Part shown: piece by piece, positions 1-64,000 of the stretch
Position numbering within the stretch: the stretch's first letter is position 1
How the letters are laid out: every line of letters starts with the position of its first letter
Source of the DNA: Alphaproteobacteria bacterium MarineAlpha12_Bin1
Lineage (GTDB): Bacteria > Pseudomonadota > Alphaproteobacteria > UBA6615
DNA length: 64,000 bases
NCBI GenBank assembly: GCA_002937505.1
Contig: PTJY01000002.1
Span: 310,001 to 374,000, forward strand
Direction: 5' to 3'
Made by a program: the position numbers and the translations under genes
Notes under the pieces: generated by a model
The model's database searches: none
Told to the model about the DNA's origin: nothing
What the model saw: the letters and a program-made list of their open reading frames with translations, nothing else

Positions 1-137
1 TTCTTGCTACCGTAGAGGCAGGTGCAACCTCAGTAATCCAGCCAGGTGGTTCTGTGAGAGATGAAGAGGTTATAAACGCCGCTAATGAAGCGGGTATCGC
101 GATGGTTTTCACCGGCATAAGACACTTCAAACATTAA
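1..137 (+). CDS. purH: Bifunctional AICAR transformylase / IMP cyclohydrolase, C-terminal end only
   Basis: Only the last 44 codons are present; the gene enters from the left edge and ends at a TAA at 135-137. The tail contains [17 protein letters not shown] and ends TGIRHFKH, the typical PurH C-terminus, where Gly, Arg and His residues belong to the AICAR transformylase active site. PurH performs the last two steps of IMP synthesis in the cytoplasm. It is convergent with the MFS gene that follows, with 36 bases between the stops and no obvious terminator hairpin. The identification rests on the short tail, which is very conserved. Confidence 0.85.
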
Positions 138-173
138 TTTCATTTATTAAAAATAGTCTAACTTCCAAGAATG

Positions 174-1442
174 CTAGTCATTTGATGGGACTTTAATGGT
201 TAGCAGGATAAGACCGCCAATTATTAGGAAAGGTATGACTATGGAAAGTGCAATTCTTTGACTATCGTAAGTTAAGACCAAAAGACCAACCAACCACGGG
301 CCCACAAAAGAAGTAATTTTCCCCGAAAGTGCATATAAACCAAACATCCCTGCTTCTTCACCTGTTGGGACAAGCCTTACCATCAATGAACGGCTGGCGG
401 ATTGCACCGGACCAAAAAATATCCCTAGTATAGCGCCTAAAATCCAAAACCAGACGACACTCTCTATTAGCAATATTGGCAATCCAACTAAGGTTATGGA
501 AGATAGACCTACTAAAATAATAGCTTTGGGTCCAATCCTGTCGTCCAACCAACCAAAAAGGAAAGCACCAAACCCAGCAGTGGCATTCAAAAGTAATCCA
601 AATAAGAGCACATCCTTCATGCCCATCCCAAAAGTTCCAGCTGCATAAATACCCCCAAATGCAAATAGGGTATTGATGCCATCTGTGAAAATCATACGGG
701 CTAAAAGAAAACGTGAAAGCGTCTTATTTTCTAACAAAACCCGAAAAGAAGAAAAAAGTCGTGAAAAACCAAACTCACCTGCAGATCGAACGGGGCTAGT
801 GTTTCTCGATTTTTCCTGGGTCCAAAAAAACATGGGCAGGCTAAAAAATATTAACCACAATGCTACAAGAGGACCAGAAGCACGTACGTGTTCTAATGCC
901 CATTTGTTTAAACCAAATGGCGGGGTTTCAGCCTGGATAAATCCAACTAAAAAAATTAAAAGACAAATTAGGCCCCCAATATAGCCAAGTCCCCAGCCCA
1001 AACCAGAAACCCTCCCCACATAGTTTGAAGAAACTAAGTTTGGCAGAAGGGCATTATAAAAAACCATGCTAATCTCAAAAGCGATTAAGGCTACTCCGGT
1101 TAACAACAGTAATAATATCCCGTCACTTTGAAGCGGCTGGACAAACCACAACATTGCCGTCATGAGCGCCAAAATAATAGTCGGGAGAACCAACCAACTT
1201 TTAAGACGGTGGCCATTATCTGCTATAGACCCGATAACAGGGCTAACAAAAGCAATTATCAGTGAGGAGGTCCCTATCATAAAGGCCCACTGAGATGTAG
1301 CTGTTTCAGCATTTACAGCAACGACATTAGTAAAATAAGCGGGGATAACAAATGTTAAAACTATTGCTGGAAATGGTGAGTTAGCCCAATCATAAACACA
1401 CCAAGAAAAAACAGATCGATTAATCGGGGTTTTAAAAATCAT
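174..1442 (-). CDS. MFS transporter, UMF1 / Atg22-like family
   Basis: A 422-residue protein, hydrophobic throughout, consistent with about 12 membrane helices. The N-terminus has YDWANS (17-22), characteristic of the UMF1/Atg22-like branch, and the loop after the second helix reads GSIADNGHRL (71-80), a variant of the MFS A-motif. The ATG at 1442 is preceded by a GGAAG-type ribosome site. It starts 25 bases after the stop of the EamA gene (1468), so the two are probably co-transcribed. Family members are exporters or effluxers of mostly unknown substrate, some proposed to act on amino acids; nothing here fixes the substrate. Confidence 0.85.
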   Translation of the reverse strand: MIFKTPINRSVFSWCVYDWANSPFPAIVLTFVIPAYFTNVVAVNAETATSQWAFMIGTSSLIIAFVSPVIGSIADNGHRLKSWLVLPTIILALMTAMLWFVQPLQSDGILLLLLTGVALIAFEISMVFYNALLPNLVSSNYVGRVSGLGWGLGYIGGLICLLIFLVGFIQAETPPFGLNKWALEHVRASGPLVALWLIFFSLPMFFWTQEKSRNTSPVRSAGEFGFSRLFSSFRVLLENKTLSRFLLARMIFTDGINTLFAFGGIYAAGTFGMGMKDVLLFGLLLNATAGFGAFLFGWLDDRIGPKAIILVGLSSITLVGLPILLIESVVWFWILGAILGIFFGPVQSASRSLMVRLVPTGEEAGMFGLYALSGKITSFVGPWLVGLLVLTYDSQRIALSIVIPFLIIGGLILLTIKVPSND

Positions 1443-1467
1443 ACCTCTACTTCCATAATAAATAGAA

Positions 1468-2379
1468 CTATTCCAAGCGCCAGTTGCTAATTGCTATACC
1501 CAATAAAACCAACACAAACCCAACTACCATAGAGACAGTAACCAACTCTCCAAGTAGTAAGGCCCCCCACGTTAGAGCCATCATGGGGTTTAAGGCCAGA
1601 GCAACGGCCACAAGAGTTGGCGTTGTATGACGAAGGGCCCAAAGCCAGAGCATATAAGATAAAGCAGCCCCAAACAAACCAAGAAAACTTGCTGCGAGCC
1701 AACCAATCGTAGACAATTGAGGTGTGAAGGTAGGAGCCCCCATCGCCTGAGCTAGAAAGAATAACAAAAGGGTTCCTGGTAGAAGCCCTATTACTGCAAC
1801 TGCTAGAGGATCATGCAACCTTAACCATCGACTTGACCAAACATTAAAACTGGCTGAAATCAGAGCCCCCAACAAAACTAATAGGTCCCCGATCCAAGCC
1901 CTAGGCGGAGCTATAGAAGATGATTGCCATAGAGCTACAAAAACACCTAAGGTCGCAATAGCTACACCAACTATTTTAAGCGTAGTTGCCCTCTCTGCAT
2001 GAAAAATTGACGCTAATACTAAAGTCATAAATGGCGCAGTCATATAAGTTAGGGCTGCTCTGCCCGACGTAGTAAAAGACAAAGCATTAGCAAACACAAA
2101 TTGTAACCCACAGAAAAAGAGTGACCCCATTACAGCAATTGCTAACAATTCACGGGGACTTGGCCACCTTCGAATAAAGATAAAGGCGAGAGGGGCCAGA
2201 ACAATAGCTCCACCAAAATTACGTAAAAAAGCAATTGTTACTGGATCTGTTTCAGTTACGAGAAACCTCATAGCAACAAATGAGGAGCCCCCAATTGAAG
2301 TTGATAGACATGCAGCTAGAGCGGCCAATATTGCAAGGCGGTTTGTCTTAGATGTAGATATATTAAAATTTATTGGCAT
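1468..2379 (-). CDS. EamA/DMT-family inner-membrane transporter
   Basis: A 303-residue protein with about ten hydrophobic segments forming two tandem EamA repeats (roughly 15-150 and 160-300), the RhaT/YdcZ-like drug/metabolite transporter fold. Repeat signatures include an early GGSSFVAMRF and, in the second repeat, a Trp-rich LSYMLWLWALRHT segment. Such proteins usually export amino acids, nucleosides or other metabolites; the substrate cannot be read here. It lies upstream of the UMF1-type MFS gene on the same strand, 25 bases away. A strong terminator (2449-2481) separates it from the binding-protein gene upstream. Confidence 0.85.
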   Translation of the reverse strand: MPINFNISTSKTNRLAILAALAACLSTSIGGSSFVAMRFLVTETDPVTIAFLRNFGGAIVLAPLAFIFIRRWPSPRELLAIAVMGSLFFCGLQFVFANALSFTTSGRAALTYMTAPFMTLVLASIFHAERATTLKIVGVAIATLGVFVALWQSSSIAPPRAWIGDLLVLLGALISASFNVWSSRWLRLHDPLAVAVIGLLPGTLLLFFLAQAMGAPTFTPQLSTIGWLAASFLGLFGAALSYMLWLWALRHTTPTLVAVALALNPMMALTWGALLLGELVTVSMVVGFVLVLLGIAISNWRLE

Positions 2380-2443
2380 TTATTTTTATGAAACCCTATT
2401 TTTTAAGAAAATGCATAAATTTTTTATCTCAGCCATGACACTA

Positions 2444-2481
2444 ATTGAAAAGGGGGGTGACTAATAAAGTCACCCCCCTTT
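2444..2481 (-). terminator. Rho-independent terminator downstream of the binding-protein gene
   Basis: Perfect 13-base inverted repeat: AAAGGGGGGTGAC at 2449-2461 and GTCACCCCCCTTT at 2469-2481, with a 7-base loop. Read on the minus strand the hairpin ends in a short T run (TTTTC). It lies 36 bases past the stop of the solute-binding gene at 2517, and so isolates that highly expressed-looking gene from the exporters that follow. Confidence 0.85.
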
Positions 2482-2516
2482 AATTCGCTAATATTAATTA
2501 GCAGAAAACTATTCCA

Positions 2517-3959
2517 TCAGGCGCTATCAACCGTTGGGAAAAGTGATTTATAAGTTTTCAGCTCTTCTTTTAGTTTTCTCTTTCCTATTCTTCGTACTGT
2601 ACGTTTCCAAGCAGCCTCGGTATCTTTAACCACCGCGCTAGCTTTTTTGTCACCGGTATAAGCTTCGGAAATATTTCTCTTCAGCTCAGTTTCAAACTCG
2701 AGAAGACCAGTTAGATAAATTGGCGGCGTTGTTACTTTTAAGTTCCGCTCAATCGCATTCATTCCCGCTGCCGTATAAGTATTAAAAGGCTTGGATCCTG
2801 GCTTGAAGTGATCTACGTGCCACGGATCATGGAACGTGTTTACTGGATCACCTACGATCTCTGCGCTGTTCTTCGCTGTTGCAAGATACATTGCCAAGTG
2901 AGCCATTTGAGCCTTACGTGGACTATGTCTGTTAACAACTATTGATACGACCGGCATAGAAATAGATCGATGAACCAATTTACCGCTGAACTTAGACCCA
3001 GGTACCAAACCATAGTTCCATTGACCAGCGGTCTTAGACTTCTTAGGATTCTCTGCCAAAGCAATGATTCCATCCCAATACTGGCAAGAAAAGGCGTTAC
3101 CATTAATGATCCTTGGAATCATTTGAGGTGTACCCCAACCTGCAGCTTCTGGATGAGAGGCTGACTTCTGATTTAGGTAAGTCTGTATAGCGTACTCACC
3201 TGCATCATTATCAAGCGTTGGATTCATATCATCGTCAAATGGGAAGCCTCCAGCACTGTAAAAATACATATAGAACCATGCAATACTAGAACCACGATCG
3301 CGTAAGTTGGCAGAACCCCAGAGATTATCATCTGGTCGTGTGAAGAAGTTCATAAGCTCTAATTCTTCTTCCCAGGTCTTTGGCCATGTCATTGGGCGAC
3401 CATGTTTGTCAGCAAACTTCTTGCGCTCATCAGCATCTTCGAAAAGATCCTTACGAACAAACTGAACGTGCACGTTACCGTCAGTTGGTATACCGTAAGT
3501 CTTGCCCTTGTAGGTCATAAACTTACCAAAATCACCAACTGCGTTAATCTTGAAACCAGCAGCTTCCATATATGGATCTAGAGGCTCTAAAAGACCCGCT
3601 GACGCCAACGATGGAATCATATTTGAGTCTAGATGAAAGAAGTCAAACTCAGGTGACTTGGAAAGTGCTTCAGCCATTGCGCGCTGTGGTATATCAAATG
3701 TGCTTATATCCTGGATCTTAGGTAAACTAATCCCTGTTGCTTCTTTAAACGCTCCTACAGATGAGGCTATAGCTACCTGATAGTTTGACCACAAGATACC
3801 AGTTACCTCAGCGGCTCCTAGTTTCTTCGCTTGCTTAATTATACGATCTTCCTCAGCACCACCATAAGCAAGAGACGGCATAACGCCGGTTGCTGCTGCT
3901 ACAGCGCCTGCTTTCATGATCTGTCTACGAGAAAAATCCGACCATTTAATGGTTTTCAT
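2517..3959 (-). CDS. Tat-exported extracellular solute-binding protein (ABC family 1)
   Basis: A 480-residue periplasmic binding protein. The N-terminus (SRRQIMK at 10-16, then an Ala-rich stretch ending near AYGG) is a twin-arginine signal, so the protein is probably exported folded. The mature part resembles family 1 (MalE/UgpB-like) binding proteins, with a hinge-like FDFFHLDSNMIPSLASAG region and a YGIPTDGNVHVQFVRKDLF segment. I chose the ATG at 3959 rather than an in-frame ATG at 3986 because GGGAGG lies just upstream of 3959. No permease or ATPase genes adjoin it; neighbours are a terminator downstream and a divergent tctC upstream. The ligand is unknown; a sugar or polyol is the usual expectation for the family. 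Confidence 0.8.
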   Translation of the reverse strand: MKTIKWSDFSRRQIMKAGAVAAATGVMPSLAYGGAEEDRIIKQAKKLGAAEVTGILWSNYQVAIASSVGAFKEATGISLPKIQDISTFDIPQRAMAEALSKSPEFDFFHLDSNMIPSLASAGLLEPLDPYMEAAGFKINAVGDFGKFMTYKGKTYGIPTDGNVHVQFVRKDLFEDADERKKFADKHGRPMTWPKTWEEELELMNFFTRPDDNLWGSANLRDRGSSIAWFYMYFYSAGGFPFDDDMNPTLDNDAGEYAIQTYLNQKSASHPEAAGWGTPQMIPRIINGNAFSCQYWDGIIALAENPKKSKTAGQWNYGLVPGSKFSGKLVHRSISMPVVSIVVNRHSPRKAQMAHLAMYLATAKNSAEIVGDPVNTFHDPWHVDHFKPGSKPFNTYTAAGMNAIERNLKVTTPPIYLTGLLEFETELKRNISEAYTGDKKASAVVKDTEAAWKRTVRRIGKRKLKEELKTYKSLFPTVDSA

Positions 3960-4143
3960 TCTTGTTCCTCCCTTAAAAAAAACCAACTATTCTATAATAC
4001 AATTCTTAAATTAGGATAAATTACTTCCGGAGTATAGTGCACTTTATGAATTATTTACATAAAGCTCAATGCCTTAACAAAAAAACTTATCATTTGTAAG
4101 GCGGAATAGCTTTTTTTTGTTTCACTTTCATGGGCTCTTGCTC

Positions 4144-4172
4144 TTGACTGTTATACCCACGTAGAGTTTAAA
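4144..4172 (+). promoter_or_regulatory. Putative sigma-70 promoter of the tctC operon
   Basis: TTGACT (4144-4149) and TTTAAA (4167-4172) are separated by exactly 17 bases: 5/6 and 4/6 matches to the -35 and -10 consensus. It would give a leader of about 65 bases before the tctC ATG at 4244. Found by eye in an AT-rich gap, so moderate to low certainty. Confidence 0.35.
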
Positions 4173-4243
4173 GAGAATATCAAATAGATTTCATTTAATT
4201 TTAATTAGGTAATAGAAATCAAAATTTAGGGAGGTTAAAATTT

Positions 4244-5239
4244 ATGTTTAAGATAAAAAACGTCATTATCAATGCAGTTTCAGTGATGGCTTTAGTCGGG
4301 ATAAGCCTTATAGGAGCAACTGGAGCCCAAGCAAAGTTTCCAGCTGGGCCAGTAAGTATACAAGTACCTTTTGCCCCTGGTGGAGGTGCAGACCGAACTT
4401 TTCGCCTATTTGCTCCGTATCTTAGCAAAGAGCTAGGGGTGCCAGTTAAGGTAACCAACGTTGCAGGCGGGGGGGGCTGGGTTTCATGGAGCCAAGTTGC
4501 TAATGAATGGAACCCTAAAAAAGATGATCATAAACTAGCTGTTGTGAATATTCCTCACGTGTTTTCTTTTCTCAATCCAGCTATGAAACGAAAAGAAACA
4601 TTAAAATCGTTCAACTTTCTTGCATGGCACTCTTATGATCCTGGTCTCTGGCTTGTCCGATGGGACGACGAACGCTTCAAAGAGCTTAATGACGTATTAG
4701 AGTATGCGGTCAAGCAACCAATTGTTGTGGCGCCTGGCAGCTATGGTAGTGACGATCACATTGGTGTGGCTTTTGCTCAGCAGGCCGTTCCTGGTTTTAA
4801 AGCAAAGTTTATAACCAGCAAAGGTGACAATTCGAAAATTCAGTTACTACTCGGAAAACATGTCGATATGGTGGCTGCGAACGTTGGCTATTTCATAAAT
4901 AGCATTTTAGAGCGAAAGCTAAGACCGATCGCTGTTTTACACCCCGAGCCATGGGGTCCACTTCCAAGTGTGCCTACTTTCCAAGAAGTAACCGGAAAAG
5001 TTAACATAACTTATGCTGGACGCACGCTAGCAACAGCTAATGGTTTATCTGAAGAAAAAAGAGGAGTTTATCTTGCTGCTATAAAGCGGGCAATGAATAA
5101 TCCTGAATACATTCAGAAAGAAGTTGCAAATCGAAATCACCTAATGTTTGCTGAGGGTGAAGGCATGTGGAAACTTCTCAACGGTGGCCAAAAAGTTGCT
5201 GAACAGGCTGCTTATTGGAAACAAAAAGGTGTTCAATAA
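4244..5239 (+). CDS. tctC: Tripartite tricarboxylate transporter receptor (TctC/Bug family)
   Basis: A 331-residue periplasmic substrate-capture protein. A Sec signal peptide ends at AQA (28-30), and the mature chain starts with the Bug-family pattern FPAGPVSIQVPFAPGGGADRT; the GGG-D loop contacts the carboxylate ligand in this family. GGGAGG at 4229-4234 gives a strong ribosome site for the ATG at 4244. It is followed by a GC-rich hairpin and then tctB and tctA, making a complete transporter. Typical ligands are di- and tricarboxylates or aromatic and other carboxylic acids; the actual ligand is not deducible. Confidence 0.9.
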   Translation: MFKIKNVIINAVSVMALVGISLIGATGAQAKFPAGPVSIQVPFAPGGGADRTFRLFAPYLSKELGVPVKVTNVAGGGGWVSWSQVANEWNPKKDDHKLAVVNIPHVFSFLNPAMKRKETLKSFNFLAWHSYDPGLWLVRWDDERFKELNDVLEYAVKQPIVVAPGSYGSDDHIGVAFAQQAVPGFKAKFITSKGDNSKIQLLLGKHVDMVAANVGYFINSILERKLRPIAVLHPEPWGPLPSVPTFQEVTGKVNITYAGRTLATANGLSEEKRGVYLAAIKRAMNNPEYIQKEVANRNHLMFAEGEGMWKLLNGGQKVAEQAAYWKQKGVQ

Positions 5240-5267
5240 AATATAGAGAATATGAGGACATTTTAAT

Positions 5268-5298
5268 CCACGCCCTACCTTAACTAGGTGGGGCGTGG
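5268..5298 (+). terminator. Intercistronic hairpin between tctC and tctB (attenuator or partial terminator)
   Basis: CCACGCCCTACCT (5268-5280) and AGGTGGGGCGTGG (5286-5298) form a 13-base stem with one G-U pair and a 5-base loop, followed by AATTTCTT, a weak U tract. It lies 28 bases after the tctC stop. Such a stem would lower tctBA expression relative to the binding protein or stabilise the tctC message. Confidence 0.65.
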
Positions 5299-5374
5299 AA
5301 TTTCTTAGGCCATTAGTTTTAAATTTGCGAAGTAGCGAGTTTCTAAAAAGGTCATTTATAACTGGATTTATGAT

Positions 5375-5824
5375 ATGTCAAAGCTAGCAGCTGAACGCCT
5401 TGTAGCTGTGTGTTTAATCATCGTTGCAGCTATACTTTATACGCAATCAACAGGATTGCCTCAGAGGGCGGGATCCTTCCCGCAATTTGCCGAAATTTCT
5501 GTCGCGCTTTTAGCTGCGTTAATTTTTGCTAGAACATTTCTTGAGAGCAACAAAAAAAACCTAGAGGGAAATGTTTACTTTGAATTTACATATAAAGCTT
5601 GGAAGCCTGCTGCAGTTATGGTGACAAGTATTGTGTATTGTTTTGCTATCTTCAAATTCGGCTTTTATGTTTCATCAGTAATTTTCTTTTTTCTTGCTGC
5701 CTACATGACAGGATTACGTAATCACAAGTATATTTTACTAACTGCTATTATTCTTTTTCCACTAGTATATCTGTTTTTTTCGATCGCGTTAGACGCATAT
5801 CTTCCTGAAGGAATACTTTTCTAA
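5375..5824 (+). CDS. tctB: Tripartite tricarboxylate transporter small membrane subunit (TctB)
   Basis: A 149-residue, very hydrophobic protein with about four transmembrane helices and the N-terminal pattern seen in TctB: a short Lys/Glu/Arg segment, a helix, then LPQRAGSFPQF, the loop where family members have a conserved Pro/Phe motif. It pairs with TctA in the inner membrane. Its position between tctC and tctA supports the call, because TctB itself is poorly conserved. The gap to tctA is 48 bases. Confidence 0.85.
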   Translation: MSKLAAERLVAVCLIIVAAILYTQSTGLPQRAGSFPQFAEISVALLAALIFARTFLESNKKNLEGNVYFEFTYKAWKPAAVMVTSIVYCFAIFKFGFYVSSVIFFFLAAYMTGLRNHKYILLTAIILFPLVYLFFSIALDAYLPEGILF

Positions 5825-5872
5825 AATATGGCTCTATGACAATCACACATAAACAAATAAGAGAATCATCCG

Positions 5873-7375
5873 ATGGAAAGTCTTGATTTCCTTGTCAACG
5901 TAGTATCATTAGCTAACTTAGGCGCTATGTTTTTAGGAATTATAGTTGGCCTTATTGTAGGAGCTATCCCTGGACTGGGACCGCCTATGGCGATTGCCCT
6001 AATGATACCAATTTCCTTTGAATGGCCTCCGGAGACAGCTTTAATATTAATGGTTGCTACTTACGCAGCAGGAATATATGGCGGCTCTTTCACCGCAATA
6101 TTGCTTCGCGCTCCTGGCACTTCAGCTTCAGCCGCATCGTCTATTGAAGGCTATGAAATGACTAAAAGAGGGAGAGCTATAGAAGCAATTCGTATGTCCA
6201 CTTTTGCTTCTGTAATGGGGGGAATAATAAGTGGTTTTGTGCTTTTGTGGCTCGCCCCACCACTCGCCACAGTTTCGCTTCTTTTTGGGCCCTCTGAATA
6301 TTTCGTTGTAGCCCTTTTGGGACTTACAGCGATCGCCGCAGTTTCATTTGGAGCAGTATTAAGAGGGCTTATAGCTGGACTTTTTGGTTTATTCGTAAGC
6401 ACAATTGGGATTGATGCTGCTACTGCATTTCCTCGTTTTACCTATGGCATGACAGGGCTAATGTCTGGAGTAGGCATTCTTCCAGCAGTAATAGGCCTCT
6501 TTGCATTTGCACAGGCCCTAACCTTATGTGAAGGAAGCCCAAAATCAAATATTTCAGGAGTATCTAAACTAAGCTGGAATATATGGCCTCGTATTAGTGA
6601 AATCGTTCACTGCAGATGGTCACTGTTCCGGGGATGGATAACAGGATTAATTATGGGCATCGTTCCTGCAGCTGGAGGTAGCGTAGCACAATGGATTGCT
6701 TACTCTTGGGAAATTCAAAGAGGCAAGCCTGGAGACAAGTTTGGAGAAGGGGAGGTGAAGGGACTTGCCGCGACTGAAGGATCAAATAACGGCGTAACAG
6801 GGACATCTCTCATACCCATGTTTGTTCTCGGCATCCCAGGGGGCATTTCAGCGGCCGTCATTCTCGGCGCCCTAATGATACACGGACTACAACCGGGCGA
6901 TAGACTGTTCAGAGATTCTCCGGAGGTTATTTATACAGTTATTTGGGGCTTTATTCTCGCCAATTTTATGATGGGCGGTATCGCTGCTGCTCTGGCAAGA
7001 ACAATGGCTTATGTAACCCTTTTTCCCAGAGGCCTTCTTGCTCCAATAATTATGATATTCTGTGTGGTAGGTACATTTACAGCTAGCGGAAACCCCTGGG
7101 ATGTATGGATTATGGTTACATTTGGAGTGATTGGATACCTTGCTCAAAAATATAACTTTTCGCCTGCAGGTATTTTGCTCGGTATAATTCTGGGCCCAAT
7201 AGCTGAAGGAGGACTACGAAACGTTTTAATCTTATCCGATGATAATCCCCTTTCTTTCATTTTTGCACGTTGGATTTCTGTGGCAATCATCATAATGATT
7301 GCTATTGCCATCTATTATTCTCTTAAACCAAAAAAATGGGAAACGAAAACTGAGACTAAGACTTTGGAAGAATAA
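5873..7375 (+). CDS. tctA: Tripartite tricarboxylate transporter large permease (TctA)
   Basis: A 500-residue permease with about 11-12 hydrophobic helices. The N-terminal GAIPGLGPPMAIALMIP segment (about 31-47) and the GIVPAAGGSVAQWIAY segment near residue 262 are the two related signature loops of TctA, thought to form the substrate path. It works with TctB and the TctC receptor as a secondary, ion-driven carboxylate importer. It is the last transporter gene of the operon; the LVIVD-repeat gene follows after 100 bases with no clear terminator between. Confidence 0.92.
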   Translation: MESLDFLVNVVSLANLGAMFLGIIVGLIVGAIPGLGPPMAIALMIPISFEWPPETALILMVATYAAGIYGGSFTAILLRAPGTSASAASSIEGYEMTKRGRAIEAIRMSTFASVMGGIISGFVLLWLAPPLATVSLLFGPSEYFVVALLGLTAIAAVSFGAVLRGLIAGLFGLFVSTIGIDAATAFPRFTYGMTGLMSGVGILPAVIGLFAFAQALTLCEGSPKSNISGVSKLSWNIWPRISEIVHCRWSLFRGWITGLIMGIVPAAGGSVAQWIAYSWEIQRGKPGDKFGEGEVKGLAATEGSNNGVTGTSLIPMFVLGIPGGISAAVILGALMIHGLQPGDRLFRDSPEVIYTVIWGFILANFMMGGIAAALARTMAYVTLFPRGLLAPIIMIFCVVGTFTASGNPWDVWIMVTFGVIGYLAQKYNFSPAGILLGIILGPIAEGGLRNVLILSDDNPLSFIFARWISVAIIIMIAIAIYYSLKPKKWETKTETKTLEE

Positions 7376-7475
7376 AAAGTTCCTATCTGATAGACCAAAT
7401 GATTTCATTGAACTAACTGTCGATCAGAATCCCAAACGCTAAATTAACAATATTAAATTTTTGAGAGAGGTTAAT

Positions 7476-8687
7476 GTGTCCCAAGCAGAAACAAAAAATA
7501 TGAAACTCCTGGCTCAAGATACGCTCGTCGGTTTTGGAGGCATGGGAGAAGGAATGAGCATGCAGGTGACTGGAGACGGAAGACGGATCCTTTGGTTAGC
7601 ACACGAGTCAGCCCCTAAGAATTTCACTGGGGTAAACGTTACTGACCCTACCAAACCTGAGGTCATAATCCAGACCGAATTGCCTCATATGGATATGAGA
7701 TCTAATTCTTTAGAAGTGACGGGGGACATTTTAGCCGTTGCATATCAAACTAAAGGAAAAAACATGAAACCGGCTGGCGTTGAGCTCTTCGATTTATCAT
7801 CACCAGAAAATCCTAAATCTATATCCTTTTTCGATTGTTCAGGGCCCCATTCTCGAGGCGTTCATCAGCTTTGGTTTGCAGATGGTGAGTTCGTCCATTT
7901 TGCTGGCGGTTCAGAAGACTTCGTGCCCTCCAATCCACTTGATGATCAATTTTATAGATGCATCGACGTACGTAATCCAACAAATCCACAAGAGGTGGGT
8001 CGTTGGTGGTATCCAGGAACACGAGAAGGGGATGAAACCCCACCTCCACCTCGTCATCCAGATATAGATTCTGGTTTCAGGGCGCATAACACAAATGTTT
8101 ATCCGCAAAAACCAGATCGCCTGTACATGGGGTATTTAGACGGGGGAACTTTCATAATGGATATTGCCGACAAGTCTGAGCCGAAAGTAATCGGCTCCTG
8201 GAATCCACATCCTCCATACCCTGGCTTTGCCCACACCGCTCTTCCACTATTCGGAAGAGACCTTATGATCGTGACCGATGAGAGCATAATGGATAATGCG
8301 GGGGATTGGCCAAAGCTAGCTTGGGTTTTAGATATACGTAAAGAAGACAATATTGTTCCCATAGGAACACTTCCTATGCCTGCCCCAGAAGAGTTCCGTG
8401 ATCGAGGAGGAAGATTTGGCGCCCACAATCTCCACGAAAACAGACCAGGCCCCTCTTTTTATTCTGAATCATTGGTGTTTGGTTCTTTTTTTAATGCAGG
8501 TGTAAGGGCATTTGATCTATCAAATCCTCTAGAGCCTAGCGAGGTAGCTTATTTTATTCCACCAAAACCAGAAAACTCTATCGTTAACTCCGTGCAAATC
8601 AATGATGTTTATGTAGATGAAAACCGCATAGTTTACGCCGTAGACAGACATGCTGGAGGACTATACATTCTTGAAATTGAAGTCTGA
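7476..8687 (+). CDS. LVIVD-repeat (beta-propeller-like) protein
   Basis: About 403 residues with repeats of the type 'VTDPTKPEVI', 'DLSSPENPKSI', 'DVRNPTNPQEVG', 'DIADKSEPKVIG' and 'DLSNPLEPSEVAYF', each followed by a hydrophobic strand. This is the LVIVD repeat pattern, predicted to fold as a beta-propeller. No signal peptide is visible, so a cytoplasmic protein is likely. I prefer the GTG at 7476 because GAGAGAGG lies at 7463-7470; a TTG at 7461 is the alternative. Repeated HP, HN and PGF motifs (for example FAHTALPLFGRD and GAHNLHE) could bind metal, but this is inference. It follows tctA and may act on the imported acid; function unknown. Confidence 0.7.
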   Translation: MSQAETKNMKLLAQDTLVGFGGMGEGMSMQVTGDGRRILWLAHESAPKNFTGVNVTDPTKPEVIIQTELPHMDMRSNSLEVTGDILAVAYQTKGKNMKPAGVELFDLSSPENPKSISFFDCSGPHSRGVHQLWFADGEFVHFAGGSEDFVPSNPLDDQFYRCIDVRNPTNPQEVGRWWYPGTREGDETPPPPRHPDIDSGFRAHNTNVYPQKPDRLYMGYLDGGTFIMDIADKSEPKVIGSWNPHPPYPGFAHTALPLFGRDLMIVTDESIMDNAGDWPKLAWVLDIRKEDNIVPIGTLPMPAPEEFRDRGGRFGAHNLHENRPGPSFYSESLVFGSFFNAGVRAFDLSNPLEPSEVAYFIPPKPENSIVNSVQINDVYVDENRIVYAVDRHAGGLYILEIEV

Positions 8688-8727
8688 GTGTAAGTTTATT
8701 ATTAAATCATTAATTATTTTAAACGAC

Positions 8728-9426
8728 CTAAAAGAAAGGGGTTCTGCTGGCGCTATGCCTGAATGGAGAAGTGAAAAAGGGATCAGGAGGAGCTAATAAC
8801 CCTCGCCAAAAGCATGAAACAAACTCTCCCAACTGACTGTATATTAAATGCGGATCGTTATCATCTAGTGGTGGTTTCGTAATAACTAATTCTGTGTCAT
8901 TCAAATACTCAAGTTCTTTTTGATCTCTTTTCCTAGGGTCAAAAATAAGGGCGAGCACCTTTTTACCATTCCAAAACGCCACATCTACACTGACAAACCT
9001 CTCATTAGAATTAAGTAAATGCGCCCTTATCAAAGGCCTGGGAGCAGCCATAGCCCAGAATAGTGGATCAACCCCTTCTCTATCGAGAGGAAAAACCTTC
9101 TCTAATTGTTCAGCATTGGACAACGCCTGAGCTCGTATGTGTTTGAAATAAAGATCTACCCAAAAACGCAAATTCTTATCAAAAACATCACAGTCTCGAA
9201 GTAGCACTTGATGTAAAATTCTTACCCGGCTCTCACCTGGACTTTCATCACCAGCTCCCTCAGGACCAGAAATGTTAATCAATAATTCGTTTATGAATTC
9301 TCGCCGACCGTATTGACCATCACCGAGCCTGAACGGTCTCTCATCTGACAAATCGATGTAAACAGTTGGAACCCTAGCAAGGTTACCTATATTAACTCGA
9401 AGAACACCATAGGGAATTTTTAACAT
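8728..9426 (-). CDS. Hypothetical protein, not recognised
   Basis: A 232-residue protein I do not recognise. It has no signal peptide or membrane helix and is of mixed composition. The middle (VFPLDREGVDPLFWAMAAPRPLIRAHLLN) is the most structured-looking part, and the tail is Pro/Phe/Arg-rich. Sequence features are compatible with a soluble alpha/beta protein, with strands such as RFVSVDVAFWNGKKVLALIFDPR. It is convergent with the LVIVD gene (40 bases between stops), 92 bases from the DoxX-like gene upstream and on the same strand. Base composition looks like that of its neighbours. The ORF is long with normal codon use, so it is likely real. Confidence 0.6.
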   Translation of the reverse strand: MLKIPYGVLRVNIGNLARVPTVYIDLSDERPFRLGDGQYGRREFINELLINISGPEGAGDESPGESRVRILHQVLLRDCDVFDKNLRFWVDLYFKHIRAQALSNAEQLEKVFPLDREGVDPLFWAMAAPRPLIRAHLLNSNERFVSVDVAFWNGKKVLALIFDPRKRDQKELEYLNDTELVITKPPLDDNDPHLIYSQLGEFVSCFWRGLLAPPDPFFTSPFRHSASRTPFF

Positions 9427-9518
9427 GTTATATTATATAGAAACCTTTGAGCATAAAGTTTGTCATTGATCATGTTTTATTGTTGTCATTTGTGAACTAG
9501 ATTAATGGTTTGATGCGG

Positions 9519-9887
9519 TTACAGTAATAATATTAACCCGCCCAAAATCCCAATATTGCCAAATATGTTAGACATATGGATATGTCTCATCAATGGCTCT
9601 TCAACTAACCAAAACCGATGAAATATAAGTGTCGCTGTTATAGTAAAAACAATTAATAAGGTTACCCCTAACTCAGTCCAAAAATCTATCAGTATTAAAA
9701 CACTGCCAATATATTGGATTATAAAACCAATCCAGAGAATTAAGTAAGGGGCGGGGACCTTTAAAGCCGCCATTCTCTCAGCGTGCTGTTTTACTTTAGT
9801 TGTCGAATTAACAATAGCAGTGCCTAAGAAGAGAATTGCTATCATTACTTGGCCAATAATTTCGAAGGTAAGATGGTCGCTATACAT
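9519..9887 (-). CDS. DoxX-family small membrane protein
   Basis: A 122-residue protein with four hydrophobic helices and DoxX-like features: a first helix with GQVMIAILFLGTAIVNS, a short loop KVKQHAERMAALKVP that matches the family's 'A..M...G.P' position, and a third helix ending near IFHRFWLVEEP. DoxX-type proteins are inner-membrane proteins linked to redox or respiratory functions; no specific role can be assigned here. It is monocistronic or followed by the hypothetical gene at 9426. Confidence 0.7.
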   Translation of the reverse strand: MYSDHLTFEIIGQVMIAILFLGTAIVNSTTKVKQHAERMAALKVPAPYLILWIGFIIQYIGSVLILIDFWTELGVTLLIVFTITATLIFHRFWLVEEPLMRHIHMSNIFGNIGILGGLILLL

Positions 9888-9996
9888 AAACCTAACTCCA
9901 TACGAGATCTAATAATTACATTCTCATTATAAAAGGTTTTAATAATGGGGCAGTGTAGATAATTAGAAGCCCTGTCACTTTTTAATCACTGATAAT

Positions 9997-10030
9997 GAAA
10001 AAGCCCAGCCTATAATGATAGCTGAGCTTT
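9997..10030 (-). terminator. Rho-independent terminator after tRNA-Gly
   Basis: On the minus strand AAAGCTCAGC (10030-10021) pairs with GCTGGGCTTT (10009-10000) through one G-U pair and an 11-base loop, followed immediately by TTTT. It starts 6 bases past the tRNA 3' end. Confidence 0.8.
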
Positions 10031-10036
10031 ATAATA

Positions 10037-10111
10037 TGGAGCGGGAAACGAGATTCGAACTCGCGACCCTCACGTTGGCAACGTGATGCTCTACCACTGA
10101 GCTATTCCCGC
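10037..10111 (-). tRNA. tRNA-Gly (anticodon GCC), CCA encoded
   Basis: The minus strand reads GCGGGAATAGCTCAGTGGTA for the acceptor stem and D arm. The anticodon stem is TCACG/CGTGA around the loop TTGCCAA (anticodon GCC), the T arm contains GTTCGAATC, and the closing stem is TTCCCGC. The discriminator is T and the genomic sequence supplies CCA. The total is 75 bases with no variable arm. The cloverleaf pairs completely, including the 7-base acceptor stem. It is followed by a terminator and preceded by a promoter-like pair. Confidence 0.97.
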
Positions 10112-10121
10112 ACACTAAAAT

Positions 10122-10150
10122 AAATAAGCGAATCACTGTAACGATTGCAA
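10122..10150 (-). promoter_or_regulatory. Putative promoter of tRNA-Gly
   Basis: On the minus strand TTGCAA (10150-10145) and TTATTT (10127-10122) are spaced by 17 bases; each matches 4/6 of the sigma-70 elements. The -10 element ends 10 bases before the mature tRNA 5' end at 10111. The position is convincing; the motifs are only moderate. Confidence 0.4.
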
Positions 10151-10208
10151 GTGCTTCAATCATCATTATCATATGAAACAAAATAAAAAAACATAGAAGA
10201 AAAAAATA

Positions 10209-10712
10209 ATGAGAAATATAGAACAAATAGAAGCGCCCCTGTTCCAACTGCTGTCTGAATTATCGATATCGACAAAAGTTTATCGTCATCCCCCACTTAG
10301 TACGGTGAAAGAATCAAAAGATTTAAGAGGAACTATACCTGGCACACACATTAAAAATCTTTTTTTACGGGATAAAAGAAAAAATAAATTCCTTTTTATA
10401 TTGTCCGAAGATGAAACAGTTGAGCTAAAGGTTCTCAAAAAAATCATTGGCTGCAGCGGAAACCTATCATTTGGCAACAAAGACTTATTATTAGATTGCC
10501 TGGGCGTAGAACCTGGATCGGTAACACCTTTTGCTGCTATCAATGACATAAACTTAAGCACAAAAATTGTAATAGATCGTAAAATCCTGGACGGGGAAAT
10601 TGTGAATGCTCATCCACTTCATAATCAAGCAACTATTTCCATAAGTGGGAACGATTTACGCAGATTTTTAGAAGCATGCAACCATTCTCCGTTAATTATC
10701 GATCTGATTTAA
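10209..10712 (+). CDS. YbaK/ProXp-ala-like aminoacyl-tRNA deacylase domain protein
   Basis: A 167-residue stand-alone editing domain. Family features include the N-terminal 'HPPLSTVKESKDLRG' segment, the GTHIKNLFLRDKRKN region with the conserved Lys that binds the tRNA 3' end, a LSFGNKDLL strand, and GVEPGSVTPFAAIND (the G-x-x-P-G-x-V-x-P motif). These match the freestanding ProX/PrdX group that hydrolyses mischarged Ala-tRNA(Pro). The protein acts in the cytoplasm in translation quality control. It is divergent from the tRNA-Gly gene. Substrate identity (Ala or Cys on tRNA-Pro) is inferred from family only. Confidence 0.85.
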   Translation: MRNIEQIEAPLFQLLSELSISTKVYRHPPLSTVKESKDLRGTIPGTHIKNLFLRDKRKNKFLFILSEDETVELKVLKKIIGCSGNLSFGNKDLLLDCLGVEPGSVTPFAAINDINLSTKIVIDRKILDGEIVNAHPLHNQATISISGNDLRRFLEACNHSPLIIDLI

Positions 10713-10847
10713 ATAAATTTTATTATTTAAACCTAAAAAATCTTATGACTGTAGACAATAAATTTTGTAAAGGTACTTGATGAAGAAGCATAGAGCAGCC
10801 ATTTTCTCTATTTAATACGAAAAATAACTTCTTGGACACAGAATCCT

Positions 10848-11789
10848 ATGGAACCTAATAGCCCAGAAAATAATAATCTGACAAACGTTAGCGGAAGCGG
10901 TAATAATGATTTGATAAAAGAGTCAAGCACTGCACAATTCGGAGCAGATGTAATAGAGGCATCTGCAAATACCATAGTCATAGTGGACTTTTGGGCATCT
11001 TGGTGTGGCCCATGCAAGACTCTTACCCCCATACTAGAAACTGTAGTCAATAAAGCTGGCGGAGCAGTTCGATTAGTAAAGATAGACGTCGACAAGAACC
11101 CAGATTTATCAGCGCAATTACGCATACAGTCGATTCCTACAGTATTTGCATTCAGCAATGGTCAACCTGTAGATGCTTTTCAAGGCGCCCTCCCCGAAAG
11201 CGAAGTACAAAACTGGATAGATAAACTACTAAAGCAACATGGAGGAGAGCAAGAACCATCCCCTCTTGAAGAAGCACTTATGGCAGCGGAAGAAGCAATG
11301 AATAACGGGGATATAGGCGGTGCTGGTGCCCTATTTGCGCAAGTCTTAAATCAGGATGCTGAAAACACAAATGCTTTATCAGGTATGGCAAAATGTTATT
11401 TAAAGGCAAACAAGGCAGAAAAAGCCCGTGAATTAATTGATCAACTAACTGACGAAGTAAAGTCTAGTGATGAAATGCGTGCTGTTATTTCTGCCATTGA
11501 ACTAGCTGAAGTTGGTTCAGCCTCGGCTAACGAATTAGACTCACTTATGAAGAAAGTTAGTGAAAACCCCTCAGATCTTCAATTGAAGTACAACCTAGCT
11601 ATTTCTTTATATGGAAGCGGTGATACCGAAGCGGCTATCGATCAGCTCGTTGATATAGTGAAAAGTAGCCGCGACTGGAATGATGGCGGTGCACGTGAAC
11701 AACTTCTGAAAATATTTGAAGCCCTCGGTCCTACTGATCCAATTGCAATCACAGGGCGCCGAAAACTATCTTCCGTACTTTTTTCATGA
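10848..11789 (+). CDS. cnoX: Thioredoxin-TPR co-chaperone (YbbN/CnoX-like)
   Basis: A 313-residue protein. An N-terminal thioredoxin domain (about 28-130) carries WASWCGPC with both active-site cysteines, C53 and C56, and the cis-Pro at IPT. A C-terminal tetratricopeptide region (about 140-310) follows with repeated 'A..LF.QVL..D..N..AL'-type helices. This is the YbbN/CnoX architecture, a cytoplasmic chaperone-holdase; E. coli CnoX lacks the second Cys, whereas this one keeps a redox-capable CxxC. It overlaps the LON-domain gene by 4 bases (ATGA) and heads a four-gene cluster common in alphaproteobacteria. Confidence 0.88.
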   Translation: MEPNSPENNNLTNVSGSGNNDLIKESSTAQFGADVIEASANTIVIVDFWASWCGPCKTLTPILETVVNKAGGAVRLVKIDVDKNPDLSAQLRIQSIPTVFAFSNGQPVDAFQGALPESEVQNWIDKLLKQHGGEQEPSPLEEALMAAEEAMNNGDIGGAGALFAQVLNQDAENTNALSGMAKCYLKANKAEKARELIDQLTDEVKSSDEMRAVISAIELAEVGSASANELDSLMKKVSENPSDLQLKYNLAISLYGSGDTEAAIDQLVDIVKSSRDWNDGGAREQLLKIFEALGPTDPIAITGRRKLSSVLFS

Positions 11790-12463
11790 CTAGTAAAAAG
11801 TTTGAGATAGATTTCCATCACCTCCCGCAAGAATTGCCTTTATTCCCACTTGTAGGAGTTTTACTACTTCCCAGAGGGTTACTTCCACTTAATATTTTCG
11901 AACCTCGATATCTACATATGTTTGAATATGCTTTATCAAATCAAAGACTAATAGGTATTTCTCAACCAACCATTGATGGAGTGTCAGGGCTTAGCGCTCC
12001 TGACAATTCAGAGCTTTACAAAATTGGCTGTGCCGGAAGAATTACCTCTTTTCAAGAAACTAGGGAAGGTCAGATTCAAATTACCCTAAGGGGAGTTTGT
12101 CGGTTTGTTATTAACAGTGAATTGCCTTTAATGAATGGGTTTCGTCGAGCTAATACCGACTTCAAACAATTTGAGGATGACTATTCTGAAGAAACAATGT
12201 TAACAAGTGAACGAGACCGATTGTTATCAGGCCTGCAAGCCTACTTTAAGATGGAAAACATGGAAGCTGATTGGGAAACCATTAAAAAAACTCCGGACGA
12301 TAGACTGGTAACATCAATAGCTATGGTGTGCCCGTTTGAGCCACACGAAAAACAAGCTATTTTGGAATCAAAAGATCTCACTCACAGATGCAAACTTGTC
12401 ATAGGCTTGATAGAATCGGCACTTAGAATAGGCGACGACAGCGCACCGACAACAATAAACTAG
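11786..12463 (+). CDS. LON substrate-binding (N-terminal) domain protein
   Basis: A 225-residue stand-alone LON N-terminal domain (Pfam LON_substr_bdg type). It opens with LPLFPLVGVLLLPRGLLPLNIFEPRY, the typical first strands of the domain. The domain runs to about residue 200 and there is no AAA or protease domain. It is translationally coupled to the thioredoxin gene by a 4-base overlap. The domain probably recognises unfolded proteins; its cellular role as a single-domain protein is not established. Length and context are normal for alphaproteobacteria. Confidence 0.85.
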   Translation: MTSKKFEIDFHHLPQELPLFPLVGVLLLPRGLLPLNIFEPRYLHMFEYALSNQRLIGISQPTIDGVSGLSAPDNSELYKIGCAGRITSFQETREGQIQITLRGVCRFVINSELPLMNGFRRANTDFKQFEDDYSEETMLTSERDRLLSGLQAYFKMENMEADWETIKKTPDDRLVTSIAMVCPFEPHEKQAILESKDLTHRCKLVIGLIESALRIGDDSAPTTIN

Positions 12464-12498
12464 TCTGTTGAGAATGAATATTTGAAATAGGATAAATA

Positions 12499-12714
12499 AT
12501 GGTTAAAGACAGTCAATCTATTTTAGATCCCAAGTTGCTAGAAATACTTGTTTGTCCTGTTACAAAGGCACCCTTACAGTATGACCCTCATAAACAGGAG
12601 CTTATAAGTAAAAAAGCCTGTTTAGCATATCCAATTAGAGACGGTATTCCAATTATGCTTCCCGAAGAAGCGCGTGAAATAACTTTGGAAGAGAATACAT
12701 CTGGAAATGATTAA
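12499..12714 (+). CDS. Trm112-family small protein
   Basis: A 71-residue protein matching the YcaR/Trm112 family: [14 protein letters not shown] at the start, then [13 protein letters not shown] near residues 42-54. Only two cysteines, C19 and C41, are present; the usual second Cys of the CPxC knuckle is Thr, so the zinc site is incomplete. In eukaryotes Trm112 activates methyltransferases; the bacterial role is uncertain. It overlaps the DUF971 gene by 8 bases. Confidence 0.85.
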
Positions 12715-13105
12715 GTCAAAAAAATTGATTTCTGATCGAGGTATTACCCCAGACGAAATTCGTTATTCTAAATCGAATAAATGCCTCACCGTAACATTCG
12801 ATAACGGTCGCACATTCTCCTATTCAGCCGAATTACTTAGAGTAGAAAGTCCTTCTGCCGAGGTTAAGGGTCATAATACGAGTGAAAAACGTATAGTTCC
12901 AGGCTGCCAGGATGTTGGTATCACAAAAATTGACTATGTCGGGAATTATGCGGTTAGAATACATTTTGATGATATGCACAACACAGGAATATATAGTTGG
13001 CTCTATCTTTATGAATTGGGGGAAACAAAAGATAAAGTTTGGAATTGTTACTTAAAGAGGCTTGAGGGACTAGGACTTAAAAGAAAATCGACTGGAGCCT
13101 CTTAG
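12707..13105 (+). CDS. DUF971 (GBBH-like N-terminal domain) protein
   Basis: A 132-residue protein consisting of the DUF971 / gamma-butyrobetaine hydroxylase-like N-terminal domain. Features are [22 protein letters not shown], then the short loop SAEVKGH, and [20 protein letters not shown] near 85-105. The fold is small and beta-rich and can bind zinc or partner with [Fe-S]/P-loop proteins in other bacteria; the function here is unassigned. It overlaps the preceding Trm112 gene by 8 bases. The stop lies 3 bases from the stop of the convergent hydroxylase gene. Confidence 0.85.
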
Positions 13106-13108
13106 ACT

Positions 13109-14356
13109 TTAGAGACTCTCGCCCCTTATCAGACGTGGCAATTCACCCATAGTGCCCATAGCATGCCGCATAAGGGCACGTCTTAGTGGAGCAACTTCGT
13201 TAATTGTCCCAAGACCAAACCTCCGAGCTGTGCGAACTGGCGGGATATCATTTGAGAATAACTTGTTTATTGTATCTGTGACCACAGCTAGAACCAAATT
13301 ATCAAATCTCCTCCATCTTTCATAAGCGGATAAAGTCTCTGACAACCCTATATCTGCCCCAAGACGACGGGCATCGACAATAACCTCTGAAAGAGCAGCT
13401 ATATCTCGTATTCCCATATTAAGCCCTTGACCAGCAATAGGATGAATAGAGTGGGCTGCATCTCCAACTAATGCAAAGCGGTGATCAATATAACGCTGAG
13501 CATGCAACAAGCTGAGCGGATAAGTCCATTTAGAGCCCACTATTTCAAGCTTTCCAAGAAAATCGCCAAAACGTTTATATAGCTCGCTGATAAACTCTTC
13601 TTCTTTCAAAGCTAACAGTGAGGGAATTAAACTTTTTGAGTCCGTCCACACTACAGCTGATCTATGGCGTCCATTCAGATCGACCATTGGTAATATAGCA
13701 AAAGGTCCTCCAGGAAGAAAAAGTTCGTGAGCAAGATTGTCATGAGAGATTTCATGAAATACTGAAAAAACAATACTACTTTGATTATAGTTCCAGCTCG
13801 TAACAGGAATACCTGTAGATTCACGTAATGAAGAGTTTTTCCCGTCACATGCGAGCAAAAGTTGGGATTTTATCTTGCGACCATCGGCTAGCTTTAACTG
13901 CACTTTATTAGGCGATTTATTAATCTCTGTTATTTTTGCTGGAGCGAGTAAGCTAATACGATTCTGTTCCTTTATTTTTTTTAGTAATGAAAGTCGTAAA
14001 AGCCTGTTTTCAATAATATAGCCAAGGGGCTCATTACCAACTTCCGTATGATCATAATGAAGGAAAAACAAAGAATTCTTATCACTCACTCGAATATCAT
14101 TTATGGGGCTAAGTTGATCAGATACGAGGTTCCAGAGCCCAATCCCCTTTATTACCTGCGCACTTCCATTAGAAATAGCTGTAGCACGTCCATCGAACTC
14201 AGATGAAATAGTGTCTTGTAAGTCGACTCGTTCAACTATAGCTACTTCCAAGCCCGTGCTAGACAAAGCCAATGCAAGTGTTAAGCCAATTAAACCCCCG
14301 CCGACGATACAGACTTCAGCACTTTCCATATTTTTATCTAATGAATTATTTAGCAT
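13109..14356 (-). CDS. UbiH/UbiF-type FAD-dependent hydroxylase
   Basis: A 415-residue flavoprotein monooxygenase. The N-terminal dinucleotide motif is VGGGLIGLTLALAL (about 18-31), a second FAD motif is GDAAHSIHP, followed by AGQGLNMGIRD. This is the UbiH/UbiF/VisC family, which hydroxylates the ring of ubiquinone precursors at the membrane face. Position-specific assignment (C5, C6 or C1 of the ring) cannot be made from sequence. Two in-frame starts are possible, residue 1 or M10 (MESAEV), and neither has a clear ribosome site. It is convergent with the DUF971 cluster and upstream of a gene-free stretch. Confidence 0.85.
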   Translation of the reverse strand: MLNNSLDKNMESAEVCIVGGGLIGLTLALALSSTGLEVAIVERVDLQDTISSEFDGRATAISNGSAQVIKGIGLWNLVSDQLSPINDIRVSDKNSLFFLHYDHTEVGNEPLGYIIENRLLRLSLLKKIKEQNRISLLAPAKITEINKSPNKVQLKLADGRKIKSQLLLACDGKNSSLRESTGIPVTSWNYNQSSIVFSVFHEISHDNLAHELFLPGGPFAILPMVDLNGRHRSAVVWTDSKSLIPSLLALKEEEFISELYKRFGDFLGKLEIVGSKWTYPLSLLHAQRYIDHRFALVGDAAHSIHPIAGQGLNMGIRDIAALSEVIVDARRLGADIGLSETLSAYERWRRFDNLVLAVVTDTINKLFSNDIPPVRTARRFGLGTINEVAPLRRALMRHAMGTMGELPRLIRGESL

Positions 14357-14756
14357 TTATCAAACATTGCAACTTAAACCCTAGCTGTCCACGTATTTAA
14401 TTGTCGCAATCATTTGGATTTTTTTCGATTAAAAATTAGGCAGCCCAGAAAGAATGCTTAATTATTAGACAGAATAACATATTATAAGTTCATTCAATAA
14501 TTTCTATCATTTGAAATCTTCTAGGATGTTGGGCTGTATAACCAAATTCTATTCAATTCTAATTAAAAAAAGGTTTAAAACACCAATTTTAAGCTACTTT
14601 AGGGTTATTTTAGAGATTATTACTGATTAGAAAAATACTATCATTTAAAACAAATCTCTTGAGTCAAATCTTAACTTGTGTCTACAAACGTATGACTCAA
14701 CTGTGAATTTATTTAACGGTTTTAAATACTCTGGCAAAACTGGCTGTGATCAGCTG
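14357..14756. other. 400-base intergenic region between divergent ubiH-like gene and dapC
   Basis: Very AT-rich with several poly-A/T runs. No credible ORF with a ribosome site and no RNA gene is visible. The one structured element is an 8-base inverted repeat, TTGAGTCA at 14659-14666 and TGACTCAA at 14693-14700, listed separately. Promoters for both divergent genes must lie here, but no well-matching -35/-10 pair stood out. Confidence 0.5.
14659..14700. repeat. Inverted repeat upstream of dapC
   Basis: TTGAGTCA (14659-14666) and TGACTCAA (14693-14700) are perfect 8-base inverted repeats separated by 26 bases, ending 56 bases before the dapC start at 14757. The spacing suits two operator half-sites better than an RNA hairpin. 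There is no known regulator to match. Confidence 0.35.
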
Positions 14757-15953
14757 ATGAATAATAATATTTTATACCAACTAAAAGATTATCCCTTTGA
14801 CCGTTTAAGAACGCTATTGGATAAAATAGAACCTCCAGAGCGAATGACACCAATTCATATGCAAATTGGCGAGCCCAAACACGAGCCTCCAACTTTTATC
14901 ACAACTATTCTTAAAGAAAATGAAAAAGGATGGGGTCGTTACCCACCTCCCAATGGCACCCTCTCTATGCGTGAATCAATAGCTGACTGGTTGACTCAGA
15001 GATACAACTTGCCAGCTGAAATGATAAACCCATCAAGCAATATAGCTGTCGTCGCTGGCACCAGAGAAGCTTTATTTATGGCCGCTCTATTATCTGTGCC
15101 TGAAAAGGTTAATGGGAAAAAACCAATTGTGTTGATGCCAAATCCCTTTTACCAAGTTTATCAAGGAGCTGCCGCTATATCTAGAGCCGAAATCGTTCTA
15201 GTCCCAGCTGGTCCCGAAACTGGCTTCCAGCCTGACCTTTCAACTCTAGATGATTCAGTTCTTGATAGAACGGCTTTTGCATATATTAACACACCGGCCA
15301 ACCCGCAGGGTTCAGTCGCGAGTCTTTCTTCTCTGGAGTCGGCTGTTTCCTTAGCAAAAGCACATGATTTTGTTCTGGCCATAGACGAATGTTATTCTGA
15401 GATTTATACGCACGAAGCCCCCCCTGGAGGGCTTTCTGCCGCTGCTAACGTTTCACAGAATTGTAAAAACTTATTGGTTTTCCACAGTTTAAGCAAGCGT
15501 TCCAATGTTCCAGGAATAAGGTCTGGATTTGTTGCTGGGGACCCATCACTCATTAGTCTTTTTTTGCGGTTAAGACAATATGGTGGCGCACAAATCCCTT
15601 TACCAATTATGGAGGTCTCCGAGGCCCTATGGCGCGATGAAAAACACGTTGAACAGAGCAGAATATTATATAAAGAAAAATTTGACTTATCTCTAAAAGT
15701 TTTAGGAAACAAATTTGATGCGAAACAGCCTGGCGGAGCTTTTTATCTTTGGTTGAATGTGGGCAACGGAGAAATGGCTGCTAAAAAACTCTGGCAGCAA
15801 GCGGGAGTTCGCGTTTTGCCCGGAAAATATTTAGCGCAAGCTGATAGCTCTGGTTTAAACCCAGGAGATCCTTATATACGAATCGCTTTGGTACATGATT
15901 TAGATACCACTCGTGAGGCCGTAACCCGAATTAGAGATACCCTGACAGAGTAG
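14757..15953 (+). CDS. dapC: Succinyldiaminopimelate aminotransferase (DapC-type)
   Basis: 398 residues from the ATG at 14757; an in-frame ATG at 14676 would add 27 residues unlike the family. It is a fold-type I PLP aminotransferase: PNPFYQVYQGAA, the cofactor-contacting INTPANPQG, the AIDECYSEIY strand, and the PLP lysine K247 in HSLSKRS, then RSGFVAGD. The N-terminus MNNNILYQLKDYPFDRLR is typical of alphaproteobacterial DapC. It converts N-succinyl-2-amino-6-ketopimelate with glutamate to succinyl-diaminopimelate, for lysine and peptidoglycan. It is followed after 27 bases by ftsK on the same strand. General class I aminotransferase is the fallback. Confidence 0.85.
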   Translation: MNNNILYQLKDYPFDRLRTLLDKIEPPERMTPIHMQIGEPKHEPPTFITTILKENEKGWGRYPPPNGTLSMRESIADWLTQRYNLPAEMINPSSNIAVVAGTREALFMAALLSVPEKVNGKKPIVLMPNPFYQVYQGAAAISRAEIVLVPAGPETGFQPDLSTLDDSVLDRTAFAYINTPANPQGSVASLSSLESAVSLAKAHDFVLAIDECYSEIYTHEAPPGGLSAAANVSQNCKNLLVFHSLSKRSNVPGIRSGFVAGDPSLISLFLRLRQYGGAQIPLPIMEVSEALWRDEKHVEQSRILYKEKFDLSLKVLGNKFDAKQPGGAFYLWLNVGNGEMAAKKLWQQAGVRVLPGKYLAQADSSGLNPGDPYIRIALVHDLDTTREAVTRIRDTLTE

Positions 15954-15980
15954 GGATAAGACGAAAGGAACTATTTAATA

Positions 15981-18422
15981 ATGGTTGCCAGAACACAAAA
16001 TGAACCTAAACGTTTGGGTATTATTCGTGGGGTATCGGAAAGAATCGCATTCCTCCCTGAACCTCTGAGAAACTTTATTAAACATCGATTATTGGAAATA
16101 ACAGGATTAATAATCATTATATTTGATATTGCATTTGCAATTTCGATTATAGATTACAATAGCCTCGATGCATCGATCAACAACTCTACCAGTTTACCCG
16201 TCTCAAACATAATGGGCCTCTATGGAGCAATAATTTCAGACTTATCATTACAATTTTTTGGTGTTTCTATTTTTCTGCCGTTTTTGATACTTCTGATTTG
16301 GGGCTTTCTTCTTATTAGACACATCACTATAAGCCACATCGGTTACAGAATATTGGCTGCCTTGATATCAGTTTTTACCGGTGCTTTTGTCCTTTCTTCT
16401 TTTTCATCTCCTGTTGATTGGCCCATTTTATCAGGGCTAGGGGGCATGTTTGGCTATCTTACATTCAAGCCAGTCATTAGTTTTTTTTCCGCTCATGAAG
16501 TAAACCAGGTTTTCCCCATTTTGGCAGCTGTGGCGATTTCATTTATAAGCTTTTTCTTAGCACTTTCACTAAAGTTGAAAAAAATTTTCAGGGCTACACA
16601 TGCTTTGATTTGGGCAACATTGAAATCATCATTAATAGCCATTTGGGCAATAAAAAGAAGTACCAGCACAAGCCATAAGTTAACAGGAGGGTTGGAATCA
16701 AAACTAATTCGCCGAAAGTCTATGCGCCAAGAGCCAAAACCATTGATAACAAATCCATCTTCTGAAAAATCAGAGAAAATTGAACCAATAGCACCAGCAA
16801 CTAATGCTAGAAGACGGATCGCTCCTCATACAAAAGCTCTCAAACCTACCAGGCAAGCTCAATCAAATCGCCAGGCAACGCTTAAATTTTCAGCCCCAGG
16901 AGATATTTATGAATTGCCCCCGTTAGATCTTCTGGCAGATATAGATGATGGCAAGGCTGAGGACAGCCATATATCAGAAGAGGCCCTGGAGCAAAACGCA
17001 CGAATATTAGAATCTGTTCTGGAAGATTTTGGGGTACATGGGGAAATAGTCCAAGTAAGACCAGGACCAGTAGTAACATTATATGAGCTAGAGCCAGCAC
17101 CAGGCACTAAGACCAGTCGTGTTATCGGTCTAGCTGATGATATCGCCAGATCTATGAGCGCCATATCTGTGAGAATTGCTGTAGTGCCAGGAAGAAATGT
17201 AATAGGAATTGAGTTGCCCAATTCCGTCAAAGAACTGGTGGGTCTACGCGAGCTTTTAGCTTCATCTTCGTTCGAAAAAAAATCAAATAACCTAACGATC
17301 GCTCTAGGAAAACATATTGGTGGGGAGCCAATGGTGGTTGATCTGGCCAGTATGCCTCACCTTCTTATTGCGGGGACTACGGGATCAGGAAAGTCGGTCG
17401 GCATCAATGCTATGATTGCTTCATTGCTTTACAGATTAGAGCCTGAAGAATGCAGGTTTATTATGATAGACCCAAAAATGTTAGAGCTTTCTGTGTATGA
17501 TGGAATTCCTCATTTATTAACACCGGTCGTTACTGACCCAAAAAAATCAGTGGTAGCACTTAAGTGGATTACAAGGGAGATGGAAAATAGATACAGATCA
17601 ATGTCAAAACTTGGAGTTCGTAATATAGCAGGATATAATAAGCGAATTGAACAAGCCAGAAAAAGAGGAGAAATACTTTCGAGAAAAGTGCAAACTGGCT
17701 TCGATCCCGAAACCGGTATACCAGTCTTCGAAGAGCAACCATTCGATATGACACCACTGCCATTTATAGTTGTTATAGTGGATGAAATGGCAGACCTGAT
17801 GTTAGTCGCTGGTAAAGAAGTCGAGGCTGCGGTTCAAAGGCTCGCGCAAATGGCCAGAGCAGCTGGCATCCATTTGATTCTGGCAACCCAGCGTCCCTCA
17901 GTTGATGTAATTACGGGAACGATAAAGGCTAACCTACCGACAAGAATTAGTTTTCAAGTGACCACTAAGATTGACAGTCGAACAATACTAGGCGAGCAAG
18001 GAGCAGAACAATTGCTGGGTAATGGTGATATGCTTTATATGGCCGGCGGAGGAAGAATTACTCGGGTTCACGGCCCCTTCGTTTCCGACTCAGAAGTAGA
18101 GTCTCTAGTAGCATTTCTGAAATCACAGGGTGAACCAGAATATATAGATGACATCACAGAAGACGAGGGTGCAGCAAATGGAATTCCAGGGTTTGAAGGC
18201 AAAACAGAAAGTAGTAATGAAGACGAATTGTATGATCAAGCAGTTGCCCTGGTAGCCCGTGAGGGCAAAGCCTCAACTAGTTTTGTACAAAGGCACCTTC
18301 AGATTGGCTACAATAGAGCGGCCCGTATAATTGAGCAGATGGAAAATGAGGGCGTTATAAGCTCAGCCAATCGTGTAGGAAAAAGGGAAGTGCTTGTAAG
18401 CAATCACGGAGATATAAACTAA
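15981..18422 (+). CDS. ftsK: DNA translocase FtsK
   Basis: 813 residues. An N-terminal membrane domain (about 40-210) has four helices. A charged, low-complexity linker (about 220-300, Arg/Lys/Pro-rich) is followed by the alpha/beta motor domain with Walker A GTTGSGKSVG (465-474), Walker B-type VIVDEMADLM and the conserved ATQRPS. A C-terminal gamma winged-helix domain (about 750-805) reads oriented DNA sequences. It pumps DNA and coordinates chromosome dimer resolution with division at the septum. It follows dapC and precedes lolA, a frequent alphaproteobacterial order. Confidence 0.97.
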   Translation: MVARTQNEPKRLGIIRGVSERIAFLPEPLRNFIKHRLLEITGLIIIIFDIAFAISIIDYNSLDASINNSTSLPVSNIMGLYGAIISDLSLQFFGVSIFLPFLILLIWGFLLIRHITISHIGYRILAALISVFTGAFVLSSFSSPVDWPILSGLGGMFGYLTFKPVISFFSAHEVNQVFPILAAVAISFISFFLALSLKLKKIFRATHALIWATLKSSLIAIWAIKRSTSTSHKLTGGLESKLIRRKSMRQEPKPLITNPSSEKSEKIEPIAPATNARRRIAPHTKALKPTRQAQSNRQATLKFSAPGDIYELPPLDLLADIDDGKAEDSHISEEALEQNARILESVLEDFGVHGEIVQVRPGPVVTLYELEPAPGTKTSRVIGLADDIARSMSAISVRIAVVPGRNVIGIELPNSVKELVGLRELLASSSFEKKSNNLTIALGKHIGGEPMVVDLASMPHLLIAGTTGSGKSVGINAMIASLLYRLEPEECRFIMIDPKMLELSVYDGIPHLLTPVVTDPKKSVVALKWITREMENRYRSMSKLGVRNIAGYNKRIEQARKRGEILSRKVQTGFDPETGIPVFEEQPFDMTPLPFIVVIVDEMADLMLVAGKEVEAAVQRLAQMARAAGIHLILATQRPSVDVITGTIKANLPTRISFQVTTKIDSRTILGEQGAEQLLGNGDMLYMAGGGRITRVHGPFVSDSEVESLVAFLKSQGEPEYIDDITEDEGAANGIPGFEGKTESSNEDELYDQAVALVAREGKASTSFVQRHLQIGYNRAARIIEQMENEGVISSANRVGKREVLVSNHGDIN

Positions 18423-18452
18423 AATCCTTCAAGACACAGAGAACAGTTGTAA

Positions 18453-19154
18453 ATGGATGAGAACACTCTGATTTTAAAAAACGCTAGACACTCATTTTGT
18501 TTTAACATCTTTATACATCGAATTATTTTATTTGTGTGTGTCTTTGTATTAATCTTTTATTTTCAGCACAACAAAATAGCTTTTTCTCAGATCACAGGGT
18601 TTAGTCCTAATCAAATCAAAGATCTTGAACGGGTCGAAAAATATTTGAACTCTATCAAATCTCTCGAAAGTCGTTTCATCCAATCCTCTAAACAGGGTAT
18701 AGCTCATGGAAGAGTTCTTATTCTGCGCCCTAGTTCCCTGCGAATTGAGTATGATCTTCCAGTTCCTGTACTCATGATAGCTAAAGGTGGAACTCTAATT
18801 TACTATGACAAATCACTACAAGAGACCAGCTATCTACCGGTAAACCAGACGCCTGCATCTTTTTTTTTAAAGGATAAGATTGATATTTTTACCGATTTTA
18901 ATATTACTAATATTGAAAGAGGACCAAAATCGATCCGAATAACATTTGTTCAAAAAGATAATAGTTTAGGTGGAAGAGTAACGCTTGCTTTTGAAGATGC
19001 CCCTATGCGTTTGGTAAAATGGCAAATAATAGACCCACAAGGAAATGTTGTGGACGTTATGTTACAACAGCCCAGATTTAATATAAAGTTGGACAAAGGG
19101 CTGTTTATTTTTTCAGACCCCACCTCCGATACGCCCGAGTTTATGTCCAGATAG
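18453..19154 (+). CDS. lolA: Outer-membrane lipoprotein carrier protein LolA
   Basis: A 233-residue exported protein. A hydrophobic segment at about residues 24-41 acts as an unusually distal signal peptide (the first 23 residues are polar, so the true start may be later). The mature part has LNSIKSLESRFIQ and GRVLILRPSSLRIEYDLP, the typical LolA barrel strands. It shuttles lipoproteins across the periplasm from LolCDE to the outer membrane. It lies 30 bases after ftsK and 17 bases before puuD, and is probably one transcript with ftsK. Confidence 0.88.
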   Translation: MDENTLILKNARHSFCFNIFIHRIILFVCVFVLIFYFQHNKIAFSQITGFSPNQIKDLERVEKYLNSIKSLESRFIQSSKQGIAHGRVLILRPSSLRIEYDLPVPVLMIAKGGTLIYYDKSLQETSYLPVNQTPASFFLKDKIDIFTDFNITNIERGPKSIRITFVQKDNSLGGRVTLAFEDAPMRLVKWQIIDPQGNVVDVMLQQPRFNIKLDKGLFIFSDPTSDTPEFMSR

Positions 19155-19171
19155 GTTAAAAGGAATAAAAA

Positions 19172-19996
19172 ATGAGCAGCTTAAAGAGCATCGATAGTCC
19201 ATGTCCCTTAATTGGGGTTTCGGGTGAATTAAAAGACTTCAACGGATTTGACGTTCAAGCTGCTGGCCATAAGTATGTTTACAGTGTGGTAGAAGCATTC
19301 AACGGCATACCAATTATTTTACCAGCCCTTGGTATACCAGAACCAAAAAACACCAGTAACCTTATTGAACTTCTTGATCGTGTAGATGGAATAATTTTGA
19401 CTGGAGGGCGAGCAAACGTAGAGCCACATCATTACGGAGGTGAGCCCTTTCGTCCAGAAACACACCGCGATCCAGTAAGGGATGCAATGACACTACCACT
19501 AGTAAGGAGCGCCGTAGAATTATCTGTTCCAATTTTAGGAATTTGCAGGGGCATTCAAGAAATCAATGTGGCACTGGGTGGTACCCTGCATCCTTATTTA
19601 TGGGAAGTTGAAGGAAAAAACGATCACCGCATGCCCAAAACCGACATAATGGAAAACAGGTTCGCCCCTCGTCATAAAATTTCTCTTACTGAAAAAGGGT
19701 ATTTTTCGCATATAGCCGACAAAGCAAAGATTGATAAAGATCAGATAATTGTTAACTCACTCCACAGCCAGGCTATTAATAAATTAGCGGATGGCCTTGA
19801 GATCGAGGCCCTCAGTGAGGATGGCGTTATTGAAGGGGTTTCTATGCCAAAGGCAAAAAGCTTTGTTGTTGGAGTGCAATGGCATGCCGAGTTTAGAGTG
19901 ACTGAACACCCATTCAATATGGCACTTTATTCAGAATTTGGGGAAGCTACTAAAAGAAGAGCAATTGATAGATTTAAACAACCTAACGCTGCATAA
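19172..19996 (+). CDS. puuD: Gamma-glutamyl-GABA hydrolase-like class I glutamine amidotransferase
   Basis: A 274-residue enzyme of the peptidase C26 / PuuD group. The nucleophile elbow is LGICRG with C125, and the catalytic His is in GVQWHAEF near the C-terminus. PuuD cleaves gamma-glutamyl-GABA to glutamate and GABA in putrescine breakdown. No other puu genes are in the window, so the substrate is inferred from the family only; related C26 enzymes cleave other gamma-glutamyl amides. Confidence 0.8.
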   Translation: MSSLKSIDSPCPLIGVSGELKDFNGFDVQAAGHKYVYSVVEAFNGIPIILPALGIPEPKNTSNLIELLDRVDGIILTGGRANVEPHHYGGEPFRPETHRDPVRDAMTLPLVRSAVELSVPILGICRGIQEINVALGGTLHPYLWEVEGKNDHRMPKTDIMENRFAPRHKISLTEKGYFSHIADKAKIDKDQIIVNSLHSQAINKLADGLEIEALSEDGVIEGVSMPKAKSFVVGVQWHAEFRVTEHPFNMALYSEFGEATKRRAIDRFKQPNAA

Positions 19997-20017
19997 ACAT
20001 AATATTTTTAACTTAGG

Positions 20018-20055
20018 TGTAGCCGAAATCCTGTTTAATTGGTTAAACAGCTACT
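20018..20055. repeat. Interrupted inverted repeat after puuD
   Basis: CTGTTTAA (20031-20038) and TTAAACAG (20043-20050) form a perfect 8-base stem with a 4-base loop, flanked by GTAGC on the left and GCTAC on the right, which could close an outer stem. No U tract follows, so it is not a classical terminator. Confidence 0.45.
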
Positions 20056-20131
20056 ATAATAATCGTTTCTAGAACCTTAAGTATTTCTTTATAGGTTAAG
20101 GGTAACATTTAACAATAATTAGGGTAATTTT

Positions 20132-20920
20132 ATGAGAGTTGCCACCTGGAATATAAACTCGGTAAGGCTTCGTATTCAGCTTGTGAAAAATCTATTATTA
20201 GAAAATAAGATAGATGTTTTATGCCTGCAGGAAACAAAAGTAATGGATCACCTTTTCCCTCATGATGAATTAAGTGACATTTTTTCTTACAGGCACGTAA
20301 TGGGGATGAAATCTTATAATGGGGTAGCTATCTTATCTAAAATCCCCTTTATCTCAACAGGAAGTATGGATTGGTGCAACCGTTCTGATGCCAGACATGC
20401 CAGTGCACTCTTAAAAAATGGTGTCGAGCTTCACAATTTTTATGTGCCTGCTGGAGGAGACGAACCAGACCCATCAATAAATAATAAGTTTGCCCATAAG
20501 CTACAATTCCTTAAAGAAATGACTTCATGGGGAAAACAAACTGGTAATAGCGAATCAAAAAAAATTTTAGTGGGAGACCTTAACATAGCCCCGTTAGAGA
20601 ATGATGTCTGGTCTCATAAACAACTTTTAAAAGTAGTGAGTCATACACCAATCGAGATAGAGTATCTGGAGAAACTAAGACTGAGCCAAAACTGGGTAGA
20701 TGCCGTACGACACTTTATTCCTCATACAGAGAAGCTCTATAGTTGGTGGAGCTATAGGGCGCAAGACTGGAGCAAATCAAATCGAGGAAGGCGACTCGAT
20801 CATATATGGGTCACACCGGCATTAACTAAACATCTTAGTTCTGCTACCGTGCTATCTGAAGCTAGGGGATGGAACAAACCATCAGATCACGTCCCAGTAA
20901 TCGTAAACATCAAAATCTAG
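20132..20920 (+). CDS. xth: Exodeoxyribonuclease III (AP endonuclease)
   Basis: A 262-residue member of the exonuclease III family. Motifs in order: ATWNINSVR at the start, LQETK with the metal-binding Glu, DLNIAP with catalytic Asp/Asn, and RRLDHIW and SDHVPV at the C-terminus, the last providing the catalytic His. It cleaves DNA 5' to abasic sites and removes 3' blocking groups in base excision repair. It is single, with flanking gaps over 100 bases. Confidence 0.92.
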   Translation: MRVATWNINSVRLRIQLVKNLLLENKIDVLCLQETKVMDHLFPHDELSDIFSYRHVMGMKSYNGVAILSKIPFISTGSMDWCNRSDARHASALLKNGVELHNFYVPAGGDEPDPSINNKFAHKLQFLKEMTSWGKQTGNSESKKILVGDLNIAPLENDVWSHKQLLKVVSHTPIEIEYLEKLRLSQNWVDAVRHFIPHTEKLYSWWSYRAQDWSKSNRGRRLDHIWVTPALTKHLSSATVLSEARGWNKPSDHVPVIVNIKI

Positions 20921-21043
20921 AGTAGCCAAATAATACCTCCATTAGCTTGAGAGCTAAGTTAGAACGTAATTTTGGATGTAAAAACATTAGAGAAAACCTT
21001 GCAGAATAAAAAATATATTTTTAGAGAGGCTTTGTAGTAAAAA

Positions 21044-21544
21044 ATGTTGAATGAGCTACACTACTCTCCTTCATCTCTTAATAGTGATATGTTTAAAGGC
21101 CTAATAGGGTTTTTAATATGTGTAGTACCTATCCTATTAGTTAATATGATGCCTTGGATAATGATAATTCTCTTTTGCTCCGCAGTCCTTTTTGTTGTTT
21201 TTGGTGGCAGGGCTTGGGCTAGAAGATATACAAGAATAATTATCGATGATAGGGGCGTTACAATGCAAGGATTTATGAGCGCTTACATTACGTGGCAGGA
21301 CCTTAATCATTTAAAGCTTAGTTATTATTCTACAAGAAGAAACCGGAAGAATGGATGGATGCAGCTCCAACTAAAAAGCATAAGTCAAGGATTCACGGTT
21401 GATTCAAATTTATATGGCTTCGAAGAATTGTGCAAAAAGGCCTACATTGCTGCCACTAATAATGATCTGGAACTAACTATTAACACTCGCAGAAATCTAG
21501 CAGAATTAGGGATTTTAAGAATTAACAATCCTACCCTGAAGTAA
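21044..21544 (+). CDS. Hypothetical membrane protein with two helices
   Basis: A 166-residue protein, not recognised. A hydrophobic hairpin at about 18-55 (FKGLIGFLICVVPILLV and then IMIILFCSAVLFVVFG) is followed by a polar, probably cytoplasmic domain with IIIDDRGVTMQGFMSAYITWQDL, strands resembling the membrane-anchored bacterial PH-domain group. That resemblance is by pattern only. It ends 3 bases before the start codon of the MFS gene, so the two are surely co-transcribed. Confidence 0.6.
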   Translation: MLNELHYSPSSLNSDMFKGLIGFLICVVPILLVNMMPWIMIILFCSAVLFVVFGGRAWARRYTRIIIDDRGVTMQGFMSAYITWQDLNHLKLSYYSTRRNRKNGWMQLQLKSISQGFTVDSNLYGFEELCKKAYIAATNNDLELTINTRRNLAELGILRINNPTLK

Positions 21545-21547
21545 ACA

Positions 21548-22771
21548 ATGGCACGACCTAGCACCCAAAGAGTTTCGACTAATTGGCCAGGAGTTAGCTA
21601 CGGAATTGTCCTCGGTTTCGTTGCAGCTTATTTTCAATTTAAGATTCCTCCTGTGCTGCCCATACTTCTTAACGACCATAACTACGATAAATTTATTGCC
21701 GGTGGTTTCATGTCTACTTTTGCAGTAGCAGGAATGATTATAAGTATAAGCATTGGTAAACAGATAACGAAACATGGAGCTATTAAATATTTAGGTGGAG
21801 CTTTCATTTTATTGATTATGGGTAGCTTTCTTGGTCTTGTGGCCCCGGAAAGCGGCACAATAATGCTTTTATCTCGAACCGTAGAAGGATTCGGGGCTGC
21901 TGTATTGGCAGTATGTATGCCAGCATTTGCTAACATGAACGCAGGCCCACGTCATTTACCAATAGTAATTGCTTTACAAGCAACGTGGATCCCCGTCGGT
22001 CAATTAATAGCAAATTTAATCGCCCAGCCAGCCGTTGCAACGGGAGAATGGCAACCAGTATGGTGGGCTGGTATTTTTGCCACAATGGCGATTGGTTTAT
22101 GGACGGTATTTTTAATTCGATCAAACAGAGTGAATTTCGGGTCACAAATTGAAGAATCTAAAAACTCTGAAAATATTAAAATCCAGCCAATTAAAAAAGA
22201 AGAGAAGCAAAAATTATACCTAGCAAGCGTTTTATTTTTTCTATGGCAAGCCCAGTTTATGGCTTACTTCACTTGGCTTCCAGTTTACTTAGTTGACGTT
22301 CGTAACTTTACTGCAGATAACGCAGTTATGATCAATCAGATCCCAGTTATAATCTTATTACTATTTGCTTTAATCACAGGATTGATTCTTAAATCTGGAG
22401 TAGGTGTTTTCCCTCTGCTTGTCTCTTCACTAGCTTTACAAGCCGCTTCATGGCTTCTTATCCCCATATCCGATAATTTGCTTATAGGAACTCTGAGTTT
22501 AGTTGCCTGGGGAATAGCTGCGGGAATAACTCCTACTTGCTTGTGGTCTCTACCCTCTGTTTTGCTTGGAGGCCACCGAGCAGACACACAGGCATTTGCT
22601 CTAGTACTAACTGGCCGTTATCTGGGTATTTTAGCTGGTCCATTGATCGCAGTCGCAGTCTACAAGGTCACTGATAACTGGGTATCAGCTGCATTTACGT
22701 TTGGAGGAATAACTATTATTTGCTCCTTGGTTACCCTTTATCTTGGAAAATTAGTGAAAAGCACTCTCTAG
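21548..22771 (+). CDS. MFS transporter, CynX/NimT-like
   Basis: A 407-residue protein with about 12 hydrophobic helices and the MFS two-domain layout, with a polar central loop at about 198-220 (EESKNSENIKIQPIKKEEKQK). The overall pattern resembles CynX/NimT-type (COG2807) transporters; the substrate is unknown. It begins 3 bases after the upstream two-helix protein and is convergent with the response regulator, 12 bases between stops. In place of the usual GxxxDRxGRR, the loop after helix 2 reads GKQITKHGAIKYLGG. Confidence 0.8.
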   Translation: MARPSTQRVSTNWPGVSYGIVLGFVAAYFQFKIPPVLPILLNDHNYDKFIAGGFMSTFAVAGMIISISIGKQITKHGAIKYLGGAFILLIMGSFLGLVAPESGTIMLLSRTVEGFGAAVLAVCMPAFANMNAGPRHLPIVIALQATWIPVGQLIANLIAQPAVATGEWQPVWWAGIFATMAIGLWTVFLIRSNRVNFGSQIEESKNSENIKIQPIKKEEKQKLYLASVLFFLWQAQFMAYFTWLPVYLVDVRNFTADNAVMINQIPVIILLLFALITGLILKSGVGVFPLLVSSLALQAASWLLIPISDNLLIGTLSLVAWGIAAGITPTCLWSLPSVLLGGHRADTQAFALVLTGRYLGILAGPLIAVAVYKVTDNWVSAAFTFGGITIICSLVTLYLGKLVKSTL

Positions 22772-22783
22772 CTTCATGCCCTT

Positions 22784-23464
22784 CTAGCAAATAAGTCTAT
22801 AACCTCCTGGTTCAGTAACAAGTAAAGTGGCAGCAGAGGGAGTGTTTTCAATTTTTTGTCTCAATCTATAAACATGAGTTTCAAGAGTGTGCGTCGTAAC
22901 CTCTGTATTGTACCCCCAAACTTCAACAAGCAGCTGTTCTCTACTTACAACTTTATTTCCTGCCTGGTAGAGATATTTTAGTATAGCTATTTCTTTTTCG
23001 GTAAGATGGACTTTTCTTTGTTCCTCATTTACCAGTATTTTTTGAATAGGCTTAAATTTAAACTGACCTATGCTAAATACAGCGTCTTCGCTTTGCTCAA
23101 ATTCTCGAAGTTGCGTCCTCAAAGAAGTTAAAAGATCTCGCAAACGGAATGGTTTAACTATGCAATCATTAACTAATGATTTGTGGCTTAAGACCTTACC
23201 ATCATTATCGATTTCATTAGATATAATAATTATCGGGGCCTTAATGCCTTGATCTCGCATCGTTCGACAAAACACAAAACCATCGCAATGAGATGGGTCT
23301 AATATGATAGCATCAAAGTATTCTGTTTTATTGGCTTGAAAAGCTTCCTCAACATTATTAGCCTCACAAGGAAAAAACTCATCATTTACTATAAGTTGTT
23401 CAGAAAGACAGCTTTTGAATATTTCATCTTTTATCACTAGTAGGATTTTTTTTCCTTTATTCAT
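22784..23464 (-). CDS. OmpR-family response regulator with an atypical receiver
   Basis: 226 residues from M at 23464; the upstream ATG at 23518 would add 18 residues of no receiver character, and AAGGA precedes 23464. Receiver (1-115): D56 is the phosphorylation site and K104 the conserved Lys. The usual first acidic pair is K12-D13, and the loop after D56 reads DPSHCDG, about two residues shorter than normal. The C-terminal winged helix (about 125-225) shows HLTEKEIAILKYLYQ, VVSREQLLVEVWGY and HVYRLRQKIE. No histidine kinase adjoins it. The altered acidic pocket suggests weak, or non-canonical, phosphorylation. Confidence 0.88.
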   Translation of the reverse strand: MNKGKKILLVIKDEIFKSCLSEQLIVNDEFFPCEANNVEEAFQANKTEYFDAIILDPSHCDGFVFCRTMRDQGIKAPIIIISNEIDNDGKVLSHKSLVNDCIVKPFRLRDLLTSLRTQLREFEQSEDAVFSIGQFKFKPIQKILVNEEQRKVHLTEKEIAILKYLYQAGNKVVSREQLLVEVWGYNTEVTTHTLETHVYRLRQKIENTPSAATLLVTEPGGYRLIC

Positions 23465-23702
23465 TAATCCTTGTCCATAAATTTTAATAACAACAAATGA
23501 CGAATTATCTGGTTCCAAGTTACCCTAGTACTTTATAGTCCTTTTCAATCTAACTTACATTTCTATGTTAAAAGTCTGAGTATTTCCGAAAAGGATTTTT
23601 TTAAACCCCTTATGTGTTTTTATAGTAATAAACACTTAACATCCGTTTTTTTAAAAACTTATAGCTTTTATATTAATAAATAACTTAATAGCACTTTACT
23701 TT

Positions 23703-24878
23703 ATGGTAGTCTTAATGAGTAACAAGAAATTAGATTATAAGATAAAAAAGAACATTACGCTTCTCCCATCTATGCTACAATCTGTGGAGCGGGCAATTGC
23801 TGATCTAAGAAGAGGATCAATAGTAATCGTTGCCGGTAATGAGCATGCTCTTCTGGTTCAAGCAGCTGAAGGGCTAACTAGAGAAGCTCTTGCCAGAATT
23901 TCTGCTCTATCTAAAGAAAATCCGTCGTTACTAATTACGGCGAGGAGAGCGTCTATCTTGGGTCTGATAAACGACCCAAGAGGGGCTGTTAGAATAAGCC
24001 TGGCGGACGAAATTACAGCTGAAGTAGTAAGAATGATGGCAGACCCTACTGGTCCACAGCCCCAAAAAGGACTTACAGCTTTATCCATAGCAAGAATCGA
24101 CCAAGACACCGCTCCTGGTGCGGCAGAGCTAGGTGCAATTGAAATTGCTAAACTATCTAGATTGTTACCTGCTACAGTAGTTGCAACAATCCCAAAAGAA
24201 AAGCTCAGTTATTTATCATCCTGGGCCGAGAGTGAATCTCTTTTGGCCGTTGAATTAGAAGACATAAGATTGTACAGGTCCTCAGAGGCCCGCACTCTAA
24301 AAAACGTTTCCGAAGCAGAAGTTCCTCTCTCAGAATCAGAAACCACAAAGATTATGGCTTTTCGCCCACCCGATGGGAGCAGAGAACATTTGGCAATAGT
24401 AATTGGAGAACTTAATACTGAACAGGCTGTTTTAGTAAGGATACACTCCGAATGTTTCACTGGTGATCTTCTCGCCAGTCTAAGATGCGACTGTGGAGAC
24501 CAGCTTCGCGGTGCAATAGCTGAAATCAACAAGGCCGGAGGTGGAGTTCTCTTATATATGGCTCAGGAAGGTCGGGGTATTGGACTAGTTAATAAACTTA
24601 GGGCATATCAACTACAAGACAAAGGATACGACACTCTTGATGCGAATGAACAACTCGGTTTTGATTATGACGAAAGGATTTACCAGCCTGCAGTTGAAAT
24701 TCTTAATCAGTTAGATATTTCTAAGATAAGGCTATTAACAAATAATCCACAAAAAGTCCGTGCCCTAGAAGACGAAGGAATTGAGGTGTTTGAAAGAGTA
24801 GCACATTCTTTTCCTTCGAACCGGCATAACGAAAGATACATGGCAACCAAACAGGGACGAGGGGGTCATTTATTATAA
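23703..24878 (+). CDS. ribA: GTP cyclohydrolase II (RibA) with degenerate DHBP-synthase-like N-terminus
   Basis: 391 residues. The C-terminal half is GTP cyclohydrolase II: zinc cysteines C251, C262 and C264 (CFTGDLLASLRCDC), then QEGRGIGLVNKLRAYQLQD and NNPQKVRALEDEGIEV. It opens the GTP ring to release formate and pyrophosphate, starting riboflavin synthesis. The N-terminal half (30-200) resembles a DHBP-synthase-like domain but does not show the clear DHBP catalytic acidic and Thr motifs, a known arrangement in alphaproteobacteria. An alternative start is ATG at 23715. No FMN riboswitch was seen upstream. Confidence 0.9.
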   Translation: MVVLMSNKKLDYKIKKNITLLPSMLQSVERAIADLRRGSIVIVAGNEHALLVQAAEGLTREALARISALSKENPSLLITARRASILGLINDPRGAVRISLADEITAEVVRMMADPTGPQPQKGLTALSIARIDQDTAPGAAELGAIEIAKLSRLLPATVVATIPKEKLSYLSSWAESESLLAVELEDIRLYRSSEARTLKNVSEAEVPLSESETTKIMAFRPPDGSREHLAIVIGELNTEQAVLVRIHSECFTGDLLASLRCDCGDQLRGAIAEINKAGGGVLLYMAQEGRGIGLVNKLRAYQLQDKGYDTLDANEQLGFDYDERIYQPAVEILNQLDISKIRLLTNNPQKVRALEDEGIEVFERVAHSFPSNRHNERYMATKQGRGGHLL

Positions 24879-24939
24879 TTTCTCTTGGTATTGTCCCGGT
24901 AGAACCTAACTTATTGAAATTACTAATATAAATTAGCCA

Positions 24940-25464
24940 GTGTTATATATTCATTCAGTCGAACACAGCCAAGGTCTCTTAAATTTTATGGGTAATAATT
25001 ATAAGTGTGCGTTGGGAGAAAGTGGTGTAAGAACTATAAAGGAAGAGGGTGACGGAGCAACACCAAGTGGCAAATTTTTATTAAGACAGGTCTTCTATCG
25101 ACCAGATCGACTAATTGCACCCAAAAGTGAACTACCGATAAATCGTATAATCCCAACAGATGCATGGTGCGATGACCCAAACCATCATCAATATAATAGA
25201 TTGGTGAAGAAGCCCTTTAAAGGATCACATGAAAATTTATGGAGAATGGATAATCTTTACGACCTACTAATTGTCGTTGGATATAATGATAACCCTCCTC
25301 AACCCCACAAAGGAAGTGCAATATTTATTCACTGCAGCACTAAAGACTATAAGCCTACTAAGGGTTGTATAGCGCTTAATCTTTCAGACCTTTTAATTAT
25401 TTTACCTAAAATTTCTAAAAATTTTTCCCTAGAAATATGCTCATCAAAAAACCTTACTAATTAA
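24940..25464 (+). CDS. YkuD-type L,D-transpeptidase domain protein without signal peptide
   Basis: 174 residues starting at GTG 24940. The YkuD catalytic pattern is present: H131 in IFIHCS and C143 in PTKGCIAL, with a conserved GDGATPSGKF loop at 37-45. This is the COG3786-like group. L,D-transpeptidases cross-link or anchor peptidoglycan in the periplasm, but no N-terminal export signal is visible, so either the true start is further upstream or the protein acts differently. The stop overlaps the stop of yggS by 4 bases. Confidence 0.8.
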   Translation: MLYIHSVEHSQGLLNFMGNNYKCALGESGVRTIKEEGDGATPSGKFLLRQVFYRPDRLIAPKSELPINRIIPTDAWCDDPNHHQYNRLVKKPFKGSHENLWRMDNLYDLLIVVGYNDNPPQPHKGSAIFIHCSTKDYKPTKGCIALNLSDLLIILPKISKNFSLEICSSKNLTN

Positions 25465-26132
25465 TGGTTCTCTCTTCTACCGAAAACACCTGTGCCAACT
25501 CTAACATGAGTGGCCCCAAGTGAAACTGCAGTTTCAAAATCTGAACTCATTCCCATGCTTAGTGAACTAATATTGTTTCTCTCACCTATTTTTTTTAAAA
25601 GTGCGAAATGTGGCGCAACCGGCTCACTAACTGGAGGAATACACATTAAACCAATCAACGGTAAACCTTCAGACCGACAAAAACTGATAAAATTATCTGC
25701 GTCCTCAGGCCATATACCTGATTTCTGGTCCTCTTCTCCAGTATTTATTTGTACAAAACATTTCCTGGTAACACCTTTTTTCTGAAAAGTTTTAATAAGG
25801 CTATGAACGAGTTTGGGCCTATCAACCGTCTGTATGGTATCGAACAGTTCAACTGCCAAATCTACTTTATTAGTCTGCAGAGGCCCTATTAAATGAAGTT
25901 CCAGATTATTATGCAATTTCCGTCTATGGGCCCAATGCTTTTGAGCTTCTTGTACTCTATTTTCTCCATACACCCTTTGTCCTAACTTAATCGCCGAATC
26001 AATCCGAGCATCAGATTGCCCCTTACTAACCGCTATAAGAGTTATATCGCTATTATTTCTTCCAACATTTTGGGCTACAATATCAATGCGATGTCTTGTC
26101 TCATTTAATCTTTTAGCAATTTTCTCACACAT
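25461..26132 (-). CDS. yggS: PLP homeostasis protein YggS family
   Basis: 223 residues, the YggS/PLPBP single-domain alanine-racemase-like barrel. The PLP lysine is K37 in LIAVSKGQS, and other signatures are YGENRVQE (about 75-82), LIGPLQTNK (where most members have LIGHLQTNK), GLPLIGLMCIP, LSMGMSSDFETAV and THVRVGTGVFG. It binds PLP without catalysis and buffers vitamin B6 and amino-acid levels. It is convergent with the L,D-transpeptidase gene and overlaps it tail to tail by four bases. Confidence 0.93.
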   Translation of the reverse strand: MCEKIAKRLNETRHRIDIVAQNVGRNNSDITLIAVSKGQSDARIDSAIKLGQRVYGENRVQEAQKHWAHRRKLHNNLELHLIGPLQTNKVDLAVELFDTIQTVDRPKLVHSLIKTFQKKGVTRKCFVQINTGEEDQKSGIWPEDADNFISFCRSEGLPLIGLMCIPPVSEPVAPHFALLKKIGERNNISSLSMGMSSDFETAVSLGATHVRVGTGVFGRRENH

Positions 26133-26195
26133 ATTTATTCCATAAAGTCGAACTCAGAATTTTATTATTTCAAATAAAGTATTATATTAAGAACT

Positions 26196-27404
26196 ATGAC
26201 AAACAAAAACTTAACATTTGCAAATCTTATAGCACCAATATCAGAAGATGAGTTTTTTAAAAATTTTCATGATATTAAGTTTTTGCATATCAGGTCAGAT
26301 AATGAAGAAAAGTTTTCTAACATTATGTCCTGGGAAATTCTAACAAATATACTCAATATGACCTCGATCTGGAGTCCTACTTCACTGGGGTTATACTTGG
26401 ACACCAAGCCCATTCCTTCAGATCAATATTGTCGTCCTGCAGTTGACAGAAATAATAATCCTGGTCTTCAGCCAGACGCAGAAAAAGTCAAAAGCCTACT
26501 AAGGAAAGGGGCATCTTTAGTGGCAAATGACGTCGACGCTCTAAATCCTGGCACTGCAGAAGCATCGAACGCGCTGGAAAGTCGTCTGGGAGGAAGAGTT
26601 CAAGCAAATCTTTATTGCTCATGGAACCAGCGTCAAGCCTTTGATACTCATTTCGACAGCCACGAAGTTTTCGCTATGCATATTGCTGGTGAGAAAGTTT
26701 GGCGCATATATGAAGGCAGACTTGAAAACCCAATCGCAGATGAGACAACTAAAACATTGGGGGCAGAGTTTCATAATAAACACCGAGGCAAAGTTGCAGC
26801 CGAAATTACCCTTAAACCAGGCGATCTTCTTTACATACCCCGGGGCCAATACCACGACGCATTAGCATCTAGTGAAGCGGCCCTACATTTAACATTCGGC
26901 TTGACCCATATTATAGGTTATGACGTTTTACAATTGCTATTTGAGAGCGCCATGAAAGACCCCCTATTCCGCAGCAACATTCCTCTGCCAGAAACGGGAC
27001 TTGTTGATCAAAGAAAATGGCTTAAAAACCTTGCCGATTGTCTTCATTCTTTGGCAACTAGTGATGAAATATTTGATAAACTAATGGCCTATAAGGATAA
27101 CTTTCATTATTTTAGAGGAGGATTTAACCTTCCGAATGATGTTTTAGATCATAAGTCTGAAGAGCGTTTTAAAGTAATAGTCCGCAGCTTAAAAATTAAA
27201 AAAAATAAAGAAAAACAACTACTTAGCAGTGAAAAAGGTGAAGTAATAATACCCGACGAGTTAGTCACACCCCTTGAGTGGATTATAAATCAAGGTAATT
27301 TTTCCCTATCAGAGCTAATTAAAGAAAACCCATCACTGAATAACGAGTCATGCAGAAAATTAATTGAGAATTTATTAAAAATGAACGCCATCACATCTGT
27401 TTGA
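26196..27404 (+). CDS. JmjC/cupin-4 family Fe(II)/2-oxoglutarate oxygenase
   Basis: A 402-residue protein. The JmjC barrel (about 60-240) carries H152-x-D154 in THFDSHEVF and the distal metal His H220 in PRGQYHDA, with KVWRIYEG between, the pattern of ribosomal-protein hydroxylase-like cupin-4 proteins (YcfD/RoxA type). The remaining 160 residues look helical and may supply the dimerisation and winged-helix domains seen in that group. Arginine hydroxylation of a ribosomal protein is a plausible role but not proven. Upstream of it is the divergent yggS, 63 bases away. Confidence 0.78.
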   Translation: MTNKNLTFANLIAPISEDEFFKNFHDIKFLHIRSDNEEKFSNIMSWEILTNILNMTSIWSPTSLGLYLDTKPIPSDQYCRPAVDRNNNPGLQPDAEKVKSLLRKGASLVANDVDALNPGTAEASNALESRLGGRVQANLYCSWNQRQAFDTHFDSHEVFAMHIAGEKVWRIYEGRLENPIADETTKTLGAEFHNKHRGKVAAEITLKPGDLLYIPRGQYHDALASSEAALHLTFGLTHIIGYDVLQLLFESAMKDPLFRSNIPLPETGLVDQRKWLKNLADCLHSLATSDEIFDKLMAYKDNFHYFRGGFNLPNDVLDHKSEERFKVIVRSLKIKKNKEKQLLSSEKGEVIIPDELVTPLEWIINQGNFSLSELIKENPSLNNESCRKLIENLLKMNAITSV

Positions 27405-27682
27405 GTATCTCAGTGTTAAAACGAAGTTATTTTTAAACTTATTTCTGCAAACTAATTAAAATTCTAACGTTACCTTCTGTTGCTTTTATGCCACAGTGCA
27501 ATGATTTCGTCACACAATAGACATGAAAACGTTGCATTTACCATGGATTCCGAGCTTTTATTGGCTCAAGGCTTCAATGCGGAGTCAGTCGATATGTATT
27601 TCGTCAGCACACGCAGAAGTTGAAGAGTCCCTTATTGGGATGAAATGGATGAAAGTCCAAGATTTATGGAGGTTGGATTAAA

Positions 27683-28795
27683 ATGAATAAAGCACTATTG
27701 GCAAGCACAGCACTTGTAGGCGCTGCCTTGCTTAGCGCGCCGGCTTACGCCGGAACAGTGGGGACGGGTAATAACATGTCCGTCAACATGAATGGTATGA
27801 TTTGGTTCCAAGGCCACGTCTTAGATGGTGGTGGAGCTGGTCACAAGCGTGGTTATGACTTCGATATTCCTGAGGCCGAAGTTTGGATCAAAGCGTCTAA
27901 CAAAGCTAACAATGGCATCACCTATGGTGTTAGAGTTGAGCTAGAAGTTAACACTGATTCAAGCAGTAACGCTGATGAGGTATACGCATTCCTTAAAGGC
28001 GACTTTGGTACAATCGAAATGGGCGATAATGATGGTGTCTCTAACCAGTGGTTAGAAGGTGCTTACAAAACCCATGCTGGAATGTCAGGACCATTTGGTG
28101 GTCTAGGCGGTATCGCTCCTGTATTCTTGAGCGCTGGAATGCCTAACTCATTGTCACGTACTGACTGGCAACCATGGACTTCAAGTGATCGTACCAAGAT
28201 TACTTACATAACACCTAAATTCTCAGGTCTCCAAGCTGGTATGTCTTACACTCCTGACGGCGGCGCAAACGGCGCGAGCTTCGGTGAGAAAGATAATAAC
28301 GGTTCTTGGGAAGACATGATGGAGTTTGGCCTAAGATACAGCAATAAGTTTAACAATGTAGGAGTTAACGCTTCTGTAGTTTACGAATCAGCATCAAGAG
28401 AAGCTGGTTCCTCTAGCGAAGACATTGATATTCTTGCTGCTGGCGCAAGATTCAGCTTTGGTGCTGTAAGTATTGGCGCTAACTTCAGAGATAATGGAAA
28501 CAAAGACTTTACTGCCGCTCAAGTAGCAGCAGGCGCTGATGGCGGTAGCTATTATGCTGTTGGTCTTGGTTACAAAATGGGTGGCCTCAAAACCAGTATC
28601 TGGTACTCAGCCGGTTCGGATGAGACCTCATCTACGGTTAGCCGTGATGTAACTCGTTGGGGTATTGGTGCTCAGAAAGTTATGGCTAAAGGTTGGTTGC
28701 TAAGAGCTGATTATAACAGCCTAGAGTATACTAAAACCGGTGCCACTGACGTAGAGCAGTCAGCAGTCATCCTTACAAACATGTTCTTGTTCTAA
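27683..28795 (+). CDS. Outer-membrane porin
   Basis: A 370-residue protein with a clear Sec signal (MNKALLASTALVGAALLSAPAYA, cleavage after A23), an aromatic-ended beta-strand composition rich in Gly, Asn and Ser, and a C-terminal Phe for BAM recognition (NMFLF). The pattern, including FLKGDFGTIEMGDNDG near the loop 3 region, is that of the Gram-negative general porins of alphaproteobacteria. GGAGG at 27668-27672 is a strong ribosome site. A strong terminator directly follows, as usual for a highly expressed outer-membrane gene. Confidence 0.93.
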   Translation: MNKALLASTALVGAALLSAPAYAGTVGTGNNMSVNMNGMIWFQGHVLDGGGAGHKRGYDFDIPEAEVWIKASNKANNGITYGVRVELEVNTDSSSNADEVYAFLKGDFGTIEMGDNDGVSNQWLEGAYKTHAGMSGPFGGLGGIAPVFLSAGMPNSLSRTDWQPWTSSDRTKITYITPKFSGLQAGMSYTPDGGANGASFGEKDNNGSWEDMMEFGLRYSNKFNNVGVNASVVYESASREAGSSSEDIDILAAGARFSFGAVSIGANFRDNGNKDFTAAQVAAGADGGSYYAVGLGYKMGGLKTSIWYSAGSDETSSTVSRDVTRWGIGAQKVMAKGWLLRADYNSLEYTKTGATDVEQSAVILTNMFLF

Positions 28796-28821
28796 AAAAA
28801 CAACAATAGAACAAAAAGATG

Positions 28822-28853
28822 GGGCGGCGATTTTATCGCCGCCCTATTTTTTT
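28822..28853 (+). terminator. Strong rho-independent terminator after the porin gene
   Basis: GGGCGGCGAT (28822-28831) pairs with ATCGCCGCCC (28835-28844) over a 3-base loop, followed by TATTTTTTT. It lies 26 bases past the porin stop. This is the best textbook terminator in the window. Confidence 0.95.
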
Positions 28854-28929
28854 GCTCGCAATGATCTGCTATTAATGTGTATATAGATATATCTGTTTCA
28901 AGAGAAAATTAATTCTGGTTTTTAGAAAC

Positions 28930-29445
28930 ATGCATATTCAATTGTTGAGAACGATTATTTTTCTTTCCTTGCTGTTGCTTACAGCGTGCGGAGGCTTGTC
29001 TGTCACGCCAGGGGATCTAGACGAACCGAATGACAGACCTAGTAAAAAATATGGTAAAATTTTTGGTGATATAAATCTTGTTGGCCCTAGTAGCGAAAGA
29101 AGCCAGGCAGGCCCTGTTGGTTTAGGGGTTAATGGTTTTCTGTGGCGTGCTTCACTTGATACTCTATCATTTATGCCATTGTTATCGGCTGATCCATTTG
29201 GCGGTGTAATTATAACCGACTGGTATTCTCCGTCAGACAATCCAAACGAACGATTCAAAGTAACAACGTATTTGCTTGGACGAGAACTGAGATCGGACGG
29301 TATTCGTGTGTCGGTATTTAGTCAAAATAGATTTAAAGGGCAGGATTGGGTTAACAGTCCTTCTAAAAAAGACACCGAAACTAAGTTGGAAGATGCGATA
29401 CTTAACAAAGCCCGTGAGCTTCGCGTTGCATATATAAATCAATAA
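28930..29445 (+). CDS. DUF3576 lipoprotein
   Basis: 171 residues. A short hydrophobic signal ends in a lipobox LLTAC with the lipidated Cys at C20. The mature domain (about 65-160) has NGFLWRASLDTLSFMPLLSADPFGGVIITDWY, the DUF3576 signature, and an RFKVTTYLLGRELRSDGIRVSV strand pair. It sits immediately before leuS and lptE, the usual alphaproteobacterial neighbourhood, which suggests an envelope role. The Asp after the signal Cys region is absent, so outer-membrane sorting by Lol is likely. Confidence 0.88.
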   Translation: MHIQLLRTIIFLSLLLLTACGGLSVTPGDLDEPNDRPSKKYGKIFGDINLVGPSSERSQAGPVGLGVNGFLWRASLDTLSFMPLLSADPFGGVIITDWYSPSDNPNERFKVTTYLLGRELRSDGIRVSVFSQNRFKGQDWVNSPSKKDTETKLEDAILNKARELRVAYINQ

Positions 29446-29515
29446 AATATAATAATTCTACTCATTGCTATGAATGATTTCAAAAACCCCATAGTTACAA
29501 GAAGGGCTTTTTTAC

Positions 29516-32089
29516 ATGTCTCGTTATAACTTTCGAGAAATTGAATCTGAATGGCAAGGTATATGGAACGATCGAGGTTCTTTTGCTGCTAGTGAAGACT
29601 TAAAGCAGTCAAAGTACTACGTTTTGGAAATGTTTCCTTATCCATCTGGGCGCATCCATATGGGACATTTACGGTGCTACACTCTTGGGGATGTAGTTGC
29701 TAGATATAAACGAGCTCAAGGATATAACGTTTTACATCCAATGGGATGGGACGCCTTCGGTTTACCAGCTGAAAATGCTGCAATGGAAAAAAAAGTACAT
29801 CCAGCAGAATGGACATATGACAATATTTCTACAATGAGAGCCCAACTGCAAGCAATGGGTCTTTCAATTGACTGGAAAAGAGAAATAGCTACATGTGACC
29901 CCGAATACTATCAACACGAACAAGCGATGTTCCTAGATTTTATGGACCGGGATCTAGTTTATCGCAAAAAAGGTTGGGTAAATTGGGACCCTGTAGATCA
30001 AACAGTACTTGCCAATGAACAAGTAATAGACGGCAAAGGATGGCGGTCTGGTGCAGTCATCGAACGCCGTCAACTTTCGCAATGGTTCTGCAAAATTACG
30101 AACTTTAGTCACGAGCTTCTATCGAGCCTAGAAGACCTTAATCGTTGGCCAAACAAAGTAAGAGTTATGCAAGAAAATTGGATCGGTCTATCTGAGGGAG
30201 CTTACATAGATTTCAAGTTTTCAACTGACAAAAAAAGAAACCCTTTGCGAGTATTTACTACCAGACCAGATACAATTTTTGGGGCTAGTTTTTGTGCTTT
30301 AGCTGCCGACCATCCTATATCTGAGGAATTTGCAAAAACTAATACGGATCTAAAGGAATTTATTGAAGAGTGCCGCAAATTAGGGACTAGCGAAGAGGCA
30401 ATACAAACGGCAGAAAAGAGGGGAATTGATACTGGCTTAAAGGTCTATCATCCCTTTGCAGATGAAGAGCTGCCCGTTTATATAGCCAACTTTGTTCTTA
30501 TGGGATATGGAACCGGAGCAATTTTTGGCTGTCCAGCTCATGATCAGCGCGATCTAGAATTTGCTAGAACCTACGGATTACCAGTAAGACCTGTTGTAGT
30601 GCCCAAAAACATGAACCCTAAAGAGTTTAGCATAAAAGAAGAAGCATTTGTTGAAGATGGCATATTAGCTAACTCACAGTTTCTTAATGGATTAAATGTT
30701 TCAGAAGCCAAAAAAACTATAATTCAAAAGTTGGTTGATAATGGTAAAGGAGAAAGCACTATCAACTTTAGGTTACGTGACTGGTTGATTTCCCGTCAAA
30801 GATATTGGGGCTGCCCAATCCCTGTTATTCATTGTAATAATTGCGGCATAGTTCAAGTCCCTCGTGATGATCTACCTGTCACCTTACCTACAGATATTGA
30901 CTTCACCGCCCCGGGAAATCCCCTTGAGAGACATTTAGAATGGAAGAGTGTAACCTGCCCATCCTGCGAACAACCAGCTGAGCGAGACACAGATACATTC
31001 GATACTTTTATGGACTCATCATGGTATTTTGCTAGATTTTGCTCTCCAAGTGCTAACAACCCTGTCGATGCAAAACAGGCTGAGTATTGGCTACCCGTAG
31101 ATCAATATATAGGGGGTATCGAACATGCAATACTGCATCTTCTTTACTCAAGGTTTTTTATGAGAGCCATGTTGGAAAGCGGACATATAAATATTAAAGA
31201 ACCCTTCGAAGGATTGTTTACCCAAGGAATGGTTAATCACGCCACTTATAAGGATATAAATGGAGATTGGGTTGAGCCGCAAAATCTATTGGTCGAGGAA
31301 GGAGGAAAAGTAGTAAGAGCAGACACAGGTTCTTCTGTAGAGGTTGGACGAGTAGAAAAAATGTCTAAATCTAAAAAGAATACTGTTGATCCAACGGATG
31401 TAATTGAGAGTTATGGAGCTGACACAGCCCGTTGGTTTATCCTGTCAGATAGCCCTCCAGACCGAGATATGGAATGGACAAATTCGGGCGTGCAAGGAGC
31501 TTTTCGATTTATTAATCGAGTAGCCAGACTGGTAACTGATTGTCAGAGTTCGTTGCCAGAGCCAAATTTACCCCCAACTGAAAAGTTTTCTAAAGAAGCG
31601 ATTAAGCTACGCCAAATTACTCACAAAACAATAGCCGGAGTAACCGAAGACTATGAACGTTTTCATTTTAATAGATCCGTAGCAAGATTATATGAACTCA
31701 CTAATGCCATATCAGCTTACGAAATAGAAGAAGTCGTTGCGGGAAACTCTTGGGCTAAACGTGAAGCAATAGAAACTCTAATTCTACTCCTAAATCCGAT
31801 GACCCCGCATCTTGCCGAAGAGATGTGGAAAAAACTTGGTCATAAAGTGTTATTAGTTGATACCAGATGGCCAACAGCTAATAGCTTATTGGCCTCAGAC
31901 GATATCGTTACAATAGCAATCCAAGTTAATGGCAAATTACGAGGCAAATTAGATATAAAGGCCGGTTCAAAAGAAATGAAAGTCCAGGAAGCCGCTAGAA
32001 ATGTTACAAATGTTAGTTCTACAATAAGTAATCGACCCATAAAAAAGGTTATTTTTGTAAAAGATAAGTTGGTTAATTTCGTTGTTTAA
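29516..32089 (+). CDS. leuS: Leucyl-tRNA synthetase
   Basis: 857 residues, full length for the bacterial enzyme. HMGH at 48-51 (in [11 protein letters not shown]) and KMSKS at 615-619 are the two catalytic signatures. The CP1 editing domain (about 225-420) contains the [10 protein letters not shown] and [15 protein letters not shown] motifs that hydrolyse mischarged tRNA. A zinc knuckle with C-x2-C pairs lies near 440-490. It attaches leucine to tRNA-Leu in the cytoplasm. The gene overlaps lptE by 8 bases. Confidence 0.98.
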
Positions 32090-32582
32090 ACTAGCTCCCA
32101 TATTCTTCGGTTTATTCTCCCTCATAGCCTGCGGTTTCGAACCTCTACACCTACATAAGCAAAATACAGTTAAAGTTTCAGAGGTTTTAAATAGAATACA
32201 TGTTCTTCCCATTCCTGAAAGAACTGGGCAACTCTTACGTATTAACTTAACAAACCAGTTGAATCCAAAAGGCCCCTCAAAAGAGACTGATTATATCTTA
32301 AGTGCTACTTTATCAGAAAAAAAACGCGATTTAGGGGTTAGAAAAGATGCAACTGCAACGAGAACTGACCTTATAATTACTGCATCTTATGTACTTCAAG
32401 ACATTAAGAAAAATACTACTTTAATATCAGGTACTGTTAAATCTGTTACCAGTTATAATATATTAGATGCAGATTTCGCTAATAGAAGCGCAGAAGAAGA
32501 CGCCCGGAGAAGAGCCTCTCTGGATCTATCAACTCAAATAAGTACAAGATTAAGCATTTTTTTCCATGAGAGTTCTCCATAA
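32082..32582 (+). CDS. lptE: LPS-assembly lipoprotein LptE
   Basis: 166 residues starting at TTG 32082, inside the last codons of leuS (8-base overlap). The N-terminal signal has a lipobox LIAC with Cys17, followed by GFEPLH, typical of LptE in alphaproteobacteria (GCGFxPLY-like). It plugs the LptD barrel and delivers LPS to the outer leaflet. Gene order leuS-lptE-holA is a conserved alphaproteobacterial block. Confidence 0.88.
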
Positions 32583-32662
32583 ATTGTCTTTAATGATCCA
32601 CTACTCATTGATTGAAGATGATTGATTATCATAGAATTATTTCAGACACTGACCAAAACTAG

Positions 32663-33715
32663 ATGAAAATATTAGCAACAAAAGTAGAGCAATTTATTAA
32701 GTCCATCGATACAGATATACGAGCTGTACTTGTTTATGGTACAGATTATGGGCTTGTACGCGAACGCACTAATCGTTTAATTTCATTGTTTTCCTCTGAT
32801 CCTCTTGATCCCTTTAATATTGTTGAAATAACAAGAGAAAAGCTATCGAAAGACGAACTTTTTCTCCTAGATGAAGTACTTGCAATTTCTTTTAATGGTG
32901 AGCGTAGAATTATACATGTACGTGAAGCAAATGATGATATAACAAAAAGTGTATCTGCGGTTTTAGAAGATAATAGCGCTAACGACCCAATGGCAGGTTT
33001 CTTATTAGTTGAAGCGGGTAATCTTGGCCCACGATCATCACTTCGTTCTTTATTTGAAAAAAGTGAACAATTTGCAGCGCTACCTTGCTATCCGGATAAT
33101 GAAAAGAACCTGGAATCATTAGTATTAGATATGGTTAAGGCTGATGAGAAATCTATTGAAAGTACTGCCCTAAAACTTGCTATTTCCTTATTGGGCACCG
33201 ATAGACAAATCAATCGAACAGAAATTGGAAAACTAGTTCTATTTGCAGGATCATCAACATTAATCACGGAAGAAATGGTTTTACAATGTCTTGGTGATAA
33301 CTCCGAAAGCTCGAGTGAGGCAGCCGTATTTGCTGCAGCGAATGGAGATTATAAAAACCTTAGCTTACATTTACAAAAGGTTTGGGCTGATGGGATAGAA
33401 CCAATTTCAGTTATTAGACACGCACAACGTCATTTCCAAAGATTACATTTTGTGCTTGTGCAATTGAAAAATGGTGTTGAAATAGACAGCGCTCTTAAGC
33501 AATTAAAACCTCCTATTTTTTGGCGTGTTTCCAGGTCATTTAGATCTCAGCTGGAATTTTTTTCACTCAGCGCTATTCAAAGTTGTCTTATAAAGTTAAC
33601 TGATGCAGAGCTTGCTGCAAAGTCTACTGCAATGCCGGCAATACTAGCCTGTGATAGAGCACTAATATCTGTAGCACAGATTTCAAGAAATGAAAAAGTT
33701 CATAGATATCAATAG
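32663..33715 (+). CDS. holA: DNA polymerase III delta subunit
   Basis: 350 residues of the HolA type: an N-terminal pseudo-AAA domain beginning VLVYGTDYGLVRERT (AYLVYGPDxGLVxER-like), a lid around 150-215 with NRTEIGKLVLFAG, and the C-terminal collar domain. HolA opens the beta clamp within the clamp loader. There is no Walker A lysine, as expected for delta. It follows lptE by 80 bases and is convergent with parB. Confidence 0.9.
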   Translation: MKILATKVEQFIKSIDTDIRAVLVYGTDYGLVRERTNRLISLFSSDPLDPFNIVEITREKLSKDELFLLDEVLAISFNGERRIIHVREANDDITKSVSAVLEDNSANDPMAGFLLVEAGNLGPRSSLRSLFEKSEQFAALPCYPDNEKNLESLVLDMVKADEKSIESTALKLAISLLGTDRQINRTEIGKLVLFAGSSTLITEEMVLQCLGDNSESSSEAAVFAAANGDYKNLSLHLQKVWADGIEPISVIRHAQRHFQRLHFVLVQLKNGVEIDSALKQLKPPIFWRVSRSFRSQLEFFSLSAIQSCLIKLTDAELAAKSTAMPAILACDRALISVAQISRNEKVHRYQ

Positions 33716-33762
33716 CTTATGAATTATACTCGATTTATTCTAGTATATAATTATGAGTTTAG

Positions 33763-34632
33763 TTAATCCACTGAATTGAGTTTTTTCAAGATTACATCTA
33801 ACTGATCAAGTGATTTATATTTAATTGAAATAGTACCGGACTCACCACTCATATTAGAACTATTAATTGTTACATTTAAACCTAAGGCTTGAGATATCTC
33901 TTTTTCTAACGCTATTGTGTCTTGGGTTTTACTTTTTGTTTTTCTACTTTTTGTGAACCCACTATTTTTAGCTGATTGGACTAACTCTTCAGCTTGTCTC
34001 ACAGAAAGCTGTTTTAAAACAATCTCTTTAGCAAGTGCTTCAGCGTTAGTTATGCCAACCAATGTTCTTGCGTGACCTGATGAAAGCTCACCAGTATCAA
34101 TATATTTTTGAACCGTATCGGGCAATGTAAGTAAACGAAGAGTGTTTGCTATACTACTTCTACTTTTCCCAACTGATTTTGCTAGATCTTCCTGTGTTTG
34201 GTAAAACTCATTCATTAATCGTTCATAAGCTCTAGCCTCTTCAAGGGGCGATAAGTCCTCACGCTGTAAGTTTTCTATTAAGGCAACTTCTAGAGCCTTT
34301 TCATCAGATAGCTCTTTGACTAATACCGGTACTTCGTGCAACTGGGCCTTTTGTGCAGCGCGCCACCTACGTTCACCAGCTATTATCTCGAAGTTCCCTT
34401 CAATGTATGGGTCACGTCTTACAAGAATAGGCTGTAAAATGCCGTTTTCTCTTATTGATTCTTCTAAAGAGAACATTTCACTGTCTGAAAAGCTTTTGCG
34501 TGGTTGGTATTTTCCTGGAGTTAAAAACTCGATCGGAACCAACTGATTGACACCAAGCTCTTTTGAGCCAGAATCATCTCCTAAAAGCGCTGACAAACCT
34601 CTGCCTAGACCCTTCCTTTGCTCTGCGCTCAT
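33763..34632 (-). CDS. parB: Chromosome-partitioning protein ParB
   Basis: 289 residues. An N-terminal KGLGRGLSALLGDD motif is followed by the CTP-binding fold with GERRWRA (Arg box) near 85-95. A helix-turn-helix region (about 135-185) contains LAKSVGKSRSSIANTLRLLTLP and SSGHARTLVG. The C-terminal dimerisation segment is at about 240-289. It spreads from parS and slides as a CTP-dependent clamp. The start overlaps parA by 4 bases, and a perfect parS site lies 1.4 kb upstream in rsmG. Confidence 0.97.
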   Translation of the reverse strand: MSAEQRKGLGRGLSALLGDDSGSKELGVNQLVPIEFLTPGKYQPRKSFSDSEMFSLEESIRENGILQPILVRRDPYIEGNFEIIAGERRWRAAQKAQLHEVPVLVKELSDEKALEVALIENLQREDLSPLEEARAYERLMNEFYQTQEDLAKSVGKSRSSIANTLRLLTLPDTVQKYIDTGELSSGHARTLVGITNAEALAKEIVLKQLSVRQAEELVQSAKNSGFTKSRKTKSKTQDTIALEKEISQALGLNVTINSSNMSGESGTISIKYKSLDQLDVILKKLNSVD

Positions 34633-35468
34633 GCAGCCTCTCCTTCAGATAAACGCCCATCACCGCGCAATATTTCAGCCGCTAAGCGCATATAGGCTCG
34701 AGCTCCTGTACAATTCATATCATAAACAATCGCCGGAAGCCCAAAAGATGGCGCTTCTGAAACTCTAACGTTGCGTGGAATTACAGTTTTATACACTAAT
34801 GAACCAAAATATTCACGTACATCAGCTTCCACGGACTTACATAAATTATTTCTTCCATCATGCATTGTTAAAACTACCCCTTGAATAAATAATTTTGAGT
34901 TAAAAGCATTCCTAATTCTATCAATTGAACGTGATAGCTGGCCTAAACCATCCAGTGCAAAAAACTCACACTGCAGGGGCACTAGCACAGAATCAGCCGC
35001 TACCAAAGCATTTAGCGTTAAGAGCCCTAATGCAGGGGGACAATCAATTAAAATATAATCATAAAGATCAGGTATTTCTTTTAAGGCAGCTTTAAGTCGT
35101 GCCTCACGCTGATTAAGCTCAATCAGTTCGATCTCAGCGCCTGCTAAATCAGCGCTCGAGGGAATAATCTCCAATCCGGTAATGGCTGTTGACGAAATTG
35201 TATCAGACAATGTGCAATCGCCAATTATTGCAGAATATATTTCCTTTTCTGTGCGCGGTCTCTTAACGCCCAATCCAGTTGTAGCATTACCTTGAGGGTC
35301 TAAATCCACCAAAAGAACCCTTAAACCGCTTGCAGCAAGCGCTGTAGCTACATTAATTGCAGTTGTCGTTTTGCCAACACCGCCCTTTTGATTGGCGACA
35401 GCTATAGTCTTCGTTCGAATAGGCTCTTTTTCCTGACTTAGCTCGCTTTTGGATGTTTCAGCAGACAC
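34629..35468 (-). CDS. parA: Chromosome-partitioning ATPase ParA (Soj)
   Basis: 279 residues, deviant Walker A KGGVGKTTT (28-36) preceded by a short, probably flexible 20-residue tail. Other motifs: VLLVDLDPQGNATTG (switch I) and ILIDCPPALGLLTLNAL. It is the ATP-dependent DNA-binding partner that moves ParB-parS. The start overlaps rsmG by 11 bases and its end overlaps parB by 4, so rsmG-parA-parB is one transcript. Confidence 0.97.
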   Translation of the reverse strand: MSAETSKSELSQEKEPIRTKTIAVANQKGGVGKTTTAINVATALAASGLRVLLVDLDPQGNATTGLGVKRPRTEKEIYSAIIGDCTLSDTISSTAITGLEIIPSSADLAGAEIELIELNQREARLKAALKEIPDLYDYILIDCPPALGLLTLNALVAADSVLVPLQCEFFALDGLGQLSRSIDRIRNAFNSKLFIQGVVLTMHDGRNNLCKSVEADVREYFGSLVYKTVIPRNVRVSEAPSFGLPAIVYDMNCTGARAYMRLAAEILRGDGRLSEGEAA

Positions 35469-36084
35469 GATTGAACTCCTTTACACACACTATAGTGCCC
35501 TCAGGGCTCGAAAGACTAGGGAACAATTCATATTTAATATCCCAAAAGTGTTTCGCGTCGGTCAATTCATCTTCTACAGAAGCTCCTTTTAAAAAATAAC
35601 ACTCCCCCCCGGGTAAAACCCAGGGTTCAGAAAGCTCAAGTAAGCGCGCTATAGGCGCTAAAGCTCTAATTGTCACTACGTCTGCTGGTGAAGCCTTTAT
35701 GTTTTCCGCTCTCTCAGCCAGAACGGAGGCATTAGAGAAAGTGGCTCGGGACGCTTCGCGCAGAAACGCCGCTTTCCTTTTATCTGCCTCAATCAGAGTG
35801 GTCGAACAACCAGAAATAATAGAGACAACCAGACCAGGAAACCCTGCACCACTGCCAATATCAACAACATTTTTCATATGTAGGGGGGTTAAATTACAGA
35901 TCTGACCGCAATCAAGAAAGTGTCGTCTCCATATATCGTTTAATGTGCTTGTACCAACAAGATTTATAGTTTTTTGCCATCTACGAAGTAGTTTTTCAAA
36001 AATCTCCAAACGGTCCAGTGTTTCACGTGAAACATTTAACAATTCAGCCATTTGCAAGCTAGACAGCGGAAAATTATCTTGCAT
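35458..36084 (-). CDS. rsmG: 16S rRNA (guanine-527-N7) methyltransferase
   Basis: 208 residues, SAM-dependent RsmG (GidB). The SAM loop is VVDIGSGAGFPG near residues 69-80, then TLIEADKRKAAFLREA and the catalytic VTIRALAP region. It methylates G527 of 16S rRNA. The N-terminal NVSRETL (17-23) is encoded by DNA that contains a perfect parS palindrome. It lies 68 bases after mnmG and overlaps parA, in the classical alphaproteobacterial gid-par block. Confidence 0.95.
   Translation of the reverse strand: MQDNFPLSSLQMAELLNVSRETLDRLEIFEKLLRRWQKTINLVGTSTLNDIWRRHFLDCGQICNLTPLHMKNVVDIGSGAGFPGLVVSIISGCSTTLIEADKRKAAFLREASRATFSNASVLAERAENIKASPADVVTIRALAPIARLLELSEPWVLPGGECYFLKGASVEDELTDAKHFWDIKYELFPSLSSPEGTIVCVKEFNRVC
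36019..36034. promoter_or_regulatory. parS: parS centromere site
   Basis: A perfect 16-base palindrome TGTTTCACGTGAAACA, the consensus ParB-binding parS, within rsmG codons 17-22 (NVSRET on the minus strand). Its own ParA and ParB are encoded 0.6-2.3 kb away. No other perfect copy was noticed elsewhere in the window. Confidence 0.95.
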
Positions 36085-36152
36085 CGGATGTCTCGATATT
36101 TACAGTGTTATTGATAGTTCTTGTGTCTTGCCATTTAATATGGATATAGAAA

Positions 36153-38027
36153 TTATGCAGAACGAACATCTCTCTCAAAACTATTCTCTGCCCTCCTCAC
36201 AAATCTTAGCAAAGTAACCAGGGCTGCAGGGGTCACGCCAGGTATTCTACCTGCCTGACCTAAGGTATTGGGGCGAGAGGCTTGTAACTTATCTTGTACT
36301 TCTCTAGAAAGCCCAGCAATTTCTGAATAGTTTAAATGTTCAGGCAAAGATAGATGTTCATCTCTACGAAACGCCTCAACATCAGCCTTTTGGCGCCTAA
36401 CATAGCCACTATATAATGATTCAATTTCAAGTCTTTCCGCCAAAGAAGGCGATAACTTATCAAGTTGCGGCCAGATAGTTATAAGGTCTTTTATAAAAAT
36501 ATTTGGATATGATAATAATTCAAAAGCAGATCTTCGAACGCCATCTTGATTGATACGCAGGCCGTTTTTTTTCAAAATACTCGGCGTTGTAATTAGCGTG
36601 CACAGTACTGATCTTGCTTTAGCTAACTCAGCTGCCTTTGTGTTAAAAACTGTTTCTCTCTCTTGCCCCACACAACCGTATAATAAACCACGAGGAGTTA
36701 AGCGTTCATCTGCGTTATCTGCCCTCAATAATAGCCTATATTCTGCGCGTGACGTAAACATTCTATAGGGTTCATCAACCCCTCTGGTGATCAGATCATC
36801 AATCATAACGCCTATGTACGCTTCCGCTCTATCGAGAATAAAATCATTTGAATTTTTTGATGCAGCATTCAAACCCGCTATTAACCCTTGTGCTGCAGCC
36901 TCTTCATATCCAGTCGTGCCATTAATCTGACCTGCTAGGAATAAGCCCGGAATCTTTCTCGTTTCAAGTGTTGCTCGCAGTTCTCTTGGATCTATAAAAT
37001 CATATTCTATGGCATAACCGGGCCTTATAATTTCAGCCTTTTCGAGTCCTTTAATGGTTTTAAGTAGCCCTAATTGAATGTCTAACGGTAACGAAGTTGA
37101 TATGCCATTCGGATAGATCGTTCTGTCATTTAACCCCTCTGGTTCTAAAAAAATTTGATGGCTGTTTTTTTCAGAAAATCTGACAACTTTATCTTCAATA
37201 GACGGGCAATACCGAGGACCTGTACCTTCGATTTGTCCTGAATAAATAGGCGCTTTATGTAAATTTGCACGTATCAAGTCGTGGCCTTGTTCATTTGTAT
37301 GAGTAATATGACAATCTATCTGGGGAATTTCGATTTTGTGAGTTAGATAGGAAAACGGCTTAGGCTCTGCGTCACCCGTCTGGACCTCAAGGCCATCCCA
37401 ATTAATTGTGTCGCGATCTAGTCGAGGAGGTGTTCCTGTTTTAAGTCTCCCTAAAGAAAATCCCATTAGATTCAATTTATTAGCCAATCCTATCGATGGT
37501 TTTTCCCCAACTCTACCAGCCGGCGTCTGCTGCTCCCCTATGTGAATTACACCTCGTAAAAAAGTTCCTGTTGTCAAAATAACTTTCGAGGACAAAAACA
37601 CGTTTCCATTACTTAGCACAACGCCTTCCAGGTGCCCTGCGTTGTCAAATTTAAGGTCATCTACAGTACCAGCAACTATTTCAAGGTTGTCTTGATCAAA
37701 GAGTAATTTCTGGATAGCGAAACGATAGAGTGCTCTATCAGCCTGCGCTCGAGGGCCCCAAACAGCAGGACCTTTGCTTCGATTGAGTATACGGTATTGT
37801 ATGCCAGCTTTATCGATTGCCTGCCCCATAACGCCATCCAAAGCATCAATTTCACGAACCAGGTGCCCTTTACCCAATCCACCTATTGCAGGATTACAGG
37901 ACATTTCTCCAATAGTTTCTATTTTCTGAGTAATTAATAAGGTCCTAGCCCCCATACGCGCTGATGCAGCCGCAGCTTCACAACCAGCGTGTCCTCCTCC
38001 AATCGTTATGACATCATAATTCTTCAT
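36153..38027 (-). CDS. mnmG: tRNA uridine-5-carboxymethylaminomethyl synthesis protein MnmG (GidA)
   Basis: 624 residues. N-terminal FAD motif [10 protein letters not shown] (8-17), then [24 protein letters not shown], the strongly conserved MnmG sequence, and GTFLRG and [12 protein letters not shown]. The C-terminal helical region includes the segment near YSGYVRRQ and [13 protein letters not shown], which contacts MnmE. It works with MnmE and folate to add the (carboxymethyl)aminomethyl group to the wobble uridine. It is 109 bases downstream of mnmE on the same strand and upstream of rsmG. Confidence 0.98.
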
Positions 38028-38136
38028 TAGGGCTATTTATTAAAGCTAAGGCCTGATGTCAAAGGGAATAAACAAGAAAAATCTAAAAATTGATTTATGT
38101 GTATAATTTTATAAATAACATCAAATCAAAGATTTA

Positions 38137-39471
38137 TCATTTACCAATGCAAAACTCGCCAAAAATTATATCTAATACGTCTTCTACATCCACTCTTCCA
38201 GTTATTTTACCAATAGAACGAACAGCCAGCCTAATGTCCTCAGCAACTAATTCAGGTAAAACGGCCTGGGTTGACCTATTAAGGGACGCTAGAGTGTCTT
38301 CCAAGGCCTTGCGATGTCGTTCTCTGGTCAATACTGGTTGCTCATTATTTCCAAAATAATTTTTAACCTCCCGGTTCAATCTTAATTGAAACTCTTCAAA
38401 CCCTTCGCCAGTTTTTGCCGAAATCCCCAACGTTTCTTTACCATTAATTTCACCTGGTAAAGAATGATCAAGTAAATCAACTTTATTCACAAGAACCAAC
38501 GATTTATCAGATATATAGTTTTTTGTAATTTCGCTGATATCGGGTAAATCAAGGGCATCAAATACGACTACAACCAGATCTGCCTCATCGGCAGCTTTTC
38601 TCGCACGCCTAACACCTTCAAACTCTATCTCATTCTGAGTATCTCTTATACCTGCGGTGTCGGAAACTATAACTGCAAAACCTTCCAAATTCATTTGAAC
38701 TTCAATAACATCCCGGGTTGTGCCCGCAGTATCAGAAACAATAGCCACATCTCTCGTGGCTAATCGATTTAATAGGCTACTTTTCCCTGAATTAGGCGCC
38801 CCTAAAATTGCAATGTTAAATCCAGACCGAATACGTTCTCCAATTTTTTTATCATCAATATGTTGTGCTATATTATTAATTAGGTACAATATGTTGTTAG
38901 TTATAGTGTTATTTATGCCCTCTGGAAGCTCCTCATCTGAAAAATCTATAGCTGATTCAGCGTAAGCCAATATATCTATAAGTTGTTTTCTCCATTCGTC
39001 ATATAGCCCTGCTAATTGTCCATCAAATTGCTTGAGAGCCTGTCTTCGTTGTTCAATTGTTTTTGCATCAATCAAATCAGCGACTGCCTCCGCAGACGTG
39101 AGATCCATTTTACCTAATTGAAAAGCTCGGCGGGTAAACTCACCCGGCTCAGCTATCCGACAGGAAGCCACCGTTGAAATAGATTTAAGAACCTCTTCCG
39201 TTATTGAGGGCCCGCCGTGCACATGAAATTCTACAACATCCTCACCAGTATAGCTATTAGGCCCTGGAAACCAAATAACTATTCCCTCATCAATTGCATT
39301 CTGATCTATAGGGTTATGAATTCTCCGAAGAGACGCTAATCTCGGTTCAGGAGCTCTCTTTCTTGTCAATTTTTTCAAAACCTCTTCAGAGGCCGGCCCA
39401 GACAAACGAATTATTGCAACTCCCGAAGAGCCCGCACCTGTAGAAAGAGAATAAATGGTGTCTATCATCAA
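38137..39471 (-). CDS. mnmE: tRNA-modification GTPase MnmE (TrmE)
   Basis: 444 residues: an N-terminal folate-binding domain (about 1-120, with GPNSYTGEDVVEFHVHGG), helical domains, and an inserted G domain (about 220-380) with GAPNSGKSSLLN, DTAGTTRD, DTAG and NKVD. The C-terminus ends FCIGK with the redox Cys at residue 441. The partner is MnmG, next downstream. A second in-frame ATG at 39468 is equally possible (MM start). A 19-base palindrome lies just upstream of the start. Confidence 0.97.
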   Translation of the reverse strand: MMIDTIYSLSTGAGSSGVAIIRLSGPASEEVLKKLTRKRAPEPRLASLRRIHNPIDQNAIDEGIVIWFPGPNSYTGEDVVEFHVHGGPSITEEVLKSISTVASCRIAEPGEFTRRAFQLGKMDLTSAEAVADLIDAKTIEQRRQALKQFDGQLAGLYDEWRKQLIDILAYAESAIDFSDEELPEGINNTITNNILYLINNIAQHIDDKKIGERIRSGFNIAILGAPNSGKSSLLNRLATRDVAIVSDTAGTTRDVIEVQMNLEGFAVIVSDTAGIRDTQNEIEFEGVRRARKAADEADLVVVVFDALDLPDISEITKNYISDKSLVLVNKVDLLDHSLPGEINGKETLGISAKTGEGFEEFQLRLNREVKNYFGNNEQPVLTRERHRKALEDTLASLNRSTQAVLPELVAEDIRLAVRSIGKITGRVDVEDVLDIIFGEFCIGK

Positions 39472-39481
39472 AAACTGTCCT

Positions 39482-39500
39482 CAAAGAATTTAATTCTTTG
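39482..39500. repeat. Perfect 19-base palindrome in the divergent mnmE / DUF255 gap
   Basis: CAAAGAATT (39482-39490), a single T, then AATTCTTTG (39492-39500), all perfectly inverted. It begins 11 bases before the mnmE start codon (minus strand) and lies about 119 bases from the DUF255 gene. It could be an operator, or a hairpin over the mnmE ribosome-binding region. Its regulator is unknown. Confidence 0.5.
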
Positions 39501-39618
39501 TTGCAAAACTCTCTGCTAAATTAAATATTTTTCTCTATTTTTTTTATACAGCCATTTTATCATTGAAAAAGCCGTATTATACAATAATCTTAAAAAGTCG
39601 CATAAGTATCATTTTTAG

Positions 39619-41706
39619 ATGGAATTCAACAACTTGGTTAACTCTCTAGCTAAAGAAATAAGTCCGTATCTACTACAACATTCAGAAAACCCTGTTGAGT
39701 GGTATCCTTGGGGTAAGGAAGCTATGAAATTAGCTCAAGCTGAAGATAAACCGATTCTTCTCTCTATAGGGTATGCTGCTTGTCATTGGTGCCACGTTAT
39801 GGCCCACGAAAGTTTCGAAGATCATCAAACAGCGGAAATAATGAACAAGTATTTTATAAACATTAAAGTGGACAGAGAAGAAAGACCCGACATTGATAGC
39901 ATATATATGACTTCATTAGCACTTTTCGGAGAACAAGGTGGGTGGCCATTAACTATGTTTTGCACTCCAGAAGGCAAGCCATTTTGGGGAGGAACATATT
40001 TCCCTCCTAAATCAAAATTTGGACGACCGGGATTTCCTGAATTACTTGAGCATATTTCAAAGATATACAGAATTGAACGCGAAAAGGTGGAAACAAACAG
40101 TGTTGCAATAGTTTCTGCTCTTGATGAAATGTCTAAGCCGAAAGCAGCAAAATTTATTATGCCCGATGCGCTGATTTCATCAGCAGAGTTAATTCTAAAA
40201 GAATTCGACTCACAAAATGGAGGCTTTGGAACGGCTCCCAAATTTCCTCAAGCGCCTGTATTATCATTGATTTGGAGAGCTTATAAAAAATCCAATTCTA
40301 CAGCACTTTTAAAGGCCGTAGTTATTACACTTGATAAAATTGCTCAAGGAGGAATATACGACCATTTAGGAGGGGGGTTTGCTCGTTACTCAACGGATCC
40401 TATCTGGCTAGTTCCTCATTTTGAAAAAATGCTTTACGACAATGCACAGTTGATAGAGCTTTATACAGATGCATTACAGGAAAAACAAAACCCTTTATAC
40501 AGCCAAATAATTAACGAAACAGTTAATTGGGTTTTAAGAGAGATGTTAGTCAAACACGGCTCTTATACGGGGTTTTGCTCGACCATCGATGCAGACTCAG
40601 AAGGAACGGAAGGCAAGTATTATATTTGGTCTATTGAAGAAATTAGGAAACTTCTTGGTGAAGATGCCAATTTATTTATCGAGAACTACGATGTTCAAGA
40701 AGATGGTAATTGGGAAGGTGCTAACATTCTAAATCGAACTCGTCATCCTCGTTTGAAAGACGCTGAAACGGAAAGTAAATTAAAAGAAAACAGAGAACAT
40801 CTTTTTGTAGAACGACAAAAGCGGATCCCTCCAGGTCTTGATGATAAAGTATTAGCGGACTGGAACGGCTTGATGATCAGTGCGTTAACGAAAGCCGCTA
40901 TAGCATTAGATAGGCCTGATTGGCTCAATGTATCAAAGAGTGCTTTCAATTTTATAACTCATAACATGTCAGAAAATGTTGAAGGCTTTAATCGGCTTCA
41001 ACATTCTTGGAGAGCTGGTCAAGCAAGACATTTATCAACACTTGATGACTATGCAAATATGTGCAGAGCTGGTCTCCTACTTTTGGAGGCTACTCAATCT
41101 CAAAAGTTTCTCGATATAGTCGAGTCATGGATTAGGACATTAAATTATTATTATTGGGATAAAGAAGGAGGTGGCTATTATTATACAGCAAGTGATGCTT
41201 CAGATATAATTTCTCGCACAAAAAACTCTTTGGATAACGCAACTCCATCTGGCAATGGCATTATGGTAGAAGTTCTTGCTAGGCTTTATTTTCATACGGG
41301 AAAAGAGGATTATAGGTCGTTATCTGAAAACATTATTTCAATATTCTCTGGAGATATAAGCAATAATCCATTTAGCTATGTTACATTAATAAATGGAGCC
41401 CAGTTTCTCAGTGAAGCCATTCAAATTGTTATCATTCGAGGGAAAGAAAAACACGACGAAATAAAGTTTTTAGAATGTATAAATAATTTAAATATACCCA
41501 CCAAGATTTTATCAATGATTGATTCCATAGAGCAAATAAATTCAAGCCACCCAGCCAGTGGCAAAAAACCGATAGATGGAAAAACAACTGTTTATGTATG
41601 TTTTGGCCGGACCTGCTCAGCTCCAATTACTGATCCAAACGACCTTAGAAGTCTTTTGTTAAACTCTCGTTTTAATGCTTCCAATCATGAGAAACTCATA
41701 AAATAA
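39619..41706 (+). CDS. DUF255/thioredoxin-domain protein (YyaL/SSP411-like)
   Basis: A 695-residue protein. An N-terminal thioredoxin-like domain (about 10-130) opens with [15 protein letters not shown] and carries [14 protein letters not shown], the DUF255/YyaL signature. A long alpha/alpha-barrel region (about 190-560, GH88-like) contains [28 protein letters not shown]. The C-terminal 100 residues resemble the family's small beta domain. Members are widespread and cytoplasmic; some are called N-acylglucosamine epimerase-like, but the biochemical function is unestablished. It is divergent from mnmE, on the opposite strand to the surrounding block. Confidence 0.9.
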
Positions 41707-41756
41707 TTAATTTATCACTTTCGGGCAGATCTGACCCCTAAGAAAAGGAGTAAAAA

Positions 41757-42731
41757 ATGGTACACGCTATACGTATTCACGAAAACGGGGGCCCAGATGT
41801 TTTAAAATGGGAGGAAGTGGAAGTTAACAATCCCGGCCCTGAGGAAATTCGTATTCGGCATACAGCTATAGGACTGAATTATATTGATACGTACCTCCGA
41901 ACTGGAGCAAGGCCACTACCAATGCCTTCTATTCTTGGATTAGAAGCAGCTGGTGTAGTAGAAGAAATAGGATCAAATGTAACTCATTTGGGTGTTGGTG
42001 ATAGAGTTAGTTATGCGGATATGCCTGTGGGCGCTTATTCAGAAGAAAGAGTAATGCCAGCACATATAGCAGTAAAAATCCCAGAGGGTATAGACGACGC
42101 TGTTGCGGCAGCAGCTATGTTAAAGGGAATGACAACACAATTTCTCATTCGCCAACTTTTCCGTGTTGAGCCAGGAATGAATGTTCTTTTGCACGCAGCT
42201 GCAGGTGGGGTTGGATTAATAACAAGTCAATGGTTAAATCATCTCGGCGCAACAGTTATAGGAACTGTTGGTAGCAAAGAAAAGGCCAAACTAGCCTCAG
42301 AAAACGGCGTTCATCATGTAATAAATTATAATGAAGAAAACTTCGTGGAACGTGTCAAGGACATAACAGATGGAAAAGGGGTTCCAGTAGTTTACGATGG
42401 AGTGGGAAAAGACACCCTAACTGATTCAATGAAGTGTTTGTCTCCACTTGGTATGCTTGCTTGCTTTGGAAACGCGTCTGGAGCACCAGACCCAGTAAAC
42501 ATTATGGATCTTTCATCTTACGGTTCAATTTTTATTACCCGTCCAATGTTGTTCCATTATACGGCCACCAGACAGGCATTAGAAGAATGCGCAAACGACT
42601 TGTTTGAAGTGATTAACAGTGGTGCTGTAAAAATTGGTATCAACCAAACTTACCCGCTAAAAGACACAGCACAAGCACATAAAGATCTAGAAGGAAGAAA
42701 AACAACTGGTTCTACAGTACTAATTCCCTAG
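41757..42731 (+). CDS. qor: Zinc-independent quinone oxidoreductase (MDR family)
   Basis: 324 residues, the typical length of Qor. The N-terminal GroES-like domain has GGPDVLKWEEVEV and the YIDTYLRTG loop. The NADPH-binding Rossmann fold shows HAAAGGVGLITSQW (about 141-154) and VYDGVGKDTL near 212. No structural or catalytic zinc ligands are present. It reduces quinones with NADPH, with one-electron semiquinone chemistry. AAAGGAG upstream supports the ATG at 41757. It is followed 25 bases later by the DksA-like gene. Confidence 0.9.
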   Translation: MVHAIRIHENGGPDVLKWEEVEVNNPGPEEIRIRHTAIGLNYIDTYLRTGARPLPMPSILGLEAAGVVEEIGSNVTHLGVGDRVSYADMPVGAYSEERVMPAHIAVKIPEGIDDAVAAAAMLKGMTTQFLIRQLFRVEPGMNVLLHAAAGGVGLITSQWLNHLGATVIGTVGSKEKAKLASENGVHHVINYNEENFVERVKDITDGKGVPVVYDGVGKDTLTDSMKCLSPLGMLACFGNASGAPDPVNIMDLSSYGSIFITRPMLFHYTATRQALEECANDLFEVINSGAVKIGINQTYPLKDTAQAHKDLEGRKTTGSTVLIP

Positions 42732-42756
42732 ACAAGAAAATAGAAGTAAGACAAAC

Positions 42757-43095
42757 GTGAACAAAAAAAGTTTAATAAAAACATTAGAAAACTTGAGAGA
42801 AGAGATAATTCTGGCACAAGAGAACAACCAATTATCTACCCAGCCCGTAGAATTAGATCAACAGCGAATAGGTCGCTTATCTAGAATAGATGCTTTGCAG
42901 GTCCAAGAAGTAGCAAAAAACGCTGAACGTCGTCGAGATGCTGAACTACGAAAAGTAGAAGCAGCAATTAAACGACTACAAACAGGAGAGTATGGATCGT
43001 GTTTAATGTGTGGTGATCAGATCGAAAAGCGTAGATTGATACTAGACCCTGCTATACCAACCTGCCTAATTTGTGCAAAAAATCTTAGCACCTAG
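42757..43095 (+). CDS. TraR/DksA-type zinc-finger protein
   Basis: 112 residues with a GTG start. An N-terminal coiled coil (about 1-75, containing LSRIDALQVQEVAKNAERRRD) is followed by the C-x2-C-x17-C-x2-C zinc finger CLMCGDQIEKRRLILDPAIPTCLIC. This is the short TraR/YbiI/DksA-like family, with the coiled-coil tip partially resembling DksA. It probably modulates RNA polymerase through the secondary channel, but a housekeeping DksA role is unproven since it lacks the longer E. coli N-terminus. It is 2 bases from the convergent rho stop. Confidence 0.85.
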   Translation: MNKKSLIKTLENLREEIILAQENNQLSTQPVELDQQRIGRLSRIDALQVQEVAKNAERRRDAELRKVEAAIKRLQTGEYGSCLMCGDQIEKRRLILDPAIPTCLICAKNLST

Positions 43096-43097
43096 AA

Positions 43098-44354
43098 TTA
43101 TTGATTCATTGAATCGAAAAAATCGTTATTAGTTTTGGATTGTTTCATCTTATCAAGAAGGAACTCCATTCCGTCAACGACCCCCATAGGCATTAAAATT
43201 CGTCTCAGCATCCACATTTTAGAAAGTGTATCACGTTCTACAAGGAGCTCTTCTTTTCTGGTGCCCGATTTAGTTATATCGATTGACGGCCACGTTCGTT
43301 TATCAGCAAGCTTTCGATCAAGTATTATTTCCGAATTACCAGTTCCCTTGAATTCTTCAAATATTACCTCATCCATTCGTGAACCAGTTTCAATTAGCGC
43401 AGTGGATATAATAGTCAAAGATCCTCCTTCTTCAATGTTTCTTGCCGCACCAAAGAATCGTTTGGGTCTCTGGAGCGCGTTCGCATCAACACCACCTGTG
43501 AGCACCTTTCCAGAAGAGGGCACGACAGTATTATAGGCTCTGGCTAATCTTGTTATTGAATCTAACAAAATAACTACATCTCTTTTGTGTTCAACCAGTC
43601 TTTTAGCTTTCGCTATTACCATCTCTGCTACTTGAACGTGTCTCGACGCTGGCTCGTCAAATGTGGATGCTATTACCTCTCCACGTACCGTTCTCTGCAT
43701 ATCCGTTACCTCTTCCGGACGTTCGTCAATTAATAAAACCAACAAGTAAACATCTGGGTGATTTGCCATTATGGCTTTAGCAACATTTTGCATCATCACA
43801 GTTTTGCCTGTACGTGGTGGGGCCACAAGTAACGCTCTCTGACCTTTCCCAAGTGGTGCAACTATATCAATTACGCGAAGGGTAGGATCTTTATTTTCGC
43901 TTAATTCTAACTCTAGTGATATTTTTTCTTCTGGGTAAAGTGGAGTTAAATTGTCAAAATTTATGCGGGTTCTTGTTTGTTCTGCGTTATCGAAATTCAC
44001 CTTGTTTGTTTTAAGCAGTGCAAAATATCGTTCTCCCTCTTTTGGTGCCCGTATTTCACCCTCAACTGTATCGCCAGTTCTCAACGCAAACCTGCGCACC
44101 TGGCTGGGTGATACATATATGTCATCAGGTCCAGGCAGATAGTTTGCTTCCGGTGATCTGAGAAAGCCAAACCCATCCTGTAAAACTTCCAAAACCCCAC
44201 CACCGTGAATAGGAACACCACTTTCAGCGAGCGCTTTGAGAATGCCGAACATCATGTCCTGTGTCCGAAGATTGCTTGCCCCTTCAACTTCTAATTCTTC
44301 AGCAAATGCTAGAAGATCACTTGGGGTCTTTTGCTTAAGTTCTTGTAAGTCCAT
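43098..44354 (-). CDS. rho: Transcription termination factor Rho
   Basis: 418 residues: an N-terminal helical domain with the [10 protein letters not shown] motif, a cold-shock-like RNA-binding domain (about 48-115: [16 protein letters not shown] and [16 protein letters not shown]), and the RecA-like ATPase with [15 protein letters not shown], then [14 protein letters not shown] and [11 protein letters not shown]; the R-loop has GKVLTGGVD. The RNA-dependent hexameric helicase releases transcripts. It is convergent with the DksA-like gene. In many alphaproteobacteria it borders mnmE directly, but here three genes lie in between. Confidence 0.98.
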
Positions 44355-44582
44355 TAACCTTTACCGAAATGTGAGAATACCATCAGAAAAAAATTAGTTG
44401 AAATAATTAGAGAGTTTTATAAACATGCCTAGGAGTACTTTGCACTAAACGCTCTTGAGGTATTTTGCCAACAGCTATAATTAGCCTTAGTCGACAAGTA
44501 TGGAAGGATTAAACGCCACAGACTCCACATCCAAACGTCTAATAAAGAGCCAATTAGTAGCATCAAGCCCAGATGTCAAGCT

Positions 44583-44602
44583 CTGTGTTAACCATAACAC
44601 AG
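44583..44602. repeat. Hairpin between rho and hemJ
   Basis: CTGTGTTA (44583-44590), ACCA loop, and TAACACAG (44595-44602): a perfect 8-base stem starting 11 bases downstream of the hemJ stop. No U tract on either strand, so it is not a rho-independent terminator. It may stabilise the hem message 3' end or be an operator. Confidence 0.45.
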
Positions 44603-44613
44603 ATTATAAAAAC

Positions 44614-45051
44614 TCAAAAAGGCTTAATAATAACCATTAAGACAATTATTATCATTAACATTGTTGGGATTTCATTTGCTATGCGATAAGTTCTGGCACT
44701 GTGAACATTAGAATCAATCTCAAATGCCTTCTGCCAAATACCAAACTGCACATGAACCATAATCAAAATCCCCACACAAAAAACCTTTATCCATATCCAC
44801 GAACTATACCAGTCCAACGATTCAGACCAAATAATCAGAGCTAATCCGAATAAAATTGAAAAAAACATGGCCGGGTTCATAATTCTCAAAAATAGCCTTC
44901 GTTCCATAACTTTAAACGTTTCACTTTGTAATGACCCAGGTTCCACATCACTATGATAAACAAATAACCTTGGCAGATAGAGCAACCCCGCCATCCACGC
45001 TATAATACTAATTATATGTAAAGCCTTCAAAATCGACAGAAAAAGATCCAT
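44614..45051 (-). CDS. hemJ: Protoporphyrinogen IX oxidase HemJ
   Basis: A 145-residue protein with four membrane helices. The first contains KALHIISIIAWMAGLLYLPRLFVYH, with the conserved His and a Trp-Met-Ala-Gly-Leu pattern, then VMERRLFLRIMNPAM. It is the small CopD-like HemJ oxidase converting protoporphyrinogen to protoporphyrin IX. It shares one base with the hemH stop region and follows hemH and hemE, so the last three heme steps (uroporphyrinogen decarboxylase, oxidase, ferrochelatase) are encoded together apart from the coproporphyrinogen oxidase, not seen here. Confidence 0.92.
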   Translation of the reverse strand: MDLFLSILKALHIISIIAWMAGLLYLPRLFVYHSDVEPGSLQSETFKVMERRLFLRIMNPAMFFSILFGLALIIWSESLDWYSSWIWIKVFCVGILIMVHVQFGIWQKAFEIDSNVHSARTYRIANEIPTMLMIIIVLMVIIKPF

Positions 45052-46094
45052 TATTTACTATCTTTCTCTTTACAGGGGCACTGATCCCAGCCGTTTGGAC
45101 AAATACGTTTTACATCTCCACTTAAAATAAAGTTTGATTCAGAATGAGCAACATCAACTAGGCGGGCTAGTCCATTAATAAATTCATTAGATATACTGAC
45201 CGTAGGAACTCGAAAGAAGCTTTTCACTCCTGCCATCTCACTATATTTTTTATATTCGATATCTAGCTCCACAAGGGTTTCTGAGTGTTCTGAAACAAAA
45301 GCTATTGGGACTATAACTATACTTTTTCCATCGTCACCCGCCCGGGTTATTTCTTCCTCTGTTGAAGGACCAATCCACTCAAGGGGTCCAACACGGCTTT
45401 GATAACAAATAACCCAATCCAAATCTTTTACAGCAATTTCTTTTACAATTGCCTTAGCGGTTTGCTCTATTTGCCACTGATATGGATCACCCTTATTAAT
45501 TATCTTTTGAGGCAAGCCATGCGCTGAAAATAGAATCCGTTTTTCTATAATATCGTCTAAATAATTAGTTTTTCTTATTAAAGAAACAATCGACTCTATA
45601 AATCCTTTTTCATAAGGATAGCAACAAATCGTTTTAGTGGGACAATTTAAATCTATTTTATCAACCGCTTTTTTCCAAACCTTAATAAATGAACCAACTG
45701 TTGTTGTTGAAAACTGCGGATAAAGGGGTAGTAAAATAATTTCATCGGGCTGAAAAGATTTAACTTGTTCAGCAACCTGATTTGTCATTGGATGCCAATA
45801 TCTCATGGCCACAAAAGTTTTATAAACATGGTCTTTATCTTGCGATAAAGTGGTATTTAAAGCCTCTGCTTGTGCAATTGTGTTTTGGAGAAGGGGTGAT
45901 CCGCCTCCTAAATGTTCATAAATTTCTTGTGCCAACTTAGCTCTACGACTTGATATTAGTTTTGCCAAAAACCATCTCAGGGGTGTTGGCAGATTAATAA
46001 TCATGGGATCACTAAAAAGATTAAAAAGGAAACTTTTTATATCTTCTTTTTTTTCAGGACCTCCTAAATTATAAACAACAACCGCAATTTTCAT
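45051..46094 (-). CDS. hemH: Ferrochelatase
   Basis: 347 residues, the HemH fold: VVYNLGGPEKKEDIKSFLFNLFSDP at the start, PLYPQFSTTTVGSF and the catalytic His of LFSAHGLPQKIINKGDPY, and the C-terminal EHSETLVELDIEY. It inserts iron into protoporphyrin IX at the membrane. The C-terminal tail has C332, C339 and C341 (CPNGWDQCPC), which could hold a metal or [2Fe-2S] cluster, as reported for some alphaproteobacterial ferrochelatases; other cysteines would be needed. The start overlaps hemE by 4 bases. Confidence 0.95.
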   Translation of the reverse strand: MKIAVVVYNLGGPEKKEDIKSFLFNLFSDPMIINLPTPLRWFLAKLISSRRAKLAQEIYEHLGGGSPLLQNTIAQAEALNTTLSQDKDHVYKTFVAMRYWHPMTNQVAEQVKSFQPDEIILLPLYPQFSTTTVGSFIKVWKKAVDKIDLNCPTKTICCYPYEKGFIESIVSLIRKTNYLDDIIEKRILFSAHGLPQKIINKGDPYQWQIEQTAKAIVKEIAVKDLDWVICYQSRVGPLEWIGPSTEEEITRAGDDGKSIVIVPIAFVSEHSETLVELDIEYKKYSEMAGVKSFFRVPTVSISNEFINGLARLVDVAHSESNFILSGDVKRICPNGWDQCPCKEKDSK

Positions 46095-47125
46095 CCTTTC
46101 CCTCCAGAGCGGATAAAATTTGCAAGAATTTCAACATTTTCTGGCGGAGTTTCAGGGATAATTCCATGACCTAAATTAAAAATAAAAGGTCCTTTATTTA
46201 AGGTGTTTATAATATTACTTGTACTATTTAGCATTGAATTACCGCCCACCAATAACGCTATTGGGTCTAGATTTCCCTGAATTGCAAATTTAGGTTGTAG
46301 GCAGTTTGCTGCAAATTTAGGGGATACAGAACTATCAATACTTAAACAGTTAACACCTGTTTCCTCAGCATAATGTGATATAGCTGTTCCTATGCCTTTT
46401 GGAAATCCAATAAATTTAGTTTTCGGTTTTATCTGTCTAACACGGTTTATTATCCTCTGTGTTGGTTCAATAATTAATTTTTGAAACTGATCCGCTGGTA
46501 CTACACTTGCCCAAGTGTCGAATAATTGTATTACGTCAGCCCCTGATTCTACTTGCCCAACTATATAATCACATGTGCTATCTACTATTAAATTAATAAG
46601 TTTACTAAAGCTATTAGGATCATTTCGAGCCCATTTCTTAATAGAAACAAAATTTCTACTAGTGCCTCCCTCTACCATGTAAGTTGCCACAGTCCAGGGA
46701 GAACCAGCAAACCCTATCAATGCAACATCCTCAGGAATTTTTTCCTTAACTAACTTTACGGTTTCAAATATTGGACTAAGTTTTTTATCACAATTTATGA
46801 GTGATAAACCTTTTAAATCTTTGGTTGTCCTAACAGGATTTAAACAAGGACCAATACTTTCTTTAAATTCTACCATTTGACCTAATGCGTGCGGAATAAC
46901 AAGAATATCAGAAAACAAGATAGCTGCATCCGGATGAAACCGATGAACTGGTTGAAGTGTTATCTCGGCAGCAATTTCGGGTTGATAACAGAGATCGAGA
47001 AATGAAGTAGTACGTTTTCGAATATCTCTATATTCTGGTAGATAACGTCCTGCTTGACGCATAAACCAAAATGGTGGTCTGGGTAAGATTTTTCCTTCAA
47101 GAGATAATAAAATGAGTTTAGACAA
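46091..47125 (-). CDS. hemE: Uroporphyrinogen decarboxylase
   Basis: 344 residues, with the N-terminal RPPFWFMRQAGRYLPEYRDIR that opens HemE, then ILFSDILVIPHALG, GFAGSPWTVATYMVEGG, and QLFDTWAS. It converts uroporphyrinogen III to coproporphyrinogen III. It is the first gene of the hemE-hemH-hemJ operon (4-base and 1-base overlaps) and flanks the presumed replication origin, as in Caulobacter and Rickettsia. Confidence 0.97.
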   Translation of the reverse strand: MSKLILLSLEGKILPRPPFWFMRQAGRYLPEYRDIRKRTTSFLDLCYQPEIAAEITLQPVHRFHPDAAILFSDILVIPHALGQMVEFKESIGPCLNPVRTTKDLKGLSLINCDKKLSPIFETVKLVKEKIPEDVALIGFAGSPWTVATYMVEGGTSRNFVSIKKWARNDPNSFSKLINLIVDSTCDYIVGQVESGADVIQLFDTWASVVPADQFQKLIIEPTQRIINRVRQIKPKTKFIGFPKGIGTAISHYAEETGVNCLSIDSSVSPKFAANCLQPKFAIQGNLDPIALLVGGNSMLNSTSNIINTLNKGPFIFNLGHGIIPETPPENVEILANFIRSGGKG

Positions 47126-47215
47126 TTTCTATATTTCTTTTTTTTAATCAAAGTTAGTAAATTTATTTAACTATGTATTATGCGTTTGAAAATTCTTTTT
47201 TCTAGGTTTAAATCA

Positions 47216-47230
47216 TTAATATAAAATTAA
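47216..47230. promoter_or_regulatory. CtrA-type recognition motif in the origin region
   Basis: TTAA (47216-47219), 7 bases, TTAA (47227-47230), the Caulobacter CtrA consensus. CtrA represses the origin in Caulobacter. The region is AT-rich, so a chance match is possible. Confidence 0.3.
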
Positions 47231-47410
47231 TTAGTTATGTTTGCTGTTGTAGTAATGCTTTGAAAAATGGGATTTAAATTTTATCCTCATACATGATTTA
47301 TATATGAATAGGTTTTCATTAGATCTTACTTTTTGTGGACAATTTATCTAAGCCTAAGAATTGTATGATATTATTATGATTATATTTGATGGGTGACATG
47401 AGGATATTCG

Positions 47411-47419
47411 TGTGGATAA
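47411..47419 (-). promoter_or_regulatory. Perfect DnaA box
   Basis: TGTGGATAA on the plus strand, TTATCCACA on the minus strand: the exact consensus DnaA-binding site, at the centre of five DnaA-box-like elements in the presumed origin. Confidence 0.75.
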
Positions 47420-47576
47420 GATAATAAATAAATTTGATCCACACATGGTTAAAGGTTTTGTTCTCCTGAGTATGAAACTGTTAATTATAAAGTTCTATTA
47501 CTGAATAATATTTTTGAAACTCAACATTTATTGAGTTATCTACATTATCTAAAAATTTTCAACAGGGAATAAATCG

Positions 47577-48434
47577 ATGGCGAAACAATTTTCGACATCT
47601 GACTATAATCAAAATCAGTCTTTTGACTTTCATCTGGTTTCGGATTCCACAGGAGAAACTATTCATTCTGTTGCTCGTGCATGTTTAGTTCAATTTGAAG
47701 ATGTTGAGCCCGTAGAACATGTTTGGCCAATGGCAAGGACGAAGCATGCTATGAAAGTTGTCTTGGAAGCAATCGAAGCGAAGCCAGGTCCAGTTATGTT
47801 TACTTTAGTTGATGAAACACTACGGGAACAACTAAGAGATGGATGCAGGCGTCTCAAATTACCATGCATATCTGTTCTTGATCCAGTAATTGCGGCTTTG
47901 GGACAATTCTTGGGCGCACAACCTATTCACAGAATTGGTGGCCAACATGAAATGGATGCCGAGTATTTTCACAGGATAGAGGCAATGGATTGGGCTTTAG
48001 CTCATGATGATGGCCAAAGGGCCGAAGAATATGATGATTCTGACGTCATATTGGTGGGTGTGTCGAGAACTTCCAAAACTCCTACTTGTCTGTACTTAGC
48101 TAATCGTGGAGTAAGAGCAGTAAATGTTCCTTTTGTACCAGGAATTCCGTTACCAAAAATTCTTGATCAAGTAAAAAACGCAATTGTAATTGGGCTTACG
48201 AATGATCCTAAAAGACTTGTGGAACTGAGGCGTGCAAGATTGGCTATTCTCAAACAGGAAGGAGAAAACCCATATATAGACTTGGAACAAGTTAAGGCCG
48301 AAATAACTCAGGCGCGGCGATATTTTAACGAAAAAAACTGGCCTGTTATTGATGTAACGAGACGGTCTATAGAGGAAACAGCGGCAGCCGTAATGGCTCA
48401 ATTGTCAAGGCATGAAGAAAATAGAGTTAAATAA
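47577..48434 (+). CDS. ppsR: Pyruvate phosphate dikinase / PEP synthetase regulatory kinase-pyrophosphorylase (DUF299)
   Basis: 285 residues. It opens FHLVSDSTGETIHSVARA, the DUF299 start, and carries the P-loop GVSRTSKT (161-168) followed by KTPTCLYLANRGVRAVNVPFVPG. It switches pyruvate phosphate dikinase or PEP synthase on and off by ADP-dependent phosphorylation and phosphate-dependent dephosphorylation of a Thr. Which of the two is the target cannot be told from this window. It is the first gene on the right arm of the origin. Confidence 0.93.
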   Translation: MAKQFSTSDYNQNQSFDFHLVSDSTGETIHSVARACLVQFEDVEPVEHVWPMARTKHAMKVVLEAIEAKPGPVMFTLVDETLREQLRDGCRRLKLPCISVLDPVIAALGQFLGAQPIHRIGGQHEMDAEYFHRIEAMDWALAHDDGQRAEEYDDSDVILVGVSRTSKTPTCLYLANRGVRAVNVPFVPGIPLPKILDQVKNAIVIGLTNDPKRLVELRRARLAILKQEGENPYIDLEQVKAEITQARRYFNEKNWPVIDVTRRSIEETAAAVMAQLSRHEENRVK

Positions 48435-48445
48435 CTTTTTTAAAT

Positions 48446-49066
48446 ATGACTTCTGAACAAATACAATCACATTCCTCCGTAATACTTGCTTCTAAAAGCA
48501 AAATTAGAACGAGACTGTTAAATTCAGCTGGAGTAAAGCATACAGTGTTTTCCAGCGAAATAGATGAAAGTGAAATTAAATTTAGGTTAAAAAAAGAAAA
48601 GGTGGTTCCTGGTAGAATTGCTAGCATTTTAGCAGAGAAGAAAGCTGAAAAAATATCTTTATTACATCCAAATTCTCTAGTTGTAGGGGTTGACCAGATT
48701 CTTGATTGTGAGGGTGTTATATTTGATAAACCCAAAAATCTTGATGAAGCACGAAATCACTTAATGGTTTTACGGGGTCGCAATCATAAATTGCTGGTTA
48801 GTGTCTGTTTAGCTCAATATGGGATAAAAATTTGGAGTTACGAAAGTGAAGCTACTTTAGAAATGCGACATTTGAGTGATGATTACATTGATTGGTATAT
48901 ACGTAATATGGGCGAAGAGGCCTGTCAGACTGTTGGGGCCTATAAGATAGAGGGGCTAGGTGCTCAACTATTTTCAAAAATTGAGGGTGACTATTTTTCT
49001 ATTCTTGGTATTCCTTTACTCTCTTTGCTCACTGAGTTACGGCAACACGGTGTAATATTAAAATGA
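48446..49066 (+). CDS. maf: Maf-family nucleoside triphosphate pyrophosphatase
   Basis: 206 residues: N-terminal LASKSKIRTRLLNSAGV (S/ASxSxxRxxLL), GVDQILDCEGVIFDKPKNLDEARNHL and the C-terminal GAYKIEGLGAQLFSKIEGDYFSILGIPL. It hydrolyses non-canonical or modified nucleotides in the cytoplasm. The gene ends inside aroE with a 4-base overlap and follows ppsR by 11 bases. The two start the maf-aroE-coaE-dnaQ operon conserved in alphaproteobacteria. Confidence 0.93.
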   Translation: MTSEQIQSHSSVILASKSKIRTRLLNSAGVKHTVFSSEIDESEIKFRLKKEKVVPGRIASILAEKKAEKISLLHPNSLVVGVDQILDCEGVIFDKPKNLDEARNHLMVLRGRNHKLLVSVCLAQYGIKIWSYESEATLEMRHLSDDYIDWYIRNMGEEACQTVGAYKIEGLGAQLFSKIEGDYFSILGIPLLSLLTELRQHGVILK

Positions 49067-49926
49067 ATAATGAAGAAAACATTTTTTTAAAAGCTGGAGT
49101 TATGGGTTTTCCCATTTCTCATTCTTTATCTCCTCGTTTACACAATTACTGGATTTCTAAATATAAAATTAATGGATTTTATGAAGCATTAGAAGTAAAA
49201 GCAGAATGCTTGTCTGAGGCTCTTTCCAGTCTCCGAGAATTAAATTTTATTGGTGTGAATTTAACACTTCCTTTAAAAGAAGAAGCATTGGCACTAGTTG
49301 ATAGTGTTGATTCTGTTGCTCAACGGATAGGGGCGATTAATACCATAAAAATTCAGGCTGATGGTAGTTTGTATGGTATGAATTCTGATGCATTCGGATT
49401 TATTGAAAACCTAAAAGAGAGTCTCCCTGAAACATTGAGATCAGTATACCAAACACGTCCCGCAGTCCTTTTGGGTGCAGGGGGCGCTGCAAGGGCAATA
49501 TGTGTGGCTTTATTGGATCTAGGGGTGCCAGAAATAAGAATTTTAAACCGTTCGCCTGAAAAAGCACATAAATTAGTTGATAACGTGCCAGGTCTTTCAA
49601 AAAAGTCCTCTGTTTATAGTTGGGATGATCGTTCAAATATTTTATCTGAATCAGGGCTTTTAATTAATTCTACAGTATTAGGAATGGTGGGGCAAAAAAT
49701 ACTAGATCTTGATCTAGAGAAGTTACCAGTGGACGCAGTAGTGAATGATATAGTTTATGCTCCATTAGAAACTGATCTTTTACGAAGGGCGCGCAAAAGG
49801 GGCAACAATGTTGTTGACGGTCTAGGCATGCTTTTGCACCAAGGAAGATTAGGTTTTCAAGAATGGTTTGGCGTAGATCCAACTGTCGACGATAATCTAC
49901 GACAGGAAGTTTTATCATCGTTATGA
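49063..49926 (+). CDS. aroE: Shikimate 5-dehydrogenase
   Basis: 287 residues. The shikimate-binding FPISHSLSPRLHNYWI and the catalytic Lys in NLTLPLKEEAL, then LGAGGAARAICVALLDLGV for NADPH and the terminal GLGMLLHQGRLGFQEWFG. It reduces 3-dehydroshikimate in aromatic amino acid synthesis. The start overlaps maf by 4 bases, and coaE follows 4 bases later. Confidence 0.95.
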   Translation: MNNEENIFLKAGVMGFPISHSLSPRLHNYWISKYKINGFYEALEVKAECLSEALSSLRELNFIGVNLTLPLKEEALALVDSVDSVAQRIGAINTIKIQADGSLYGMNSDAFGFIENLKESLPETLRSVYQTRPAVLLGAGGAARAICVALLDLGVPEIRILNRSPEKAHKLVDNVPGLSKKSSVYSWDDRSNILSESGLLINSTVLGMVGQKILDLDLEKLPVDAVVNDIVYAPLETDLLRRARKRGNNVVDGLGMLLHQGRLGFQEWFGVDPTVDDNLRQEVLSSL

Positions 49927-49930
49927 AAAT

Positions 49931-50545
49931 ATGGAGGCCAGATTGTTAATTCTTGGGCTAACTGGATCTATAGGAATGGGCAAGTCAACTGCCGCTGATA
50001 TGCTCCGAATACTCAATGTTCCTGTTCATGATTCTGATGCTATTGTTAGCAAACTTCTGGAAAGTGACAAAAAAGTCTACGAAAAAATTAGAAGACGATT
50101 TCCTAGCGTAATTGAACAAGGGGTTATTAAGAGGAAAAAACTGGGAGATATAGTTTTTTCAGACAATCAGTCGCGTGTAGACCTAGAAAATATTATTCAT
50201 CCGTTTGTACGAATGTCAGCAAGGCGTTTCTTAAGATTTCACTCACTAAGGTCTGAAGCACTTGTTGTGCTTGACATACCCCTACTTTATGAGACGAAAG
50301 GCGAATTAAATGTTGACGCCGTTCTCGTGATGACAGCGCCTGAATTTATTAGAACACGAAGAGTGTTATCAAGAAGTGGAATGAGCATCAAAAAGTTTAA
50401 AGGCATTGTTGATAGTCAAATATCGGATAAAGAAAAATGTCGAAGAGCGGATTTTATTGTAGAGACGGGATTGGGGAAAGCACATACTTTTAGAAGTCTT
50501 AAAAGACTGGTAAAATATTTACGACTTGTTTCAAGCCGGACTTGA
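49931..50545 (+). CDS. coaE: Dephospho-CoA kinase
   Basis: 204 residues. The P-loop is GLTGSIGMGKST (about 9-20), then the CoA-substrate DSDAIV and the DIPLLYE motif. It catalyses the last step of CoA synthesis. The start is uncertain: an ATG at 49931, or a TTG at 49943 placed five bases after GGAGG (49933-49937), giving MLILGLTGS, which fits the family better. It lies in the maf-aroE-coaE-dnaQ operon. Confidence 0.93.
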   Translation: MEARLLILGLTGSIGMGKSTAADMLRILNVPVHDSDAIVSKLLESDKKVYEKIRRRFPSVIEQGVIKRKKLGDIVFSDNQSRVDLENIIHPFVRMSARRFLRFHSLRSEALVVLDIPLLYETKGELNVDAVLVMTAPEFIRTRRVLSRSGMSIKKFKGIVDSQISDKEKCRRADFIVETGLGKAHTFRSLKRLVKYLRLVSSRT

Positions 50546-50566
50546 CGTGGGAAATGAGAGATTTAT

Positions 50567-51250
50567 ATGAGAGAAATAGTACTTGATACAGAAACTACAG
50601 GCCTAGATCCTCAATCTGGCGATAGAGTTGTCGAAATTGGCTGTGTCGAGATCAACAATCATATGCCCACGGGGAAGTTTTTCCATGAATACATAAATCC
50701 AGAACGAGAAATGCCTGCATCCGCATTCGCTATTCATGGTTTGAGCACAGAATTTCTTGCCAATAAACCTAAATTTTCAGATATTTATGGATCTTTTGTA
50801 GAATTTATCAGCGATTCACCCCTGATAATTCATAATGCTGATTTTGATCTAAGATTCCTTGATGCAGAAATGATGATAATTGGAGCTCAACTAATCGATC
50901 GATCGCGTGCTCTGGACACAGTTTCCTTAGCACGTCGTAGATTTCCTGGTGCACAAGTAAGTCTGGATGCTCTTTGTCGTAGATTTCAGATAGATCTTTC
51001 CTCGAGAGAAAAGCATGGAGCTTTATTAGATGCTGAACTGTTAGCAGAAGTTTATCTATATCTTATGGGGGGAAGGCAACCAGGGTTAAATTTAAACGAA
51101 GATGGGAAAGAAAAGAAAAGCCAGACGTCACAAAGCTCTGAAATTATGGAAAGAAAGTCAAGATTACACGCACCGACATCTGAGGAAATAGAGGCACACG
51201 AAGAATTGGTAAATAGTATTAAGAATCCCATCTGGCGATTACGCCAATAA
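50567..51250 (+). CDS. dnaQ: DNA polymerase III epsilon subunit (3'-5' proofreading exonuclease)
   Basis: 227 residues. The exonuclease motifs are VLDTETTGLDP (Exo I), HNADFDLRFLD (Exo II) and HGALLDAELLAEVY (Exo III), in the DEDDh order. The C-terminal 60 residues, poor in structure, should bind the alpha subunit. It proofreads replication. Separated from coaE by 21 bases and convergent with secB (7 bases). Confidence 0.95.
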   Translation: MREIVLDTETTGLDPQSGDRVVEIGCVEINNHMPTGKFFHEYINPEREMPASAFAIHGLSTEFLANKPKFSDIYGSFVEFISDSPLIIHNADFDLRFLDAEMMIIGAQLIDRSRALDTVSLARRRFPGAQVSLDALCRRFQIDLSSREKHGALLDAELLAEVYLYLMGGRQPGLNLNEDGKEKKSQTSQSSEIMERKSRLHAPTSEEIEAHEELVNSIKNPIWRLRQ

Positions 51251-51257
51251 TGATCAT

Positions 51258-51803
51258 TTAGAGCTCGAATTCAAACTTTTGGTCTCCTTTACCATTTTTA
51301 CTAGGCTCATTATTTGATTCAGGAGTCTCTTGGGCTTGTTGAGCTCGTTGTTGGAATAGAGACATAAAATCAACTGGATGTATCAAAAGCGGAGGATAGC
51401 CGCCCTCGCGAACGCACTCTGCAATGATAGCTCTTGCAAAGGGGAATAATAGTCTTGGGGCTTCAACATATAATAGGGGGGCTATATATTCTTCTGGTGT
51501 TTCGCCGATTGAAAACACTCCAGAATAGGATACTTCTGCCATAAAAAGATTAGTATCTTTAACCGTGCCCTCTGCACGTATGGTAAGCGTTACTTCGAAT
51601 ACCGAATCTTCCAGTTTATTTGCAGCAGTGTCTATTCCCACTTGTACATTTGGTTCGGCCTCTTGCTGCAGCAAGCTTTTAGGGGCATTAGGATTTTCAA
51701 AAGAGAGATCTTTAACGTATTGAGCGTTAACAACGAGCGTGGGTTGTGCGCTTTCGTTTGTCTGGGTTTCTTTTTCTTGCATTTTATTGTCTTCCTTTGA
51801 CAT
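51258..51803 (-). CDS. secB: Protein-export chaperone SecB
   Basis: 181 residues, about 15 more than usual because of a low-complexity N-terminal tail (Glu/Gln/Asn-rich) and C-terminal tail. The core has VNAQYVKDLSFENPNAP and EVSYSGVFSIGETPEE and EVSYSG..LLYVEAPRLLFPFARAII, the SecB tetramer motifs. It keeps preproteins unfolded for SecA. The stop faces dnaQ, a conserved arrangement. Confidence 0.95.
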   Translation of the reverse strand: MSKEDNKMQEKETQTNESAQPTLVVNAQYVKDLSFENPNAPKSLLQQEAEPNVQVGIDTAANKLEDSVFEVTLTIRAEGTVKDTNLFMAEVSYSGVFSIGETPEEYIAPLLYVEAPRLLFPFARAIIAECVREGGYPPLLIHPVDFMSLFQQRAQQAQETPESNNEPSKNGKGDQKFEFEL

Positions 51804-51867
51804 AAATATATTTTTGTCAATTTATAAAATATAGTTATTTAAAACTCCATGTATCTGTAGATGATAT

Positions 51868-52350
51868 TTATTTTTTATCATTATTTTTGTTTTCTTCGTC
51901 TATTATTTCGAACGCTTCTCCCTCAACAATAGGACCTGCTCCTTCTTTTACTTCGTGAGATTTATAATCAGCCATCTGTATTTTTATGCCCTTTGTATTT
52001 TGCAAGGTTTTCCATAAAAATCCTCCTAAAATTCCTCTTAAAGAAGGCACTAGTAAAACGAAGCCTATTGTGTCGGTTAGAAAACCAGGGGTAAGGAGTA
52101 AAGCTCCAGAAAAAATAAGACATATACCCTCAAACAATTCTCTTATTGGTATTTGTTTTTTCTCAAGCTCAATTTGGGCTCTCTGAAGAGTGGATAAGCC
52201 CTGTTTTCGTATCAATAAGGTTCCAAGAATAGCAGTTATTATCACTATAACTATAGTAGGCCATAAACCTATTAGCCCGCCAACCTGTATAAATAGAGCT
52301 ATTTCAACTAGTGGTATACCAATAAAAATAATAAGAATCCAGAAGCCCAT
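51868..52350 (-). CDS. fxsA: FxsA-family membrane protein
   Basis: 160 residues. N-terminal FIGIPLVEIALFIQVGGLIG and a second helix VIVIITAILGTLLIRKQGLST, followed by the FEGICLIFSGALLLTPGFLTDTIGFVLLVPSLR motif, the FxsA signature. The C-terminal 40 residues are acidic and soluble. FxsA relieves phage T7 exclusion by F when overproduced in E. coli; its normal role is unknown. It is on the minus strand with secB, 64 bases upstream of it. Confidence 0.92.
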   Translation of the reverse strand: MGFWILIIFIGIPLVEIALFIQVGGLIGLWPTIVIVIITAILGTLLIRKQGLSTLQRAQIELEKKQIPIRELFEGICLIFSGALLLTPGFLTDTIGFVLLVPSLRGILGGFLWKTLQNTKGIKIQMADYKSHEVKEGAGPIVEGEAFEIIDEENKNNDKK

Positions 52351-52593
52351 TCTTGTTCTCTCGTGCTGTTATACTTATTTAGAGTAATAGATAGTAATTA
52401 ATTTTCCAGTAATTCTTTTAATAGAAAAAACTTTCAAAATTGGCATATGATCATGTTTTAGTGTAAATGTTATATTTATTGTTTGAAGACTAATGTAAGA
52501 GAAGTATAAAACAGATTAAAGATTGTTACCAAAACTGATTTTTTGTTTTAAAAACACCCAATGATGGGAATTTAAAAAAGTATAGGAAATAGC

Positions 52594-53271
52594 GTGTCTC
52601 TCGATTTATTATTATTTGCAGCAGTTGCAGCTTTCTTGGTCTTTCGACTGCGTAGTGTACTGGGTAGAAGAATGGGCAATGAGCGTCCTCCTATGGGAAC
52701 TGGTGAATCGCCAAACAATGCCAAATCTCAAACGGCTACAGATAATGCTAACGAAAAAAATGTAGTGGCTCTTCCTGATAGGAAGCCTGATGATCCTTTT
52801 ATAGAACAAGCTGTCGGGGCTTTAGGAGAAAATCTGAGGGAAATTAGAAAATCCGATTCGCACTTTAATACTGTAAAGTTTATAGAGGGGGCTAGGGGTG
52901 CATTTGAGATGATTGTTACATCATTCGCCACTGGTGACACAGATACTTTAAAGCCCTTATTAAGTGATGAAGTGTATGATAATTTTTCTAAAGCCATAAA
53001 AGAAAGAAGCGATATAGGAGCTTCTATGGAAATGACACTAGTTGGCATTCAAGAAAGCGATATAATAGAGGCATCAATGGATGGTGCGGTTGCTTTTGTA
53101 ACTACTAAATTTGTTTCGGAACAAATAGAAGTGACATATAATGCTTCAGGAGAAATCAGTGAAGGTGATCCCACTCAGGTAACTACTGTAACTGACATTT
53201 GGACGTTTGCGAGAAACACCAGATCCAGAAACCCAAATTGGACCTTGGTTGCGACAGAGGCACCTAATTAA
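52594..53271 (+). CDS. Tim44/TimA-like domain protein
   Basis: 225 residues with a GTG start. A single N-terminal helix (about 2-20) anchors the protein in the inner membrane, followed by a low-complexity linker (about 30-60). The C-terminal Tim44-like domain (about 70-225) has AVGALGENLREI, FNTVKFIEGARGAFEMIVTSFATGD and LLSDEVYDNFSKAIKER. Related alphaproteobacterial TimA proteins are mitochondrial Tim44 homologues; a role in the cell envelope is likely. In many genomes it precedes mltA and smr; here lutABC follows instead. Confidence 0.88.
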   Translation: MSLDLLLFAAVAAFLVFRLRSVLGRRMGNERPPMGTGESPNNAKSQTATDNANEKNVVALPDRKPDDPFIEQAVGALGENLREIRKSDSHFNTVKFIEGARGAFEMIVTSFATGDTDTLKPLLSDEVYDNFSKAIKERSDIGASMEMTLVGIQESDIIEASMDGAVAFVTTKFVSEQIEVTYNASGEISEGDPTQVTTVTDIWTFARNTRSRNPNWTLVATEAPN

Positions 53272-53498
53272 TAAAATAAAAGTTTTTTCTAATGATTGGG
53301 TCTCTCGAAGGTTTTTTTAACTTGTGGCTATGCAGATGGGAAAGAAAACCCTTTATATCCGCGACTTCTTGAGGAAATGTAGGTAAACGCATTAATAGTA
53401 TATTTATAACTTTTGTTACTTGGCCTTCTGCCATAAAAAAAGCTGTGTTTTTGTTTTGCGGGTACTATAATTTGGTTATTTAACGGCGAGTTGTTCAT

Positions 53499-54263
53499 AT
53501 GGAAAAGCCCCAAGTTGCATTATTTGTTACCTGTTTGGTCGATTTGTTTCGACCCTCTGTAGGCTTTGCTTCCATTAAGCTTTTGGAAGATTCCGGTTGT
53601 TTTGTGGAGGTGCCTCAGCTGCAATCATGTTGCGGTCAACCTGCTTACAATACTGGTGATTTAGATGAGACAAAAAAAATTGCTAAACAAGTAATAGAAA
53701 CATTTGAAAGTTATGATTACGTTATTGTTCCATCAGGCTCATGTGCTGGAATGCTACGTCATCACTATCCTATGATATTCACTAACGATAATGAATGGCT
53801 CGAGAGAGCTAACAAATTAGCAGAACGTTCTTATGAACTGTTGTCATTTTTAACGGATGTTTTAAAAGTTGATGCTATTGAAAGCGATTTTAAAGGCATT
53901 GTTACTTATCATGATAGTTGTTCTGGCTTGCGCGAATTATCGATTTATGAGCAACCCAGGAAACTAATGGGTAAACTAGAAGACTTACATCTAAGGGAAT
54001 TGCCAGATTCTAATGTATGCTGTGGATTTGGAGGAACCTTCTGCGTCAAATATGCAGATATATCTGACCGAATGGTTGAGAATAAAGTAAATCAAATTAT
54101 CGATACAGGAGCTCAAACACTTCTCTCAGGAGACCTGGGATGTTTGATGAATATAGCAGGTAAACTTCAAAGGATGGGGTCTAGATTGGAGGTGCGTCAT
54201 GTAGCAGAGGTTTTAGCTGGGATGACACAAGGACCAGCTATAGGCGAGCCCAATAGGGACTAG
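53499..54263 (+). CDS. lutA: L-lactate dehydrogenase complex subunit LutA
   Basis: 254 residues with the two CCG domains of LutA/GlpC-like Fe-S proteins: VTCLVDLFRPSVGF and QSCCGQPAYNTGD in the first, and TYHDSCSGLRELSIYEQPR, SNVCCGFGGTFCVKYADISDRM in the second. It binds a [4Fe-4S] cluster with LutB for electron transfer in L-lactate oxidation. It starts the lutA-lutB-lutC operon and is followed by lutB after 9 bases. Confidence 0.93.
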   Translation: MEKPQVALFVTCLVDLFRPSVGFASIKLLEDSGCFVEVPQLQSCCGQPAYNTGDLDETKKIAKQVIETFESYDYVIVPSGSCAGMLRHHYPMIFTNDNEWLERANKLAERSYELLSFLTDVLKVDAIESDFKGIVTYHDSCSGLRELSIYEQPRKLMGKLEDLHLRELPDSNVCCGFGGTFCVKYADISDRMVENKVNQIIDTGAQTLLSGDLGCLMNIAGKLQRMGSRLEVRHVAEVLAGMTQGPAIGEPNRD

Positions 54264-54272
54264 ATTTTACTA

Positions 54273-55694
54273 ATGGTTGAAACTTTACCTAAACAGTTCA
54301 AGAAAAATGCTTCTCGTCAATTAGCTGATGAGGATTTAAGAAAAGCCCTAACTAAAAGTAAGGGTCATTTTACTGGCGGACGCCAGAAAGCTATGGACAA
54401 CCTTCCGGAGTTTGATTCATTAAGAGATCAAGCTAGAGAGATTAAAGACCACGTTCTTGAGAATCTTGACTTTTATCTTGAGGAATATGAACGCAAGGTA
54501 ATCTCAACTGGTGGCAAGGTTCATTGGGCATCAACAAAAGAAGATGTACAAAAAACAGTACTAGAAATATGTCGTTCAGTTAACGCTACTTCCGTTAATA
54601 AAGGGAAATCAATGATTGGGGAGGAGTGCGATATCAACGAGGCTCTTGAGAGTTCAGGAATTAGAGCTGTAGAGACTGATTTGGGAGAGTACATCATTCA
54701 AATACGGGATGAACGTCCTTCTCATATTATAGCACCTGCGGTGCATCTTACTAAATCTCAAGTCGAAAAAAGCTTTAGGGAGACTCATACTCATCTAGAT
54801 CCCCAAAGAATTTTGGAAGAACCCCCTACTTTACTTGAAGAAGCAAGAACAGTTTTAAGAGAAAAATACTTTGAAGCACAAGTTGGCATAACAGGCGCTA
54901 ACTTTTTGGTGGCTGAAACAGGATCTTCTATAATTGTTACTAATGAGGGAAATGGAGACTTATCACAATTACTACCAAAGGTTCACATAGTTTTAGCTAG
55001 CATAGAGAAAATAGTTCCATCTTTGGAGGATGCATCGACATTACTCAGAGTCTTGGCTCGATCTGCGACGGGACAAGAATTTAGCGTTTATACGACAGTC
55101 TCGACTGGCCCGAGACGAAAAGCTGACCCGGATGGCCCTGAAGAATATCATGTGATATTGCTAGATAACGGACGCACAAATATGCTTGGTACTGAGTTTC
55201 AGGATATGTTGCGGTGCATTAGATGTGGGGCTTGTATGAATCACTGTCCGGTCTATCAATCCGTTGGGGGGCATGCATATGGTTGGGTTTATCCCGGACC
55301 GATGGGGGCAGTACTTACGCCGAGCCTGTTAGGCGTTGATGAGGCTGGCCATCTTCCCAACGCTTCGACCTTCTGTGGGCGCTGTGAAGAAGTTTGTCCT
55401 GTTAGGATACCACTGCCCAAATTAATGAGACATTGGAGACAACGCGAGTTTGAGAGTCATTTAACACCAAAGTTTGCCCGTTATGGCATAAAGCTCTGGG
55501 CTTACTTGGTGAAGAGGCCCAGTATCTATAGAAGGGTTATGGGCTTTCAAGTGAATTTATTGTTTCGACTGGGAAAACGTAAGGGGAGATTCTCCAGCCT
55601 GCCATTTGCAGGTGGTTGGACAAAATACAGAGAGTTTCCTGCCCCTGAGGGCAAAACATTTCAGCAGCTTTGGTCGGAATCTTCCAATGAGTGA
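54273..55694 (+). CDS. lutB: L-lactate dehydrogenase complex iron-sulfur subunit LutB
   Basis: 473 residues. An N-terminal LUD domain (about 60-300), with TGANFLVAETGSSIIVTNEGNG, is followed by two [4Fe-4S] ferredoxin motifs: C315-x2-C318-x2-C321-x3-C325 (CIRCGACMNHC) and C368-x2-C371-x3-C375 (CGRCEEVC). The C-terminal part contains a conserved tail. It transfers electrons in L-lactate oxidation with LutA and LutC. The stop overlaps the lutC start by 8 bases. Confidence 0.95.
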   Translation: MVETLPKQFKKNASRQLADEDLRKALTKSKGHFTGGRQKAMDNLPEFDSLRDQAREIKDHVLENLDFYLEEYERKVISTGGKVHWASTKEDVQKTVLEICRSVNATSVNKGKSMIGEECDINEALESSGIRAVETDLGEYIIQIRDERPSHIIAPAVHLTKSQVEKSFRETHTHLDPQRILEEPPTLLEEARTVLREKYFEAQVGITGANFLVAETGSSIIVTNEGNGDLSQLLPKVHIVLASIEKIVPSLEDASTLLRVLARSATGQEFSVYTTVSTGPRRKADPDGPEEYHVILLDNGRTNMLGTEFQDMLRCIRCGACMNHCPVYQSVGGHAYGWVYPGPMGAVLTPSLLGVDEAGHLPNASTFCGRCEEVCPVRIPLPKLMRHWRQREFESHLTPKFARYGIKLWAYLVKRPSIYRRVMGFQVNLLFRLGKRKGRFSSLPFAGGWTKYREFPAPEGKTFQQLWSESSNE

Positions 55695-56388
55695 GCAGCG
55701 CCAAACTATTTTAAATAATGTTAGAAGGTCCCTGGGACGTTCAGGGCCTCTGGATAAAGAAAAGATTGCAGCTTTGAAAGATCGTATAAGTACTCCAAAG
55801 CGAAATCTCATACCCCAAAGGACATCTCTAACTTCTTCAGATTTAATTACTTTATTTAAGGATATGGCCGAAGGTGTTTTTGCTTCAGTTGAAGAAGTGG
55901 AAAGTTTAAATGATATACCGAGTGCAATAACAAATTATCTTAAAAAAGAAAATTTACCCTCTCAGGTGGTAATGTCTTCTGATCAAGTGCTGGACTCAAT
56001 TCCTTGGGGAGAACAGCCATTATTAGGGATTAGCAATAGAACGCCCGAAAGAGATGATATGGTTAGTGTTACCTCCGCAGCAGCAGGTGTGGCTGAAACG
56101 GGTACACTTGCGATGTTTTCAGGTCCCGATCATCCTTCAACTTTAAATTTTCTTCCGGAAACCCATGTTGTGGTTTTACCAAAAGATCGTATTACTAAAA
56201 ATTATGAAGATGTTTGGGATATGATTCGTAATAACAATGCGATGGGAGATCCCAGCCAAAAAAAGGATATGCCCCGCACCGTAAATTTTATTACCGGACC
56301 TTCCCGTTCTGGTGATATAGAACAGACCCTATTATTAGGCGCCCATGGCCCTAGGCGATTACATATCATTTTGGTTGAGTCAGATTGA
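55687..56388 (+). CDS. lutC: L-lactate dehydrogenase complex subunit LutC
   Basis: 233 residues from ATG 55687 (MSEQRQT); an upstream in-frame ATG at 55606 lies inside lutB and is not credible. The LUD domain has SVTSAAAGVAETGTLAMFSG, LPETHVVVLPKDRI and FITGPSRSGDIEQTLLLGAHGPRRL, the usual LutC motifs. It completes the cytoplasmic-side lactate oxidising complex. It overlaps lutB by 8 bases and smr by about 4. Confidence 0.94.
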   Translation: MSEQRQTILNNVRRSLGRSGPLDKEKIAALKDRISTPKRNLIPQRTSLTSSDLITLFKDMAEGVFASVEEVESLNDIPSAITNYLKKENLPSQVVMSSDQVLDSIPWGEQPLLGISNRTPERDDMVSVTSAAAGVAETGTLAMFSGPDHPSTLNFLPETHVVVLPKDRITKNYEDVWDMIRNNNAMGDPSQKKDMPRTVNFITGPSRSGDIEQTLLLGAHGPRRLHIILVESD

Positions 56389-56993
56389 CGATCATAATCG
56401 AAAGTTATCAGGTGAATAAGCGATTAAAAGTAGGAAAAATGGACAGCAGTGAGCAGGATTTATTTGAACGCACAATGGTTGGAGTGAGGCCGCTAAAAAA
56501 AAAGACGACCCATAAAAAGGCTAATCCTATTAAGAATGCTTCAAATAATTCAAAGACTAAGTTTATTAAAAAAACTGACTTTAGTGTTCATGAAAAGCCA
56601 ATATCACACAGAAAAGGCTTAATAAATTTAGATCCGTTGAGCGCTGAAAAAGTGTCAGGGGTAGATAAGCGAACTGTCGAGAGAATGAGGAGAGGTAAGC
56701 TTCCAATTGACGCTCGCCTTGACCTACATGGCGAGTACCAAGCGACAGCTGAAGCTAGATTAGAGTCATTTATCATAGATTGTTTTGAGGCTGGCTGTCG
56801 TTTAGTTTTGGTGATTACTGGAAAGGGGCTTACCAGCAATAGTACAGGTGTACTACGCAAACGATTGCCGGACTGGCTTAATAAACCAAAGTGTCGTGAA
56901 GTTACTTTATCGTTTTGCGCCGCTAGGCCTGAACATGGCGGCGAAGGAGCATTTTATATATTATTAAGAAGAAAAAGGCACAGACGGAAGTGA
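56385..56993 (+). CDS. Smr domain protein
   Basis: 202 residues at a TTG start (56385). The Smr domain (about 105-200) has the RLDLHGEY motif, LVITGKGL and the GGEGAFYILLRRK terminus. Smr domains have DNA- or RNA-endonuclease activity. The N-terminal 100 residues are basic and low-complexity. The start is uncertain, with alternatives GTG 56412 and ATG 56439. It overlaps lutC and the following regulator, and the pair smr-regulator is common in alphaproteobacteria. Confidence 0.85.
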   Translation: MTIIIESYQVNKRLKVGKMDSSEQDLFERTMVGVRPLKKKTTHKKANPIKNASNNSKTKFIKKTDFSVHEKPISHRKGLINLDPLSAEKVSGVDKRTVERMRRGKLPIDARLDLHGEYQATAEARLESFIIDCFEAGCRLVLVITGKGLTSNSTGVLRKRLPDWLNKPKCREVTLSFCAARPEHGGEGAFYILLRRKRHRRK

Positions 56994-57358
56994 CTCCATT
57001 TGGTAAGAAGATGAGAATCTTGCGTTTGTCTACAGGAGTTAGTTTGAAGCAACTGGCTCAAGATTTACAACTATCAGCGTCGTATCTTTCTTCATTAGAG
57101 CGAGGTCACAGAGGAAGACCATCGGAAGCATTGGTTGTTCAAATATGTGAGTATTTTAATTTAATTTGGGATGATTTTGAAGAGATGAAACGCCTAGCTT
57201 CATTATCCCATCCTAGGGCCGTTGTGGACACAAGAGGTATGGGCCATAAACACACAGAACTGGCCAATCAACTGGCACTAAGTATTGGAACACTCAGTGA
57301 ATCAGAGGTCGAGGAAGTTTTGCGCTACTTACGTAGATTTCAGTTAAAAAATCAATAG
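56990..57358 (+). CDS. Xre/Cro-type helix-turn-helix regulator
   Basis: 122 residues with a GTG start. The HTH (about 6-62) reads LRLSTGVSLKQLAQDLQLSASYLSSLERGHRGRPS, the Xre pattern. The C-terminal part (about 65-122) has a leucine-rich helical segment ending in a charged LRRFQLKNQ. It overlaps smr by 4 bases, so it is translationally coupled. Its targets are unknown. Confidence 0.88.
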   Translation: MTPFGKKMRILRLSTGVSLKQLAQDLQLSASYLSSLERGHRGRPSEALVVQICEYFNLIWDDFEEMKRLASLSHPRAVVDTRGMGHKHTELANQLALSIGTLSESEVEEVLRYLRRFQLKNQ

Positions 57359-57394
57359 CCTAGTCTGGTTTTATATTTTCCACAGAGTTTGTCC

Positions 57395-58177
57395 TTAGTC
57401 AAACATTGCGACGGCTCGAATAAAGCCTGCTGAAGCGGATTTTATTTTCCAAGGAAAGCAGCTTACCGTAAATCCTTTATCAGGAAGCGTCTCTAAGTTT
57501 AATAATTTTTCCATGTGGCAATATGGTTGTTCAATACCCGCCCAGTGTCCCTGCCAAATTTTGCTCGCATCTTTGTTCTTCTTCCATTCTTCTTTGGCGA
57601 ATTTAAAAGGCGCGTCCCAACCCCATGCGTCTATTCCTGTAACGCGAACTCCATGTTCTTGTGTTAGGTATAAAGTGGCTTCCTTTCCCATGCCAATACC
57701 ATGATCCAAATATTCATTGGTTCCATAATATTCGCTAGCTTTTGTATTAACTAGAACAATGTCTAAAGGTTGCAACTCGTAATCTATTCGCTTCAGTTCC
57801 GCGTCTATGTCTTCAGGTTGCACGATATAACCGTCTGGCATTTCTCTAAAATCAAACTTTATCCCTGGACGAAAAAACCAATCCAAGGGGAGTTCGTCTA
57901 TTGTTTGCATAGGATTGCCGTCTTTATCATGAGAATGATAGTGCCAAGGTGCATCAATATGCGTGCCATTATGGGTTGTTAATTTTATAACTTCCCACGC
58001 CCAGCCTTCAGCGCTGGGAAGATCTGAAGCGCTCATACCCTCAAAAAAATTTGCCATGGATTCAGCATTTTCTTTTTGACTTACATACTCTATCTGAGGA
58101 CGCATGATGTCTGGATCGACAATGTTATCGTTATCTAAGGGCATAGATATATCAACAATTTTTGATGGCATTTTCAT
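57395..58177 (-). CDS. Cyclase-family (kynurenine formamidase-like) metal hydrolase
   Basis: 260 residues. The metal-binding H-x-G-T-H-x-D-x-P-x-H is present (HNGTHIDAPWHYH) and IVDISMPL starts the fold. GIDAWGWDAPF and the later SxGFIRAVAMFD tail are typical of the larger cyclase group. It may hydrolyse a formylated amide or lactone, but the substrate is not clear. A GGGAGA site precedes the ATG at 58177. It is downstream of hslU by 42 bases and on the same strand. Confidence 0.85.
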   Translation of the reverse strand: MKMPSKIVDISMPLDNDNIVDPDIMRPQIEYVSQKENAESMANFFEGMSASDLPSAEGWAWEVIKLTTHNGTHIDAPWHYHSHDKDGNPMQTIDELPLDWFFRPGIKFDFREMPDGYIVQPEDIDAELKRIDYELQPLDIVLVNTKASEYYGTNEYLDHGIGMGKEATLYLTQEHGVRVTGIDAWGWDAPFKFAKEEWKKNKDASKIWQGHWAGIEQPYCHMEKLLNLETLPDKGFTVSCFPWKIKSASAGFIRAVAMFD

Positions 58178-58219
58178 TTTATTCTCCCAAAATCGAACAC
58201 AGTTTTTAAATTAGATGTT

Positions 58220-59533
58220 TTATAATATAAACTTGGAAAGGTCCGCATTTTTGGCTAAATCTTCAACCCGTGTGCGTACCATCTCTTCGTTTATATCAAT
58301 GGTCTCACCTTCTCTATCGGTGGCTGTGAAACTGATATCTTCTAAAAGACGCTCTATTACTGTATGGAGGCGACGAGCTCCAATATTCTCTATACTCTGG
58401 TTAATCTCAGCACTTAAATCTGCAATAGCGTCTATTGAATCTTCTGAGAAGTTCAGTGTTACCCCTTCAGTATTTAGAAGAGCAATAGATTGACGAATAA
58501 GACTATTCTCAGGTTCCCTTAATATGCGCCCAAAATCATCTCGAGTAAGAGCTTTTAAGGTCACACGAATAGGTAAACGACCTTGAAGTTCAGGTAGTAG
58601 ATCAGACGGCTTTGCCAAATGAAATGCTCCTGAGGCGATAAACAAGATATGATCAGTTTTAACTGCGCCATGCTTTGTTGCCACAGTAGTGCCTTCGATT
58701 AGAGGTAAAAGATCTCTTTGTACACCCTCACGACTGACGTCTCCGCCGCCTGCTCTTTCATTGCGAACGCTTATTTTGTCAATTTCATCGAGGAAAACAA
58801 TGCCGTTGTTTTCTACTGAATTAAGGGCCTCTTTGATAATTTTGTCGTCATCTAAAAGTTTGTCCGATTCATCGGCCATTAAAACTTCATAGCTTTCTGA
58901 TACAGTCATTTTTCTCGATGAAGATTTTTGTCCGAAGGCCTTACCTAGCATATCATTAAAATTAATCATTCCCATTTGCGAACCAGGCATGCCAGGTATA
59001 TCAATCGTTGGCATTTGCAAACCTCCACTATCTGCAACCTCTATCTCTATTTCCCTGTCGTCTAGTTCACCTCGCCTAAGTTTTTCACGAAATGATTGGC
59101 GTGTTGATTCGCTAGCACTGTCCCCGACTAAAGCATCCAGCACTCTTTGTTCAGCATTAACTTCTGCTTGGGCCTGCACTTCTTTTCTTCGTTGTTCCCG
59201 AGTCATCATTATTGACTGCTCAACTAGATCCCGGACTATCGACTCAACATCTCGCCCGACATATCCAACTTCTGTAAATTTTGTTGCTTCAACCTTGATA
59301 AATGGAGCATCTGCTAATTTAGCAAGCCGTCGAGAAATTTCCGTTTTACCAACACCGGTGGGCCCTATCATCAGAATGTTCTTAGGTAAAACTTCCTCTT
59401 TAAGGTCATCTGTTAGCTGTTGTCGTCGCCATCTATTTCTTAAGGCAACAGCTACGGCTCGTTTAGCTTCATTTTGGCCGACGATAAAACGATCAAGCTC
59501 AGAAACGATTTCGCGTGGAGAAAAATTAGTCAT
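58220..59533 (-). CDS. hslU: ATP-dependent protease ATPase subunit HslU
   Basis: 437 residues. The AAA+ P-loop is [15 protein letters not shown] (about 57-70); then [13 protein letters not shown], the Walker [10 protein letters not shown] and the C-terminal [18 protein letters not shown] with sensor 2. An inserted I domain lies between. It unfolds substrates for HslV. The start overlaps hslV by 4 bases. Confidence 0.97.
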
Positions 59534-60090
59534 AGGCCCTCAATCGTAATATTAGTATTTGTATAGACACATATATCGGAGGCAATAGACATAGCTCTTT
59601 TTGCGATGTCTCTGGCACTAAGATCTTTTTGATCTATTAAAGAACGGGCAGCTGCTAATGCATAATTTCCGCCTGAACCAATGGCGATTATGCCATCATC
59701 TGGCTCTAGTACGTCACCTGTCCCGGTAAGCACCAGCGACGTTTCTTTATCTACAACAGCCATCATTGCCTCTAGTCTGCGAAGATACCGGTCCGTTCTC
59801 CAGTCTTTTGCCATTTCTACGCAAGCGCGTGTTAATTGTCCTGGATGTTGTTCTAGCTTAGCTTCAAGTCGCTCAAACAATGCGAATGCATCTGCTGTGG
59901 CCCCAGCGAAACCTGCTATAACGCTGCCGTCACTTAGTAAACGAACTTTTCGCGCTTTAGATTTAATTACCGTTGATCCTAGTGTAACTTGGCCATCACC
60001 GGCAACTACCACTTCATTATCCTTTCGAACTGATAATATAGTTGTTCCGTGCCATTGTTCTTCGTTATAAATCTTATTAGGCGTATACAT
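59530..60090 (-). CDS. hslV: ATP-dependent protease peptidase subunit HslV
   Basis: 186 residues. The nucleophile Thr is T16 in WHGTTILSV, so the first 15 residues are a propeptide. Then [23 protein letters not shown] and [18 protein letters not shown], the conserved HslV segments. It forms the dodecameric protease. It is upstream of hslU, divergent from hisB, the usual alphaproteobacterial arrangement. Confidence 0.97.
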
Positions 60091-60304
60091 TAATCAAATC
60101 ATCCGTTATTTGATGTAAATTATTAGTTAATTCTATTTATAATTTTATGTTTGTTAAAAAGTATACCAAAGTGTTCCTATAATTTGGGTCTTTGCACCCA
60201 GTCTTCAAGACCATTACTTTAATCTAGTAATAGTGGTATTGAAAAACAGTCCCTGTTATTTAGTCATTTGACCATTGTCCGCTATGATCCTGCAGGAGTT
60301 TTTA

Positions 60305-60943
60305 ATGAGTACCGAAAAAAAGTCTAAAAACATTAACAAACTAGAACGTGAGGCTAGTATAACTAGGCAAACTAGAGAAACGGAAATATCAGTTTCGTTA
60401 AATTTGGACGGTATTGGCGAATACGATATTGATACTGGTATTGGTTTTTTAGATCATATGTTGGAACAACTGTCTCGCCACAGTTTAATAGATCTTCGTG
60501 TTCGCGCAACAGGAGACATACATATAGATTTTCATCACACTACTGAAGATAGTGGTTATGCAGTTGGAGAGGCAATAAGTAAAGCTCTTGGTGATCGAAG
60601 AGGTATTCGTCGATATGGCGACGCGTTAGTGCCTATGGACGAGACATTGACAAGGGTCGCTCTAGATGCGTCAAACCGGCCTTATCTAGTTTATCGAGTT
60701 CCGTTTTCCCGACCAAAACTTGGAAATATGGACACAGAATTATTTCAGGAATGGTTCCGTGCTTTTGCTCAAAGTGCTGGTCTAAATTTGCACGTAGAAG
60801 TTTTATATGGTGAAAACAATCACCATATGATCGAATCTTGTTATAAAGGATTAGCGAGATGTCTGCGGCAGGCTATTGAAATTGATAGTCGCCGATCTGG
60901 AGATGTCCCATCTACAAAGGGCGTTTTGGGAAATTCTACGTAG
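60305..60943 (+). CDS. hisB: Imidazoleglycerol-phosphate dehydratase
   Basis: 212 residues from ATG 60305, chosen because AGGAG lies at 60294-60298; an ATG at 60275 has no such site. The Mn-binding [10 protein letters not shown] and [14 protein letters not shown], and the C-terminal [20 protein letters not shown] are the catalytic metal clusters. It is the monofunctional HisB. It makes imidazole acetol phosphate. It begins the his operon. Confidence 0.96.
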
Positions 60944-61079
60944 GTCATTACAAAAAACGAAATCCCATAAGGCTCTATAGTTCACCTATTGGCCCATCAT
61001 AATAAACCTGAATGTATTAAAGTGAAAAAATATTTTAAACATATCCAATTCTTTAGAGAGAATAGTCGGCGGTCTTAGT

Positions 61080-61460
61080 ATGAAAGTTTACACGGCTCAT
61101 ACCGCACCTTGGTCAACGGAAAACGATGAAGGTCTTGTTTTGATTAAGGAGGGCTTTAATTGGGCTGCTTTTTTCTTCGGCCCAATTTGGGCTTTATCGC
61201 ACAGATTATGGATTATGGCATTAATAATTCTTTCAGGATATTTTTTGATCAATCTAGGTGGTAGTTTTGTAGACTTAGGATCTAAGACTACCGTGATAGT
61301 ACAATTCACTTTTTCTTTTTGTTTGGGTTTGTGGGGAAATGATTGCCACCGATGGGTTCTCATGCGTCAGGGCTACATTTTAAAGGCCGTTGCCACTGGA
61401 GCTAAAATTGAAGATGTTGAAAGGGCATATTTCAACAAATTACAACAGAATATGTTGTAG
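61080..61460 (+). CDS. DUF2628 membrane protein in the his operon
   Basis: 126 residues with three hydrophobic helices and a conserved FNWAAFFFGPIWALSHRLW motif near 26-44, the DUF2628 signature. Its presence between hisB and hisH is seen in many alphaproteobacteria. Function unknown; a role linked to histidine synthesis has not been shown. It starts 136 bases after hisB and ends 9 bases before hisH. Confidence 0.8.
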   Translation: MKVYTAHTAPWSTENDEGLVLIKEGFNWAAFFFGPIWALSHRLWIMALIILSGYFLINLGGSFVDLGSKTTVIVQFTFSFCLGLWGNDCHRWVLMRQGYILKAVATGAKIEDVERAYFNKLQQNML

Positions 61461-61469
61461 GATGAAGAT

Positions 61470-62126
61470 ATGCAAAAAGTTGTAATTATTGATTATGGTT
61501 CAGGCAACCTTCGCTCTGCGGCAAAAGCCTTTGAAAGAATGAACTCGGAGTTAGGACTCAAATATACAATTGAAGTCTCTTCGCAGACCGAGACTGTAAT
61601 GAGTGCTGATAGAGTGGTTCTGCCTGGAGTGGGGTCCTTCCCTGACTGTTATGTGGGAGTAAATAAACAAGAGGGTTTACTGGAAGCTTTAAACGAAATT
61701 GTAATTGAAAAAGCCCGCCCTTTTTTAGGTATTTGTGTAGGGATGCAACTCATGGCCTCAAAAGGCTACGAGAATGGAGAAACTAGCGGATTTGATTGGA
61801 TAGAAGGGGATGTAATTGCTATTAAGAGATCAGATGACCAAGTTAAAATTCCTCACATGGGCTGGAATGAGCTGGATATAACGGAGACGAACCATTTAGT
61901 TCTTGAAAATTTGTGTAACATAGGACAGAAACCTCATGTATATTTTGTGCATAGTTTTCATATGGTTCCAAAAAAATCAGATCATATTTTAGCTGTTACA
62001 GAATATGGTCAGAGAGTGACTGCTATTGTTGGCAAAGATAATATGATCGGCACACAGTTTCATCCCGAAAAGAGTCAAAAGACTGGTCTACAATTAATTG
62101 CTAATTTTTTACAGTGGTCGCCATAA
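61470..62126 (+). CDS. hisH: Imidazole glycerol phosphate synthase glutaminase subunit HisH
   Basis: 218 residues. Glutamine amidotransferase motifs: DYGSGNLRSAAKA at the start, LPGVGSFPDC, the nucleophile C89 in LGICVGMQ and catalytic His in TQFHPEKSQ. It supplies ammonia to HisF. It lies between the DUF2628 gene and the GNAT gene. Confidence 0.96.
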   Translation: MQKVVIIDYGSGNLRSAAKAFERMNSELGLKYTIEVSSQTETVMSADRVVLPGVGSFPDCYVGVNKQEGLLEALNEIVIEKARPFLGICVGMQLMASKGYENGETSGFDWIEGDVIAIKRSDDQVKIPHMGWNELDITETNHLVLENLCNIGQKPHVYFVHSFHMVPKKSDHILAVTEYGQRVTAIVGKDNMIGTQFHPEKSQKTGLQLIANFLQWSP

Positions 62127-62152
62127 TATAGGAATAATTTGGTTCTATAACT

Positions 62153-62668
62153 ATGGTTGAAATTCGCGTTGATAGATTGTCAGAGTTTCGTGGTAATGAC
62201 CTTGCCGATTTGTGTGATGCGGCGGAAGCAGCCATTACAGCGGGTGGTGGTTTTGGCTGGTTAAAACCGCCACGTCGAGAAATCATGGAGTCCTATTGGC
62301 GTGGCACGTTGCTAGTTCCTGGCAGGACTGTTTTTGCTGGCAGATTGGACGGCGTTATTGCGGGTTCTGCGCAGCTAAATAGACCACGTTCGAATGCAGA
62401 GGCACAATCATTTACTGTAACAGTAAGCACTTTTTTTCTGGCTCCTTGGGCAAGGGGTCACAGTTTAGCTCCCGCAATTCTTGAGTCCTGTGAAGATTTG
62501 GCTCGACGTGAGGCGTATACGGTTCTTAATCTGGATGTTCGCGAGACGCAAGAGAGAGCTATTCAAATATTTGAAGAAAGTGGATATACCAGGTGGGGCG
62601 TTCATCCAAAATATGCTCGACTGTCTGGAGAATATATTCGAGGTTTGTATTACACGAAGGACTTATAG
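62153..62668 (+). CDS. GNAT-family N-acetyltransferase in the his operon
   Basis: 171 residues with the GNAT fold: VTVSTFFLAPWARGHSLAPAIL and the acetyl-CoA loop near 99-110 (WARGHSLAPAIL), then LNLDVRETQERAIQIFEESGYTRWG. The substrate is unknown. A GNAT gene between hisH and hisA is found in other alphaproteobacteria. It ends 5 bases before the hisA start. Confidence 0.88.
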   Translation: MVEIRVDRLSEFRGNDLADLCDAAEAAITAGGGFGWLKPPRREIMESYWRGTLLVPGRTVFAGRLDGVIAGSAQLNRPRSNAEAQSFTVTVSTFFLAPWARGHSLAPAILESCEDLARREAYTVLNLDVRETQERAIQIFEESGYTRWGVHPKYARLSGEYIRGLYYTKDL

Positions 62669-62673
62669 AAAAA

Positions 62674-63420
62674 ATGATTTTTTTTCCAGCGATTGACTTA
62701 AAAGATGGCAAGTGTGTTCGTTTGTTGCGAGGCGATATGCAGAAAGCGACCGTATTTAATACTGACCCTGCCAACCAGGCACGATCATTTTTTAAGGCTG
62801 GAGCAGAATGGATACATGTGGTTGATTTGAACGGGGCATTTTCGGGTAAACCTATCAATGGATCAGCGGTAAATGATATTTTAACGGTGGCAAAAGAAAA
62901 TAAGGCTTTTATTCAGTTAGGGGGGGGCATAAGAAATTTATCTGTTATAGAAAACTGGCTTTCATCAGGGGTTAGTAGAGTTGTGTTAGGTACAGCGGCC
63001 GTTAAGAATCCCGAATTGGTTAAAAACGCTTGCCGTCATTTTCCAGGCCATATCGCGGTAGGAATTGACGCACGTAATGGTAAAGTAGCAGTTGAGGGAT
63101 GGTCGGAAGCGGCTGAGCTGAATGCTTCAGAATTAGGAATAAGATTTGAAAACGAGGGCGTTGAAGCCATAATATACACGGATATAGAGCGCGATGGCGC
63201 CTTAGGCGGAGTAAATGTTTCCTCCACGGTCGACCTTGCAAAGGTCCTGACGACGCCAATAATTGCATCTGGTGGTATTTCGTCGCTCAGAGATTTACAA
63301 AAGTTATTGCCATATGAATCAGCAGGGATAGCAGGAGTTATTTCAGGTATGGCTATATATGATGGAAGGTTAAATCTTAAAGAAGCTTTAGACCTTTTGA
63401 GAGATAACGTGAATGCTTAA
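62674..63420 (+). CDS. hisA: Phosphoribosylformimino-5-aminoimidazole carboxamide ribotide isomerase HisA
   Basis: 248 residues from ATG 62674; an ATG at 62593 inside the GNAT gene would add unrelated residues. The barrel begins [18 protein letters not shown] with the catalytic Asp8; then QLGGGIRN, the second catalytic [11 protein letters not shown] and ASGGISSL. It isomerises ProFAR. The stop overlaps hisF by 8 bases. Confidence 0.96.
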
Positions 63421-64000
63421 AATAAGAATTATACCATGTCTTGATGTTAAAGAAGGGCGTGTGGTTAAGGGCGTTAACTTTATAGGTCTACGAGACGCTG
63501 GGGATCCGGTCGAGCAAGCTAAGATTTATGATTTAGCGGGGGCAGATGAACTATGCTTCTTGGATATCACAGCATCTAGCGATAATAGGGAAATTATATA
63601 TGATGTGGTAAGGCGCACTGCCGAGGCTTGTTTCATGCCGTTGACTGTTGGAGGGGGAGTTCGAAACATTAATAACATTAGGAGCTTGTTACTCGCTGGG
63701 GCGGACAAAGTTTCTATTAACACGGCTGCAGTGAAGGAACCTAATTTTGTTAAAGTGGCTTCCCAGAAATTTGGAAGCCAGTGCATAGTTGTTGCAATTG
63801 ACGCTAAATCGGTTTTAGAAGGAAAGTGGGAGGTTTTTACTCACGGGGGAAGAAAAAAAACTGGAATAGATGCGATAAAGTGGGCGCAGAGAATGGAAGA
63901 ATATGGAGCTGGAGAAATTCTTTTAACGTCTATGGATCGAGATGGTACACGAGCGGGTTTTGACGTAAACTTGACGAGAGCTATATCTGACAATGTATCG
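63413..64000 (+). CDS. hisF: Imidazole glycerol phosphate synthase cyclase subunit HisF, 5' part
   Basis: The first 196 codons, from ATG 63413 to the window edge; no stop is reached. [19 protein letters not shown] opens the barrel with the catalytic Asp11; then [18 protein letters not shown] with the second catalytic Asp near 130, and [14 protein letters not shown]. It uses HisH ammonia to form imidazole glycerol phosphate. It overlaps hisA by 8 bases. Confidence 0.95.

Follow-up and report, generated by a model that had tools for sequence, protein, structure and literature searches.

The intergenic region between hemE and a gene of the COG1806 family contains the mapped chromosomal origin of Caulobacter crescentus and the predicted origin of Rickettsia prowazekii, and a cluster of at least four DnaA boxes is regarded as indicative of an origin (PMC1914354). 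CtrA sites are absent from most alphaproteobacterial origins (PMC4468827), the phosphorelay is weakly conserved in Rhodospirillales, in which dnaA is not conserved near the origin (PMC8116508), and both Pelagibacter and Granulibacter are devoid of ctrA (Brilli et al. 2010, PMC2877005). The BUS, or DnaA-trio, module of Bacillus subtilis has been predicted in 85% of 2070 origins; in this model TAG repeats lie 5' of a box by an AT-rich tract, with 3'-GAT-5' trios on the 5' tail (PMC8287927), and the published BUS program demands at least three trios.

The window analysed here, a whole stretch of 64 kb (C5:310001-374000, C5 being the contig), belongs to a low-GC alphaproteobacterium which is kin to marine Rhodospirillales MAGs and whose genome (2.34 Mb, 12 contigs) is 100% complete. 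An earlier note on this DNA had proposed the hemE/ppsR gap as the origin of replication, pointing to the origins of Caulobacter and Rickettsia beside hemE, in agreement with the literature (PMC1914354). Our results make it almost certain that this gap is the chromosomal oriC, predicted at a locus known for the class. The same locus being used in Caulobacter and Rickettsia, the origin is an ordinary one; what the analysis provides is the origin of an uncultured lineage fixed by several independent lines, together with the correction of a guess about CtrA.

The hemE/ppsR gap as the predicted origin

The genes hemE and ppsR, both identified through Pfam, diverge from the gap (Table 1), whose AT content lies above that of its surroundings, GC amounting to 39.8% across the 64-kb window. 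Size, composition and Pfam assignments agree with the gene-free, AT-rich gap of the earlier note, and the AT-rich flank that it claimed was recovered by measurement. No Rfam match was obtained across positions 46500-48000, and no terminator-like site was found. The start codon of hemE was taken as called, and the HemE match of the closest relative starts only at residue 10, so that the left border of the gap may move by some tens of bases.

The cumulative GC skew, computed on C5:160001-490747 (331 kb of the 2.34 Mb, on one contig of the 12), reached its minimum at window position 46882, 0.25 kb to the left of the gap, where the earlier note would place it; the skew was -0.035 over 130 kb to the left and +0.095 over 130 kb to the right. 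The exact parS sequence, present as a single copy in the whole genome, appears in a neighbourhood comprising parA, parB, gidA and gidB.

Five DnaA boxes with at most one mismatch were observed in the gap, all of them where the earlier note had read them, against an expectation of 0.20; no dinucleotide shuffle out of 2000 contained as many. No perfect box other than TGTGGATAA occurs in the window. Perfect boxes showed no enrichment throughout the genome (20, versus 26 for a reversed control pattern), indicating that the signal resides in the cluster and not in any single box. Across the 331 kb of contig C5, the gap is the only 450-bp stretch holding at least three boxes with at most one mismatch. 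The dnaA gene is located at C5:459943, 103 kb from the gap, and no such box occurs beside it between C5:457000 and 462000; hence no denser cluster exists either at dnaA or elsewhere in these 331 kb.

Any divergent intergenic region of this kind must contain the promoters of hemE and ppsR, and five promoter-like matches were indeed detected in the gap, as would be expected if it were merely a divergent promoter region, with boxes devoted to transcriptional control and the origin located elsewhere. However, that number equals the shuffle mean of 5.0, whereas the skew minimum, the uniqueness of the cluster and the nearness of parS favour an origin, and dnaA has no rival cluster of its own, making the promoter explanation highly improbable. 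The assignment of the gap as oriC therefore derives from the skew minimum, the unique box cluster, the conservation of the boxes and the presence of parS and parAB at 11 kb.

Table 1. Features of the predicted origin and its neighbourhood, in window coordinates
Feature	Position	Strand	Remarks
parB (33763-34632), parA (34629-35468)	33763..35468	-	Pfam
parS TGTTTCACGTGAAACA	36019..36034 (C5:346019)	.	inside gidB (rsmG); 11 kb from oriC
hemE, uroporphyrinogen decarboxylase	46091..47125	-	TTG start as called; Pfam URO-D
Predicted oriC, hemE/ppsR intergenic region	47126..47576	.	451 bp, 23.5% GC
AT-rich hemE-side stretch, probable DNA unwinding element	47126..47250	.	14-20% GC
TTAA-N7-TTAA, CtrA-like by sequence only	47216..47230	.	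judged chance
GTAGT trio-like element, then GGGAT (GTAGTAATGCTTTGAAAAATGGGAT)	47249..47273	+	two trios only (TAG TAA)
DnaA box TTATCCTCA, 1 mismatch	47281..47289	+	relatives carry TGATCCGCA in that column
DnaA box TTGTCCACA, 1 mismatch	47334..47342	-	perfect in sister species (TTATCCACA)
DnaA box TTATCCACA, perfect	47411..47419	-	TGKGGATAA conserved, six aligned gaps
DnaA box TGATCCACA, 1 mismatch, = Caulobacter G-box	47435..47443	+	TTTRATCCAC conserved in six gaps
DnaA box TTATCTACA, 1 mismatch	47536..47544	+	conserved as TTATC[CT]
Weak box TTTTCAACA, 2 mismatches	47556..47564	+	kept in 5/6 aligned gaps, TTATCAACA in sixth
ppsR / DUF299 / COG1806 kinase-pyrophosphorylase	47577..48434	+	Pfam Kinase-PPPase

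Conservation of the boxes among alphaproteobacterial gaps

The hemE/ppsR gaps were taken from 53 loci by means of a protein search in named genomes and relatives, yielding 47 distinct gaps after extraction, with the window's own copy counted. Altogether these gaps contain 88 boxes versus 6.5 in shuffles, the commonest being TTATCCCCA (13 occurrences), TGATCCACA (12) and TTATCCACA (11), each expected about 0.2 times; TGATCCACA is the G-box of Caulobacter (PMC4285127). The six near gaps can be aligned, and in this alignment the DnaA boxes stand out as blocks, with a constant spacing between the perfect box and the G-box in all six. Compared with the closest relative, 53 of 54 bases are identical in the boxes and 318 of 397 in the rest of the gap (Fisher P = 2.5e-4). 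A profile built from the gaps of other genera found a single match in the 64-kb window, at 47397-47570 (E = 5e-5). With a more distant profile, covering the whole family, the gap scored no better than E = 0.95; conservation at the sequence level thus extends only to near relatives.

The weak box at 47556 overlaps the ppsR leader and could instead be a translational signal. A second block, located at 47454-47486 around CTGTTNAT, is conserved in all six near relatives and contains no good DnaA box; it may act as a weak box, as an IHF site or as the promoter of ppsR.

The CtrA-like motif and the distribution of ctrA

The earlier note had taken the TTAA-N7-TTAA motif in the gap as a hint of cell-cycle control by CtrA. 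Although the motif is present, it occurs at chance level (0.17 expected in shuffles of the gap, P(>=1) = 0.15), is broken by a substitution in the sister species and is absent from the hemE/ppsR gaps of both congeners. Three further copies were found in the window, at 35081, 40523 and 48576, and no exact Caulobacter-style TTAA-N7-TTAACCAT exists in the whole genome. A half-site, ATGGTTAA at 47445, was considered and dropped, being missing in relatives and lacking a regulator.

Genomes were searched for the regulator with a Caulobacter CtrA query, which recovers orthologues of up to 82% identity throughout the class. This query detected no ctrA orthologue in the present genome (best match 33% identity), where the earlier note had proposed to look for one, nor in the two congeners, whereas it retrieved orthologues of 69-72% identity in seven genomes of the family. 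Neither chpT nor flhA was found in this genome or its two congeners, all 95-100% complete, and gcrA and ccrM are present in the genus despite the absence of ctrA. In flagellated relatives, the distance between ctrA and flhA on the same contig is about 4-6 kb (G003, G005, G008, G010, G024 and G032), and three genomes are without both genes (G007, G011 and G013); the exceptions are G009, which has CtrA without FlhA, and G012 (74% complete), in which the reverse is the case. This presence pattern across the family links ctrA to the flagellar cluster, and the proximity of both genes in relatives together with their joint absences suggests that ctrA was probably lost in the genus along with the flagella.

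An origin operating under CtrA as in Caulobacter, with CtrA-P blocking DnaA at the motif at 47216, could invoke the existence of that motif. Nevertheless, the missing orthologue and the missing chpT, as well as the chance level and poor conservation of the motif, speak against it, and a review indicates that CtrA sites have not been seen in origins beyond Caulobacter and possibly Rickettsia (PMC4468827), so that this alternative is scarcely credible. Since the genus lost ctrA, chpT and flagella, CtrA has no part at this origin, and the proposal of CtrA control is wrong.

A putative opening site and comparison with described origins

From the arrangement of the gap we infer a course of initiation in which DnaA would bind the perfect box as well as four or five that are weaker, the G-box among them, and the resulting filament would grow toward the hemE side. 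The AT-rich stretch next to hemE would then open, probably aided by contact with single-stranded DNA at GTAGT; helicases would subsequently load, two forks would depart, and ParB would capture the sister origins at parS. Control would probably be exerted by DnaA itself and, indirectly, by the retained GcrA and CcrM.

As regards the place of unwinding, the 50 bp of lowest GC are found in most gaps on the hemE side, 310-430 bp from ppsR. The whole gap being AT-rich, composition alone does not resolve this place in the present species. The GTAGT element, situated between the AT-rich tract and the DnaA boxes, provides a lead as a putative DnaA-trio-like opening site. Of the 44 gaps retained after removal of near-duplicates, 28 carried GTAGT on the plus strand and a single one carried it on the minus strand, with nine expected from shuffles; the combination GTAGT-N10-45-GGGAT was present in 16 gaps on the plus strand and in none on the minus strand, with 0.6 expected, these counts being uncorrected for shared ancestry. 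In all 26 gaps tested, the 60 bases 5' of GTAGT were poorer in GC than the rest of the gap.

It could be argued that GTAGT instead belongs to a regulatory leader of hemE or serves as the site of a different protein. The window holds just two trios, and a search under the BUS rule, which asks for three or more trios no farther than 16 bp from a box carrying up to two mismatches, returned NAN-type runs whose score was matched by 26% of shuffles. However, the strand specificity of GTAGT, its nearly constant location on the AT-rich hemE side, preceded by GC-poorer sequence, and the frequent occurrence of GGGAT boxes downstream are more in keeping with an opening site, leaving to the leader or foreign-site explanation an appreciable probability, clearly below even. 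On the preferred reading of GTAGT as an opening element, it is a testable candidate for the alphaproteobacterial opening site, which the cited literature does not address for this class. We tentatively propose, with confidence a little short of even, that hemE-type origins share a strand-specific and CtrA-independent unwinding element, consisting of an AT-rich tract, GTAGTAG and then weak boxes of the GGGGATTA type, and that lineages losing ctrA together with flagella, this genus among them, may operate such an origin with DnaA alone. This element resembles the BUS module in its TAG trinucleotides by an AT-rich tract and in its strand order, 5'-trios then box-3', but differs from it in having only two trios here and degenerate adjacent boxes.

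With regard to whole origins, the gap shares with Cori of C. crescentus (hemE/CC0001) its flanking genes, a similar size, an AT-rich part and the G-box (PMC1914354, PMC4285127). Cori itself carries five CtrA sites, two G-boxes and five W-boxes, whereas the gap described here contains the perfect box TTATCCACA and no CtrA sites, in a genome without ctrA. The predicted origin of R. prowazekii (hemE/COG1806) is alike in flanking genes, AT-richness and size (PMC1914354), but CtrA sites have been proposed in it (PMC4468827) and none exist here. By gene content, the basis of this comparison, the present genome resembles those of Pelagibacter and Granulibacter, in which ctrA was not found either (PMC2877005). 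Unlike them, however, it retains gcrA and ccrM, and the genus thus represents a further CtrA-free case in which GcrA and CcrM have been kept.
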